Shown piece after piece: positions 1 through 64,000 of a stretch of DNA of 64,000 bases. The stretch comes from Plumapathes pennacea (taxonomy: Eukaryota; Cnidaria; Anthozoa; Antipatharia; Myriopathidae). The stretch lies in NCBI GenBank assembly GCA_964036295.1, contig OZ038469.1:8820067-8884066 (forward strand). The letters run 5' to 3'. The notes under the pieces were generated by a model. The model was not told the origin of the DNA, did no database searches, and worked only from the letters and a program-made list of their open reading frames with translations. The position numbers were made by a program, and so were the translations under genes. The first letter of the stretch is position 1, and each line of letters starts with the position of its first letter.

Positions 1-252
1 TATGATCGAGTGGTACATGCACTGCAGGGACGTTTGTACTTTGACGCGGTAAACTGCGTTTGAGATGCTCGAAATTGAATTCAAAAAGGAGAAAAGAAAG
101 AAAAGAATTTCGAAAAACGGGGAACTTTTGATGTCGATCGATCGGCAGTTCACCGAGTGGTACAGTCGAGTGGTTATGTACTACAGAGAGATTCTGATGT
201 TAGGGTTAGAAAAAAGAAATCCGATCCCCGTATTTTACGGGGGTCCCGCTAG
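1..252 (+). mobile_element. Non-autonomous Helitron unit, type A, cut by the window edge
   Basis: 3' part of a short Helitron unit. It ends in a hairpin (CCCCGTATTTTACGGGG), then GTCCCG and CTAG, the usual Helitron 3' end. The next unit starts at the following base with TCTCTATATAATAATACGC. The sequence from base 1 matches that from base 1509, which makes this the same sub-type as the unit at 1089-1761. Confidence 0.8.
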
Positions 253-306
253 TCTCTATATAATAATACGCTTAGCAACCGCTGACCGCGGCTCATGTGT
301 GTGTGT

Positions 307-394
<88 letters not shown>

Positions 395-1088
395 CAAATT
401 GTTAATTTCGATTGGTGACGTAACAAATTAAACCGGTAATTAGATAACGTGTGTTTGAATTTCTGACGCTCGCGTATGATTGTTAGTCATAATTACGATG
501 TTGTCAATTCGAATTGAATCGCCGGCACAAGCAAGCCAGAAATCTTCTCGACCGTTGCCTTTCAACCAAGCCCACGGGACGCGATTACTGAAGGTGAGAG
601 TTTCATTTGAGTTAAGAAGAAGAATTTCAGGTGTCTGGATGGCGGGGTGATGCTGCCGCATGTTTGAAAAACGGGAAGATTTTGATGTTGGACGATCGGT
701 GGTTCGACGAGTCGAGTATGGTCGAGTGGTACATGCAACTACAGGGACGTATGTACTTTGACGCGGGAGACTGTTTGAGATGCTCGAAATTGAATACAAA
801 AAGGAGAAGAGAAAGAAAAGAATTTCGAAAAACGGGAATATTTTGATGTCGATCGATCGGCAATTCACCGAGTGGTACATGTACTACAGAGAGATTTCGA
901 TGTCGATCAATCGGTGGTTCGACGAGTCGAGTACGGTTGAGTGGTAAAAGCACTACAAAAGTTTGTACTTGGACACTGCAAACTGCGTTCGAGATGCTCA
1001 AAATGGAATTCAAAACGGAAGAAAAAAGACAGAAAAAATATTAGGAAAAAAGAAATCCGATCCCCGTATTTTACGGGGGTCCCGCTAG
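253..1088 (+). mobile_element. Non-autonomous Helitron unit, type B
   Basis: A complete 836-bp unit. It begins TCTCTATATAATAATACGC, carries a long (TG)n tract about 45 bp in, and ends with a CCCCGTATTTTACGGGG hairpin followed by GTCCCGCTAG. It abuts its neighbours on both sides with no spacer. Type B differs from type A by a longer 3' half in which the GATGTCGATCGATCGG-type block is repeated. Minus-strand open frames in the unit are conserved between copies, but no recognisable protein is encoded. Confidence 0.85.
295..392 (+). repeat. (TG)n microsatellite
   Basis: About 98 bp of nearly pure TG just after the 5' terminal sequence of a Helitron unit. Every unit has a tract at this position, but with a different length, so it is an internal and fast-changing part of the element. 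Confidence 0.95.
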
Positions 1089-1761
1089 TCTCTATATAAT
1101 AATACGCTTAGCAACCGCTGACCGCGGCTCATGTGTGTGTGTGTGTGTGTGTATGTGTGTGTGTAACAAATTGATATAATTTCGATTGGTGACGTAACAA
1201 TTTAAACCGGTAATTAGATAATGCGTGGTTTGAATTTCTGACGCAACAAATGCTCGCGTACGATCGTTAGTCATAATTACTGTATCGTCAATTCGAATTG
1301 AATCGCCGGGAAAAGCAGGCCAGAAATCTTCTCGACCGCTGCCTTTCAACCAAGCCCACGGGACGCGATTACTGAAGGTGAGAATTCCGTTTGAGTTTAG
1401 AAAGAGAATTTCAGAGTGTCAACTGACTGGATGGCGGGGTGATGCTGCCGCATGTTCGAGAAACGGGAGGATTTTGATGTCGGACGATCGGTGGTTCGAC
1501 GAGTCGAGTATGATCGAGTGGTACATGCACTGCAGGGACGTTTGTACTTTGACGCGGTAAACTGCGTTTGAGATGCTCGAAATTGAATTCAAAAAGGAGA
1601 AAAGAAAGAAAAGAATTTCGAAAAACGGGGAGCTTTTGATGTCGATTGATCGGCAATTCACCGAGTGGTACAGTAGAGTGGTTATGTACTAAAGAGAGAT
1701 TTTGATGTTAGGGTTAGAAAAAAGAAATCCCGATCCCCGTATTTTACGGGGATCCCGCTAG
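1089..1761 (+). mobile_element. Non-autonomous Helitron unit, type A
   Basis: A 673-bp unit running from TCTCTATATAATAATACGC to a hairpin plus GATCCCGCTAG. It abuts the units on both sides. The stretch from about 1240 to 1760 reappears nearly identical in reverse orientation at about 13138-13680, beyond the autonomous Helitron. Confidence 0.85.
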
Positions 1762-1802
1762 TCTCTATATAATAATACGCTAAGCAACCGCTGACCGCGG
1801 CT

Positions 1803-1847
<45 letters not shown>

Positions 1848-2539
1848 CAAATTGATAATTTCGATTGGTGACGTAACAAATTAAACCGGTAATTAGATAA
1901 TGGGTGGTTGAATTTCTGACGCTCGCGTATGATTGTTAGTCATAATTGCGATGTTGTCAATTCGAATTGAATCGCCGGCACAAGCAAGCCAGAAATCTTC
2001 TCGACCGTTGCCTTTCAACCAAGCCCACGGGACGCGATTACTGAAGGTGAGAGTTCCATTTGAGTTAAGAAGAAGAATTTTAGATGTCTGGATGGCGGGG
2101 TGATGCTGCCGCATGTTTGAAAAACGGGAAGATTTTGATGTTGGACGATCGGTGGTTCGACGAGTCGAGTATGGTCGAGTGGTACATGCAACTACAGGGA
2201 CGTATGTACTTTGACACGGTAGACTGTTTGAGATGCTCGAAATTGAATACAAAAAGGAGAAGAGAAAGAAAAGAATTTCGAAAAACGGGAATATTTTGAT
2301 GTTGATCGATCGGCGATTCACCGAGTGGTACATGTACTACAGAGAGATTTTGATGTCTATCAATCGGTGGTTCGACGAGTCGAGTACGGTTGAATGGTAA
2401 AAGCACTACAAAAGTTTGTACTTGGACACTGTAAACTGCGTTCGAGATGCTCAAAATGGAATTCAAAACGGAAAAAAAGACAGAAAATATATTAGGAAAA
2501 AAGAAATCCGATCACCGTATTTTACGGGGGTCCCGCCAG
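1762..2539 (+). mobile_element. Non-autonomous Helitron unit, type B
   Basis: A 778-bp unit with the same ends, except that the terminal tetranucleotide reads CCAG rather than CTAG. It resembles 253-1088 over its whole length, so units 1 to 4 of the array alternate A-B-A-B with a dimer period near 1,508 bp. Confidence 0.82.
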
Positions 2540-3327
2540 TCTCTATATAATAATACGCTTAGCAACCGCTGACCGCGGCTCATGTGTGTGTGTGTGTGTG
2601 TGTGTGTAACAAATTGGTAATTTCGATTTGTGACGTAACAAATTAAACCAGTAATTAGATAATGTCGTGGTTTGAATTTCTGACGCAACATTAATGCTCG
2701 CGTACTCGTTAGTCATAATTACTATACCGTCAATTCGAATTGAATCGCCGGGACAAGCAAGCCAGAAATCTTCTCGACCGCTGCCTTTCAACCAAGCCCC
2801 ACGGGACGCGATTACTGAAGGTGAGAGTTCCGTTTGAGATTAGAAAGAGAATTTCAGCTGTCAGGATGTCTGGATGTCGGGGTAATGCTGCCGCATGTTC
2901 GAAAAACGGGAAGGTTTGGATGTCAGACGATCGGTGGTTCGACGAGTCGAGTACGGTCGAGTGTTACATGCACTACAGGGAAATTTATATTTTGACGCGG
3001 TAAACTGCGTTTGAGATGCTCGAAATTGAATTCAAAAAGGAGAAAAGAAAGAAAAGAATTTCTAAAAACGGGGAGCTTTTGATGTCGATCGATCGGCAAT
3101 TCACTGAGTGGTACGGGTCGAGTGCTACAGAGAGAGTTTGATGTCGATCAGTCGGTGGTTTGACGACTCGAATACTGTTGAATGGTAAATGCTCAAAGAG
3201 GTTTGTACTTGAACACAGTATAGTGCGTTCGAGATGCTCAAAATGGAATTCAAACAGGAAAAAAAAGACAGAAAAAACATTAGGAAAAACGAAATTCGAT
3301 CCCCGTATTTTACGGGGGTCCCGCTAG
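2540..3327 (+). mobile_element. Non-autonomous Helitron unit, last of the left array
   Basis: A 788-bp unit from TCTCTATATAATAATACGC to hairpin plus GTCCCGCTAG. It resembles type A in its first two thirds and has a diverged 3' third. It is followed by T and then unrelated DNA, so the tandem array ends here. Confidence 0.82.
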
Positions 3328-3528
3328 TTATTATAATAATTGTATAGGTATGTTTGAAAACTTGAATTGGCGAGGTATAAATATTCATAATAAATAATCT
3401 TATTAACCGAGTGCGCGATCCGCACCGTAAGTTATGGACCGAGATTTTTTCGTCGAAAGGGCGACGAAAAAATACGAAACGTATGGATCGGTAAATTTAC
3501 CAATCGTAGCGTGCGTAGTATCAGTGCC

Positions 3529-3578
<50 letters not shown>

Positions 3579-3986
3579 GAAATAATAATAATAATAATAA
3601 TAATGTAATGCGCGAGCATTAGGTGCTAGCAAGTATTGAGTTGAGTTCGTTAATCGAATGTAATGCGCGAGCGTTAGGCGTTCACGTGTGTAAGTTTAGT
3701 CCGTTTGTTATCCGTTAAGTGTTAGCGTATGTAGTAAAGTCCGTTAAAGTGGCGACTGATAGCGAATCGGTTAGCGTGTGTCTAGTATAAAAGGGATCAC
3801 AAGCCGTTGTGGTACGAGTTTTGTACGGGAGTTTTGTATGGGAGTTTTGTACGGGAGTTTGTACGAGAGTTTCGTATGAGTCATTTTGTATGAGTCGACG
3901 TACTGTTGAGAGGTTAATACAGTTGGACGTTGTTGAAGCTCTGTTTCCTGTGTTTGTGGACCCTGGGTACGTCACAATAATAATAA
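3328..3986. other. Non-coding spacer with (TAA)n between Helitron copies
   Basis: No gene seen. It contains an ATA/TAA microsatellite at about 3530-3603 and short direct repeats around 3600-3680 (GTAATGCGCGAGC twice) and 3815-3880 (GGGAGTTTTGTA-type). Both edges are TTATTAT-rich and border Helitron 3' ends that point towards each other. Confidence 0.6.
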
Positions 3987-4440
3987 CTAGTGGGACCCCC
4001 GTAAAATACGGGGATCGGATTTCTTTTCACCTAATATTTTTTGTCTTTTTTTTTTCCTTTTTGAATTGAATTGAAAGGTCAAGCATCTCGAACGCAGTTT
4101 ACCGCGTCAAAGTACAAATTTCTGTATTGCATGTATACCACTCGACCGTACTCGACTCGTCGAACCACCGATCGGTCGACATCAAAATCTCCCCGTTTTC
4201 AAACATGCGGCCATCCAGACACCTGACAGCTGAAATTCTTTTTCTAAAGTCAAACGGGATTCTCACTTTCAGTAATCGCGTCCCGTGGGCTTGGTTGAAT
4301 AGCAACGGTCGAGAAGATTTCTGGCTTGCTTTTCCCGGCGATTCAGTTCGAATTGACGATATGGTAATTATGACTAACAACTACGCGAGCATTACTGTTG
4401 CGTCAGAAATTTAAATCACGCATTATCTATTTACAGGTTT
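3987..4440 (-). mobile_element. 5'-truncated Helitron unit, reverse orientation
   Basis: Reverse-oriented member of the same family. Its 3' end (hairpin and CTAG) is at 3987. Homology runs to about 4440 and stops before the (TG)n and 5' terminus. The final bases read GTCCCACTAG, one change from the family. Confidence 0.72.
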
Positions 4441-4494
4441 AATAATATAGATGCAAAAATTCTCTATTCTGATTGGCTGAGAACAGGTTTGTTA

Positions 4495-4535
4495 TCTCTA
4501 TATAATAATACGCTTAGCAACCGCTGACCGCGGCT

Positions 4536-4570
<35 letters not shown>

Positions 4571-5261
4571 CAAATTGATAATTTCGATTGGTGACGTAAC
4601 AAATTAAACCGGTAATTAGATAATGCGTGGTTGAATTTCTGACGCTCGCGTATGATTGTTAGTCATAATTACGATGTTGTCAATTCGAATTGAATCGCCG
4701 GCACAAGCAAGCCAGAAATCTTCTCGACCGCTGCCTTTCAACCAAGCCCACGGGACGCGATTACTGAAGGTGAGAGTTCCATTTGAGTTAAGAAGAAGAA
4801 TTTCAGGTGTCTGGATGGCGGGGTGATGCTGCCGCATGTTTGAAAAACGGGAAGATTTTGATGTTGGACGATCGGTGGTTCGACGAGTCGAGTATGGTCG
4901 AGTGGTACATGCAACAACAGGGACGTATGTACTTTGACACGGTAGACTGTTTGAGATGCTCGAAATTGAATACAAAAAGGAGAAGAGAAAGAAAAGAATT
5001 TCGAAAAACGGGAATATTTTGATGTCGATCGATCGGCGATTCACCGAGTGGTACATGTACTACAGAGAGATTTTGATGTCAATCAATCGGTGGTTCGACG
5101 AGTCGAGTACGGTTGAGTGGTAAAAGCACTACAAAAGTTTGTACTTGGACACTGTAAACTGCGTTCGAGATGCTCAAAATGGAATTCAAAACGGAAAAAA
5201 AGACAGAAAAAATATTAGGAAAAAAGAAATCCGATCCCCGTATTTTACGGGGTCCCGCTAG
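4495..5261 (+). mobile_element. Complete solitary Helitron unit, type B
   Basis: A 767-bp unit starting TCTCTATATAATAATACGC and ending GGGGTCCCGCTAG. It is flanked by A on the left and T on the right, the classic Helitron A^T insertion site with no target duplication. It is nearly identical to the type B array units, which gives an independent definition of the unit ends. Confidence 0.88.
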
Positions 5262-5451
5262 TATTTAAATTAGTGTGCAAGTGTGCAAAAAAGGTTAATC
5301 AGATGTGCAAAAGTAGTTAACCAGAGTTAATTGCACAGATTAACTGATTTTGCACACTTCGTTGCCATGACAATCACGCAAGCTCAACTTTTGCATCGAG
5401 AAAAATGGTGGCCAAGAGCGAGAGATTCCCAAAACATAAACAAAACTAACG
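5262..5451. other. Short spacer with repeated TGTGCAAAA motifs
   Basis: Non-coding. GTGCAAAA and its complement occur several times with GTTAATCAG/CTGATT-type arms around 5280-5360, which could form a weak stem. No gene. Confidence 0.4.
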
Positions 5452-5604
5452 AGTAGGCGAGCATTTGTTGCGTCAGAAATTCAAACCACGACATTATCTA
5501 ATTACCGGTTTAATTTGTTGCGTCATAAATCGAAATTAACAATTTGTTACACACACACACATGAGCCGCGGTCAGAGGTTGCTTAGCGTATTATTATATA
5601 GAGA
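5452..5604 (-). mobile_element. 5' fragment of a Helitron unit abutting the autonomous copy
   Basis: The first ~150 bp of a family unit in reverse orientation (terminus at 5604). It begins directly after the CTAG end of the autonomous element at 5605, so the tandem junction also occurs on this strand. Confidence 0.75.
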
Positions 5605-5634
5605 CTAGCGGGACCCGTGGAACTTCCACGGTAA

Positions 5635-6142
5635 ATAAGTGCGTGTGTGTGTGGTTTGGATTTCTGACACAACAAATTTTTGTGTACTTCTGTATATAGT
5701 AGTAGTTATAATAACACATCATAGCATATCAACAAAGCAAAGGGCTCCTCATTCCTTTTATAAATTCGAACTGAATCGCCATTAACTGCCGGAGTTCGCA
5801 AAATGAGGAGACTTTAATGAGGAAAATTAGAAATTAGGAAAAAAGAGAAATGTCTAGCAATATTCAAAAACTTTATTTTACATTCCATAATTTCTGAAAT
5901 AGCTAGGCATACAATCTATCTTTACAATTATTGCATGTAGTTATAAAAAAACCTCGTCTACAAAGAAAAAAGACTGGAAACATTCTCCAAGCCAAGTTAT
6001 GCACATTCACCGGACCTCTGGACTATAAAAAGGCAGACTGAAGTCTGGCACGCCCAAGGGGGTTGGTTACCCCAAGCTTGTGTTGAGCAAAAGCAACCTT
6101 AAGTGTCCCTACATTTTGAAATATAGCTGCATAAGATACAAA
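5635..6142. other. 3' non-coding region of the autonomous Helitron
   Basis: No gene. It lies between the Rep-helicase stop and the 3' hairpin. A small stem (CAGACT-GA-AGTCTG) is at about 6034-6047, and a TATAAAAAG string is just before it on the plus strand. Neither is supported as functional. Confidence 0.45.
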
Positions 6143-6360
6143 TTATGTCAGAACTTCTCGGTAGACGACATTGCGTGTCACCAACTTGCCTTGCTTTTCA
6201 CCTTGGGTATCAGTGTTAAGAATGTTGACTCTAACAGACTGGCTGAGGTAAGTAAATTCCAACCCTGTCAAATGTCTGGCCTTGTGCTTTGTTTATTGTC
6301 ATTGAGTAAGCCAGGCGGAGGGGAAACTGCATTCTCTGTAAGGTAAAGGGCAAGTTGGTG

Positions 6361-7635
6361 TCACTTGACTCCAGAATTTGGCCCAGAAGTCAGTTTTGCT
6401 TCCACACAGTTTTGATGCAGTTTTACAACTTGTAATCTGGTACCGTTGCACAGCCCTTGTTGCAATGCAAGGTTACGAAGCAGCATGACAATACAGTTGA
6501 CTTTGAGATTAAGGCGATGAGGTGGCATGCCTGATGGTGTGAGGCTGTTGATGAACTCCATAGGGTAATTGTTTGCTTCCTCAGGATTATCACACTTTAC
6601 TGAATCTGCACTGAAGTAGGTGACTTTTTCTCCAGGCAAAGTTCGCATCACTTCCTCATTCATGGCCAGGCAATTTTCATTTTTAGGGGACAGGATGACG
6701 CAGGTTAGTCTTTCTTCTACAGTTGTATTGGAGAAAATATCTTCAATGAGGGAACCTCTAACCACACATGCATTGGGCACTTCTATGACGTCTGTTACAG
6801 GTGGTTGGAGATCTGCCCGAAGGAGGCCACCCCCAAGAAGAAGAAGCCATCTGGAGAAGATTTCTTGGCCGGCGCGAGTTCGCATGTTCTGTGTGAGCTG
6901 TAGTTGATGGAAATGTTCCCAAAGGTGTGAACGTTTGAGGCATGTGTCAATAACAACAGCTGGTGGAGCTCGTGGAACCACAGGTAGGACCTGTCGGAAA
7001 TCCCCACCTAACAGGATGACTTTACCCCCAAAGGGCTGTCTGACTGCAGTTATGTCTTGCAAACATCTGTCTATAGCATGTAGGGCATGGGTTGGTATCA
7101 TGGATGCTTCATCTATGATGAACAGAATCTGGTCACGGAGAAAAGAAGCTTGTTGTGAAGTTGGATTAATGTTGCATGAACTATTTTCCACTACTGGCAC
7201 CGGAAACTTGAATAAGCTGTGTACTGTTTTTCCCCCAGACAACAGCACTGCTGCAATTCCAGTCCAAGCTGCACATGCAACTTGGTGGCCATTGTTACAC
7301 AAGTGCCTCATCAGCATGTTAAACACAAATGTCTTCCCTGCACCCCCTGGGGCATCAACGTAAAAACATCTTGCTCGTGGTGGATCTCCTCTGCCTACAC
7401 TGTCTACAGATCCCAGTATGCAATCCACCAATTGTCGTTGCTCGTTATTTAGTAGCTCAAAGTCAACAGGTTGTTGTTGTCGTGCTTCTGCATTAGCTAT
7501 GTTTTCTCCTTCTGGCTGTGGTAGACCAATGATAGCACAGCTTAACCCATTTTCTTGAAGAATGACCTCTATTTCATGCAGAGCAATGTTTTCTGCATCT
7601 GCCGGTTCATGATGCAACAGCAGGTCCTCCATCAT
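6361..7635 (-). CDS. Pif1-like helicase segment of the Helitron Rep-helicase
   Basis: This is the longest open stretch of the broken gene, 424 residues. It contains the P-loop (residues 97-102), DEAS (175-178), GGDFRQVLPVVPRA, TQNMR and GLCNGTRL motifs of Pif1/RecD-type DNA helicases. It opens only because the nested Helitron ends just upstream; its first ATG is internal to the original gene. It stops at NSGVK because of a frameshift, and the remaining helicase motifs continue in another frame down to 6143. On its own it would be a helicase fragment without the Rep nuclease. Confidence 0.85.
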   Translation of the reverse strand: MMEDLLLHHEPADAENIALHEIEVILQENGLSCAIIGLPQPEGENIANAEARQQQPVDFELLNNEQRQLVDCILGSVDSVGRGDPPRARCFYVDAPGGAGKTFVFNMLMRHLCNNGHQVACAAWTGIAAVLLSGGKTVHSLFKFPVPVVENSSCNINPTSQQASFLRDQILFIIDEASMIPTHALHAIDRCLQDITAVRQPFGGKVILLGGDFRQVLPVVPRAPPAVVIDTCLKRSHLWEHFHQLQLTQNMRTRAGQEIFSRWLLLLGGGLLRADLQPPVTDVIEVPNACVVRGSLIEDIFSNTTVEERLTCVILSPKNENCLAMNEEVMRTLPGEKVTYFSADSVKCDNPEEANNYPMEFINSLTPSGMPPHRLNLKVNCIVMLLRNLALQQGLCNGTRLQVVKLHQNCVEAKLTSGPNSGVK

Positions 7636-7648
7636 GGCATATTTGTGA

Positions 7649-9371
7649 CTAGAAATACGATAATCGCAGATATCCCCTCGCTCAGTAGTGGGTTTTCGGA
7701 AAGCGGGATTCTTGTTTATTTTCGGTTCGGAGATTATTTAAATTTTTTTTTGCAAACCACGGCTGTGTAGCGACGTCACCAGTCGGCCGCTAAAAAAAAT
7801 CTTTTTCGCACGGCAGTCTGGTTTAGTTCAGACAACGTGCACAGTCTGCAATTTTCGTAGACACTAAGCTGAACTTCAAAATTCGCTGAGACAACATTTA
7901 CACGCAACTACAGAATACTCCCGAGGCTTGAAAGCCAAGCAAAGTCAATCTTGGACACCGAATTTTTTTTTTTTTTTTTTTTTTTTACTTTATAAGTTTA
8001 ATACGCTTCTTCGAGTGTGACAAAATTTAGAGCCGTCAAAGCGAGTCGCTTGTTTACACGCTTTCGAAGTCTCGGGACCGTGTGAATTTTGGCAGGTATT
8101 CAATTTTGAACACAACAACTTTTCAAACTGCGTTTGACGATTTTAAAATCTTTGACAGAAAAAAGAAATCAAGTCACTAAATAATACAAGGTCCGATTGT
8201 ATTGAGCGAGCAAACCCGGTCACTAAATAATACAAAGTTCGATTGTGTTGAGCGAGTATCTTACGGGGTCCCGCTAGTAGACAATAATATACAATAGACT
8301 AATTGTTTAATTTGGAAAGCAGTGGCCGGATATTTTCTACTTTAATAGCCTTCAAAAAGCAAAAGCATTTTAACCCGGTTACATTTTATCCTTGAATACA
8401 GTGTGCCAACAAACGCGGCGACAAAACTTCACAGCATGTGTCAGACTGTCAGTGAAATTATGCAAATATGTCAGGAATCGGATGACACAATCTTGCACGA
8501 AGGCACTCTGAAATAGCTTTGAAAACTAGCGAAAAGATCACAGTATAATCCTACTTGGCCTTCATCACAGTTCCCGGGGCATCAAACGACAAAATATACG
8601 GCAATTGTTGAAATACCATAATGATAACACGACCGTCATTTAACAAAGGCGTTGTACGTTAATTGATGTAAATTTTCAAAACTCACCGGTTCCTGAAAGC
8701 CATAGCTTTAGCTCTTTTCCAGCAAAGGAAACAAAACCCAAAACACCATTGTTTACGTCTTCAATGATTTCAAAGTACACTGTATAGAGCAGTCCTTATA
8801 CAGTACGAAAATTCCACTTTCCATTGTATTGTGTGTCGTCATCTTGTCAAACTTGGATTCTGAAAACTACATTCCTGTTATTGTAAAAGGTGAAATTTGC
8901 CACGATGATTGTTCGATTTCCACCAACTGTATTTTGCTATTTCTTTCTGAAGAAGTGTCTGCGTTTTAACACAGTACTGGCGTCTGGGATTGTGTTCAGG
9001 TCGACCAGTTGTGCCTTTAAGAATCCGTTTCACGGCTAGTAAGCTTGCCTCCCATACACCGGCAAAATATCCGGGCAAATTACAGCCGTCCGTCGAACTG
9101 CTTGGCCTTGTATCTGCATCTTATTGTACAAAATCACTTCCGTTCGTACTCTTACAGCTACCGCATGTCACTAAGAAAATGGCGGTTTACAGTTAAGCTG
9201 CCGATGTAACCTCGCAGTGGTCGCTCGACGCGGATGGCCCTGGGGACGAGTCGTACCCCACACACACACACACGAACATTAAATTTCGAGATGGCGACAC
9301 GCTTGGAGTCTTCAAATGATACGATTTTGCTGCATTAGCGTCGTGATTATTTCCCTCACTTCGTTCGGGGA
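7649..9371 (-). mobile_element. Nested 1.72-kb Helitron, copy 1
   Basis: A non-autonomous Helitron of 1,723 bp. On the minus strand it begins TCCCCGAACG and ends GATTATCGTATTTCTAG. It is flanked by A on the 5' side and T on the 3' side, and no target bases are duplicated. It lies inside the Rep-helicase gene, and joining the flanks across it keeps the reading frame (...L-W-T-N / H-K-Y-A...). Two nearly identical copies are at 38242-39959 and 41888-43606, so the family moved recently. No transposase is encoded. Confidence 0.92.
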
Positions 9372-10225
9372 TTAGTCCACAGTCGCATGGGGTAGGAGGG
9401 TTCACAGAAAACGCAGATGGTGGCAAACATGCTTCGTAGCTGTCTAGGCATCTGGAATCCAGACGCTTCTGCTAGTGTGTTATTGTACTCTGTGTCATCT
9501 GAAAGGAGTCGGCGTTGAATGCAAGCTGCCCTAAAACTGGCTGCAACTGCACCATCGACTGTCTTCAGGTCATCATAGCTTGTGGCACCTGGGACATGCA
9601 ACAGGAGAAGGCGCAGGTAGAACTTTTCTGGATCTCTGGGGCTAACAGAATACATTCGACTGATAATACGGTCTCCACCTCTGCGTCTTATTCTCCATTT
9701 CCTCTCTTGATCAATGAACACATAGTGTTTGGGAATTTCGTTGTAGAGGAACTCGCGTGCATGGGGGTCCTCCCTATTCAACCTGAACCACGCAGTCAAG
9801 TGTGTGTCACGTCCCTCTGCTCTCTCAGCTGCTTGTTCTTCTTCTACTTCCCTGAAGTAGACCCTCTGCTGATCAGGCAAGTGAATAGCAAGTCTGCAGA
9901 TTGTATGCGACTGTTCGTGCAATTTGTACTCAGACAGCCGCCATATTGCTTCTGGTGCAGAGACGTACCTGCAACACAAGTAGGTGTTGACTTCATCATG
10001 CTGTAAGATGGGTCTTTGGTCTTGTGGAATGTAGCCTTTGTACACATACTTGAATAGATACTTCACGCTCTTTACCGATGCACAGGCCTCGAGGTTGATG
10101 TGAGCCCTGTACTTTCTCAGAAGGAAACTGTTGTATGGCACAACGAACCTGTTGTCAGCAATATGAGTGCCAACTCGAACAGTGGATCCATTATCTCTGC
10201 GTCGGTAGGCAGGGTAGCCACCCAC
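9372..10225 (-). CDS. Helitron Rep segment with the catalytic tyrosines
   Basis: Open part of the broken Rep-helicase gene. It starts after the frameshift near 10240 and ends where the nested Helitron cuts in at 9371. It shows GYPAYRRR, the conserved KYLFKYVYKG block containing both candidate tyrosine nucleophiles, and RYVSAPEAIWRL, all typical of Helitron Rep between the nuclease and helicase parts. It is not an independent gene. Confidence 0.85.
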
Positions 10226-10230
10226 GTTTT

Positions 10231-10701
10231 CTAGTGTATTATCACGAACTCTTTAGGGAATTTCTTCTGACACTCCCCATCTACCATGCACACAGAATTT
10301 GGGTTCCCTATGCCGCACGGGCCATGGATCATGCAGGATCTCACCAGTTCGTGCAATTCAGGGTCTTCACGAGGGTCTGGAATTTCTGCAATCCTATCAA
10401 TGTCATTACGATTTCTGAGTTTGTCTTGGTTTCTTAGGATGATCAACATATGGCAGTGTGGTAAGCCACGTTTCTGGAATTCAATGACATGCACGTGGGC
10501 CACTGGTACTCCAAGGACATGTCTGTCTTTGATGTCAGTCATTAGCTCTTTCAAGTGCGCCTTGAAAACTCTTGCCACAAGGTCAGGGCGGTATTCAGAT
10601 CGTTCACCAGGCCTTAGGTTTTCAATGATCTCTCTTGCTTTTGGGTTACAAGTGTATGTGAGGAACAGATCAGGCTTACCATACTTGGCAACAATAGCCA
10701 T
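10231..10701 (-). CDS. Helitron Rep segment with the HUH metal-binding motif
   Basis: 156-residue open stretch. It begins with MAIVAKYGKPDLFLTYTCNP, which is typical Helitron Rep, and contains HVHVIEFQKRGLPHCH, the HUH motif at residues 82-84. It is preceded by an in-frame TAG (about 10717) that replaces a codon expected to be Gln, and it is followed by a frameshift. Both joins are defects of one original gene. Confidence 0.88.
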   Translation of the reverse strand: MAIVAKYGKPDLFLTYTCNPKAREIIENLRPGERSEYRPDLVARVFKAHLKELMTDIKDRHVLGVPVAHVHVIEFQKRGLPHCHMLIILRNQDKLRNRNDIDRIAEIPDPREDPELHELVRSCMIHGPCGIGNPNSVCMVDGECQKKFPKEFVIIH

Positions 10702-10719
10702 TGCGTCTTGGTAATTTTG

Positions 10720-12117
10720 CTACATTGCTCGTGGACTTCCAACAAATGAAGAGGGGAGGATGACAGGGATACCAGCTTGCATACCTTGCTCTTCTGCTCT
10801 GTTGTGCAAGTGGTCCATTAGGCCGGAATACATTTGTACTCTCAGTTGCGTCTGGTTACTCCGGATGTAGTACAGTCGGCAGCCTTCAGATTTTACATAA
10901 GCATCAACTGCATACTGTTGGAATAGCTTGCCTGCACTGTGGATGGGGCTAAACTCTTCCCTGACTGCCAAGCGGTAGTTGTAAAACTGCTGCATCGTGA
11001 GCCTGGTGCGCCTTGCTGTTTGGTGTTCTGCAACGTGCTGCATGTCACAATGCCAGCCGGCATCTGCACGGGGAAACAAACGTGGGTAGCACATGGGGTC
11101 AATGTGACACGACATGTAGGAGATACGGTGGAGCGGTCTGTCTCTGGGGTACACAACAATGTCTCTATACGCAGGAGGGGCGCCATCTTCTCCCACAAAC
11201 ACTGCTGCTACCTCATCATGCGTAGGCTCATTGTATCGCCTGCGATCAGGACCACGCTTGAATTGTAGCCGGACTACTTGTGGTTGCCTGCCCTCTGCAA
11301 CTGCATGATGATCTTCTTCTTCTTGCACAGCATGCATGTTCCTGTAGGCAGCAGCGTACGGGCTGTATGCTGTTATTGCTGTTTGAATGATTTCCATGAC
11401 ATCCCGTCTGCATGCAGTGTTCGCAGGTGCATTGACATGGGCATCAACAGCTTGGTCCCCCTCAATGATATACAACTGGCCATACTGCCTGTTCTCCCCT
11501 TCAGGAGGGTGAAGAGTTCCAGTGTTGTGGTATGTCTGACCATGTATACGGAAACAGTAGGTGCCACGACCAGGGAGAGTTGATGTTTGAGCTCCAAAGG
11601 AAGCGAAAGAGAAAGCACTGTTGTAGTTGCGTATGTTGGTCCTAAAATTCTTTGCCTCAGCAGAATCTCCAATGAAAAGTGTTTGAAGACCAAGGGGATA
11701 CTGTGTAAGGGCAGGCAAGGCAACCTTTCCCTTGTGGCAACAGTTTAGGGCTTCACCATGAAATCGGAGGGCAAGACAGTATTCACATGATATATTCATT
11801 TGGCCCAGATAGTATGTAGCCCCATCAATATTGTCCCGATGTTCGACTGCAGTACTGCCATGTCTTCTCTCTCCAGCATGCACAACCAGGCGGGGCTGTT
11901 CTTGGCTACTTGCTTCCCTGCGCTGCCGTCCCCTCTCTCTGTTTCTAGTTCTTCTCGCCTCTCGCTGTTCTTGGCTCACTGCCTCTCTGCGCTGCTGACC
12001 CCTCTCTCTGTTTCTAGTTCTTCTCGCCTCTCGCTGTTCTTGGCTCATTGCCTCTCTGCGCTGCTGTCCCCTCTCTCTGTTTCTAGTTCTTCTGGTCTCT
12101 CGCTGTTCTTGGCTCAT
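10720..12117 (-). CDS. Helitron-like N-terminal domain segment
   Basis: 465-residue open segment of the Rep-helicase. It begins with three 23-residue repeats (MSQEQREARRTRNRERGQQ-type) and continues into the conserved N-terminal region (GRGTYCFRIHGQTYH, YPLLFP-like YPRLFPRADAGWH, QLRVQMYSGLMDHL). It ends GSPRAM, directly before the TAG codon. The original start lies upstream at 12498, in the same frame, beyond another TAG near 12197. Confidence 0.85.
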   Translation of the reverse strand: MSQEQRETRRTRNRERGQQRREAMSQEQREARRTRNRERGQQRREAVSQEQREARRTRNRERGRQRREASSQEQPRLVVHAGERRHGSTAVEHRDNIDGATYYLGQMNISCEYCLALRFHGEALNCCHKGKVALPALTQYPLGLQTLFIGDSAEAKNFRTNIRNYNSAFSFASFGAQTSTLPGRGTYCFRIHGQTYHNTGTLHPPEGENRQYGQLYIIEGDQAVDAHVNAPANTACRRDVMEIIQTAITAYSPYAAAYRNMHAVQEEEDHHAVAEGRQPQVVRLQFKRGPDRRRYNEPTHDEVAAVFVGEDGAPPAYRDIVVYPRDRPLHRISYMSCHIDPMCYPRLFPRADAGWHCDMQHVAEHQTARRTRLTMQQFYNYRLAVREEFSPIHSAGKLFQQYAVDAYVKSEGCRLYYIRSNQTQLRVQMYSGLMDHLHNRAEEQGMQAGIPVILPSSFVGSPRAM

Positions 12118-12350
12118 TGCCTCTCTGCGCTGCTGTCCCCTCTCTCTGTTTCTAGTTCTTCTGGTCTCTTGCTGTTCTCGGCTACTTGCCTCTCTGCGCT
12201 ACTGTCCCCTCTCTCTGTTTCTAGTTCTTCTCGCCTCTCGCTGTTCTTGGCTACTTGCTTCCCTGCGCTGCCGTCCCCTCTCTCTGTTTCTAGTTCTACT
12301 GGCCACTCGATGTTCTTGGCTACTTGCTGCCCGGCGTTGCTGTTCTCTCT
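11890..12350 (-). repeat. 69-bp coding tandem repeat in the Rep N-terminus
   Basis: About six copies of a 69-bp unit encoding a 23-residue Arg/Glu/Gln-rich repeat. Central copies differ by only a few bases; outer copies are diverged. One repeat carries a CAG to TAG change (near 12197) that interrupts the frame. Confidence 0.88.
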
Positions 12351-12569
12351 CCCTGTGTACAGTTCTTCTGGCCTCCAGTTGTTCTTCCCTGAGACATGCA
12401 CGGTGCTGCCGTACACGTTCTCTGGTTGCTGCTCGGACAGTCTCACGTTCTTCACTTGTCCTTACAAGATGCACACGCTGATTTCCCTCCATACTCATGT
12501 TGCATATGTCACTTAAAGAAATTGGTAGTCAAACGTTTGGTTCAGGTTGAAAGTAGTAGGCAAGCATTT

Positions 12570-13132
12570 GTTGCGTCAGAAATTCAAACCACGCATTATC
12601 TAATTACCGGTTTAATTTGTTGCATCACAAATCGAAATTAACTCGTCGAACCACCGATCGTCCGACATCAAAATCTTCCCGTTTTTCAAACATGCGGCAG
12701 CATCAGCCCGCCATCCAGATATCCTGACAGCTGAAGTTCTTTTTCTAAACTCAAACGGAATTCTCACCTTCAGTAATCGCGTCCTCGGCTTGGTTGAAAG
12801 GCTAGGGTTGAGAAGATTTCTGGCTTGCTTTTCCCGGCGATACAGTTCGAATTGACGTCATGATATGAATTATACGCGAGCATTTGTTGCGTCAGAAATT
12901 CAAACCACACATATCGAATTACCGGTTTAATTTGTTGCGTCAGAAATTCAAACCACACATTATCTAATTACCGGTTTAATTTGTTGCATCAGAAATTCAA
13001 ATCACGACATTATCTAATTACCGGTTTAATTTGTTACGTCACCAATCGAAATTATCAATTTGTTACACACACACACACACACACACACATGAGCCGCGGT
13101 CAGCGGTTGCTTAGCGTATTATTATATAGAGA
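12570..13132 (-). repeat. Helitron 5' leader with ~53-bp tandem repeats
   Basis: Repeats of the block GTTGCGTCAGAAATTCAAAC - TTATCTAATTACCGGTTTAA occur about four times between 12570 and 13045, three of them in tandem. They are the same subterminal block that each short unit carries once. Non-coding. Confidence 0.75.
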
Positions 13133-13137
13133 AGAGA

Positions 13138-13963
13138 CTAGCGGGATCCCCGTAAAATACGGGGATCGGGATTTCTTTTTTCTAACCCTAACATCAAAAT
13201 CTCTCTTTAGTACATAACCACTCTACTGTACCACTCGGTGAATTGCCGATCAATCGACATCAAAAGCTCCCCGTTTTTCGAAATTCTTTTCTTTCTTTTC
13301 TCCTTTTTGAATTCAATTTCGAGCATCTCAAACGCAGTTTACCGCGTCAAAGTACAAACGTCCCTGCAGTGCATGTACCACTCGATCATACTCGACTCGT
13401 CGAACCACCGATCGTCCGACATCAAAATCCTCCCGTTTCTCGAACATGCGGCAGCATCACCCCGCCATCCAGTCAGTTGACACTCTGAAATTCTCTTTCT
13501 AAACTCAAACGGAATTCTCACCTTCAGTAATCGCGTCCCGTGGGCTTGGTTGAAAGGCAGCGGTCGAGAAGATTTCTGGCCTGCTTTTCCCGGCGATTCA
13601 ATTCGAATTGACGATACAGTAATTATGACTAACGATCGTACGCGAGCATTTGTTGCGTCAGAAATTCAAACCACGCATTATCTAATTGCATGCGGCAGCA
13701 TCACCCCGCCATCCAGTCAGTTGACACTCTGAAATTCTATTTCTACACTAAGACGGAATTCTCACCTTCAGTATTCGCGTCCTCGGAAAGGCTACGGTCG
13801 AGAAGATTTCTGGCTTGCTTGTTTGCTTGCTTGATTCAATTCGAATTGACGATAAGGTAATTATGACTAACGACTACGCGAGCATTGGTTGCGTCAGAAA
13901 TTCAAATACATTATCTAATTACCGGTTTAATTTGTTACGTCACCAATCGAAATTATCAATTTG

Positions 13964-14018
<55 letters not shown>

Positions 14019-14059
14019 AGCCGCGGTCAGCGGTTGCTAAGCGTATTATTAAATGGAGA
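13138..14059 (-). mobile_element. Helitron unit upstream of the autonomous copy
   Basis: Reverse-oriented family unit, 922 bp. Its 3' hairpin and CTAG are at 13138, five bases (AGAGA on plus) from the start of the autonomous element. Its 5' end is at about 14059 (TCTCCATTTAATAATACGC, preceded by A). The 13138-13680 part is nearly identical, inverted, to 1240-1760. An internal duplication of the GCATGCGGCAGCATCACC block is at about 13688-13735. Confidence 0.8.
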
Positions 14060-14157
14060 TAATAACAACAATAAATCTTCGTATTACGTTCGTTTCTAAT
14101 TTTGATCGAATCTGGAAACTAGCCATTTCCTCTTTCTTTGTACTACTGTATGTGCAG

Positions 14158-14280
14158 ACGTGGACGAGTGCAAAGAAAGCGAAAACAACTGCTCTTCAAA
14201 TGCCGCTTTCCAAAACACTGTCGGTTCATTCAACTGCTCGTGCAACAGTGGTTACCAAGGAGATGGCGTCAAGTGTGATG
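14158..14280 (+). CDS. Calcium-binding EGF exon 1, third cysteine lost
   Basis: 123-nt exon between a TGTGCAG acceptor and a GATG|GTAAGA donor, phase 1-1 as usual for EGF exons. It encodes DVDEC...NNC...GSFNCSC...GYQGDGVKC. The DxDEC start and the Asn and Gly-Ser-Phe positions fit the EGF_CA consensus, but the third cysteine is Phe (TTC for TGC), so the C1-C3 disulfide cannot form. Confidence 0.85.
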
Positions 14281-14417
14281 GTAAGACAACGTGCTTTAGA
14301 CACTAAGCATTCTGCGTATTTCTCTCCGATATTATGGTTATCCAGCTCATAACAGCAAGTTTTTTCGAGAATAAAATGAATTTAAACTCTGATTTTCTTT
14401 CGCTTTCTTGAAAACAG

Positions 14418-14540
14418 ACATAGACGAGTGCTACGAAAACAAAGACAACTGTGACGTAAACGCTGCGTGCAAAAACACAGAAGGCTCATTCGACTACACT
14501 TGCAACAATGGTTACTACGGAGATGGAGTTCAATGCAGCG
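14418..14540 (+). CDS. Calcium-binding EGF exon 2, fourth cysteine lost
   Basis: Another exon of exactly 123 nt, AACAG|A acceptor and GCG|GTAAGT donor, phase 1-1. It encodes DIDEC...DNC...AAC...GSFDYTC...GYYGDGVQC. The fourth cysteine is Tyr (TAC for TGC), which removes the C2-C4 disulfide. Confidence 0.85.
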
Positions 14541-14849
14541 GTAAGTAAACCAATAGTGTCAAATATTTCATCATCAAAATCGATTCAGGTAAATTGGTTA
14601 TTTAGCAATTATTCGCCGAAGTGGAGGTAAATAGTGGTGGATATTTACCGAGCCGCACTATTTATTGAGCTAAATCGCAAGAAACAATTTCAAACACAGT
14701 ACTGTCACCTTTTTATTTAAGACGTTTGAGGTCTGTAGCCTGAGAAGTGAACTATAATGGTGGAATACATAAAAACGCTCTAATTTCTTAACTATGTAAT
14801 TGATAATGCAAGCTTTCCGTATGATCGTATATTATTGACTCGTCTGTCA

Positions 14850-15131
14850 TACTCGGAGATCCTCAGAAGACAATCTGATTACGAAACAAAGCTGAGTGAA
14901 TACCTGGCACCTGTGCAAGTTAATGGTAAACAGTGGATGTAGTGCTTCAGGGCTTCTGAACATTAGTACAGAGCTTCTGATTTTAACACTGCTTGTCGCA
15001 ATAAAGGTCCTACGGTGACACTGGTTCGAGTTGGAATCTACGTGTTTGGTGGCTACACTGACAAGGGTTGGGATGCAGATGGAAGTATATTTAACTCTGA
15101 TCCAATCAATTATCAAAATATAGGGACGTAA
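14850..15131 (+). pseudogene. TLDc domain N-terminal half, two in-frame stops
   Basis: Reads EILRRQSDYETKLSEYLAPV, then the W..C.RAS motif with TAG before the Cys and another TAG after RASEH, then ASDFNTACRNKGPTVTLV and YVFGGYTDKGW, and stops after NIGT. The pattern of a linker helix, then WxxCYRAS, GPTVT and YVFGGYT is diagnostic for TLDc. A bulge of unrelated or decayed sequence separates it from the second half. Confidence 0.8.
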
Positions 15132-15726
15132 GGTCCTCGATTTAGAAATTTCTATTCAGTGATGCAGGAAAGCTACATAGTGTGTCATCTCCACTTGGAA
15201 TGTGTTTCAGTGGTCGCTTCAATGACCGGGCATATTCAGTCTTAATTCATTTTTCACAATACAAGAGAAGCGGATCGATCATACTTAAGCCGAATCGAGA
15301 AGATTTACTTAATTCTGATCCCATGATAATTTTCAGTTGTTGCAGTACTTCGAATCAATAAAAAGAATAGCTTACCAGGACGGCTATTCATGAAGACATC
15401 AAAACGCATAAAGGTCAACTGCACCATAAGTATACATGGACAATCTGTAGCCGTCAATCGCTGCGCGAGACGCCATTTCAGATACAACTATCGTATGCTC
15501 AGACGGTTTTCGTCATTATGTTGATACATTGTATGTTCACGAGTCCAGCACCAAACATTTACAATTATATGAAAATGTACATCTCAGGCAGTTAAACCAA
15601 ACCATCACTTATTCATCGTCGAGTCATTTTCTTATTTAATTACTCTGCATTGCTCGTTGTATTGCATGCACTGCTCCCAGTATGATTGTCTTAGCTTTTC
15701 ACCGCCTTATTATATTAACATGACAG

Positions 15727-15930
15727 GCCACTATATCACAAGCAACGCTACCTTCCTGTTCTCACTAAAAAACCAAGTGAACCAGCAGTACAAGCTTGCA
15801 AACAAGGACCCACAACGCGCAACATACAGCAAGGGTAACTATGGACCAACATTTGTGGTGGCCATGATATTCACGTTGCTGACAACTGCAACTCTTTTTA
15901 TTGTACGTATGGTTGCCGCCTTGTGAAATT
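15727..15930 (+). pseudogene. TLDc domain C-terminal half with frameshift
   Basis: GHYITSNATFLFSLKNQVNQ, then YSKGNYGPTF, in one frame. GGHDIHVADNCNSFYCTYGC follows in the next frame. AFLFSLxN and YGPTFGGGHDIxV are the TLDc C-terminal signature. The shift lies right after YGPTF at about 15852. Confidence 0.8.
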
Positions 15931-17100
15931 CCTCATCGAAAAAAACTTATGCGAAAAGCACATTGATTTCTGCGCAACATCATAAATGAGTTTTGAATGG
16001 TCTGGAATAGCCGTAAGCTTGTAAAACTTATAAGCTCGGATGTAGTTCATCCTGGACGGACGTCTTTGTCGAAACTTTACGCAGGCTTGTCGAGAACGAA
16101 TCTTTCTTCACTACCGTGTTATTGAAAAGTCCTGCCGGCGTATTCAACCTTTTATTGGACTCAGACACTTTGACCCAGACCCGATTTGGGGCGGTTTGAC
16201 CGTAACTACGATTCATTGTTGACCTTCAAGGACTACAGCCAAACAAGGGCCGATTTAGGGACAAAACGTTTTATTCAGAATTTACATATATGTCTTAATA
16301 GTTAAAAGTTGCCTCGAAAGAACAACAACATATAGACAACATCAGATTTAAGGTGATTGCATTGTTTTGCACTACGCACCTTCGACATGGTGGACATTGA
16401 CAACCATTATAATTTCAAGATCGAAAAATCTCCTTATCCTGCAAATAGGTTTTATTTCTCGTCACGTTGCAAAGCTCAGAATGAGTTTTCAGGAGGTTTC
16501 AGTCCACCCTCGCGTCAGCAATGGCCAGTGCACGTTGCGTGCACTGGTGTTGTTGTACCGTGTGACATGAAATATTGGCTCGTTTGACATGGCCTTAAGA
16601 TACAGACTTTTTTAGTCTTGAATACATCCTTTGTATGCCTTGTAAATTTCTTCGAAAAAATAAACTAGTATTCTGAGCTTCACAACGCCTGTTACGTTCA
16701 AAAATGAAAACCTGAAAGTCAAAAGAAACTGTCTTTTAATTTGTCAGTTCGCGTTTACTGATTTTTACCGAGTGTGCACAACTTACACATTTTCGACTTT
16801 TACTGCAAAAATCCGCATTCAACTCAAATTATTGGGTAAACTAGCTTCTTATTTGTCTCAAGTATTTTAAGTTGATAAAACTGGAAAGCTACATGACTTC
16901 GAACAAGTGGTTAACGTTGTGTTTACAAACGCCCAGTGTCAGTGTGTAACTTACACGTGGCACGCGTGTAAAAAAATCGATCGGCGATGAAGTACTTCTT
17001 GCTGCTTTGTTTTTTATAGCATAAGACGCTGAAGCCATATAATCCTTCCATTTTCAGAAGTTGTAACATTCACGATTAATTGGTAAGAAGGCTTCGTGTC
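15931..17100. other. No gene seen
   Basis: AT-rich non-coding DNA without convincing open frames. The segment about 16870-17040 has a diverged relative at about 21760-21870 (TTTGAAGCCATATAAT-type ending), which marks both as parts of one interspersed repeat. Confidence 0.45.
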
Positions 17101-17109
17101 GTCAATGTA

Positions 17110-17182
17110 GGTCTGTAATCATACTCGTGATTACGAAATTGGACTCCCGCACTGATTTCGTAATCACTCGTATGATCACAGA
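17110..17182. repeat. 29-bp-arm foldback hairpin
   Basis: GTCTGTAATCATACTCGTGA... and its near complement ...ATCACTCGTATGATCACAGAC form arms of about 29 bp with three mismatches and a loop of about 14 bp. It belongs to the class of foldbacks also seen at 21880 and 37236. Confidence 0.75.
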
Positions 17183-17759
17183 CCGAATCGGACTCCACTG
17201 TGGTTTGCATGTGACGTCATCAAAAATTATCTCGGAAGTTATGCATTCTACAAAACCAATACGTTGGTATTTTCTAGAATATCATACGTTAAGCCTCCAT
17301 GCAAAGTTCTGGGAAGGTACGAAGTTTCTATCAAGAATTATTGATGTTTCAAATTCGTGACAACAAGGCCGTGTGTCACGCTTTCTGCCGCGGAAATCCT
17401 TGTGTTTGTGTGTGAATTTGAATGTTTTAATTCTAGAATCATTTAAAGAGTGGATGGGAAATAATTCCAAGCAATACAGAATCAAATTAAGAATCAAATC
17501 AGCTTTAGTTCGTGCCGCAAGAAAAAGGTCGCCTCCATGGCGGCTCCATACAAAGCCCTATTAAATTTCGTCGGAAATCAGGTCTCGATAAACTCACACC
17601 GCAGTGTGCAATTTCTCTATAATTTTGCCTAGTGATGTATTTTCAACATATCTATCGATTTGAGACATCAAACTATGTTTGAGATCAATGATTTAGAAGA
17701 TAATTTTCCAATGCCCGATCGTGCAAACCACCAAATTCCTATTACCATTATAAATTACA
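17183..17759. other. No gene seen
   Basis: Unique non-coding sequence between a foldback and a Helitron fragment. Open frames are short and not conserved. Confidence 0.4.
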
Positions 17760-18062
17760 CTAGAAATACGATAATCGGAGATGTCCCCTCGCCCTGTAGG
17801 TGGGTTCTCGGGATGCGGGATTCTTCTGTATTTTATCAATCGTTTACAAACCATGGTTGTGTCGCAACGTTACCAGTCGGCTGGCGCCTAAAAAAACGGA
17901 GTTTGGTATAGTTCAGACTACGTATAGTGCAGAGTGATGCGTTTTAAAGTTTTCGTGGAAGTTCGCTGAGACAGCTTTCTAGACGAACTACAGCAAGCTA
18001 AGGAAAGCGCAATCCTGACTCAATCAGTTTTGCTCAGCCAGCGAAGTCGATCTTCGATTTCT
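17760..18062 (-). mobile_element. Diverged 3' fragment of the 1.72-kb Helitron family
   Basis: Starts CTAGAAATACGATAATCGG and follows the 7649-8000 sequence (CCCCTCGC, GCGGGATTCTT, CAAACCA.GG.TGTG, CCAGTCGGC, AGTTCAGAC) with many substitutions. It is an older copy, truncated after about 300 bp. Confidence 0.75.
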
Positions 18063-18116
18063 TTTTATTTTATTTTAACAGAAACCGCGATTGCTCCAGC
18101 CAACGCTGCGTCCTAA

Positions 18117-18484
18117 AGGTGCAGCAATACGGGCAAAAAAATCGTGCAACTTGTCGCGCAATATCGTTGCGTTGTAGGTTGAAGAGCGATGTTGCGCGTA
18201 TCACCACCCTTCACGCAACTTGCCGCGCAACAAATTTTTGATGTTGCAAGTTTGAGTTTGTTGCGCGTATTACCACTGTCGTTGCAACTTGTCACGCAAC
18301 AAAACTCCTCGGCCGCCATCTTGTGTGTCAAACTGACTAATCACGCGGCCGACTTTCGTGTCTAATTGCAACAGAGTCATGCTACAAGTTTTTGTTGTTG
18401 CTTGAGCGGTAATACGCGCAACATCGCTCTTCAACAATGTTGTGCGACAAGTTGCACGATTTTGTTGCCCGTATTACTGCACCT
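18117..18484. mobile_element. MITE with long TIRs and TAA target duplication
   Basis: 368 bp. The ends AGGTGCAGCAATACGGGCAA and the complement of the right end (AGGTGCAGTAATACGGGCAA) continue as TIRs for over 40 bp. Flanks are TAA on both sides. The 3-bp TWA duplication points to PIF/Harbinger. GTTGCGCGTATTAC-type motifs recur inside. Confidence 0.82.
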
Positions 18485-18830
18485 TAACCAAATACATGTA
18501 TGTTTTTTGCTCGCGGGGGCCTGGGGCCCAAGCGAGCTTAAAAACGCAAATTTTTATTTTTTATTTTTTCCTTTTTGTGGGTCGAGAATCAGCACACGGT
18601 GATTGGTTCATATTATCACGTGCTGGGCGATGACGTAATTGACTTCGCTAAACAACTCGAGATGTGGCCAGTGAATTGCTCGTTACTTGTGTGTAAAAGT
18701 TAACTGCATCCCATCCAAACTCAACACCATTTGGCTCTGTGGAATATGCACGGATAAACTGGATTTTCGGGAACAATTTTGGCTCGCGTTCACCGCGGAA
18801 GCTTTGAGAATAACCGTAAACAAATATTTG

Positions 18831-20256
<1,426 letters not shown>

Positions 20257-21465
20257 TTGATGGATACCGCTGTCGCCGATAAATATTTAGTCCCGACGAA
20301 ACTTTCTGTGGCGACACGAAATACTTTTGGGAAGATAACAGGGCGAAAACAGAAACCAAAGCTACGGTGAGCTTTAGCCGTAAAACAATGACGCTTTATG
20401 CTTTACTCTGTACATGACATCTGTTGCCTCATAAAATTCTTCTGCGTATCGTACATTGCCTGTTGAAGTGTTTCTTTCATTGGATCATGTAGCCTTTGTT
20501 TCGCAATGTTCATTAAATACCAGAAATGAAAAATACACCGAAATAATTCTGAGGATTGAGTTTGCAGTCACAAATGGACGAACACACTGTGAACAAAACC
20601 GCAATAATATTGTAAACATCTCTCGTGTGACATTCCTCGCTTTCAATTTTATATTTGTTACAGAGCACGAATACTCGAAAGCCTGATAGAAGAAACGTAT
20701 TGAGTTAATAAAAGAAAACACATAAGTAGTGAAACGAAGGCTGGATTAATCGTGGCCTCTGATTAGAAATATGAGTCAAGGTAAAACTGTCATAATCGAT
20801 TGTGCATAAAAAGATATGTCACGCATTCTCAAGATGCAGGGTCGCTCAACCTTTAAGAAGCAAGTGTATGAGTGTTGTAATAATAATTTTTAGTTTAATC
20901 AAGGTGTCAAAAGAGCAAGGTGTCAAAAGCCAAGTTCTCTATACTGTGTGATATTTTTATGGTGAGAAATTGGAAGTCTCTCTTGGGAGTTCCGCTCTTG
21001 TCCCCTACTTTCCATTTTATATTCTGGTCTCGACCCAACTCACGCCGCGAGCTCACTGGCAAGGCCAGTCTAGTTACTTTATGAAGTACGTTTCTTCAAG
21101 TGCGAACAAATTTAAAACTGAAAGCGAGAGCTGCTTGTTTGTCTCAGAAATATGTTAATTATGCGAATTTATTATATGGCTGGAGCTACTTCCGGTGAAA
21201 TCGCGCGCTCTGATTGGTGTATTTGCCGGTCATTATTTTCTTGTAACGCCCGTGTGCTCGATTATGGACCGGTAGATTGAACACATAAATCACGAGGTCG
21301 TGCAGTTCTTTGCTTTCAGTGAATATGTCGGCTAATTTTGGCTGAAGGTAAAGCGGTAGAACAAGAATATGTAAGAAAAAAACACCACCGCGGAAACTAA
21401 TTTGCGAGCCGAGAAAACGGTTGGAGATGAAGATTTGTTGACTTGGTTTGTGGCATCACGAACAG

Positions 21466-21565
<100 letters not shown>

Positions 21566-21879
21566 CAGAAGAAGGAAAATTATTTTTAGTTCGCCACGCT
21601 CGTGATGCATTTTATACCGAGTGACGTTTTCGCTGAACAAAAACCGCACATTTTTCAAAAATTCAAGCTCAACTCAATTCATCCGGTGAGTCAAATATTT
21701 ATTTCTCTCAAGTATTGTATAAGTTTGCAAAATTGAGAAGCTGTGATCACTAATTAGTGTAAAGGCTGAGTCAGTGCATGCGTACGCGCGTAAATTGTTT
21801 GGAGACAAAGTGCTGTTCGATGTTTGTTTTGATGTAAAACTTTGAAGCCATATAATAAACTACTTATTGACCTTGCTTG

Positions 21880-22015
21880 CTCGGTCTGTATGGAGAAAAT
21901 ATCGCCCTCGGTCTTGACCGTACGGACTTCGCCGAAGCGGCTAAGTCCATACGGTCAAAACCTCGGGCGATATTTTCTCCGTACAGACCTCGCGCTCGGT
22001 CAATAAGAAGTTTAT
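21880..22015. repeat. Foldback element, type TTATTGACC..TCGG
   Basis: Arms of about 60 bp: CTTATTGACCTTGCTTGCTC, then GTATGGAGAAAATATCGCCC and TCGGTCTTGACCGTACGGAC, matched in reverse by GTCCATACGGTC, GGGCGATATTTTCTCCGTAC and GAGCGCGAGGTC. A related foldback is at 37236-37366. Confidence 0.82.
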
Positions 22016-22029
22016 ATTAGTTATATTGT

Positions 22030-22612
22030 CTGGGTCACACACGATTCAAGATAACGGGAAAAACTATCTTGCACAAAGGCACTCTAAAATAGCTTCGAAA
22101 ATTAGTGAAAAGCTCACAATACAATCCTATACTTCGCCTTCATCACAGTTCCGGGGAATCAAACTGCAAAATATACGGCGACTGGTCGTAGTGTTTCTTT
22201 TCCAGCAAATGAAACAAAACCCTAAACATTATCGACTACGTTATCCTTTAGCAATTTCAAAATATAGAGCAGCCCTCATATAGTTCGAATATTCCAATCT
22301 CAATTGCATTGAGCGCCCGCGGCGATCTTGTCAAAACTTGGATCATCCTGTGAACGGTCAAACGGTAAAATATGCCACTGTGATTGTTCGATTTCCACCG
22401 ACTGTATTTTGCTTGTCCTCTCTGAAGAAGTATCCGAGTTTTAACACAATGTATATACGTGGATGCTTGGTAACCTCGCCTAGAGGTCGTACGCCTGACT
22501 GACTGACGAACATTAAATTTCGAGATGTGGCGACCCGCTTGGAGTCTCCAAATAGCGCGATACTACACCATAAGCGTTGTGATTATTACCCTCGCGGAGT
22601 TCGGGGATTAAA
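22030..22612 (-). mobile_element. Diverged 5' half of the 1.72-kb Helitron family
   Basis: Follows about 8470-9371 of copy 1 with many changes and deletions (ATCTTGCACAAAGGCACTCT, TTCATCACAGTTCC, GATTGTTCGATTTCCACC, CGAACATTAAATTTCGAGAT). Its end GTTCGGGGA is at about 22612, which corresponds to the TCCCCGAAC start on the minus strand. Confidence 0.75.
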
Positions 22613-23978
22613 ATAATCCACAGTTTACGGAATCAACTCCCGGCGGAGACGCGTTTTTTCGCTGCTTTTTCCTTCTCTTTTCAGAGATACTAATAAATGG
22701 TTTGTGTGTATATAATTCAGCTCTGTATATATGCATTGGAAAATAGAAGCATTGCAAGCCATAACATTACTGTGATTTTAGCCAATTCAAAGATGTCGAT
22801 CGATCGAATTGAACACCTTTGTTGTATGCCACGGTTACATAAGTTTTAATTGGTAAAAAGCAATTCAATATTTAAAAACAAAATTTACCTTACTGTGTCA
22901 ATCAATATTTAAGGCGCTATAGCGTTTTTTTCTACAGTAAGCATTTAAAAATCTGTGTGAAGTTCGCAGTTTGGTCTTTATTTTCGATAGCTTGTGCCTT
23001 GAGAATCGAAAGACTCCTTCTCATCGGTCGAGTATTCTCAGTCGCAAAGGCCGCCACTTTGTGGTCGACCACGTGGTTGCGTAAAAGGTCTGCATTGGTC
23101 AGAGGAATTAACAGAAAGGTTTACAGCCCATCGACCAAGTGAGCGAAATTTCTCCCAACTGCCATAACTCGCATATTGCTTGTTTTTTATACAGTGTATA
23201 AATTATATAGCTGATCCTGAAAAAAGTTGTTGGATAGAAATATTTATAATATAGGTTTTGCACGGCGGCCATGTTGCATGCCAGGAACATTTAGAATTTA
23301 GTTCCTCTGGGAAAGAAAAGCTATTGTTGTGCAAAAATGTTTCATTGTTCCTGGTATGCAACATGGCTGCCGTGCAAAACCTCTATATAGGCTAATGTAC
23401 ATGTATCTATTACGTGAATACATATAACTATCATGTGATAACACTTTAATAACATAAATATTGCACAGAAACTATTACGTGGAACGTGGCCCGGAAGCTA
23501 CACCCTTTAAAGTGCAGGGTGTATTTACATGCTTTTCACTCGTGTATGTGTACGTACGATAAAAATAAGGACATGCAGCACTATTGCACTTTGAAATCTT
23601 TGACAATTAAACTGCAGGGTAAAACACCTCCCCAGGTATTCACCAAACTTTCGTACGCACGAAAAATTTCGTAAGTACAACTTAAGCATCGTAACTCACG
23701 TTAGTCGGTATTCACCAAAACAAATGTTCGTAAATTTTGTTCGTAACTTTAGGCAAGCTCATGACCTATCGTACGAACAATCTTTGTTCGTAATGCAGCT
23801 TATGCGCCCGTCGATTTGCCCGATTCCAGCAAGACCAAGAGACACAAGATCCAAATATTTTCTCTGCACAGAGTAGAGGGACAGAAGAAACCATTCAAAT
23901 GCTCAATTTTGATGACCTCCTGTCAAAACGGTGTGTGCGAGTTTGGCACTGTCATTCAAGAAATCACTTGCTCCCTAA
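22613..23978. other. No confident gene; short inverted and GTACGAAC-rich patches
   Basis: Non-coding. 23245-23285 and 23325-23385 are inverted copies of a segment (TTTTGCACGGC.GCCATGTTGC). From 23630 to 23790 the sequence is rich in TTCGTACG/GTTCGTAA motifs that recur inverted at 25060-25180, so both may be ends of one decayed DNA transposon enclosing the MITE at 23979. Confidence 0.45.
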
Positions 23979-24384
23979 GGCCCGGTTCAGACGTCGTGCC
24001 AGAGTCGAGCCGAACTCAATTCAGGACTAAAAAAAAGTATTAAGACCAATTAATTTCGACTGTAGCACGACGTCTGAATCAAAGGTTTGAATTAAGTTCG
24101 ACTGAGAAATAAGTTCGACAAACTCTGCCGTGCTACACGACTCTAGCACGGCTTTGATTCAGACGTCGTGCCCGAGTCGTGCCAAACCAAATGCATACAT
24201 TACTATAATGTCTAACAGCATAAATTTGATGCGGCCTCTGTCAAAGAGAAGAAAGATAAGAAAGTTGAGCCGAATTTGGAATTAAGTTCGACGTCTGAAT
24301 CAAAGCCGTGCCACCGTCGTGCTTCAGTCGAACTCAATTGCAATTAGGTTCGGTACGGCTCTGGCACGACGTCTGAACCTAGCC
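23979..24384. mobile_element. MITE with GTTCAGACGTCGTGCC TIRs, TAA duplication
   Basis: 406 bp. The left end GGCCCGGTTCAGACGTCGTG matches the complement of the right end GGCTAGGTTCAGACGTCGTG. It is flanked by TAA on both sides, fitting PIF/Harbinger-type MITEs. The interior repeats the TTGATTCAGACGTCGTGC and AATTAAGTTCGAC blocks in both orientations. Confidence 0.83.
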
Positions 24385-24387
24385 TAA

Positions 24388-25457
24388 TTCGGTCTTCTTT
24401 CACCCATCAACGAGTAATAAGCGGTCCATTGACAACAGTAAAGGACACAACCTGATGGCAACGAGGTGGACAACTTCTCTTCAATGGCAGGTCATTTCAA
24501 GATGCATTGCAGAACTAATTGCGATCACTCATGCTGGAACGAACTACTCGAACTGCAACGTTGTTGCGTTGAACCTGTCCGTTTTTTGGGTTTTGAAGCT
24601 TATTCCGATAGATATCCACAATAGAGAGAAGGCCACTGGATTGTTTAAGGGTCCGAATTTGTGCAAGAAAATGTTGATATTCAAGTTGTCGCGAAATTTG
24701 AGTGAATGGCGGATCGGGACAAGCCAACAGGACGCCGCTAAAATTGGTATATGACTGTGACTTTCTTAATATAAAATACTTGTAGACGAGTAGTCGGTAT
24801 TGCTTTATAAATTGAACCCGGGATATGCAGAGTTGTCGACTCGTCGTCCCGCTATTTCACGATCTCTTCACCGGTTATGAGCCGAATCCTTGACAAACGG
24901 CCATCGTCTGAGTCGTATTGTTTTTATGTCAGTTACGGTAATAAAAATTTAGTTTTGGAATGTTCTCCATTCATTTTGATCTGTTCGAAGCGTCGTGGCC
25001 ACGTTTTGGGTGAAATGTAAACTTTGCAGTGATTGGTTTAATAAATTTACGAAGCGACGTATCGCTGCGAACTTCGTACACAAGTTTTGTGAATAGCACT
25101 GACGAACTTTCTTACGAACTGCGTAACTTTTGTTCCTACGAACTTGCTTACGAACTTTCCTACAAAAGTTTGGCAAATACGGCCCCCAAAAGGGTATATC
25201 GTGTTCAAGCATTTTAGTCAACCAAGCCTGTTCTTCATGTGGTATGAGTACTCATTTTTTACACGACCACATGTTCAACCACAAAATGGCAGCCTTCGCG
25301 AATGAGAATAGTCGACCGACGAATAGGAGGACATTGAGAATCTCAAAAGCGATGAACTGATCTTACGCTTTGGAGTCTTTTAATTTTCAAGGCACAAGGC
25401 CGAACTGCCAACTTTACACTTCACACGTAACGTAATTTAAAGAGTTTAGTACTGCAC
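24388..25457. other. No confident gene; likely decayed DNA-transposon interior
   Basis: A plus-strand open frame at 24455-24754 has no recognised family. The 25060-25195 part has four TACGAACTT-type repeats ending CAAAAGTTTGGCAAATACGG, the inverted counterpart of 23630-23660. The missing last exon(s) of the mARC gene were searched for here on the minus strand and not found. Confidence 0.4.
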
Positions 25458-25529
25458 CTCCTCAAAGTTGTGACCGGTTCATTGCCATCTCTCTGACCAG
25501 TTTCAGGATCTACAGTGGTAAACAGGCAC
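25458..25529 (-). CDS. MTARC: mARC exon 6
   Basis: 72 nt; acceptor CATAAG|G, donor GAG|GTGCAG. Encodes (R)CLFTTVDPETGQRDGNEPV and TTLRR. The first base completes the Arg codon of the CGRC motif begun in exon 5. It ends in phase 2, so at least one more exon must follow. Confidence 0.88.
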
Positions 25530-28500
25530 CTTATGAAGGAAACCATCAGGTGAGTTCAATTCTAATAATTTTCTTGTACTTTTATATACATGTATCAGCA
25601 AAAAAAGGTAACTTTGCAGGTCTGAAATGTCTAATAGAAAATGTATTTAAAGAATATCAACAATATAGTAGTTTTAGAATGGTTAATAATGGTTTCTTTG
25701 TGCCAAATCAAAAGACCAGTTTTCAAGGTTGCGCGTGCATCTGAATTTGACGGGCCAAGACTTATAAATTCAACGTTCAACTTTCTTTTACGGCAGATTG
25801 TACTCGTCCTAGATGTAGATGCTTCATGCTGAGCCCATATTTTAGTTAGGACGACTACTTTAAGTTTTAAAGCCGTTTTCTACAACGTTCACGCATGAGT
25901 GCTCGCTAAATAACTATTATGCACCTATCAATGTTAAGCGCGATGGGTTGGGGGGGGGGGGGGGGAGGGAGGGGGATACGGGCAAATGTGGGGGATTTGA
26001 TCGTTCTCGTGGCCCCCCACCCTTGGGAATTTGACCTTGATTCTCGGCCCCAGGGTGGGGACATTTGAATTTTTCGTGTAGAGGACTGGGACCTAAACTT
26101 ATGCCGAGCGCTAACGTCAGCGCTCAATTTAATTATAATAGTGGCGTGTGTGGGCCATAAATGCGTTTGAGATTTGCTTTGAGTTGGTGTTATTCTCTGT
26201 CTTGCTGCTCCTCCGTTTTCCTTACTCGATTACAGTTTCAGCATAAAAAAGTTCACTTGAAGTCGTCCCGTGGGTGGGGAAATTTGATCCGATTTCACCC
26301 ATATTTCTATCCCCAGGGTGGGAAATTTGTTCAAAAATTTTCTCAAAAAGTCAATCCCCCACCCCTTGCCCGTATCCGCCACCCTCGGGCTTAACACTAA
26401 TAGGTGCATTATATTTAAGGTTGTGGCACGTCAAGTTTGAGTGCACGCGAAACCTTCAGAAACTGGTCTATTGTGTTGTACTTTTATATACTTGTATTAG
26501 CGGAAAAAGGAACCGTGCAGCTGAAATGTCTGATAGAAAATGTATTATAATATAATGGTTAATAATCAATTGATCAAAAGGATCACAGAATTCATTTCAT
26601 TAGTGGTACAAAGTCACTTGTCAAAGTCAATATTCGTCGTAATGATTATTATTAAATATTAAAATTTGTAGGGGTGCACAGTTACTTTTTTTCCGTTAGT
26701 ATATGTTTAAACGTGTTTGGTCTTCCTAAAAGATTAAAACATTCTCGGAGATTTCAAAGGACTAACTAAATTGCTTCTCCGGCCTTATTTTCAGGTTTGT
26801 TATTAATAATTTGAAATTAAAAACCATATTGATGATGCTTCGGTTTGTATGTCTCTCACCTTCCACAATTTTTGAGTACCCTGAATTCAACATCGCCTAT
26901 TCTTACTCTCTTTCCCTTCCAATCATCCTGTTAATGGAAAATGTAAACTCGTCACTAAAGAAAATGATGTACATAAATATTATACACTAAAATAGTAGGG
27001 AGTGTTTTGCATTATTCTTCGCTATAAACATTAGTAACTGTAAATTTTCTTGCACCTTTACACTAGTTTCTTTTTTTATCTTTCCTTTCCTTTTCTGTTT
27101 TGTTTTTGTTTTTGTTTTTGTTTTTGCTTTTGTTTGTTTTGTGCTTTATTTGTGTATTTTTTTTTTAGAAATGATTAAGAAATATATAACACGTTCCCGT
27201 GTAATATAGCCTCATCTAAACACGCGGGAAGTTGTGAGAACACGAGAGTAGCCTAGAGAAAGCATGAGGCCGCCGAGTGGTGGTAGTGATTGTGTGATTA
27301 TAAGATATCATTGATCTGAAAAATAGATAAATATATAGAGACTTTCCTATCTCCTGGGGATTTTTTGACAACCGATTTATTCTGTTTTAAAATTTGCTTT
27401 ATTTCCAACTTAGGTGTAGAACTTGCAAACAAACCATATTTTGACAAACTAAAACAAGCCCTTACACCAATTATTTTACTTACATACCTCAGCCCATGCC
27501 TCCATTCCTGAGATCACAATATTTGGTCTGAACCTCTTCATGCTTATTGACTTGGGGAGAATATTGTTCAGGGCTAACAAGGAAGCTTCTGTTGCAATGA
27601 GATAGGGTGCTAAATTCCCATATCCTGTCTGAAGATTAATAGATATATGTGTTGGGAATTTTTGGCAGTATAACAAGAGATTGCAATTGTTTCTTTTATC
27701 AATAACTCAACACTTTTGAAACAACAATATCTTCAGCAAAAGTTGGCCTATTTACCCCTCAGTATACTGTACTTCTAACTTTTATGTAATGTTCTTTTTT
27801 TCTTTCTGTTTATATGTGTATCTACAGGATCTAAAAAACAACAAAATGCATACTGTACTGGTGTGTACATATATGTACAATCACACACAAAAACGAAATA
27901 AGATATTCAAATAGTTTACAATCCCACCTTGCAAGTAAAATTAATATCAGTCTGCTGAGCTTGCTTTAATTTGCTTCTACAGTATAAATAATCCAAACAA
28001 GTGGTTTCCCCCTTACTGCATGCCAATTAGCTCTATCATCAGGTGATCCACAAGCATCACAAACTGGAAAAGATTGTGAATGTGGCTTCATGTAGGTAAT
28101 TTTTGAGTTGTCTTTGCCTGTTCAATAACGAGCCTCGGATGATTATGCATGCTTATTTTCACGAAATTTAAGTCATTTTCATACTTAAGTCATTTACCTG
28201 TAGCTAACTCTTTCACTAGTGAGCTCAGAATACAAATTCTCAAAAAGTATCAAGAAAAAAAATATGTATAAGTGATATATTCTCATTGATAAGCCAGTCA
28301 GCTTTCGTCAGGGTGAACTATCGAGTGGCAAATTCTCCATACTGTATGATATATCTTTGAAGAGAAACTGAAGGAGAAAATTGGCAAAAAAGTTGATTAT
28401 TCAGGAGTAAAAGGGTTAAAAACAGAGGCAAGTTCTTGGAAAAGGCCACATATTGTTACAGTATGCTCATTTGATCCGTGGTGCAAAGGTTTGGGTATGT

Positions 28501-31500
28501 GGCAGCTGAGTTGAGTTATGTAACTTCCTGACCTTTTCTCCTTGCTTTCCTTTATCCCCCCATGTTCGATTATCAGTGATAAAGCAGGGGCTGCGAATTT
28601 TGTACAGGCTAATGCCAGGCTTCTTTAGATAATTAGAAAACCAAGCAGATGCTTCTTCTCCAGCAAACTGTCCTCCAGTGTCCAATGTGTAGATACTAAA
28701 TACATGCAATAAAGAAAGAAAAAAATTACTGACAAGGATGTATGGTAAGACTTGATAATTTAGTACCTGCTCCCTGACTTTAAACGGTCGCAATGCTAAG
28801 GGGCTAAATTTTCATACACAAAATGTGTTAAGAGACATACTTTCAAAATCCATGATTTAAATATTTCCCAAAATGCACCAACTAACAGGGGAGGGGGAGG
28901 GGGGTGCTTTTTGCTTTGTAAACTTTTTGTTGCTTTACAGCTGTATTTTACTAGCACAAAAACTACTTATGGCATGTTAAATACACATTAGGCAGAATAT
29001 CAGCTCAATGTTTGACAAGATCAGATACTTTTTGTCAGGATGCAGTTACTTACTTATGGAATGATACAATACCATCTGTACTTTATTATATAGATATTGC
29101 ATGATGAAACAACAGGACCTATTACATAAACTCTGGTGTGATATAGAGTTCCCACCTCTGAGAAATGACATATCTGAACACATGTAAAAATACGATATTT
29201 TTACATGTGTTTAATATCAGCCAAGCAGTGGTCTCGCATGTTTTTTGCATTTCTTAGTGGCAGAAACTCTGTAACACACCAGAGTTTATGAAATAAGCAG
29301 AATAACACACAGGCCCCGTCCACACTACGCTGGATAAATTTGAAAACGCAACTTTTACTCTGAAAACGCAAGAAATGTTTTTCGTCCACACTGGAAAACG
29401 GATAAAATGTTTCCGGGCCCAAATGTATTGTTATTGCTCTACAAACGTCCCTGACAATCTTTGAGACCACTTGACGTGACCACGTGAGTCAGAGTTTTCG
29501 AAAAGTTCCGTTTTCAAAATGTTTTTCGTCCACACCAAAACGCAAAGCCGGCGTTTTCAAATTTATCCACTTTGAAGAGCGTTTTCGAAAAGTTCCGTTT
29601 TCGTGGACAATTTATCCGGATTAGTGTGGACGGTAGGCCTAACCGTAAGAATAAAGTTGCGTTTTCAAATTTATCCGGCGTAGTGTGGACGGGGCCACAG
29701 ACACTTGAAAATATGAAATTTATCTTCTTGTGTTCATCTCAATACCTCAGTCATTCGCTTCGCTCACTCGTGAGATATCGAGATGAACACTCATGTATTT
29801 AATATTCTCTATTTCTCCAGTTCAAAAAACTGGTATTTTCAGTGTACAAGATATCTTCACATGTAAAAGATAAAAGTGTTATGTTCACTGTGCACACTTT
29901 TTTGAAAACAGCAAGTTCTGACAGGAAATAAAGGCTGTGAGATATGTTCTCGTTCTGGATAATTCATCGCTGTCTAATTTAATACACAGAACATTACATG
30001 GCCGAATTTTATTTCTATTTTTTATCTCTCACAGAGTTATCATCAACACTTGAAGATAGAATTCACATATCCAAGTAGCCTGCATAGTAAGTGTTTCCCC
30101 TTGATACAAAGAGCATACCATGACTTTCTGGATTTTGGTTGCGTGAAAAATGGGGCGAGTGCAAAAATTGGGGCGAGGGGGAGGGGGGATATGACACTCA
30201 TTCCATGTCTTTGTACTCTTACAAACACTTGGGATGTTGTGAGAACACGAGAAAAAGTTCAAAATCACTTGCCGAAGTGGCTCAAGATTTTGAACTTTTT
30301 CTCATGTTCTCCCACATCCCACATGTTTATAAAGTATAAAGGCATGGAAACTCGTGTTACATTTATTGCTTAAATATTATTTTTGAGAATGTTAATGACG
30401 AGACATCAAAGGAGGTATTTGTGATTGGAACTGTTTTCAGGTTTATACAAAATATTTGGTTAAATTCAAATTAACATGGACATGCATATAAGATGTTGTA
30501 TATTTCTACCAACACAGTTTTGTATAACAAATTATTGACATCACATCATTACCACATTTAAAATACAATATAAGGGTTTTATAACCCATAAGCGCAAATG
30601 CAAACTGTATGTGCAGACATATGATACCGTGTGGCAGGAAATTTTCGTGAGAGTTTAATTTTGCAGACTGCTGATTTTTTTGCATTCTGCGGATTTCAGA
30701 CATGTTTCTGTCCGGTATTTCACATTTGGCACTGGTACTAGCAACACTGTTACAACTGTTATGCAGATAATGTTCATTTTGTTTCAATTGCAAAGAAGAA
30801 GGCTGTGATTCATTTGCAGTCAATTAAATTGAAATTCAGTGATCTAAGTATATAATGGAGTAAATTTTCGCAGACTTTTTTTTTCGCAGTAGTTTATTTT
30901 CGTGGAATTTAATTTTTGCAAATCGTCAGAAAATCTGTGAAATTTGCGAAAATAAACTCCCGCGACATGCCACATGATATTCTAATAGTCAACTGTTTAC
31001 TTGATGTATAATATTATTGGTTTAATTTAAATATATCATTTTCGAGATTAGAGGCAGTTTAAGCAATTGCAATTAGGACACAGTCTGGGAATAAATCTGC
31101 GGGCTTCAAAGGCAACAAACCCATAATCTTTGCAATACTGTTGCACTTGTATTTGAGGAGGTAGCAAAAATAATATGTTCTTGCCATCAATAGCTGCAGT
31201 AGCATTTGCACTGGCATTGCGAAGGTCTTGGCTTTATTTCCAATGAAGCCCAGATTTATTTCCAGGCTATCCTTCCAACTGCTCAGTTGGTTTATAACTG
31301 CAAGGCTCACTCTCAATGATTATTATTGAGAATGTTTTTCACATAATTTTTTAGAGCATAAGAAAATACATAAAAATGTAGTGTAAAAGTTGTCTGAGAG
31401 CATTACCTTATAATGTAGCACTTAAGTTTATAATGTACCTAGTTTTCCCTATACTGTGCAATTATCTTCCTATAATTTACTTGAATTTTGAAACTGCTTA

Positions 31501-34500
31501 GTGTTCAAGTGTTAATTCACTGTGAGAGTATCCATACCAGACACATTCAAATGAATGTGATCATGAGAATGTTTTTTTTATATATAAAAAACTCTATATA
31601 GTGAGTTTTAGAAACATGTGGAAAATTCATTTAAAAGACCACCAGAAGAATTCTCTGCACTTCTTTTGCTGCTCTTTTAAATTCCCAAGTGCTTTAATTT
31701 TTAAGAGAGAGAGCATTAGGCTTGTTCCCACAAATCATATTATAATTTACCTGAATTTTGAATCTACTTCATTGTCCAATGGTAAATTGACTGTGAGAGT
31801 ATCCATGCCAGGAGCATTTAAACAAAGAATTTTGTGATCATCTTCCAATGAAGCCTCAACCTGCTGCAGTGTTGGATGTTGACTTCCCACCACTACTCTG
31901 TTGCCTTTATCAATCAAAGCCCAGTTCCTGTATTGATGAGCACAAAAAAAGTAAATGCAAAAGCAAAACACTTGCATGAAACACCTGCATATCCCTGCTT
32001 TACTATCCTTAAAAACCCCACAGGAACCATGATAGATTTATTTGTTTAAACATGGTAAATTCAACAACATAACATTGATTTACATGAATGCCATAATACA
32101 GAATTGAATGCTACACATCTCATCTAAAATATAATTAAAGGCAAGAACTGTCATTTATATTACAAGTACTGGAGAATATATATTATAACATTAAAATATC
32201 CATCAAGCGACAAGCATGATTGCCTTCAATTTGCTTTTAAAAGATGATAAAGACTTGAGCAGGTTAAAATCTCACTTCCATGCTTTTGGTCTCACACTTT
32301 TTCTGGGTTTGCCATTAGATCCATGTAACATGATATTTTGTGTACATGACTTGCATAGGTGACATATATGGAACATCTTGTACCAGCTCAAACCATGCAA
32401 GAGAGACTATTTCAACTGCTGCTCCCAGAGGTTATTACATCATCCCCTCACACTCACCAGTGTGCATATGTGTAACAGAGTTAGTCGAAAACTATTTCCT
32501 AGTTAATCGATAACCCATATACAGTATAATGTTACATATTAATCATAAACACGTAATTATTTAACTATAATATACTGAATACGTTCACCAATTGATCAAG
32601 GTAAAAATAGTAGTAGTAGTCCTGATTTCATTGCAATATTATGACAGACTGCTACTTTAATTCTTTTGTCTATGATTCTGAAAGGTATCTACTGTACAAA
32701 GAAGAACGACATAAAAAACATTCTCTTGATATCACGCAATGCTTCCAAAAATGTAACAATTCATGGCGGTATATTGTAAAACCTGGACTAGGGCTCTAAT
32801 TTGTAAAACCTGGACTCAATTTTGAAAAATTTGTAAAACCTGGACTTGATTTTGAAAAATTATGTCAGTAAAATTAAGTAAAATTTTTGTTATTACTAAA
32901 TAATTAGTAATAACATTTATTTTGACTATCTTGAAAGCCTCGTGTGAACCAACAGTTTTGGACCCTGCCAAATGATTGTGAAATAGTTAAAAATACTGCA
33001 TTGTGGGCCACCTGTGGATGACTGTGGGAGTATTGCCATGTTTGGAACCTTTGTAGTTTTAAGTCTAAAGTTTCTGGATGGAAAGGTGTTCATCTGCTAT
33101 GGCTGCAAGGAATCCTTATAGCCAAGTGGTTCTATTCCAAATGCATCAGATGATTTGGTTGTTGTAACCAGAATTAGAAGGCAATATTTCAAGGATCAGA
33201 AGCCATGCAGCAGTCGCCGGATCTAACCAACGTGTACTACCATTTGAATCCGAACTGCATACGTGAACGCCACAGCTATTTTATACCTGGCCTCATTACG
33301 GTGCCAGATGACCTGAGGCCTCACCTACTGGAGGAGCATTGGCGCTGAATTCGGGAGCGTTTGGGAGCTCATTTTTAGAACTAACATGAACAGGAGATAT
33401 ATTAAATTGACAACAAAGTGATCCTTTATTTTTTCCAAGCTGTGTATGTTGTATGAATGAAATTTCCCGAGCTCCTTGTAGTGGCATTAATATAATGGCA
33501 TATAACGTTTCTAATATTTGAAAAGAACTTCGTTTTCAAGAAACTCCATTTTGATCCCAGGGTCATTCCACAGTATTTTGGACATGGATATCAGTTTTCT
33601 AAATGTTTTGAATCAAACCTAAAATGTCCTTTAAGTTGTAGCTTGGTGTTGATAGTTTACTTTATGATGTGATTTATGGGGGTAGCATGCTGATAATGAT
33701 GCATAAATTATAATCAAACATGAAAAAAGTAAAAATGGCCGTTGCGGAGAGGACAAATCAATTTATTGTTTAAAAACAAATGAAAAACTGAAACCTCACA
33801 AAAGTTATCAGGACATAAACTATTACTGATGCGGTTTACAGAACAGTTGTTACAGGATGATGTTTTACCCAGAGTCCTGTGCTAGAGACTGTCCATTTGC
33901 TAAATGTCCTCTCCGCAACATTTTGACCCCTAAAAGTTTATGTTATGGATGACCACATAATCATATTAGGTACACAGTTTGATAACTTCTAATTTATAAC
34001 AGGAGGTATGTTTTATTGTGTTCAGATATTCTTCAGCTCATCACCTTAATGATTTAGGGACGTTTTCTTTTTGTTGCGGAGAGGACATTTCTGTTGCGGA
34101 GAGGACACATTGCTTAGAAGTTGATTTAAAATAAACTCATTATAAACTAAATAAATTCTAAAATAAACTCATGTTAGGTAAATTGTACTTTTCAGGGCTT
34201 TTAGTATATTTGAAGTGTGCAGCAGTGTACTTCTGTGTTAGTTAAAAGTTCGAGAGGAAGATAACATTACTACAGTACAAGGCATTCTGTCTACTCAAAC
34301 AGCATTTGGGAGAGCACTTGCTAATAACAATAATCACTTCACCACATTCAAAGTTCTTGCACAGAGTTGGTGCCAGAATGTTTGATTGGCCTCAGATAGA
34401 TGACATTGATAAGGTACATGCCACCTGTGTGTTTTATGGCCCAGTACGATGGCAGGGCAATGGCCCCTTTGAAACTCCAGATCTGGAGGAGCTTGGAACT

Positions 34501-37500
34501 GTTTTTCAAGCTTTCAAGGAAGCAGAGTTGTCACTAAACTGCTACACTATATTGCTGTTCAGTAAACATGAGATATTACAAACACTGTACGTTAACATGT
34601 ACAAGTATTTACATGACTGTGTTGAAACCTGAACATTGTTGCAACAAGTTTGAAATGAAATGTTTTGAAGTTTCTGTGAAGGATGTTATTGTTGACATTT
34701 AACAGCATAGTATGTTTCTTTAAAAGCTGTTATATATTATAGGATATGTTAATAACAAAGAATTTATTATTTGTACTTGACAAGAATTATTTTTGGGGGG
34801 ATTTTTGCCAAGTATTCTGGATTTTTGGTTTTACCCATAATGCTTTGTGGTCTGAGTCAGCATTAAAGTTTATGCATTTCATAAGTTTTTTCCAGAGTTT
34901 CTGGTAACATCAGTTCTTGATGCACCAAATACAATGATTAAAACTACAATGAAGTAATAATGTCTATCCATATCAAAATCAACTTGAAAAATTTGACCAC
35001 AACCCTTTTCTTTTTCAATACCATGCTAGTCTGATCAAAGGACCTTGTTTTTGTTGACATTTATCACCATATGTTTCACTAAAAGCTGTTTTATATTCTA
35101 TAATGTTAATAAGAATTGTTTAATATAACACACTTTGTCAAATTCAATGAGATTTTTGTGTTATTTGTTCATGGACAAAAATGTCCTCTCCACAACGTCT
35201 TCTCCGCAACAGAGACACATCAAAATATGATCAGTTTTTCTGATGATGGAACAAATGCAGCAAAATTTTTTTGCCATATATTTAAAATATATACACCACT
35301 CTTTAATACAAAACAAAAAGAAATTGTGAATCCATCATAGAATCAGAGAACTTTTCACTTAGATTTCGTAAAACAAAAATAGCAAATTCTCTGAGTCTTC
35401 TCCGCAACGGTCACTTATCTTGTTGTAGTCTTCCATGGTTAAAACTTACAGAAAATTGCAACATAGTGGGTATAGCTATAATAAATGTCTACAAGAAAAA
35501 GGTAGAATTTTATTACTGTGACATTTGGATTTCGAGCTGTGGCATACTGAATGTCTCTAAATGTCTTCTCTGCAACATACGAAATACTGTGGAATGACCC
35601 CCCATCGTTAATATTTTGTTCCTATGCATATAATAAAACGTTAGTGTAATATTTGTCTGTTTGCATGATCAGTCTCTCTGATAAATTGTTTTGAAAACAA
35701 ACAAACTGGATTGCTCAGCGAAGTAAAATGATATTACAAATCATTACACAACTAGACTGCTGAGCGGGCCGATACAGAAAATCCACCAATCAGATTGCTC
35801 CTTTGCCGGTCTGATATTTTCTAAGTATCAGACCGGGTATGATCACGTAAGATTACGCATGTTTTTCTGAGCTGAAAAAATAATCAATATGGAAGACAAA
35901 GCTCAGGTAATGAGGAATATTAAATGACCACATTTATAACAGAAACGGAAATGAAATTTGAAGAAAACCATACAAGTGCGGTTGTCAAATTTGATGAGTA
36001 TTTGACGTTTGCAGCCAAGGTGAATTGTTGAGTCTGCAGCTAAAAGTTTTTGTAGTTTGATTTCTTCTTATTGACTTGTGAATGGTGAAGAGGATAACTG
36101 GTTGAGTTCTGCGGAAAGTAGCATGGGGAAGTTAATGCAGAAAGTTTCTCGTAACTTGATGAAACGGATGGCAACGAACAGAGTTGCTTGCAAAACTCAA
36201 CATTGTCTTCTTCAAAGTTAAGCGAAAGATATAAGTTCTCTTCGGAGCCAGATATAATCTTCATGTAAGTCAGTAGCCTTTCAGTCCAGAATTCTCTAAT
36301 TTCTCATCTCCAACAGATGTAAATTTTAATTGCTTGTCGTTCCAACAAAGCTTCCTGGGATTCTTACAGGACTACTTTCAAAATGGTGGCGGCAGTGACC
36401 ACCATTTTATTTTGAATTCATGAATTCGCTGAGATGCGTATTGAGCTGAGTAGCAGGTAAGGATTGGTATTCAATTGCTTGTTTTCTTCGACAGTACAGA
36501 GTAAGACTGGTCAATCTTCGTGGACTTATGATGCATCCGCAAATTATAGTTTTTGTCTTTCATCCCACTTGTTTAATACTGGTTTCCTTTGGCTCCGCTG
36601 AAGTTGGTGGTTTCTCCACATAAATAAAAGAAAATGATTTTTCATATCTAAAAAAATGAACCTGATTTCTGGTTTGGCATTTTTTTCCCATGCACACTTC
36701 ACAGGATTCCCAACTGCATTGTATTTATTGACAGCGGCTCCCATTGACATTGCCACGCCTTGAGTCAAGAAGGTGGTGCCAAATTTATTTATTTCAACTG
36801 TCTTGCCTCATGGAAGTTGTTGCAGTTGACGCTTATGTAGAATGGACTATAAAAAGTGTTCTGAAAAGCATTCGCCTGAAACTGGTGCAGGAAATCGTAC
36901 ATATGTCGCTGTGGTCGCTAACTGGTCCTCAGAATACCAGTCTGTGGGCGAGGAGCAAGCAATCAAAATTGCTTTAAAGGCATCTACGGATGATGTTCAG
37001 GTACATATTTCCAGTGGAGGAGATGAGTGGGGTACTACCCGAACAAATTTTTAAAAGAATCATTTTTTGGGGGGTGGGGGCCATTTGGGGGGCCATATTG
37101 GGGGGCCAGGTTTTGTACCGACCCCTGTATGCCCTAAGCTTGCAAGATTTGTACTCTGAAATTTCTTGTTTACGATTTACGCACAGCATAAAATTTTACC
37201 GATCGGTGCAGGTTTTAATGATCACAAAGTTGTGTAATAAATCTCTTATTGACCGAGTTTGCTCGGGACCGTACTGGGAGAATATCGGCCCTCGGTCTTT
37301 TTTGTACTGTCAAGACCTCGGGCCGATATTCTCCCAGTATGGCCCTCGCACTTGGTTATTACTAATATTTTATTTAATTTTACTGACATTATAATGTTTT
37401 TAAATCGAGTCCAGGTTTTCACAAATTTTTAAAAATACAAATTAAAGTCCAGTCCAGTCCAGTCCAGTCCTGGTTTTACAATATGCCATTCATGACTCTA

Positions 37501-37954
37501 TTAAGATAACAATGAATGTACAGTACACTTTCATGGCTTTCAAGAGACTGCTATTACAAGCAGACTGTTTACTTCTATTAATTCGTTCAGACAGACTGTT
37601 TAAATACCTAGAAAAACAGTGAACAAACGACTACATCAAATACTTGATTACGTCATAACACCAACTGAACATAAATATAAAAGAGTGAAGATCAATAAAG
37701 AACTGTCAAGAGCACAGGGTTAATAATCCACGAGCATTAACGTTTCACCTGTCATGCAGAAATCCGTGGGAAAGACAGAAGGCTTCGTTGACCTCGACAG
37801 CCTTGCACGATTTTACTGGGTAGACGTACAGGGCAGAAACGTGGCCAACTTGCACGAAATGACCAGACTTGCGTCTCCTGAACCACCATAGCGTTGCAGC
37901 AGCGCACAACGCTACAGGCACAGATATGACCAACACTTTGGTGAGCGTTGACAT
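25458..37954 (-). CDS. MTARC: mARC-like amidoxime-reducing MOSC-domain protein, six exons, C-terminus not found
   Basis: Mitochondrial amidoxime-reducing component: a molybdenum-cofactor enzyme of the outer mitochondrial membrane that reduces N-hydroxylated compounds with cytochrome b5 and its reductase (family knowledge). Exons on the minus strand: 37749-37954, 31751-31927, 28533-28695, 27488-27628, 26860-26927 and 25458-25529. All have GT-AG borders and compatible phases, 827 nt in total. Visible: an N-terminal membrane anchor (VLVISVPVALCAAATLWW), the MOSC_N start VSALYVYPVKSCKAV, DRNWALID across exons 1/2, TEASLLALNN and RFRPNIVISG in exon 4, and CGRC across exons 5/6, then TTVDPETG. Family members are about 330 residues, so about 50 C-terminal residues lie in exon(s) I could not identify. 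No stops or frameshifts were seen, so this is probably a live gene. Confidence 0.9.
25563..25690 (+). repeat. Direct repeat flanking a MITE, left copy
   Basis: TTGTACTTTTATATACATGT ... CTGAAATGTCTAATAGAAAA ... ATGGTTAATAAT matches about 26472-26570 with about 80% identity. The MITE at 25920-26408 lies between the two copies, in mARC intron 5. Confidence 0.7.
25920..26408. mobile_element. G/C-tract MITE with TTA target duplication
   Basis: 489 bp. TGCACCTATCAATGTTAAGC at the left matches the complement of the right end (TGCACCTATTAGTGTTAAGC). It is flanked by TTA on both sides. Inside, the GTTGGGGGG tract (about 25950-25975) and repeated GGGTGGGGA / CCCCCACCC blocks are G-quadruplex-prone. 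Confidence 0.8.
26472..26570 (+). repeat. Direct repeat flanking a MITE, right copy
   Basis: Partner of 25563-25690. The shared order of blocks shows a local duplication in intron 5 of the mARC gene. Confidence 0.65.
26860..26927 (-). CDS. MTARC: mARC exon 5
   Basis: 68 nt; acceptor TTAACAG|G, donor GGAAG|GTGAGA. Encodes DDWKGKRVRIGDVEFRVLKN then CG and the first two bases of Arg. It follows exon 4 in phase 0. The cysteine in CGRC is in the region known to bind the molybdenum cofactor in this family. Confidence 0.88.
27488..27628 (-). CDS. MTARC: mARC exon 4
   Basis: 141 nt, 47 codons; acceptor CTTCAG|A, donor GAG|GTATGT. Encodes TGYGNLAPYLIATEASLLAL, NNILPKSISM, KRFRPNIVISG and MEAWAE. It contains the most conserved stretch of the family (SEASL..LN and RFRPNIVV). 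Confidence 0.93.
28533..28695 (-). CDS. MTARC: mARC exon 3
   Basis: 163 nt; acceptor TATTTAG|T, donor AAAAG|GTCAGG (a weaker donor). Encodes IYTLDTGGQFAGEEASAWFS and NYLKKPGISL, matching the GDEAAxWLSxxLG block of mARC, then a linker ITDNRTWGDKGKQGEK. Confidence 0.85.
28871..29200. other. mARC intron 2: no gene
   Basis: AT-rich intron sequence with a short G-run at about 28887-28905. Nothing else supported. Confidence 0.4.
29312..29696. mobile_element. MITE with 45-bp TIRs (GGCCCCGTCCACACTACG)
   Basis: 385 bp. GGCCCCGTCCACACTACGCT...AAACGCAACTTT at the left is the complement of the right end over about 45 bp with few mismatches. Flanks share ACA. Internal copies of TTTTCGTCCACAC and CGTTTTCGAAAAGTTCCG show older internal duplication. 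It lies in mARC intron 2. Confidence 0.83.
30204..30352. repeat. 56-bp-arm foldback in mARC intron 2
   Basis: ATGTCTTTGTACTCTTACAA ... GAGAAAAAGTTCAAAATC, then about 19 bp of loop, then GATTTTGAACTTTTTCTC ... TTTATAAAGTATAAAGGCAT. Arms are over 50 bp with about 15% mismatch. Confidence 0.82.
30618..30982. mobile_element. MITE-like TIR element in mARC intron 2
   Basis: Left ATATGATACCGTGTGGCAGG and right CATGCCACATGATAT are inverted; the interior has TTTCGTGxxATTTAATTTTTGC blocks in both orientations. About 365 bp. The target duplication is not clear. Confidence 0.65.
31473..31575 (-). pseudogene. Decayed duplicate of the 3' part of mARC exon 2
   Basis: TATAATTTACTTGAATTTTG...GAGAGTATCCATACCAG follows the exon 2 sequence 31742-31850 with about 75% identity, including the TTxACCTGAATTTTGAA exon end and splice-site region. 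The donor GT is kept as a related motif, but the copy has gaps that shift the frame, so it is an exon remnant in intron 2. Confidence 0.7.
31751..31927 (-). CDS. MTARC: mARC exon 2
   Basis: 177 nt; acceptor AATACAG|G, donor TTCAG|GTAAAT. Encodes (R)NWALIDKGNRVVVGSQHPTL, then QQVEASLEDDHKILCLNAPG and MDTLTVNLPLDNEVDSKF. It matches the DRxWxVVD..G...T.RQ.P.L and L.APGM..L.V blocks of MOSC_N. Confidence 0.92.
31978..32758. other. mARC intron 1, proximal part: no gene
   Basis: AT-rich sequence without supported features before the large TIR element. Confidence 0.4.
33055..33345 (+). pseudogene. Relic of a zinc-binding C-terminal domain from a transposon-associated protein
   Basis: Reads LKFLDGKVFICYGCKESL-stop, then IPNASDDLVVVTRIRRQYFK in one frame. 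NVYYHLNPNCIRERHSYFIP and GLITVPDDLRPHLLEEHWR follow in the next frame, ending in TGA. The CxGC ... HLxxxCIRxRHxxFxP ... VPxxLxPHL pattern is one I know from uncharacterised, highly copied cnidarian proteins; no function is established. It has one nonsense codon and one frameshift. Confidence 0.55.
33560..35600. mobile_element. 2.0-kb TIR element with TTGCGGAGAGGACA subterminal repeats
   Basis: Left end GGGTCATTCCACAGTATTTT and right end AAATACTGTGGAATGACCC are inverted. At least eight copies of TTGCGGAGAGGACA or close variants lie near both ends: 33741, 34073 and 34092 forward; 33905, 35181, 35197, 35395 and 35561 reverse. Such arrays are typical of transposase binding sites in DNA transposons. 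It contains one open frame at 34306-34632. It is nested in the 4.7-kb element. The target duplication is unclear. Confidence 0.75.
34306..34632 (+). CDS. Unknown ORF inside the 2.0-kb TIR element
   Basis: 108 residues. The part RMFDWPQIDDIDKVHATCVF, then YGPVRWQGNGPFETPDLEEL and GTVFQAFKEAE, looks like real protein (acidic/aromatic, no low complexity). The first ~20 residues overlap what may be upstream sequence in another frame. I do not recognise a family. It may be the C-terminus of the element's own protein or a captured exon. Confidence 0.35.
   Translation: MGEHLLITIITSPHSKFLHRVGARMFDWPQIDDIDKVHATCVFYGPVRWQGNGPFETPDLEELGTVFQAFKEAELSLNCYTILLFSKHEILQTLYVNMYKYLHDCVET
35806..35836. repeat. 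Perfect 11-bp-arm hairpin CCGGTCTGATA
   Basis: CCGGTCTGATA, 9-bp loop, TATCAGACCGG, in mARC intron 1 within the large TIR element. Confidence 0.75.
35900..37060. other. Right part of the 4.7-kb element: unassigned open frames
   Basis: Short open frames on both strands (for example 36842-37010 plus, ending at a CAG|GTACAT donor-like site, and 36544-36768 minus) look partly protein-like but belong to no family I recognise. G-rich blocks (TTGGGGGGCCAT repeated) lie at 37065-37110. Confidence 0.35.
37236..37366. repeat. Foldback element, second member of the TTATTGACCGAG type
   Basis: TTATTGACCGAGTTTGCTCG, then TACTGGGAGAATATCGGCCC and TCGGTC, matched by GACCTCGGGCCGATATTCTC, CAGTATGGCCCTCGCACTTGG and TTATTA. 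Same architecture and core (GGAGAAxATATCGxCCCTCGGTCTT) as 21880-22015. Confidence 0.82.
37749..37954 (-). CDS. MTARC: mARC exon 1 with start codon and membrane anchor
   Basis: 206 nt; donor ACAG|GTGAAA. Start ATG at 37954, followed by STLTKVLVISVPVALCAAAT and LWWFRRRKS (one hydrophobic segment then basic residues, a signal-anchor), then VGHVSALYVYPVKSCKAVEV and LSHGFLHD. This start is chosen because the segment has the length and position of the family's N-terminal anchor. Confidence 0.92.
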
Positions 37955-38241
37955 CTGTACTCATATGCATGTGTCGCATGCACCCCAGAAATTTTGGGAA
38001 GCGAATTCCCACGTAAGGATGGTTACCCCCTCCCGCAGTCTGATTATATTATGTCAGCGGTCGCCCCAGTGTATTAATAACTAACCAACCTTGAATCAGC
38101 GGTAACTTCCCGCTCATTTTATTTTTCGCCGGTTTCGGTGTTTTATCCAAAATGTGAATCAAAAAGGTATGATCTGTGGAGAGGCTTGGCTAAAGCTCAA
38201 AATATGTCTTTCGGATTCTGTGCAACCATTCCCGGTGATAA
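37955..38241 (-). promoter_or_regulatory. Presumed mARC promoter and 5' leader
   Basis: The 287 bp between the mARC ATG and the Helitron at 38242. No TATA box is evident. Marked regulatory by position only. Confidence 0.3.
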
Positions 38242-39959
38242 TCCCCGAACGAAGTGAGGGAAATAATCACGACGCTAATGCAGCAAAATCGTATCATTTG
38301 AAAACTCCAAGCGTGTCGCCATCTCGAAATTTAATGTTCGTGTGTGTGTGGGGTACGACTCGTCCCCAGGGCCATCCGCGTCGAGCGACCACTGCGAGGT
38401 TACATCGGCAGCTTAACTGTAAACCGCCATTTTCTTAGTGACATGCGGTAGCTGTAAGAGTACGAACGGAAGTGATTTTGTACAATAAGATGCAGATACA
38501 AGGCCAAGCAGTTCGACGGACGGCTGTAATTTGCCCGGATATTTTGCCGGTGTATGGGAGGCAAGCTTACTAGCCGTGAAACGGATTCTTAAAGGCACAA
38601 CTGGTCGACCTGAACACAATCCCAGACGCCAGTACTGTGTTAAAACGCAGACACTTCTTCAGAAAGAAATAGCAAAATACAGTTGGTGGAAATCGAACAA
38701 TCATCGTGGCAAATTTCACCTTTTACAATAACAGGAATGTAGTTTTCAGAATCCAAGTTTGACAAGATGACGACACAATACAATGGAAAGTGGAATTTTC
38801 GTACTGTATAAGGACTGCTCTATACAGTGTACTTTGAAATCATTGAAGACGTAAACAATGGTGTTTTGGGTTTTGTTTCCTTTGCTGGAAAAGAGCTAAA
38901 GCTATGGCTTTCAGGAACCGCGGGTGAGTTTTGAAAATTTACAACGTACAACGTACAACGCTTTTGTTAAATGACGGTCGTGTTATCATTATGGTATTTC
39001 AACAATTGCCGTATATTTTGTCGTTTGATGCCCCGGGAACTGTGATGAAGGCCAAGTAGGATTATACTGTGATCTTTTCGCTAGTTTTCAAAGCTATTTC
39101 AGAGTGCCTTCGTGCAAGATTGTGTCATCCGATTCCTGACATATTTGCATAATTTCACTGACAGTCTGACACATGCTGTGAAGTTTTGTCGCCGCGTTTG
39201 TTGGCACACTGTATTCAAGGATAAAATGTAACCGGGTTAAAATGCTTTTGCTTTTTGAAGGCTATTAAAGTAGAAAATATCCGGCCACTGCTTTCCAAAT
39301 TAAACAATTACAGTCTATTGTATATTATTGTCTACTAGCGGGACCCCGTAAGATACTCGCTCAACTCAATCGAACTTTGTATTATTTAGTGACCGGGTTT
39401 GCTCGCTCAATACAATCGGACCTTGTATTATTTAGTGACTTGATTTCTTTTTTCTGTCAAAGATTTTAAAATCGTCAAACGCAGTTTGAAAAGTTGTTGT
39501 GTTCAAAATTGAATACCTGCCAAAATTCACACGGTCTCGAGACTTCGAAAGCGTGTAAACAAGCGACTCGCTTTGACGGCTCCAAATTTTGTCACACTCG
39601 AAGAAGCGTATTAAACTTATAAAGTAAAAAAAAAAAAAAAAAAAATTCGGTATCCAAGATCGACTTTGCTTGGCTTTCAAGCCTCGGGAGTATTCTGTAG
39701 TTGCGTGTAAATGTTGTCTCAGCGAATTTTGAAGTTCAGCTTAGTGTCTACGAAAATTGCAGACTGTGCACGTTGTCTGAACTAAACCAGACTGCCGTGC
39801 GAAAAAGATTTTTTTTAGCGGCCGACTGGTGACGTCGCTACACAGCCGTGGTTTGCAAAAAAATTTTTAAATAATCTCCGAACCGAAAATAAACAAGAAT
39901 CCCGCTTTCCGAAAACCCACTACTGAGCGAGGGGATATCTGCGATTATCGTATTTCTAG
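38242..39959 (+). mobile_element. 1.72-kb Helitron, copy 2
   Basis: 1,718 bp, from TCCCCGAACGAAGTGAGGG to GATTATCGTATTTCTAG, inserted between A (38241) and T (39960). Nearly identical to copies 1 and 3. An internal, oppositely oriented CTAGCGGGACCCCGTAAGAT is at about 39334, which is a second Helitron-type 3' end. Confidence 0.92.
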
Positions 39960-40977
39960 TTTAGCTGTGACCGGCGAGCACTCGGGATCAAGCCTTGTTA
40001 AAAATGAAGTAGAGTTTCTGCAACAACACCTACGCGATGTCCGCATGGAATGCGATTACAGCTACGGCTTTTGGATGGAACCGAGGAAGAAAAGGAGGAT
40101 TTCCTGGAACAGTTCACCACGATGAACTGTACATGCTTTGTACGGTACCATACAGAAGTCAGGGCAGGATCTCAAAACGGTATTTTCTTTTCTTTTTTTC
40201 TGGCACTGTAGCTACTATATTGCTACTAGAAATTTGTTTTTTACCACAACATTTAGAAATATACAGGAAACTTGTTGTATTTCGCTGCAGAACGTGACAT
40301 GCGGACGTCAGCATCGTTGTTTGGACTCTTATTTACCACGGTAAATCGACCAATCAGAGAGCGAGAAACTAATGTGTTGTGGTAAAAACGATATTCGCAG
40401 AGGTCCCACGCCCAAGTAATCGATTATGTTTGACACTGCTTAGAGCTCTCATGTACTGTATGCTTTCACCACACATGTCAATATTATATAATGTAATTAA
40501 AGGCGGATGACACTATATTAGCATTTACATGATATTGGCATGTGTCCCATTCCGGAGAGTACTGTGGGGGTGTGCTGCCTGGACCTGAAAACCTCTTACC
40601 CTATTTCAGACCAAAATATCTGACTTACTATACCCTATTTTAGACCTGACTCCATAAATATATACCCTATTTCAGACCTGACTCCAAAATGTAATACCAT
40701 ATTTCAGACCTTTTTAGAGATTTATTTCTTTTGCATCAATTTCCACCCTGTGTTTTCTTCCATTTGCTGTGCATTGTCCGCTGCGACACATTTCTATTAA
40801 AATCATACCCTATCCCAGGCCAAAAAGGCAAAATCTATACCCTATAGACTAAAAATGTTTGAAAACAATACCCTTTGGAGCGGCACATACCTATATGGCA
40901 CAGTACTCTTAAAATTAAAACAAATATAAAACAGTTGTCTTAAAAAAGTCTCATTTCCCATGTCATGTGGGTATAAA
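39960..40977. other. No confident gene; TACCCTATTTCAGACC repeats
   Basis: 39997-40120 looks protein-like in one plus frame (KNEVEFLQQHLRDVRMECDY) but is short and unassigned. 40575-40870 has at least five degenerate copies of TACCCTATTTCAGACC with spacers. A diverged relative is at 49470-49565. Confidence 0.5.
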
Positions 40978-41061
40978 CTACCTCTTCCTAATCACAGAAA
41001 GATACTTTTTCCATTTGGACTTAGTGAACTTCATGTTTGTCTTGATATTTACTCCAGGGAC
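40978..41061 (-). CDS. Candidate terminal exon of an unknown basic protein
   Basis: 84 nt on the minus strand from a good acceptor (TTTTTCATAG|G) to TAG: VPGVNIKTNMKFTKSKWKKY then LSVIRKR. Lys-rich and typical of a C-terminal tail. Upstream exons would lie beyond the DIRS element (above 49188) or are lost. Family not recognised. Confidence 0.35.
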   Translation of the reverse strand, partial: VPGVNIKTNMKFTKSKWKKYLSVIRKR

Positions 41062-41388
41062 CTATGAAAAACAAAACGAGCATCAAAGTCTATAATTAAA
41101 AAAGTGTGTTCTGTGGCTTGAGATACTATGGGTGGTAGGGAAGTAGATTGTGTTGGCGGGGTAACAGTTTAGACAATATCTCACCAGATGTCATGCAGGT
41201 GCATGGAAAAAGACTTGTTCAAAAGAAAACTTATTAAACTATATCATTAATTCTATCTAGGAAAAGAAAGAAATTAAAGCTAGTAAAGAGCTGGCTGAAG
41301 TGAAATGAAACTAACTGTGGTAAATGCAAATGACTTGTTTGGCTTATAATTATGTATCTTTGCAAATGGATTTTTGACTTTCAGTCTA

Positions 41389-41443
41389 GTACTATATTCT
41401 GTTTGAATCCTTTGTTATTAATGAGAGATGGGCACATCACCCC
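41389..41443 (-). repeat. Split direct repeat B2
   Basis: 55 bp (GTACTATATTCTGTTTGAAT ... GGGCACATCACCCC on plus), identical to B1 at 41719-41773. It marks the 3' end of the retrotransposon. Confidence 0.85.
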
Positions 41444-41718
41444 GGTCGGAGTCAAGGCGACGCGGAGCGATGTAGGATTCAGTGTGAGTAGAACCGCCAC
41501 CCGAAGAGTTAGGGAGGGCTGGGTGGGTCGCGGTTGTACGTCCTCGGCGGTAACTTGCAAAAGACGCTTTCCAGATTTCAGAATACTTATTTGAGGACCC
41601 CTCAACCAATAGGAGAGTGGGATGCTCCCGGGAGAACTTAACGGGCGGTATTTAGCGTGCGTTATTTCATAACTTGTCGGATTCCGACAGAATATGAATA
41701 TTCAAATGACTTTGAATA
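41444..41718 (-). repeat. Split direct repeat A2
   Basis: 41528-41718 equals A1 at 48998-49188. The extra 84 bp (41444-41527) contains GAACCGCCACCCGAAGAG (41491-41508), the exact complement of 48967-48984 near the gag start, an internal complementary region like that of DIRS elements. Confidence 0.85.
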
Positions 41719-41773
41719 GTACTATATTCTGTTTGAATCCTTTGTTATTAATGAGAGATGGGCACATCACCCC
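41719..41773 (-). repeat. Split direct repeat B1
   Basis: 55-bp copy of B2, directly adjoining A2. Confidence 0.85.
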
Positions 41774-41887
41774 TGTCTCCGCAAGAAGCCACTAGACTAG
41801 CTATAACAACCATTAGACAACAAAGGAGACTTATTGACAGAAAATATGCAGAGTTTAATACACTCCTTTCCATACCTAAATACTCTA

Positions 41888-43606
41888 CTAGAAATACGAT
41901 AATCGCAGATATCCCCTCGCTCAGTAGTGGGTTTTCGGAAAGCGGGATTCTTGTTTATTTTCGGTTCGGAGATTATTTAAAAATTTTTTTGCAAACCACG
42001 GCTGTGTAGCGACGTCACCAGTCGGCCGCTAAAAAAATCTTTTTCGCACGGCAGTCTGGTTTAGTTCAGACAACGTGCACAGTCTGCAATTTTCGTAGAC
42101 ACTAAGCTGAACTTCAAAATTCGCTGAGACAACATTTACACGCAACTACAGAATACTCCCGAGGCTTGAAAGCCAAGCAAAGTCGATCTTGGACACCGAA
42201 TTTTTTTTTTTTTTTTTTTTACTTTATAAGTTTAATACGCTTCTTCGAGTGTGACAAAATTTGGAGCCGTCAAAGCGAGTCGCTTGTTTACACGCTTTCG
42301 AAGTCTCGAGACCGTGTGAATTTTGGCAGGTATTCAATTTTGAACACAACAACTTTTCAAACTGCGTTTGACGATTTTAAAATCTTTGACAGAAAAAAGA
42401 AATCAAGTCACTAAATAATACAAGGTCCGATTGTATTGAGCGAGCAAACCCGGTCACTAAATAATACAAAGTTCGATTGAGTTGAGCGAGTATCTTACGG
42501 GGTCCCGCTAGTAGACAATAATATACAATAGACTGTAATTGTTTAATTTGGAAAGCAGTGGCCGGATATTTTCTACTTTAATAGCCTTCAAAAAGCAAAA
42601 GCATTTTAACCCGGTTACATTTTATCCTTGAATACAGTGTGCCAACAAACGCGGCGACAAAACTTCACAGCATGTGTCAGACTGTCAGTGAAATTATGCA
42701 AATATGTCAGGAATCGGATGACACAATCTTGCACGAAGGCACTCTGAAATAGCTTTGAAAACTAGCGAAAAGATCACAGTATAATCCTACTTGGCCTTCA
42801 TCACAGTTCCCGGGGCATCAAACGACAAAATATACGGCAATTGTTGAAATACCATAATGATAACACGACCGTCATTTAACAAAAGCGTTGTACGTTAATT
42901 GATGTAAATTTTCAAAACTCACCCGCGGTTCCTGAAAGCCATAGCTTTAGCTCTTTTCCAGCAAAGGAAACAAAACCCAAAACACCATTGTTTACGTCTT
43001 CAATGATTTCAAAGTACACTGTATAGAGCAGTCCTTATACAGTACGAAAATTCCACTTTCCATTGTATTGTGTGTCGTCATCTTGTCAAACTTGGATTCT
43101 GAAAACTACATTCCTGTTATTGTAAAAGGTGAAATTTGCCACGATGATTGTTCGATTTCCACCAACTGTATTTTGCTATTTCTTTCTGAAGAAGTGTCTG
43201 CGTTTTAACACAGTACTGGCGTCTGGGATTGTGTTCAGGTCGACCAGTTGTGCCTTTAAGAATCCGTTTCACGGCTAGTAAGCTTGCCTCCCATACACCG
43301 GCAAAATATCCGGGCAAATTACAGCCGTCCGTCGAACTGCTTGGCCTTGTATCTGCATCTTATTGTACAAAATCACTTCCGTTCGTACTCTTACAGCTAC
43401 CGCATGTCACTAAGAAAATGGCGGTTTACAGTTAAGCTGCCGATGTAACCTCGCAGTGGTCGCTCGACGCGGATGGCCCTGGGGACGAGTCGTACCCCCC
43501 ACACACACGAACATTAAATTTCGAGATGGCGACACGCTTGGAGTTTTCAAATGATACGATTTTGCTGCATTAGCGTCGTGATTATTTCCCTCACTTCGTT
43601 CGGGGA
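41888..43606 (-). mobile_element. 1.72-kb Helitron, copy 3, inside the DIRS-type element
   Basis: 1,719 bp. On the minus strand it runs from TCCCCGAACG (preceded by A) to TTTCTAG (followed by T). Nearly identical to copies 1 and 2. It lies between the recombinase stop codon and B1, so it arrived after the retrotransposon. Confidence 0.92.
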
Positions 43607-43656
43607 TAAACCCCAAAAAACAAAACAGGTCCCTTTAAAGCTCAAATAGCAACCAC

Positions 43657-44961
43657 CTAATCAGAGAACGCTTGAGAGAAACCCTGTAATTCGTTCCATT
43701 TAGTATACTCATCAAGAGCAGCAGAGTTGAGAGAGGCCAATTTTGCAGCTGGACCAGCTGGGTTTAAAACTTCCTTCAATTTAATGTAATGTAAGGCCGT
43801 CTGTGAAGATTTCCATCCAACGTGGTCCATTATTTCGCTTAGGCTCGTTTGAGAGAGAGCAAGAGAGACTGCAGCTCCGCTTCTAAAACCATGGAGGGTT
43901 ACTCTTCTATTCTGGAAACGTGCCCCTAAATGTTTGACATACTCGTCTAGCCTTGCTTGGGCGGCTGCTGAATTAAACTTTAGTGCAGTAACATGCTTCT
44001 CCTTGGATAAAGAGCGGAACAGGAAGCCTTTGGTGATATCAATTGCCAATAAATTGCAAATTTTGACGTAGCTTTCAATACCCACAACTGGACAGATTAG
44101 TTTATTCACACCCCTTTTGAAGGCAAATATATTCTGATCACCTTGGCGCAAGGTTTTTGACCAAAGATGATTGAACAGAAACCCTGAATTGTCAGGAAGA
44201 CGGAAAATTTCCTGCGTTTTGACGTGTGCTAAATCTGCAGCACGATCTCCTGAAAAGAAAAGGGCCTTAAAAAAGGCCTGGTCTCTTGCAAGCATATAAA
44301 TTCGGTAGGGTTCTAAAAAAGTTTGTGAAAGATTGGCCAGAATATGAGAGGAAACCTTCTCCAAATCGGAGAGCAAAAGGGGGGTTGCCTGAAGAGGTGT
44401 TACCCTTGCTTGTAATTGTTCGGCGTTAACGTTAGATAAGTAGTCCTTAACCTGTTTACTCGCAGCGGGGTTGCCTATAACGAGAGCGGTGTTCCAATCT
44501 CCTACTCTATGGTGGGTGGCGAGAATGGCCCTAAGTTTCCCGATTAAGCTATCGACAGTTCCTCTAGCTAAACGTTTAGGGCAACTGCATGAAAACTTCC
44601 CTTTATGACCAAGGAACTTGCAAAGATCTTTGTGAACGACAGTGCGACCATCACCATCTTTCCAAATCAAGAATTTTACAATATCAGTGGGAAGAGCTGA
44701 GGAGATGTTCTTAGGGGGTTGTAGGCGAGAGAGGAATTGAGAAAACTCCATCTCCAACGCTGACTTCTGCTTGGCGTAGTTACTGGACTGCTGCCTTTGA
44801 ACTAAATGGTCAAGACGAATCTGAATAGCGCTTTCGTTCACGGGGCGCCGAAGTCTTTTCTTTGGAAGAACTTCAACTGTGAAAGGACGCCTTTTATAGC
44901 CACAGTTTTGACAAAAGTGGAAAGCTTCGTCGTTGGCGTATGGGCACACGGGACAGGCCAC
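43657..44961 (-). CDS. Tyrosine recombinase (integrase) of the DIRS-type element
   Basis: 434 residues, intact. It integrates the element's circular DNA by strand exchange rather than by a DDE integrase (family knowledge). An N-terminal zinc ribbon (MACPVCPYANDEAFHFCQNC; Cys 3, 6, 17, 20) is followed by the core. Catalytic residues visible: Arg240 (SGDRAADL), HGFR (His357, Arg360), DHVGW (His380, Trp383) and the nucleophile Tyr392 in TALHYIKL. All expected residues are present, and it is the only undamaged gene of the element. It is the last gene on the minus strand, about 250 bp after the RNase H remnant. Confidence 0.9.
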   Translation of the reverse strand: MACPVCPYANDEAFHFCQNCGYKRRPFTVEVLPKKRLRRPVNESAIQIRLDHLVQRQQSSNYAKQKSALEMEFSQFLSRLQPPKNISSALPTDIVKFLIWKDGDGRTVVHKDLCKFLGHKGKFSCSCPKRLARGTVDSLIGKLRAILATHHRVGDWNTALVIGNPAASKQVKDYLSNVNAEQLQARVTPLQATPLLLSDLEKVSSHILANLSQTFLEPYRIYMLARDQAFFKALFFSGDRAADLAHVKTQEIFRLPDNSGFLFNHLWSKTLRQGDQNIFAFKRGVNKLICPVVGIESYVKICNLLAIDITKGFLFRSLSKEKHVTALKFNSAAAQARLDEYVKHLGARFQNRRVTLHGFRSGAAVSLALSQTSLSEIMDHVGWKSSQTALHYIKLKEVLNPAGPAAKLASLNSAALDEYTKWNELQGFSQAFSD

Positions 44962-45208
44962 TTGAGGTTGGAACAGTTTGGAAACTCTAGGAAGCGTCTA
45001 ACATGAATTAGAGATCACGACGCAGACAAAGTTATTATTATTATTATTTTTATTTTAACTTACATTGTCCAACTCGGAAGACCCATAGCTCTACTGGGGC
45101 AGGGACTGGGACAAAGCTACCAACTTTCTGTGGGGATAGAACTGCATCTTGTCCTCCCTTCTTGCATAGGACAAAATGCTCTGACGCTGAAGAGAGCAAT
45201 ATCGGCCA

Positions 45209-45673
45209 TCAATAGGGTTTTACAGGAAAATTTGGCACAACGATGGTGAAGGAAATTTCAGCCGACTGAAGAAACTTCAGGGTTGGTCCGATGAGGTTGA
45301 ATGGGGGAAAAACGTAAGGATTCTGCTTTGTTCTCCAAACTGTAGGGTTCTGTGCAAACAAATTGACACCGGTGGATTGAGGCATAGGAAAAGGAGTGAA
45401 ATGGGCAAGAGGGGTGCCATCAAAACCCAGCTGGGTATTTGAGTCCAGAGCCATGAGATCAATTGTATGGCCTGACTGCCCTCCAAACTCCTCCTGGATT
45501 CGCTTCCAACTTTTGAGTGACAACATTGTATCAGAGGGAGAAAGACGTCTAGATGGGTGATCAGCCGCGTTGCTTTCTGAGGGAACTTTGTGCACATAAG
45601 TTGTAGGTTCAACTTGGAGGTCAAACTGAAAACTTTCTTTGTCGCAGCAGTTAGCTGGGGACTTCTGCGCCAA
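45209..45673 (-). pseudogene. RNase H C-terminal remnant of the DIRS-type element
   Basis: Shows KVPSESNAADHPSRRLSPSD, GHTIDLMALDSNTQ, FTPFPMPQSTGVNLFAQNP and YVFPPF, the conserved tail of DIRS/Ngaro RT-RNase H proteins. The RNase H core that should precede it, with the acidic catalytic residues, is missing: only ~70 nt separate it from the RT connection sequence, so about 100 codons were deleted. Confidence 0.8.
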
Positions 45674-47146
45674 TGCATTAGTTCTTCCCGTACGCTTGAC
45701 GACATGGAGGCTTGCGGGCTCGCACCCGCTGAGGCGATTGCGGTCGCGATATTCCTGATGAAAAGCTTTGCCCTAGGAACAGCCAAATAGAAGGAGACAC
45801 ATTTCCCTTGAAAACGTTGAAGGGATTTGACTGAAACTGTTTTCTTGGAAGCCAGAATGGTTTCACGAAGCTTTGCGAATTTGGCAATCTTGTCTTCAGG
45901 AAGGAGAAAAGCTTGTAGAATTGTATCAACAATAAGGCCAAGATAGGTAAATTCGGGTAGACGGTACGAGTATAGACTTGGAGAGACCCAGAAAATATCC
46001 GAGGTCAATGAGAAGGTAACAGACGATGTAGATCGCAGCTTGGGCGGCTTTAAAACTGAAATTAGAGTCTCTTTTAGAGGGCGGAACTGACCAGGGCCCT
46101 GTGCGGGAGAATAGTTCACCATTCAGCCTGTCGTCAATGTATAGCGAACATGGGATACCAAGATGTCGAATAAAGCTAGACACCGCAAGGCCGGTAGAGT
46201 GGTATATGAAGGCGGATTCCTTCCAACCAAAAGGCAACGTGGTATTAACCAACCACCAACCTCCCCATTCCATGCCAAAAAATCTCCGTGATACGTCACT
46301 CAACAAGATGTGGTCATAACCAGACTTATCATCACATTTTGTCAGAAAAGACCCTCTATACGCGTATCTAGTGACATCTAACAGCTTGTCAGGGGAAAAT
46401 GGTTGATCCCTCATCCAGTTATTTAAGAATCTCGCATCCTGGCATAGACGAGGCTTTGTTGGCTCCACTGTGAGAGGAAGCACAATATAGGGAGGCTCTA
46501 CCTTTCCAACTTGACCCCAAACCAGGACTGCACCCATTTCAATCCTTTGGAGGAAGGTTTTTGTGATGAAGGACGCAAAATTCTTACAGCTTGCATGGTT
46601 AGGGAGAAACTTAGGAGGGGGAAAAGAGGAATCGTACAGCACCCCCTTAAACTTTCCTTTGAAAGGAACAATGAACTCTTCGACGTCTACTTTGTTGGCA
46701 ATCCAGCGGGAGATACGTTGGTGGCCTGGGGAGTCTCCTAAGATTGAATTCCAGGCGTGCTGGTGTTGATGCAGTTGACCAGCTACAAAAACGTCAGGAT
46801 TACGAAATGGGAGACTGGAAAGATCTGGGACTACAGAACCATCGAGAACCTGGTGAAATCCTGGCACGGGAAAGACTGTCCCCTGGCGAGGAGTCCCACC
46901 CACGGAAACCCACTCAACTCGTCTTGATGCCTTCTCGGAGGCTTCCAAAACGTTAAAAGACTGTTGGAGTTCCCAATTAGGAATTGTGACGCTGTCAACA
47001 TACTTGGGTTTTTTTCTTGGGATCTGGAAGGGTATGCATAACGGGGAAAAATGATAAGTGGAAAGTGGAAAAAACGCCGTGGGTAGGGACTCCTCGTCAG
47101 GAGACAGCAACTCCCGCACCCGATGAATCGGAATGCCCACGAGCAT
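45674..47146 (-). pseudogene. Reverse transcriptase of the DIRS-type element, frameshifted
   Basis: Frame 1 (47146-45926) carries KVEPPYIVLPLTVEPTKPRL, FLTKCDDKSGYDHILLSD, LPFGWKESAFIYHSTGLA and the catalytic LYIDDR. A one-base shift near 45955 moves the continuation TYLGLIVDT...KTVSVKSLQRFQGKCVS to the second frame (45277-46122). The RT palm residues (D in KCDDKSG, YIDD) are intact. The protein would stop at SWPYC. Confidence 0.85.
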
Positions 47147-47341
47147 GCCCAGAAAAAAGACATACCCGCGTGAGATGCTGGCCCTTCAAAGGATTGAAAG
47201 GATTTAAGGAGGCAAAAGTATATATCACAGGAAAATTACCTTTAATGTCTGTAGTAACAAAGCGAAAACAAAAAATATGAATCAGCAGTATAGCTCAACA
47301 CCAAACTCATCACTAAACTATAAACAACCAAAACTGGACGG

Positions 47342-47884
47342 TTAGGAATTGGAATTCTGACGGTCCGACTTGAACCGTTTGGGACCTGGATTGTGCTGCT
47401 GATCAGATAGACGCTTAAAACACCTCGACTGAATGTGGCCCATTTTTCCGCAGAAATAATATTGCAGAGAGCTGAAGGTGCTTCTGGGGCTTTGGCTTGT
47501 AGAGGAGGAGGACCAAGGCCGGCGTGGGGCCTGGTTGCCTCTCCGAACGGACTTGTCTACTTTGGACATGATGTCCAGGACCCGCTCGTGGTTCTTGTCG
47601 CCCAAGAGAGCAGCTAGATACTTCCTGAATTGATCTGGCGGGGCATAAGCCTTCTCTTTGAGAGCCTGGAAGACCGTCTGATAATAAGGCAGTTTTGTGT
47701 GGTTGGATGAGCGCGCCACTGCCTTAAGCTCTATCAGGATGTCAAATGCTTCGTCCTTGTCAAAAGGCGGATTTTTCCTTCGGAGAAGAGATGAAAGCTT
47801 ATCCAAAACTGAATCAACGGTGTCCTCCTTTCCCTCTTCTAGTTTTTTAATACGCCCTTGCAAGGCTTGCAAATCGTCATTGTG
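47342..47884 (-). CDS. Gag-like protein, main exon
   Basis: Encodes HNDDLQALQGRIKKLEEGKE (coiled-coil-like), a helical region, a Ser/Arg stretch and a C-terminal zinc knuckle YFCGKMGHIQSRC. The first cysteine of the CCHC box is Tyr (TAT). The acceptor TTTACAG|C at 47884 joins in frame to an upstream exon ending at 48880. Without splicing, an ORF opens at 47929. It lies about 200 bp upstream of RT. Confidence 0.7.
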   Translation of the reverse strand, partial: HNDDLQALQGRIKKLEEGKEDTVDSVLDKLSSLLRRKNPPFDKDEAFDILIELKAVARSSNHTKLPYYQTVFQALKEKAYAPPDQFRKYLAALLGDKNHERVLDIMSKVDKSVRRGNQAPRRPWSSSSTSQSPRSTFSSLQYYFCGKMGHIQSRCFKRLSDQQHNPGPKRFKSDRQNSNS

Positions 47885-48879
47885 CTGTAAACATGGGGGC
47901 AAGACGTATGAGGACGGGGGAACAAACAAAGACTAGCGTGAGTGATAATGGACCGCATGTGGGGATTGAAAATAGTCTCCTGAACTGAAACACATGGGCA
48001 CAAATTATACGGCCCTTTTTCGGATGATGTCAAAAACCAAAAACCAAAGCGATCACAAAGCCAATCAATGAGACAAGCGAAAACACGTCCACCCGATCAG
48101 AAGCACAAGCGAAAGAGAACGTGCTCCATGATCAAGTCCGCGGGCAAAGTCGTAAGCAAACCCATACGCTACTGACAATCAAGACCCGCAGCACCCGCAG
48201 GTACAAAGAAACATTCGTGATGAAGCTCGCAAGCACCATAAATGCTCGTAATCAAAACCGCAGGAACAGAAGAATATTGACAAACACGACCCGCCCAAAC
48301 GCGGTAAAAATCTCTCATAAGCAAGCCCGCAGGCACCCGAAAACACTCGTAACCAAACCCGCAGGCACGGAAAATACTGGCAACACTCATAATCAAGCCC
48401 GCAGGCACAAGAAAAAACACTCGTGATCAAGCTCGCAAGCACGATAAATGCTCGTAACCAAAACCGCAGGAACGGTAAAATACTGGCAAACACGACCCGC
48501 CCAAAGGCGGTGAGAATCTCTCGTAAGCAAGCCCGCAGGCACCAGAAAACACTCGTAACCAAACCCGCAGGCACAGAAAATACTGGCAATCACGACCCGC
48601 CGGGGCGGTAAAACACTCGTAGCCAAACCCGTAGGGACAACAAGGTAAAACACAGGTAAACCTAATTATGAGAAGACAGGCGTTGAAATACTGTAGGGCG
48701 ACTAGCGACTCAAGGGAACGGGTATTGAAGACGCAAAGCACAATAAGAAATGATAAGGTGGTATGAAATAAGCAGCATGGCGAAAAACAAGTGAAGAGAC
48801 GAATGGCGAGCAACACGAGGTCGTCCGCCACAGGGTGTGTTTTTATAAAGCGGAGAAAAAGGTAAGGAGAGAACTTCAC
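47885..48879 (-). repeat. Candidate gag intron filled with ~206-bp and ~35-bp tandem repeats
   Basis: Between donor GAG|GTGAAG and acceptor TTTACAG lies about 995 bp. At 48180-48620, a degenerate unit of about 30-35 bp (ACTCGTAACCAAACCCGCAGG) repeats many times. Two larger blocks (48218-48384 and 48424-48588) are about 85-90% identical, offset by 206 bp. Long minus-strand frames (VPAGLVTSVF-type) are repeat artefacts. Confidence 0.7.
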
Positions 48880-48990
48880 CTCAACTGGTTCAACGGGTGG
48901 TTGTGATGCTTGGACTTGTATAGCGTCGTGTACCTCCCGCAGAACAGGAGGTACGGGGACTTGGGCCTCTTCGGGTGGCGGTTCGGCCAT
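48880..48990 (-). CDS. Candidate gag first exon
   Basis: ATG at 48990, just inside A1: MAEPPPEEAQVPVPPVLREV then HDAIQVQASQPPVEPVE, ending at a GAG|GTGAAG donor in phase 0, which fits the phase 0 acceptor at 47884. The EPPPEE codons contain the 18-bp segment that is complementary to A2. Confidence 0.55.
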
Positions 48991-48997
48991 GGAGAAA

Positions 48998-49188
48998 TCG
49001 CGGTTGTACGTCCTCGGCGGTAACTTGCAAAAGACGCTTTCCAGATTTCAGAATACTTATTTGAGGACCCCTCAACCAATAGGAGAGTGGGATGCTCCCG
49101 GGAGAACTTAACGGGCGGTATTTAGCGTGCGTTATTTCATAACTTGTCGGATTCCGACAGAATATGAATATTCAAATGACTTTGAATA
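48998..49188 (-). repeat. Split direct repeat A1
   Basis: 191-bp copy of 41528-41718, marking the 5' end of the DIRS-type element. It probably carries its promoter (family knowledge). Confidence 0.85.
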
Positions 49189-51100
49189 CTGAAGGCATTG
49201 ACTTGTCAGGGCATTATCTAATTGAACTTGTTTAGATCATGGCAATTTTTTCTGCCCACACCAGCTACTAACACAGTAAATCTCTTCTGAACATTACTTT
49301 ATACACAGTAATGTATAAAGTACAGCTAAACTGCTAATTCAAAAATGCAAAAGGAAATGCAGCAATAAATTACATTCTTTTCCTGGTGCCAAATTGACAA
49401 AATAATCATTCATAACAATTTCTAGTTTACTAAACATCATTTCTGTTTATTTATATATATCATAATTTTGCGTGGGTGTGCCGTGCGGTCCTGAAAACCG
49501 TTAGCCTATTTCAGACGAAAATATCTGATTTTCTATACGTTATTTCCGACCTAACTTCAAAAATGTACACGACACGTACGTATGTGGCATATATATCGGA
49601 GTACCCCAGCGGGTTTCAGCGCAAATTATAACCGAGACACGGGTGAAAAACAAGTCAGACATTTGAGCGAGACACGAGCAAGACGGAGTTCAGCAATGAG
49701 CGATAATAAATGGGCGATAACTGAACGAGAATCAAGGGACACACTTGACTGAGCGTGACATATGGATGGATTGTTTCTGGCGAGATTATCGACCGTCATT
49801 GGACTTATTTTTTCTACGAGATTATCGCCTGTCATTTGACTTATGTGTATCGCACGTAAACAAATGAAGTTCACATGGGACGTGTTGACATAACCAACGA
49901 CACAGCAGAGTTGATTCAAAATTGCAGTTTAATTACATATTGATCTCTTAAGATACTTGCTCAAAATACAATGAAAAAGTCTCAGTTGTCAAACAATATT
50001 GGCTAACATACCATATTTCTTCGTGAAACTGACACCACGTGGCGATGTACTTCGCAAAATTATTTCAAGTCCGATTGCTAATTTTGCTCTTATTTTGTCT
50101 GCAGACTTAATAGATTTACTTTAACGAGATTGATCTGTGATCTGAAGTTTAGAACCATTTCACTCAAGTTTTGTTTACATAAATCACAGATGAACACCAG
50201 ACCCCCACTGAGTAGTAGCCTGTGTCAGTAAAATCTTTCTGCTGTCGAAATTAGATCATGATATAACTGTGATATTATATGATCATTGTAGTTCTAAAAT
50301 GTACTTTGATATGTAAACTATATTGTAGTAGCGGAAGTTTTCTGTTGCAGCATTTTTCAATGCCTAAGAAACTACAAAGATCGTTCTTACATATGTTTTT
50401 TTTCTTAAAACGATGTAAACAAGATTTTTTCCGTCAGTGTTGCATTATGGGAACTCAGTTTATTGTTTGCGAAAACTTTATTTTATGTTCTTAGTTTGTA
50501 TTTTACGCTTCATATACATTTTATATTTAGTCTGCCTCAAAAGAGTTTAATATTATGGAGTTCAGAAGCGTTCGACTGTGATGGTACTGTACAGTCAAAT
50601 TCATAGTACATAATAACTTGAGTTATTACTCACTAGACCAGAAAGATCTCTCACGTATATTTTTTCTCTTACGTATATTTAGCTGTCAATTACAGCTACT
50701 TGAACATGATGCATACGCTAAGAAGATTAGCAAAGAAGAGATAAGTGGCCATTATAGATAGCCGAAAATGATACCGGAAAAGCATTCCAACATGAGATAA
50801 GGCTATTAAGCTGTCTTATAGCAACTTAAGATGTCGGATATTCCCAGTTAATTCCTCCAGAAAACATGTCAGCTTGAAAATTCACTTGTTATATAGAAAG
50901 CGTCATACCAGTACTGTGACGTGCATCGAAAAGCAAATTCAAAATGCTCTCGACAGAAACGATCACTCAAGGCAAAAGCAAACCACTCATTGAAAATATT
51001 ATTCCGTATGAAACATCATATCTGGCATATGTATTCGACTTGACATCCGACTCCTAAATTTCGCTTAAATCCTCTGATAAGCAAATGAAGTTCGTGTGGT
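49189..51100. other. No confident gene
   Basis: AT-rich. 49470-49565 is a diverged relative of the 40556-40700 repeat (GTGCCGTGCGGTCCTGAAAA, CTATTTCAGAC). 49780-49850 has two tandem copies of GAGATTATCGxCxGTCATT. Nothing else supported. Confidence 0.45.
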
Positions 51101-51106
51101 TAAATA

Positions 51107-51643
51107 TCAGAGCTGCCAGAGACGGACAGCAACTTTGTTATAATGCAGCAGGAATACTTTTTGTATCCACCGAGTGACCACAGATATTATGAATGTGTTT
51201 GGCTGCCCATAGAATTCCAGTTTCACGTTATGAATGTCTTTTGTGGGGATACAATAAAATTGAGCAAAGCGAGATCTACCAACGGTCACTTCTTCATCAG
51301 CCATGTCCCAATTTTGAAATAATGACGCCATCTGTTCCACTGATTGTTTGACCTTCGTGGCACCGAGCCAAAATGTCGCAACAACAACATAAATGCACAG
51401 TAGAGTGAAATTTTGATTCCAAACAAAAGTCAGATTTTCTGACGCTTTACTTGTATCAGCAAGAATAATACAAAGTAAAAGAATACAAAGTACCCTCAAG
51501 TTCACCTTCATACTAAACAGTTCCATACAATCCACTATCAAGCGATTGCCAAAAATCGAAGTTGCTTCGCCGTCTTCACACACGTTCTTCTTAAAGGCTG
51601 AGCGACCCTGCATTTTGAGAATGCGTGACATCTTTTTATGCAC
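51107..51643 (-). CDS. Unknown protein with signal-like and membrane segments
   Basis: 178 residues, uninterrupted. An internal start MKVNLRVLCILLLCIILADT resembles a signal peptide. FTLLCIYVVVATFWLGA is a likely membrane segment, followed by a soluble part (WDMADEEVTVGRSRFAQFYC, KLEFYGQPNTFIISVVTRWI). The first residues MSRILKMQGRSAFKK and about 200 bp upstream also occur in the Helitron copies at 18511-21073 and 61916-63073, where the frame soon stops. It is either a host gene whose 5' part was captured by that Helitron, or element DNA with a chance ORF. No family recognised. Confidence 0.4.
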   Translation of the reverse strand: MHKKMSRILKMQGRSAFKKNVCEDGEATSIFGNRLIVDCMELFSMKVNLRVLCILLLCIILADTSKASENLTFVWNQNFTLLCIYVVVATFWLGATKVKQSVEQMASLFQNWDMADEEVTVGRSRFAQFYCIPTKDIHNVKLEFYGQPNTFIISVVTRWIQKVFLLHYNKVAVRLWQL

Positions 51644-51862
51644 AATCGATTTTTGACAGTTTGACTTCGACTCTTATTTCTAGTGTATTTTTCATATCAG
51701 GTATACAATGACCATTGCGAAACAAAGGCTACATGATTGAATGAAAGAAACATTTCAACAGGCAATGTACGATAAGCAGAAGAATGTTATGAGGCAACAG
51801 ATGTCATGTACAGAGTATAGCATAAAAATCGCCATTGTTTTGGAGTACAGGCACTGAGGGTG
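51600..51862 (-). mobile_element. Homology segment to Helitron family A/B
   Basis: On the minus strand, TACTCTGTACATGACATCTG, GCCTCATAAxATTCTTCTGC, TTTCGCAATGGTCATT and ATGTCACGCATTCTCAA match 20400-20870 and 62400-62870, but about 220 bp in the middle is absent here. Confidence 0.7.
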
Positions 51863-52096
51863 GTCACTGCCAGAGATTTGTTTACGTCCTCAGCGGTTCT
51901 TTTACGTCCCCCTGTAATCAAGTATAGAAGTAGGGAGACGGGACCGCCATTTTACGTAGTCATCCAAGCCATGCCATTTGCTGATAGAAACAAAGGCAGC
52001 ATCTTATCCTTAGTTATTTTAAGACCCGAGTGCTGGTCCGGCCGGGGTTCAAACCCGCAACCTCCCGCACGAAAGACCGGTGTAAGAGTCTTTTTT

Positions 52097-52235
52097 GCCC
52101 CCCTGGCAAAAATGCCTCCCCGGACATTATTGCCCAGGCAAAAATGCCTCCCCGGGCTTTTACGCCCAGGCAAAAATGCCTCCCCGGGCATTTTTGCCCA
52201 GGCAAAAAAGCCCTCTCTGGGTAAAAATGCCCCCC
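52097..52235. repeat. Palindromic tandem repeat GGCAAAAATGCCTCCCCGGGC
   Basis: Four degenerate copies of a ~35-bp unit, each an inverted repeat (CCCAGGCAAAAATGCC / GGCATTTTTGCCCAGG). Related units are at 53935-54035. Confidence 0.85.
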
Positions 52236-52329
52236 ATTCACAAAATCATCGATTTCGAGTTACAAGTAATTCTGATCAACAAATCCGTGCACAGCTCGTC
52301 CGTGCGTAAACATAGGATACTGAAATAAT

Positions 52330-53900
52330 CAAATTCTAGCCAACATCTGGATGTAATCAGTTCATACTGTCAAGTGCTGCATGACCTGTGGTGTCTTTGA
52401 TGAACTGTTTCGGAGGAGTGAGCCTAGCGTGCGGCGGAAACAATTATCGCTGCTTTTTTGTGTTGGAATTGTTCTCGGTTTACGGTGAATTTTGATATAA
52501 CAGAGAACGCGTGGCAGAAATTAAACCTGACAGGGTTAGGGTTAACGGCGAACGTCTGAGAGGTCTCTCTCGGAAGACATTTCAGCTCAGCGATCTGGGA
52601 ACTTTTCAATTAATACTGTATCGAATGATAGCTTATCCACGTTGTGCCTCTAATAGTACACTTTTACCTTTTCAATTGGCTTTTGTAACTTGACAGCCGG
52701 ATACACTAATTATTCAGTGGTGGACGAGAACCAGGTACTCCAAACGTCAATATTTCACGTTTGATTCAAACTTTACCCTGTACAGAATGTCATTCAAGTC
52801 GTTTGTTTCTAAATACAACGGCAAATATTTATTTGGTCTTTGTTGAAATACATTTCCAGTTAGCTGGGAAAAACACAAGTTGCGACCCTTAATATGATGT
52901 ATTGTACTTTGATTAGCAATTGTAACTTGACATATTCGGATACAATTGACTTATCATAGGCAAAAGCCAAATTATCCAAAACGGCACACAGTTGTAACGC
53001 TTGCCGAGGGCACGGAGCAGAACGAACTCACAGGTCACTAACATAACACTTTCATTACAAACGGTCTGAACTCTACGAGCAGCTCAGCAATCTCCTTCAC
53101 ATATCTAAAGTACACGTACAGTCATACAGTAGAACAAAGGCTATACAAAAAGGCGAAACAATAAAGAAAGGCTAGTTCACAATAATAATCAAGTATTGTA
53201 CTAAACGGATATTCCAAAGATATCTGAGTTGTAACTCAACAGACTCAGACACGTACTGTACTGTAATCACTAACTAACTAAACGCAACACAATGATCAGT
53301 GTTGGTTACAATATGATTAAGCAAAATAAAAGAACGAACTTTTTAAATAATAGCTTGCCCCGAAAGACTATCAAAACAGCAATTTGAATTTGCTGTCGGA
53401 GATGACAAAGGTTTTGCCCTCGGAAATGCCAAGACAATCAATGACAGAGAAATCGCAGGCAGCCCACCCTGTAACAATTTATTTTAGAAAAGTTTCAGAG
53501 CAAACCGCAAACCTGAATTTCAAAAGTTCTCGAAATGGAAGGGAAAGAAAGGGAAAGAATATAAAAAAAAGTGAGGAGGGTAGTACCCTCCTTCCCCATC
53601 TCCCCTGAGTTCCTTTTTTTTTTTCGCGTGTGTTTTCTTGTCTAAATTGGCCCTCCCCTTCCGCTTGAGGATGTGTTAACAGACGCCGTGGTCAACCACC
53701 GTGACGAAGGTGCACGCTGCCTGTGGAGTGAGATAAGAAAGTCCGGAATCGGTGTCACATTTTGGCACAACTGAATAATTCTCTTTTATGACGCCTTAGA
53801 AGAGTCCTGGTATTGTGCTAACCTTTTTGAATATGCCTTCGTTTGTATTTAAGTATCCTTGTTTGGCTAGAGTTATTTGTAACTATTGAAATGACCTTTC
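52330..53900. other. Interior of the TGTA..TACA element: no gene
   Basis: No coding region supported. Includes TTAGGGTTA near 52540 (single, not an array) and T-rich/A-rich stretches near 53560-53630. Confidence 0.4.
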
Positions 53901-53934
53901 TGAACGCCGGGCATTTTAGCTCAGAGGGGAAAAC

Positions 53935-54035
53935 TTTAGCTAGAACATTTTTGCCTGGGCGGAAATGCCCGGAGGGCATTATCGCCTGGGATGAAATGCC
54001 CGGGGAGGCAAAATATTGGGGGGGCAATTTTGCCC
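53935..54035. repeat. Palindromic TTTGCCTGGGCGGAAATGCCC repeats, right end
   Basis: Two to three copies of a diverged GGCAAAAATGCC-type unit, the counterpart of the array at 52097-52235. Confidence 0.75.
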
Positions 54036-54206
54036 ACTACACCGGCACTCAACCAACTGAGCCAACCCGACGGCGGTTTACGTCATCGCATATCACGTGA
54101 TAATATGAACCAATCACCGTGTGCAGATTTGTAATCCACAATAAAACAAAGAAGATAAAGACACGGTCTCGAAACCTAAGCTTGTCACTTCGCCACGAGC
54201 AATTAC

Positions 54207-54403
54207 TTTGGAACTCAGCCGGCCTCCTTTTCACGGATGGCTGATCATAGTTTATCGCTCGCAGACGCTCGTCGCAATCCCTCAAAATGTGGCGAGACAA
54301 AGCAGAAATGCTAATCAATCTGATCAGTCTCCGGTCGTGAACGGGTGAATGTTTTACGGCCTGATGATCTTTAGAATTATCAAGATGATGTCGGCATTCA
54401 GAC
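54207..54403 (-). repeat. Inverted duplicate of 55724-55922
   Basis: About 200 bp with roughly 90% identity to the plus-strand segment 55724-55922. The encoded frame (ECRHHLDNSKDHQAVKHSPV, LIRLIS, QPSVKRRPAEF) is shared in part, so an unknown transposon-related coding sequence underlies both. Confidence 0.75.
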
Positions 54404-54689
54404 CGCATTTGCTGAAATGCATCAAAGATGAACATTTCCAGCCGTTCCCACTTTCCAAAAACCAGCCTGAGGTACAGCACTCAGAAAGTCTGTCCATGGC
54501 TGCTATTACTTGGACTCACACTTTTTGTTTCCTTTTTTTTTTGGTAGATCAAGGGGTAATGCCCGCTACCACAGTAGCCTTTGTGCCCTATTCTGTGGCT
54601 TCAGCTTACCAGCACATTGTACAGTATTCTGATTATGTAAATTAAGTCACATCCCACAAGCCTTACGATTTTGCACACAAAGTGCGTCT

Positions 54690-54870
54690 CGTCTGCGAGT
54701 GCAGGATGCCGTGGAAAGAGTGACGCTAAGGATCCCGAACTTTGGTGTGCAGAGTGTGACGGCTGCAAAGAATGGTTTCACAAGAAATGTGTGCAAAACA
54801 TGTCCAGATCAATTTTTGAGAGATCCAACATGTTTTGGTAGTTCCGGAAATGTGCATCGCCAGGCAGTGT
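54690..54870 (+). pseudogene. PHD-finger-like fragment
   Basis: CVSSASAGCRGKSDAKDPEL then WCAECDGCKEWFHKKCVQNM, a PHD/zinc-finger pattern (WCxxCDxCxxWFHxxC) as found in many transposon-derived proteins. A TAG stop follows FERSNMFW. It lies between the inverted duplicates. Confidence 0.55.
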
Positions 54871-55407
54871 GTGAGGGGTGCTATTCATAAACCAAAATGT
54901 TGCGAACTGCCGCTATTTTAGTTCAAAATTGTGATTTTTTATGTGGGAGTCACGACAGGTTTTGGAAAAATCCCGTTTTTGCCCGTCCACACTATAAAAT
55001 TGCGTTTACAAAATCTCCACTTTGGAGAGCGTTTCAAAAGTTGCGTGTTCATAAGGTCAAAGCGAATAATAAAAAAGAACTCGGAATGAGCGTTTCTCTT
55101 TTAAGTTTCACATTTCGCGGCTCCACACTCTTGTTTTTACTCGCTAAGGTGCTAGCATTTGTTTATGTTCCAGGGAAGGCATCAGAAGCAGTTATTCACC
55201 TTGAAGCAAGCAAACTTTGTTGTTGTCGCTGTACTCGCGAATAATCCGCCTCCGCTGCCTTTAAGTCTCTCACGAAGCCAGATCTTTCCGATAATTTCAC
55301 TTTGAAATAAGAACTCACTGCTCTGAAATTACTTGTACTTGTCATTTTTCTTGGACAAGCATAGAAGCGGCCATTAGCTTGAGAAATCACATCCAGCATG
55401 AAACTGA

Positions 55408-55582
55408 GGGCCTCTTCATATGCCGGTTGACCGGGCCAGTCCAGTCGTGTGTTCATATGGGAAATTTCAGCCCGGGTAACCAAGATAAAGTGTCCATGAT
55501 GCAAAAGTTTTTTCCAATCGTTAACCAAGATCCCGGTCGCAAAGACCGAGATCTTGGTAACCGGGCTCATATGAAGAGGCCC
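55408..55582. mobile_element. 175-bp MITE with TGA duplication
   Basis: GGGCCTCTTCATATG at the left and CATATGAAGAGGCCC at the right; TGA flanks both ends. Internal GATCCCGGTC-GCAAA-GACCGAGATC stem. Confidence 0.8.
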
Positions 55583-55723
55583 TGAGCCGTCCTGTGGATT
55601 CGCGGTTTTGTTTGCGCGGCGGTGTGCCATCTTTTTGACGGATTTCGATCGACATAATCAGCCATCCGTGAAAAGGATGCTTTCCAATTTTCAGCTCCGT
55701 TCAAATTTACACGAGAAAACTGA

Positions 55724-55922
55724 ATGCCGACATCATCTTGATAATTCTAAAGATCATCAGGCCGTAAAACATTCACCCTTTCACGACCGGAGACTGATCA
55801 GATTGATTTAACAATTTCTGCTTTGTCTCGCCACGTTTTGAGGGATTGCGACGAGCATCTGCGAGCGAGAAACTATGATCAGCCATCCGTGAAAAGGAGG
55901 CCGGCTGAGTTCCGAAGTAAAT
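55724..55922 (+). repeat. Inverted duplicate of 54207-54403
   Basis: Plus-strand member of the pair. Also a third partial echo, CAGCCATCCGTGAAAAGGA, at about 55660-55680. Confidence 0.75.
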
Positions 55923-55969
55923 ATTCATAATTTTGCTGTGAAATGTTATTTCGTGAGTTGGGAGAAAAG

Positions 55970-56550
55970 TTAGCATGTACGATAAACGCAATTTGAACGT
56001 TCTTTGTGCTTTATATTGCATATTTCCTCTCTCGATACAAAAACCATTCCGATGCATTGTTCGCACTCGGGTTTCAATGTTCGGAAAAACCCGCTGACGT
56101 CAACTCGTTTTGAGGGATTGCGAAGCGCGCGCACCTGCTCACGGCATCGATTGTTGGCCTCATTTTGAGCCTGAAGCCTGCGGGCCTCTTGTGCAATCGG
56201 TTTCATTGTGGCATCGGGAAGCAGCTGTTGTCGAGCGGCTTTCACGCGCTGTTCTTTTGCCTAAGTTGTTTCTTGGGCCAGCTTCTGCCTATGATGCTCC
56301 CGATCAGCTCCTCTCTTTCCTGGGTTGTCTCCCGAGCTCGTTAATTCTGCTGATAATGCTCTCGGTCATACCGTGGCTTCGCTTTTTTGGCAGCGACAGC
56401 ACTGTCTGTTTGCCGTCTGCGCTCGAGACGGATACACCGCTCCTGGCTTGTCTTACGAATTCGTCTTAGTCTTGCTTGTTCTCTTCGTTTTTGAAGACAA
56501 ACTTGTTTCTTCTCTTTAGAGTGTTCGGTTTGATTCTTTGCTTGATTCAT
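55970..56550 (-). pseudogene. Arg/Gln/Glu-rich N-terminal remnant, Helitron-Rep-like composition
   Basis: Minus strand: MNQAKNQTEHSKEKKQVCLQ, then KRREQARLRRIRKTSQERCI and RYDREHYQQN-stop, and in another stretch KAARQQLLPDATMKPIAQEA, RRLQAQNEANNRCREQVRA. The RRxREQxRQxR style resembles Helitron Rep N-terminal regions such as 11890-12498, but no conserved Rep motif is present, so the family is only a guess. Confidence 0.35.
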
Positions 56551-56801
56551 ACTTGCCTCCTATTATGAGGTGCCGTTACCGCCAATATTCAGCCCTGTTT
56601 GATTTTGTAAAATGATGCCCTCAGCTTATAAAATGGTGGGTAACATTTACTAAATGCTCAGAATATTTCATAAAATGATGTTACCAGTTTCGAAAATGAT
56701 GACAATGATTTAGAAAATGGAGCGTATAAAATTCAGCAGTCTGGTGACAACCTGCGGCTTATGCGGCCGAGAAAACCTGGGACCCAGACCGTCAATCCAA
56801 C

Positions 56802-57053
56802 ATGGCAGACGATTGTCATCTCGATGATCTTCGAAAGCTCGTGATAGAAAAAAGGGAAGAAGTCTGCTCCATTCTTTTACACCCTTCTGAGATCCTAGAT
56901 GTCGACGATGCACTGGAGATGATTGACCAAATTATAGAAGCTGTAAATTGTTTGGATTGTTCGGTGAGATTGCCAGAAGAAATTTATCAAGAGATCTCTG
57001 CTGCCAAAAGAATCCTCGAAAACTCCAGCACAGCTTCTACAAGAACCCCATGA
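56802..57053 (+). CDS. N-terminal part of an integrase-type element protein (left copy)
   Basis: 83 residues: MADDCHLDDLRKLVIEKREE, ALEMIDQIIEAVNCLDCSVR, LPEEIYQEISAAKRILENSS and STASTRTP, then TGA. It is the same protein start as the minus-strand copy, truncated where the arm ends. In related cnidarian and vertebrate proteins this region precedes a GRPxY HTH and an integrase (rve) core; that part is absent here. Confidence 0.55.
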   Translation: MADDCHLDDLRKLVIEKREEVCSILLHPSEILDVDDALEMIDQIIEAVNCLDCSVRLPEEIYQEISAAKRILENSSTASTRTP

Positions 57054-57107
57054 ATCCAGACCGGTATGGGGATACACCAAGAGGGTCGACTCTTTGTAAG
57101 GACTGTC

Positions 57108-57665
57108 TCAGTCGTTGCCTCGGTACTTTGATGTCACTAGCGGCAAGATATCCAACGAGATTCTTTGCTCCACAGTTAGGTTGAAAGTTTTTATCTCGCG
57201 AACTTGAATGTCTAATTCCTCATCCGTGATGCTGCTGTACGCCCTTGCTGAAATGTTGTATTGTGCAAGACGTCGTTCAATAGTCCTGGTTGACACGCAA
57301 AGCAACTCTGAAATTTGTGGAACTTTGTCATAGGAAGGGCGTCCTGCCATACCGGTCTGGATTCGTGGGGTTCTTGTAGAAGTTGTGCTGGAGTTTTAGA
57401 TGATTCTTTTGGCAGCAGAGATCTCTCAATTTACAGCTTCTATAATTTGGTCAATCATCTCCAGTGCATCGTCGACATCTTGGATCTCAGAAGGGTGTAA
57501 AAGACTGGAGCAGACTTCTTCCATTTTTTCTATCACGAGCTTTCGAAGATCATCGAGATGACAATCGTCTGCCATGTTGGATTGACGGTCTGGGTCCCAG
57601 TTTGCTCGGCTGCATAAGCCGCAGGTTGTCACCAGACTGCTGAATTTTATACGCTCCATTTTCAA
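57108..57665 (-). pseudogene. HTH/integrase-type element protein (right copy), broken
   Basis: Starts MKMERIKFSSLVTTCGLCSR, continues NMADDCHLDDLRKLVIEKME and ALEMIDQIIEAVN, then a stop. After a gap of about 14 codons relative to the left copy it goes on with ISAAKRI and TRTPRIQTGMAGRPSYDKVP, then a resolvase-like HTH (LLCVSTRTIERRLAQYNISA) and EELDIQVREIKT. The integrase core is missing. Confidence 0.6.
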
Positions 57666-57839
57666 TTTTAAATCATTGTCATCATTTTCGAAACTGGTAA
57701 CATCATTTTATGAAACATTCTGAGCATTTAGATAAATGTTACCCACCATTTTATAAACTGAGGGCATCATTTTACAAAGTCAAACAGGGCACCTCATATC
57801 CTAATGGCACCTCACATCCTATGGTGTCCGTTGCTTCGC

Positions 57840-58120
57840 AATGGACCAGCAGAACACCACGTGATCAACCCAGCAGACACCGCGGTGTGGGAAGGTCGCC
57901 CGTGAACGAAAAACATTAAAACACGAGATTTGAGGTCGCGAGAGGAAAGAGCCTGGGAACGAGTTTAGAGTGTTCTACACAGCAAACCCCGCGCGTGATT
58001 CTGTTCCGAGTTTCTACCCAGCATACCCCGCTGCGCGGGGAAGTGATTCTCTTCCGATGTTTTTCCCAGCAAACCACGGGTGCACGGGGAGGTCGCCCGT
58101 GAACAAAAAACATTAAAAAA
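57840..58120. repeat. Degenerate tandem repeat CCCAGCAxACCxCGxGxG
   Basis: About four ~60-bp units. GGTCGCCCGTGAAC-AAAAACATTAAAA occurs twice (57893 and 58082). Confidence 0.75.
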
Positions 58121-58985
58121 CAACATGGTGTTCAGATTAGTACCCACGCAGGGCATGGGAATAATTATTACTGCAGTATATATATAGGAGTATATATACT
58201 TTAGAAGAACTGAATGCTAGCGTAGTTCGACGAATTAAGGAGTAGTCGCTGGCATCAGAGTTCTGGCTTGAGTCAAAGTTGTGTTCCGAGTCGTTGTGGT
58301 CGTGGAGTGTATACAGTTCAGCCGTGGATTAAAAATTAGGGTTCTATCAGTAATCAATTATATTAGTAGGCCCTAAAGACAGCGGTTTGTATGGCTTGTA
58401 CGGTGTGTAGACCCGGCCCCAAATAACCTATTATCGGGGGGAGGGGGCAGGCCGGTTGAGCGAGCCGTTTTATTTATCTATTTATTTTTAGAGCGGGGGT
58501 AGAGGGTGGCCGCAGCTACACAATGTCAGTACGTCTTGTAATCGTGAGAGTAATGCCCGAGGTAATTCTTGTGGTACATTTGTACAGGATACCATGCATA
58601 CTTCAGTAAAGGATAGAAAGTTATACCTGAACATTTTAGAAAAATGGAGTAAAAAAAGAGAAAAAAACTCTATATGACAACTACTACTTGTAAAAAGATT
58701 GAAGTTTATTTTTTGGAGTTATTTCTTGCAGCTGGGCGACTGGTATTTGAACGAAAAGTTGGAAACCTACCAATCAGTTGTCTGTCCCACCCATTTTCCC
58801 TGATAGGCATCGAAACTAGGTGTTGTCTGCATGGGCCATTGGCGGTAAGTTTTTTGATTTTTAATTTACTAAGAAATCGACTTTTTCCTGGCTAGCCGGC
58901 GACTGTTTGTCTGAGTCTCTCCATATTTCTCTTCCTTGAGGTTACAAAGTCTACTCTTAACAATATATTTGCCATACAAATTTAG
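58121..58985. other. No confident gene
   Basis: Non-coding. G-rich run at 58430-58460. 58674-58860 has an open frame (AAGRLVFERKVGNLPISCLS) ending at a donor-like GCG|GTAAGT (58854) but no known family. Confidence 0.4.
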
Positions 58986-59140
58986 GATATGAAAGGAGGA
59001 AAGAAGCAGAAACCCCAAGATAGGTCAGAACATGACTACTCATCTGGCTCTGGCGGATACATCAAAGTGCAAGGTACAAGAAAACTTGACTGTCCAGCGA
59101 GTTTGCAAGTGCGTGCAATCAGAATGTATACCGACTATGT
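58986..59140 (+). CDS. Transposon-type exon fragment (GTRKxxCPA motif)
   Basis: After an acceptor AATTTAG|G: MKGGKKQKPQDRSEHDYSSG, SGGYIKVQGTRKLDCPASLQ and VRAIRMYTDY. The QGTRKxxCPAxxxVR pattern resembles the FLYWCH/WRKY-like zinc-finger region of MULE-type and related transposon proteins. It is a short fragment, so the assignment is weak. Confidence 0.35.
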
Positions 59141-59655
59141 TCTACACCCTATAACTATACTAACTATATGTATGCATGTAGATATGCATTTTATAATTAT
59201 ATACATATATATTTTATGCATGTACTTTTGGCTAATTGTATTTATAGTAATAATGTACTGTATAATATCATGATGCTCGTGTATTAGACCAATAATTTAC
59301 GAATGGTGCATAGCACATTTCTCTTGTAATTTTAGCACTTTATTCCTACTTTACTCCTGTATGTTCCCATACCACCTTGCATTTTTTCATGTTTCTATTA
59401 ACTTGCTACTTATATTTATGTATTATTTTTTATTATTTTTATGTTAATGTTATTTGATTTGTCAGTCACACTTCCTTAAGCCTAATTTTATTGCCTTATA
59501 TTGATTTGCCACCATTCCCAATGTCCTACAGCAGTATTTTTTTTCTTCACTATAGAGTTTCTTCCAGCCTATGCCACTTAAGCCTCTGGCTTTGGCTCTT
59601 AATTTCAACATGTACAAAACATATACAAAACAATAAAGGCGATTGTTATTATTAT
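59141..59655. other. No gene; AT-rich
   Basis: Low-complexity AT-rich DNA with an (ATT)n stretch at about 59645-59662 next to the LINE remnant. Confidence 0.4.
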
Positions 59656-59659
59656 TATT

Positions 59660-60085
59660 ATTGTTGTTTGCTGATAACACATATGTATAGTACCAAAAAA
59701 TCAACCAGTGATGCCGAACAACTGCAACTTGACCTTACTGCTTTAGTACTGCCCTATAAAAATGGCAAATGTTGTTTAATCCAAGTAAATGCTTTGTAAT
59801 GAGAAGTTTCAAACCCATTATCCCTGAGTACACTTTATATCAAACCATATACTGAAATCAGTTCCTCATCACCCATGTTGGAGTGATGAGTGGATTGGAG
59901 TAACCACACTAACACTAAAGTGAGCACAGCAAATTAAACCCTTGGCTTTCTGTGGAGAAACCTAGATATTGCTCTAAATTAGTTAAAGAGTCAACCTACA
60001 AGGCATTGGTAAGACCGCATCTTAAATGTGCCAGTACAATATGGGGCCCATATTTGGAAAAACATTTCAAAAAATTGACATCTGT
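59660..60085 (+). pseudogene. CR1/L2-type LINE reverse transcriptase remnant
   Basis: LFADNTYV (the YADD box with the second D as N), then STSDAEQLQLDLTALV, FNPSKC-like debris, YTLYIKPYTEIS, VDWSNHTNTKVSTANKTLGF, LWRNLDI and KESTYKALVRPHLKCASTIW then GPY. The AYKxLVRPxLEYAsxVWdPy motif is diagnostic of non-LTR retrotransposons. Several stops and frameshifts; 3' end of RT only. Confidence 0.78.
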
Positions 60086-61578
60086 AATCATAGTACGTGT
60101 TCCATATAAGGAACAACCGAACGAGCAAATACCTAGCCAGCACGAGCAAATACGTGCCCCTGACGAACAAAGTCGAGACCTTGAATAATAATTAGCCGTA
60201 CATTGCGACTGGATAAACAGTGTTTGGGTTATAGTTGAGGATTAGGGTTAAAATTAGGGTTACGGTCGGGGTTACGCCATAATTTTCGTACATGTATATA
60301 ATGTCTGTGTTTCGTTTCTTGTGTTACGCATATTATTGATGTTGACCAGCAGATTTTGCCGCAAAGACTGCACTGTCTCATTAAAACCGGCCCTCTCAGC
60401 GCAAGCTGTGGTCCCTAATAACTGATGTACAATGCCTATCCGAATCAATGCAATTTACTGTACAATATTTCTCCGCTACTGAAGTATTTCTCACTTGCAT
60501 CAGTGCAAATTACGTTTAGTGCAAAAAACCTATCTGTTCAATAAAGTGTCTTTTGGAGTAGTTTTATGGGGAACCAATTGCTTTTGTGGTACAGTATAAT
60601 ATGAAACTAATTTGGCGGGAAAACTTCTCTTACCGCAATTTGGAGCAACTTCAAATGTGAGTCAAGCGAGAACGGGTTTTTCCCCCAATCAATTCTTTTT
60701 TTAATTTGGTTTAAATGGTAATGGACTACCAAAAACAGGTTTTAAATGAAAAATAAACAACCGCACTTTTGAGAAATAAACGTTCAAAAACGAGATGTCT
60801 CGATTTTTGTTTGACCTCTACTATTTCAAGCCCCTCGCACCGATAAAAGGATGAAGCACCGATAAAATCTGATTTTGAAACTGTAATGTAGGGGAAATAT
60901 ACCCATGGAAATAGTGTGAAAAAGCTCGCTGGTAAAATTCGTCGCGAAGTTGGTATTTTTTCGTCTCGAAGTTTGGTCTAATTTTGGACGCCATTTTGGC
61001 TCCCGCGGCCCCAAAACCAAGGGGGTGGTCAATCTCCGAAACAAACAAAAGACCCAAAATTCGTTCAAATGCCACCGTTCATAATCATACTAGATAGACA
61101 TCAAGTGTTGGTAATATCATAAAATTCGGCCGTCCCCCATCTTTTGACCCTGCCCGGTTTTCTCAGACAAGGGCTTTTAAATAAGTTGGAACTTAGTATA
61201 AAGTAGTGGTACTTTTAAGTACTTTATTAATTTTTTCTTATTTTGTCATTTCTGTTCTTATCCAGCTATCTTATTTTATTGTATTTTATTTATTTATTTA
61301 TTTATTTATATCCCCCATAATGTAAATTATGTAAAAGAGGATAGAGTAAATACTATAGCAAACACCGAGATAACTAGGATAACTACTGTTTTGCACAACC
61401 TCTTCGTATAATGTACTTTATGATCGGGGAGGCCGAAGTTCACCTCTTGCGCGAAAGCCACAACAAAACTATTTCTGACTATTGCTGTTCGATGGTCCGA
61501 TCGACTCGGCACACTTTCTTTTTACGCCATCCGACAGTCTGAACTCCTACACGCGGAAGTATTCCAAGGTTATTTTAA
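60086..61578. other. No gene seen
   Basis: Contains two TTAGGGTT strings near 60240-60265 (too few for telomeric origin), and (TTTA)n at 61265-61308. No conserved frames. Confidence 0.45.
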
Positions 61579-63340
61579 AGGAGAACTGTATGCAAAAAAT
61601 AAGCAATTTTTAATTCGAAGTGTGAATGATCGAATTCCCAACTTATTTTTTGCATGTTGCGGTTTCCGATTTTTTTTTTAAATCGTTTTCTGTTCGATTT
61701 GAGGCCCTATTATCGCGACGCAGAATTCGCATGCCAGCGGTTATTAATTCATGACGTCAGATACGAGGAAAGGAGGTGGAAAATAACAAGAAAAAGTTAA
61801 GAACGGACTTGCAAGCTGCGTTACACGGCAGAAATATTATTAAAACGTCGCTTCTTTGATGGTATCGTAACTTATGGCGAGTGTTTTTGCTCGCCAAAAC
61901 TATGTAAAAAAAAAAATTTGCTCGTGGTGGCCTGGGGCCCAACGCGAGCTTAAAACCGCAAATTTTTATTTATTTTTTTCCTTTTTGTCGGTTGAGAATC
62001 AGCACACGGTGATTGGTTCATATTATCACGTGCTAAGCGATGACGTAATTGACTTCGCTAAGCAACTCGAGATGTGGCCAGTGAATTGCTCGTTCCTTGT
62101 GTGTAAAAGTTAACTGCATCCCATTCAAACTCAACACCATTTGGCTCTGTGGAATGCGCACGGATAAACTGGATTTTTGGGAACGATTTTGGCTCGCGTT
62201 CACCGCGGAAGCTTTGAGAATAGCCGTAAACAAATATTTGATGGATACCGCTGGGGGATTGCTAATATCTCTGTCGCCGATAAATATTTAGTCCCGACGA
62301 AACTTTTTGTGGCGACACGAAATACTTTTGGGAAGATAACAGGGCGAAAACAGAAACCAAAGCTACGGTGAGCTTTAGCCGTAAAACAATGATGCTTTAT
62401 GCTTTACTCTGTACATGACATCTGTTGCCTCATAAAATTCTTCTGCGTATCGTACATTGCCTGTTGAAGTGTTTCTTTCATTCGATCATGTAGCCTTTGT
62501 TTCGCAATGGTCATTGAATACCAGAAATGAAAAATACACCGAAATAATTCTGAGGATTGAGTTTACAGTCACAAATGGACTGAACACACTGTGAACAAAA
62601 GCGCAATAATATTGTAAACATCTCTCGTGTGACATTCGTCGCTTTCAATTTTATATTTGTTACAGAGCACGAATACTCGAAAGCCTGATAGAAGAAACGT
62701 ATTGAGTTAACAAAAGAAAACACATAAGTAGTGAAGCGAAGGCTGGATTAATCGTGGCCTCTGATTAGAAATATGAGTCAAGGTCAAACTGTCATAATCG
62801 ATTGTGCTTAAAATATGTCACGCATTCTCAAGATGCAGGGTCGCTCAACCTTTAAGAAGCAAGTGTATGAGTTTTGTAATAATAATTTTTAGTTTAATCA
62901 AGGTGTCAAAAGAGCAAGGTGTCAAAAGACAAGTTCTCTATACTGTGTGATATTTTTATGGTGAGAAACTGGAAGTCTTTCTTGGGAGTTCCGCTCTTGT
63001 CGCCTACTTTCCATTTTATATTCTGGTCTCGACCCAACTCATGCCGCGAGCTCATTGGCAAGGCCAGTCTAGTTTGTGTTGTAACGCGCAGTTTGCATGG
63101 TCCGTTCCTAACTCTTTCTTGTTATTTTCTACCTCCTCTCCTCGTATCTGACGTCATAAATTCCAAAAACACCCGCTGACACGCGAATTCTGCGCCGCGG
63201 TGTTGGCGCCTCGAATCGAACAGAAAACAATTAAAAAAAAAATCGGAAACCACAACATGCAAAAAAGAAGTTGGGAATTCGATCATTCACACTTCGAAGA
63301 TTCATTTAAAAATTGGTTATTTTTTGCATACAGTTCTCCT
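61579..63340. mobile_element. TTAA-flanked foldback element with a Helitron inside
   Basis: Inverted arms 61579-61838 and 63075-63340 (AGGAGAACTGTATGCAAAA ends) with about 80-85% identity, flanked by TTAA on both sides (61575-61578, 63341-63344). TTAA duplication with AGG start fits Kolobok-like or piggyBac-like MITEs. The Helitron at 61916-63073 fills its loop. Confidence 0.8.
61916..63073 (+). mobile_element. Non-autonomous Helitron family A/B, copy B
   Basis: 1.16 kb, uninterrupted version of the 18511-21073 copy. Ends with hairpin TTGGC-AAG-GCCAG, then T and CTAG, followed by T. Includes an ATGTCACGCATTCTCAAGAT coding relic that is followed by a stop after about 20 codons. Confidence 0.78.
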
Positions 63341-63344
63341 TTAA

Positions 63345-64000
63345 CTACTTGACGATATACTTTGACAAACACGCTTTTCCCTTACAAAGCCGCCATCTTT
63401 CTTGCCTTATGAGTCAGGTTAACCAAGGATCCCTAAGAGCATGCACGATGTGCCGTTGTTCCCAGCTGCGACGAGGGCCCGCCGGCCCGGCGGACACTGT
63501 TTGGCACAACACTCTTGCAGCAAATAAATTTGCTGGCTTTTAACTGTTCAGGGTAAAGTCCCTACTCAAAAACCGTTTTCGGGGAAAACCTGAACAGTGA
63601 AAAACCAGCGATAAACGTCGAAAAGCAAACGTACGATTGCTTTGGTTTTGAGTTTGTTGCACTTTAAGCTAGATTGGTCCAAACAAGGTTTGAAGAATTC
63701 TCAGCCGATCAAAAGCAAAAGTAAAACCTGATTGTGACATTCTCGCGCAACTAAAAGCGTTGGCGTTTCCTTACATTGCTGATTGGTTTCTTCCTAAGAC
63801 AGTTCACCTTCTGTTTATATAGAGTTAATGTTTTAATAACATGCATACAATAATTTCTGCATTCTGATTGGCTGAGCGCACATCAGTTTATCCCAAACAG
63901 TGCAAAAATGTGAAATTAACAGTGCAGAAATTTGAAATTAAAAATTGCCGACAGCTGGCGCGCGTATTTGCGAAGCCAAACAAAACAAAAGGGCGTGTTT
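63345..64000. other. No gene seen
   Basis: 63860-63880 has ATTCTGATTGGCTGAG, also present at 4467-4482, a short interspersed motif. Otherwise nothing supported. Confidence 0.4.

Follow-up and report, generated by a model that had tools for sequence, protein, structure and literature searches.

Head-to-tail Helitron arrays in Plumapathes pennacea: probable stacks of separate insertions at resident 5' ends

How do Helitrons come to lie head to tail without a single base between them? An array of this kind opens a 64,000-nucleotide stretch of the P. pennacea genome (C8:8820067-8884066; the window), and its family was followed through the genome searched, 290 Mb in 24 contigs. We conclude that the array is probably a stack of Helitrons from a single family that transposed separately, each landing at the A|T at the front of a resident copy. 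This reading draws on the number of exact joints in the genome, the lack of kinship between neighbouring units, a bias in the position and orientation of insertion, and one comparison between paralogous loci. An earlier note on the window had proposed rolling-circle concatemers, followed by amplification of a dimer.

Results

The plus-strand array comprises five units (1-252, 253-1088, 1089-1761, 1762-2539 and 2540-3327) with zero bases between them. Joints 252|253, 1088|1089 and 1761|1762 read CTAG|TC, while joint 2539|2540 reads CCAG|TC; the earlier description of seamless CTAG|TC between all five units is thus right about the absence of intervening bases and about three joints, and wrong about the fourth. 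The last CTAG (3327) is followed by T. The 5' terminus, TCTCTATATAATAATACGC, lies on the plus strand at 253, 1089, 1762, 2540 and 4495, and with up to three mismatches it occurs eight times on the two strands of the window, versus 0.02 expected by chance. Complete plus-strand array units run from TCTCTATATAATAATACGC to a 3' hairpin and then ten bases ending in CTAG (CCAG in one unit). The hairpin CCCCGTATTTTACGGGG precedes all five 3' ends, with one mismatch in the fourth unit; four 3' ends were folded (z -1.9 to -4.2), the hairpin lying about 10 nt before the end.

The first unit, A1, enters the window as its 3' part (1-252, plus strand; hairpin at 226-242 and CTAG end). Its body is traceable to about -343 in L079, the locus left of the window, in whose 2,982 bases no intact plus-strand 5' terminus was found for it. 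B1 (253-1088, plus strand, 836 bp) and A2 (1089-1761, plus strand, 673 bp) are non-autonomous units with CTAG|TC at both sides. B2 (1762-2539, plus strand, 778 bp) carries the CCAG end in place of CTAG, and A3 (2540-3327, plus strand, 788 bp), which ends in CTAG before T, belongs to another subtype, about 90% identical to A2 over 626 aligned positions. Beyond the array, a B-type unit of 767 bp (4495-5261, plus strand) sits between A and T. The earlier note had called it solitary; its A and T flanks are as described, but it lies within a minus-strand unit spanning 1,618 bp (3987-5604). In L079, at about 2422 (window about -560), two units stand head to head, both lacking about their first 22 bases, so that an inverted repeat lies left of the window.

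By these sequence features the array units are canonical non-autonomous Helitrons, with 5' TC, 3' hairpin and CTAG, and an A|T target. The family shows TC and CTRR ends (CCAG in one window unit), a 3' hairpin, and A|T insertions that leave no target duplication, and a Rep-HUH/PIF1 (RepHel) coding region is present in a neighbouring autonomous-type member (PF14214, PF05970), in a broken copy. Helentrons (Helitron2) insert between T and T; assignment to that class was considered and is contradicted by the A|T insertion context of the family. The termini, hairpins and A|T contexts bear out the Helitron identity and unit ends that had been claimed from the window. Rfam and tRNA scans of the window found nothing. 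Elsewhere in it (43657-47185, minus strand) are retroelement-like frames, one with a weak reverse transcriptase match (RVT_1, below its cut-off) and one a tyrosine recombinase frame also matching the ALOG domain, which we take to be arranged as in DIRS-like elements.

Minus-strand members of the array's family run on to 14059 and include an autonomous-type Helitron of 7,528 bp (5605-13132, minus strand) with broken reading frames and the 3' hairpin CCGTGGAAGTTCCACGG before GTCCCGCTAG. We regard this copy as broken because one in-frame stop divides its Rep region (10231-12198, minus strand; Pfam Helitron_like_N, PF14214), which then resumes in a different frame (9356-10252, minus strand). The continuation has no Pfam match and contains KYLFKYVYKG, which, reading by eye, we take to be the two-tyrosine motif; the HUH and tyrosine motifs of the element (13132-5605) are our assignments by eye. 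A PIF1-like helicase domain follows (6361-7737, minus strand; PF05970, PF21530). The element differs from the non-autonomous units in its 3' hairpin but has the same 5' terminus and the same ten final bases, and from these shared ends we infer that autonomous-type elements would drive the family. Its 3' CTAG is directly joined to the 5' TC of the minus-strand unit 5604-3987. At its other end, five extra bases, TCTCT (13133-13137, minus strand), separate its 5' terminus from the CTAG of the upstream unit.

Five autonomous-type 3' ends were found genome-wide by exact pattern. Among the three inspected, those in the window and on C7 run straight into a second 5' terminus, while the C1 end stands before a T that belongs to other sequence and is not joined. 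Of 150 Rep matches scored in the genome, four lie near 199 bits, the window copy included, and two of the four are stop-free in the matched frame. An element near a Rep match on C11 was considered as a further joined autonomous element and rejected, its joint having the non-autonomous hairpin (L083). Two tandem repeats lie within the window element: a 69-bp repeat in about seven copies (11895-12386), which gives a repetitive arginine-rich stretch ahead of the Rep domain in the open frame, and, in the 5' region, a 49-bp repeat in about three copies (12882-13041) that resembles the family's own 5' sequence.

Could a CTAG|TC joint be an accident of random insertion? The exact 19-base 5' terminus occurs 281 times genome-wide, and the reversed pattern 0 times. 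Of these termini, 178 follow A and 84 directly follow CTAG. A genome-wide search for direct joints was the check that the earlier note had proposed, and it is positive, with 84 places. Random insertion would give about 0.002 joints, a rough figure that takes 0.079 AT per base from the window and assumes uniform insertion in either orientation; the joint is therefore not an accident of random insertion. The count of 84 is inflated by segmental duplication, 16 of the joints lying in seven paralogous loci on C3. The 19-base terminus was absent from viral contigs and turned up in bacterial ones twice, each time singly, as against an estimated 2 or so by chance in 257 billion bases.

Sequence was fetched for loci with 93 distinct termini of the 100 exact ones listed on C1-C3, for the stretch left of the window and for one array on C9; loci L001-L038, which overlap later loci, were excluded from the unit analysis. 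The 106 fetched 5' ends (one counted twice, L070 and L071 overlapping by 1 kb) comprise 60 after A, 37 in joints and 9 others, among them one GTAG joint. Outside joints, 45 of 48 3' ends precede T and 60 of 69 5' ends follow A. Tail-to-head joints in the fetched loci are seamless in 42 of 51 cases and have a spacer of 2-18 bases in the other nine, for example TA, TTA, TAA-type repeats or partial terminus copies; several family copies are situated in TAA repeats. Partial terminus repeats (TCT, TCTCT, TCTCTA) stand directly before complete 5' termini in L043, L045, L056, L058, L074, L075 and L077 and at 13133-13137 in the window. That in L056 corresponds to an insertion at inner position 6 of the terminus; the others may reflect slippage.

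Are neighbouring units copies of one template? Under the earlier proposal, the transposase would pass the 3' terminator round a circle and insert a multimer, and an AB dimer would later be amplified. Seamless CTAG|TC joints are what such a process would leave: Helraiser circles with the same joint are known (PMC4778049), and bat and plant arrays are invoked in favour of the rolling-circle model in the introduction of a 2018 paper (PMC5876387). Seamless neighbour pairs were parsed in 34 cases, of which seven with fewer than 350 aligned bases and three paralogous repeats were dropped, leaving 24. The mean identity between neighbours in these pairs is 86.6%, versus 86.54% with downstream partners shuffled, and 909 of 2000 shuffles were at least as high. 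The median identity is 86.7% between neighbours versus 95.0% to the best relative at another locus, and in 0 of 24 pairs is the neighbour the nearest relative. Neighbours that are as alike as shuffled units and never nearest relatives look like independent draws from the family. Three of the 24 pairs do belong to one subfamily (at least 95% identity), compared with 4.2% of 713 random pairs (Fisher p = 0.087), which is a point in favour of concatemers, but these three pairs have only 0, 0 and 1 exclusive derived sites in common. A minor same-source contribution to neighbour pairs is compatible with 3 of 24 at p = 0.087. Joints between an autonomous-type element and another unit also speak against concatemers.

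The A-B-A-B order, from which amplification of a dimer had been deduced, stands as far as the window edge shows, since bases 1-222 match 1509-1730 at 97%. Across the edge the picture changes. A1 agrees with A2 at 215 of 221 aligned bases over its final stretch, at 300 of 351 upstream of it and at 515 of 572 overall. Two other units are closer to A1 overall: its left-hand minus-strand neighbour (556 of 577) and L071_2961 on C3 (540 of 577). B1 and B2 are 97.3% identical to each other, and each is 98.3% identical to the unit at 4495-5261 and 97.3-98.0% to L045_901 on C1 and L066_1801 on C2, so that copies on other chromosomes are as near to either of them as the other one is; among nine B copies, no variable site is exclusive to B1 and B2. 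With no exclusive B1/B2 site and with A1 nearer to units other than A2, duplication of a dimer is neither needed nor supported. A2 itself has a near twin in opposite orientation (13138-14059, minus strand), which carries an extra segment in its interior and two mismatches in its 5' terminus; the 3' 550 bp of A2 are identical to 13138-13687, which may reflect a recent sister insertion or gene conversion. Concatemers predict neighbours from one template, and amplification of a dimer predicts derived sites common to B1 and B2; as neither was seen, rolling-circle concatemers are not supported as the main source of joints in this sample, and we hold them to be a highly improbable origin of the array.

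Why should so many insertions end exactly at a resident 5' terminus? Of 83 downstream flanks of full units (paralogous repeats included), 43 are family sequence. In these 43, the unit adjoins position 0 in the same orientation in 34 cases, lies within a few bases in 4, and meets the body in forward orientation in 2 and reversed sequence in 3. The terminus also contains two inner AT-rich A|T sites. Position 6 was used in 6 cases genome-wide (4 with a stricter pattern) and position 8 in 0, versus 84 at position 0. The head-to-head arrangement GAGA|TCTC was found by exact pattern at one site only, where two complete 5' termini meet (L085, C9:8612050-8612150), the palindrome giving two matches.

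The simplest account of this bias would be that an AT-rich 5' terminus is a good generic target. Several copies do lie in TAA repeats, and the AT-rich target preference of Helraiser is strongest next to the 3' end of the insert (PMC4778049), an asymmetry that would favour position 0 in the same orientation and may contribute to the orientation bias. The inner A|T sites are nevertheless rarely used, and head-to-head insertion is confined to one site; a generic landing pad alone would not favour position 0 so strongly, and we consider a purely passive pad rather unlikely.

The Helraiser transposase cuts between the flank and the 5'-TC on the top LTS strand (PMC4778049). If the family transposase likewise recognised and nicked resident 5' ends (A|TC), the nick could serve as a landing site, and cutting there would direct insertion and account for the bias. 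Put more strongly, the transposase might home on resident family 5' ends, so that the A|TC nick that starts transposition of the resident would serve the strand of another member. We offer this homing as a tentative possibility, which we do not favour outright.

A cluster of seven copies of one array on C3 (11.38-11.84 Mb; L072-L078) gives a view of an insertion. In L074 and L078, a unit that we call unit C directly follows host ...GATAATCA / ...GATAATTA. Three extra bases, TCT, precede it in L075 and L077, and L073 has a variant. In L072, an unlike unit of 624 bp intervenes, abutting host ...GATAATTA on one side and, through its CTAG, the TC of unit C on the other. A unit is thus present at the front A|T in L072 and absent in L074 and L078, one case of the separate presence and absence that serial insertion calls for. 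Judged from the aligned loci, the seamless joint in L072 most likely arose when an unlike element entered between the host A and the T of the resident. The difference between L072 and L074/L078 is what insertion into host-A|resident-T would leave, which favours insertion over loss. In principle, the extra unit could have been lost from the other loci by recombinational exchange; at the two informative unit C bases before a TG tract, L073, L075, L077 and L078 are both times like the extra unit, and L074 is C-like at one.

L076 shows another insertion, an element in opposite orientation that has entered the unit C terminus behind the A of TCTCTATA. Other features of the cluster are less simple. 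Downstream of unit C, before the partner that follows it, L072 contains further units where five of the six other paralogs have CTAG|TC and L074 has CTAG-TCTCTA-TC. A 36-base piece with a partial 3' end also lies between two units of L072 (2130-2260, reverse strand of the locus). These extra units and the 36-base piece are not simply explained by insertion at the front, and recombination or another route is needed for them. In L072-L078, the unit starting at locus position 1801 (minus strand) has only about 50-60 bases in common with its upstream neighbour. It is probably from a different subfamily that shares this 5' terminus; within the 1.8 kb fetched, its 3' end was not found.

Discussion

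We propose that the array grew in the following manner. A resident Helitron would lie between host A and T, and the host A together with the resident's own first T would form a new A|T target. Insertion of another family member at this front A|T in the same orientation would join its CTAG to the TC of the resident and rebuild the target at the front. Strict growth at the front predicts an excess of younger upstream units. In the 24 pairs the upstream unit is closer to its nearest relative in 13, further in 10 and tied in 1 (p = 0.68; the nearest sampled relative is a crude proxy for age); no such excess was seen. Short duplications of the terminus (TCT, TCTCT, TCTCTA), which part the two units at some joints, also weigh against this account.

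Could the units instead have been joined before they inserted? If the 3' CTAG of one single-stranded transposon were joined in trans to another's cut 5' TC, a mixed chain could insert once, and unlike neighbours, uniform orientation, exact joints and the absent age gradient would all follow. Such a chain does not account for a unit that is present in L072 and absent in L074 on its own, and insertions with short spacers or at inner sites need separate events. We therefore think pre-assembled mixed multimers an unlikely general source.

Recombination has also to be weighed: unequal exchange, gene conversion and segmental duplication among scattered copies could have made or rearranged most arrays. 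The seven paralogous C3 loci with their 16 of 84 joints, the inverted 550-bp identity of A2 and 13138-13687, and the otherwise unexplained extra units and partial 3' end of L072 speak for it. Yet recombination copies an existing joint and by itself would make no first CTAG|TC between unlike units, and the observed A and T contexts outside joints count against it. As the maker of most arrays it seems to us improbable, if a little less remote than a single mixed chain, and serial insertion at resident 5' ends remains our preferred reading.

What would follow? If most joints arise at resident 5' ends, head-to-tail arrays weaken as an argument for rolling-circle transposition. The family would have a strong strand-specific preference for its own copies, testable with existing Helitron assays, and the growth of clusters of unlike Helitrons at one spot, autonomous ones included, would be explained. 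Should the transposase indeed home on resident 5' ends, each copy would be a strand-specific attractor, and mixed, exactly joined arrays would be composites able to move together by 3'-end bypass.

Comparison with known systems

In the open-access literature, mostly without subscription journals, we found no genome-wide test like the present one, and the available parts of PMC13286980 and PMC10095026 hold nothing on arrays of unlike Helitrons. The closest precedent is from maize, where consecutive insertion at the A|T formed by a host A and the 5' T was proposed in 2008 (PMC2267711). The maize pair has the same CTAG|TC joint between unlike elements, but it is one pair of unclear insertion order, whereas 84 joints, shuffle and orientation controls and a paralogous comparison are at hand here. 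In the bat Myotis lucifugus, Helitrons in tandem have similarly perfect head-to-tail joints (work by Pritham and Feschotte, described in PMC2267711). They were read as tandem repeats made by rolling circle, while the neighbours in the present arrays resemble unrelated draws from the family.

Helraiser resembles the present family in its TC and CTAG ends, 3' hairpin and AT target, and its circles contain a precise head-to-tail joint; those circles are experimental, whereas the arrays described here are genomic and made of unlike units (PMC4778049, PMC5876387). Tandem runs are also known from plant centromeres (Xiong et al., cited by PMC6591975 and PMC5148889), where, unlike our reading, they are described as truncated copies or as copies amplified by rolling circle. 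For three tandem Helitrons of the fungus Metarhizium acridum, repeated insertion into a 5' end and rolling circle were both weighed (PMC5148889), a single case from a study that assigned most of the fungal Helitrons it found to the Helitron2 type. Serial insertion and rolling circle have thus both been discussed before; what is new here is the statistics that decide between them for one family, together with the bias in position and orientation.
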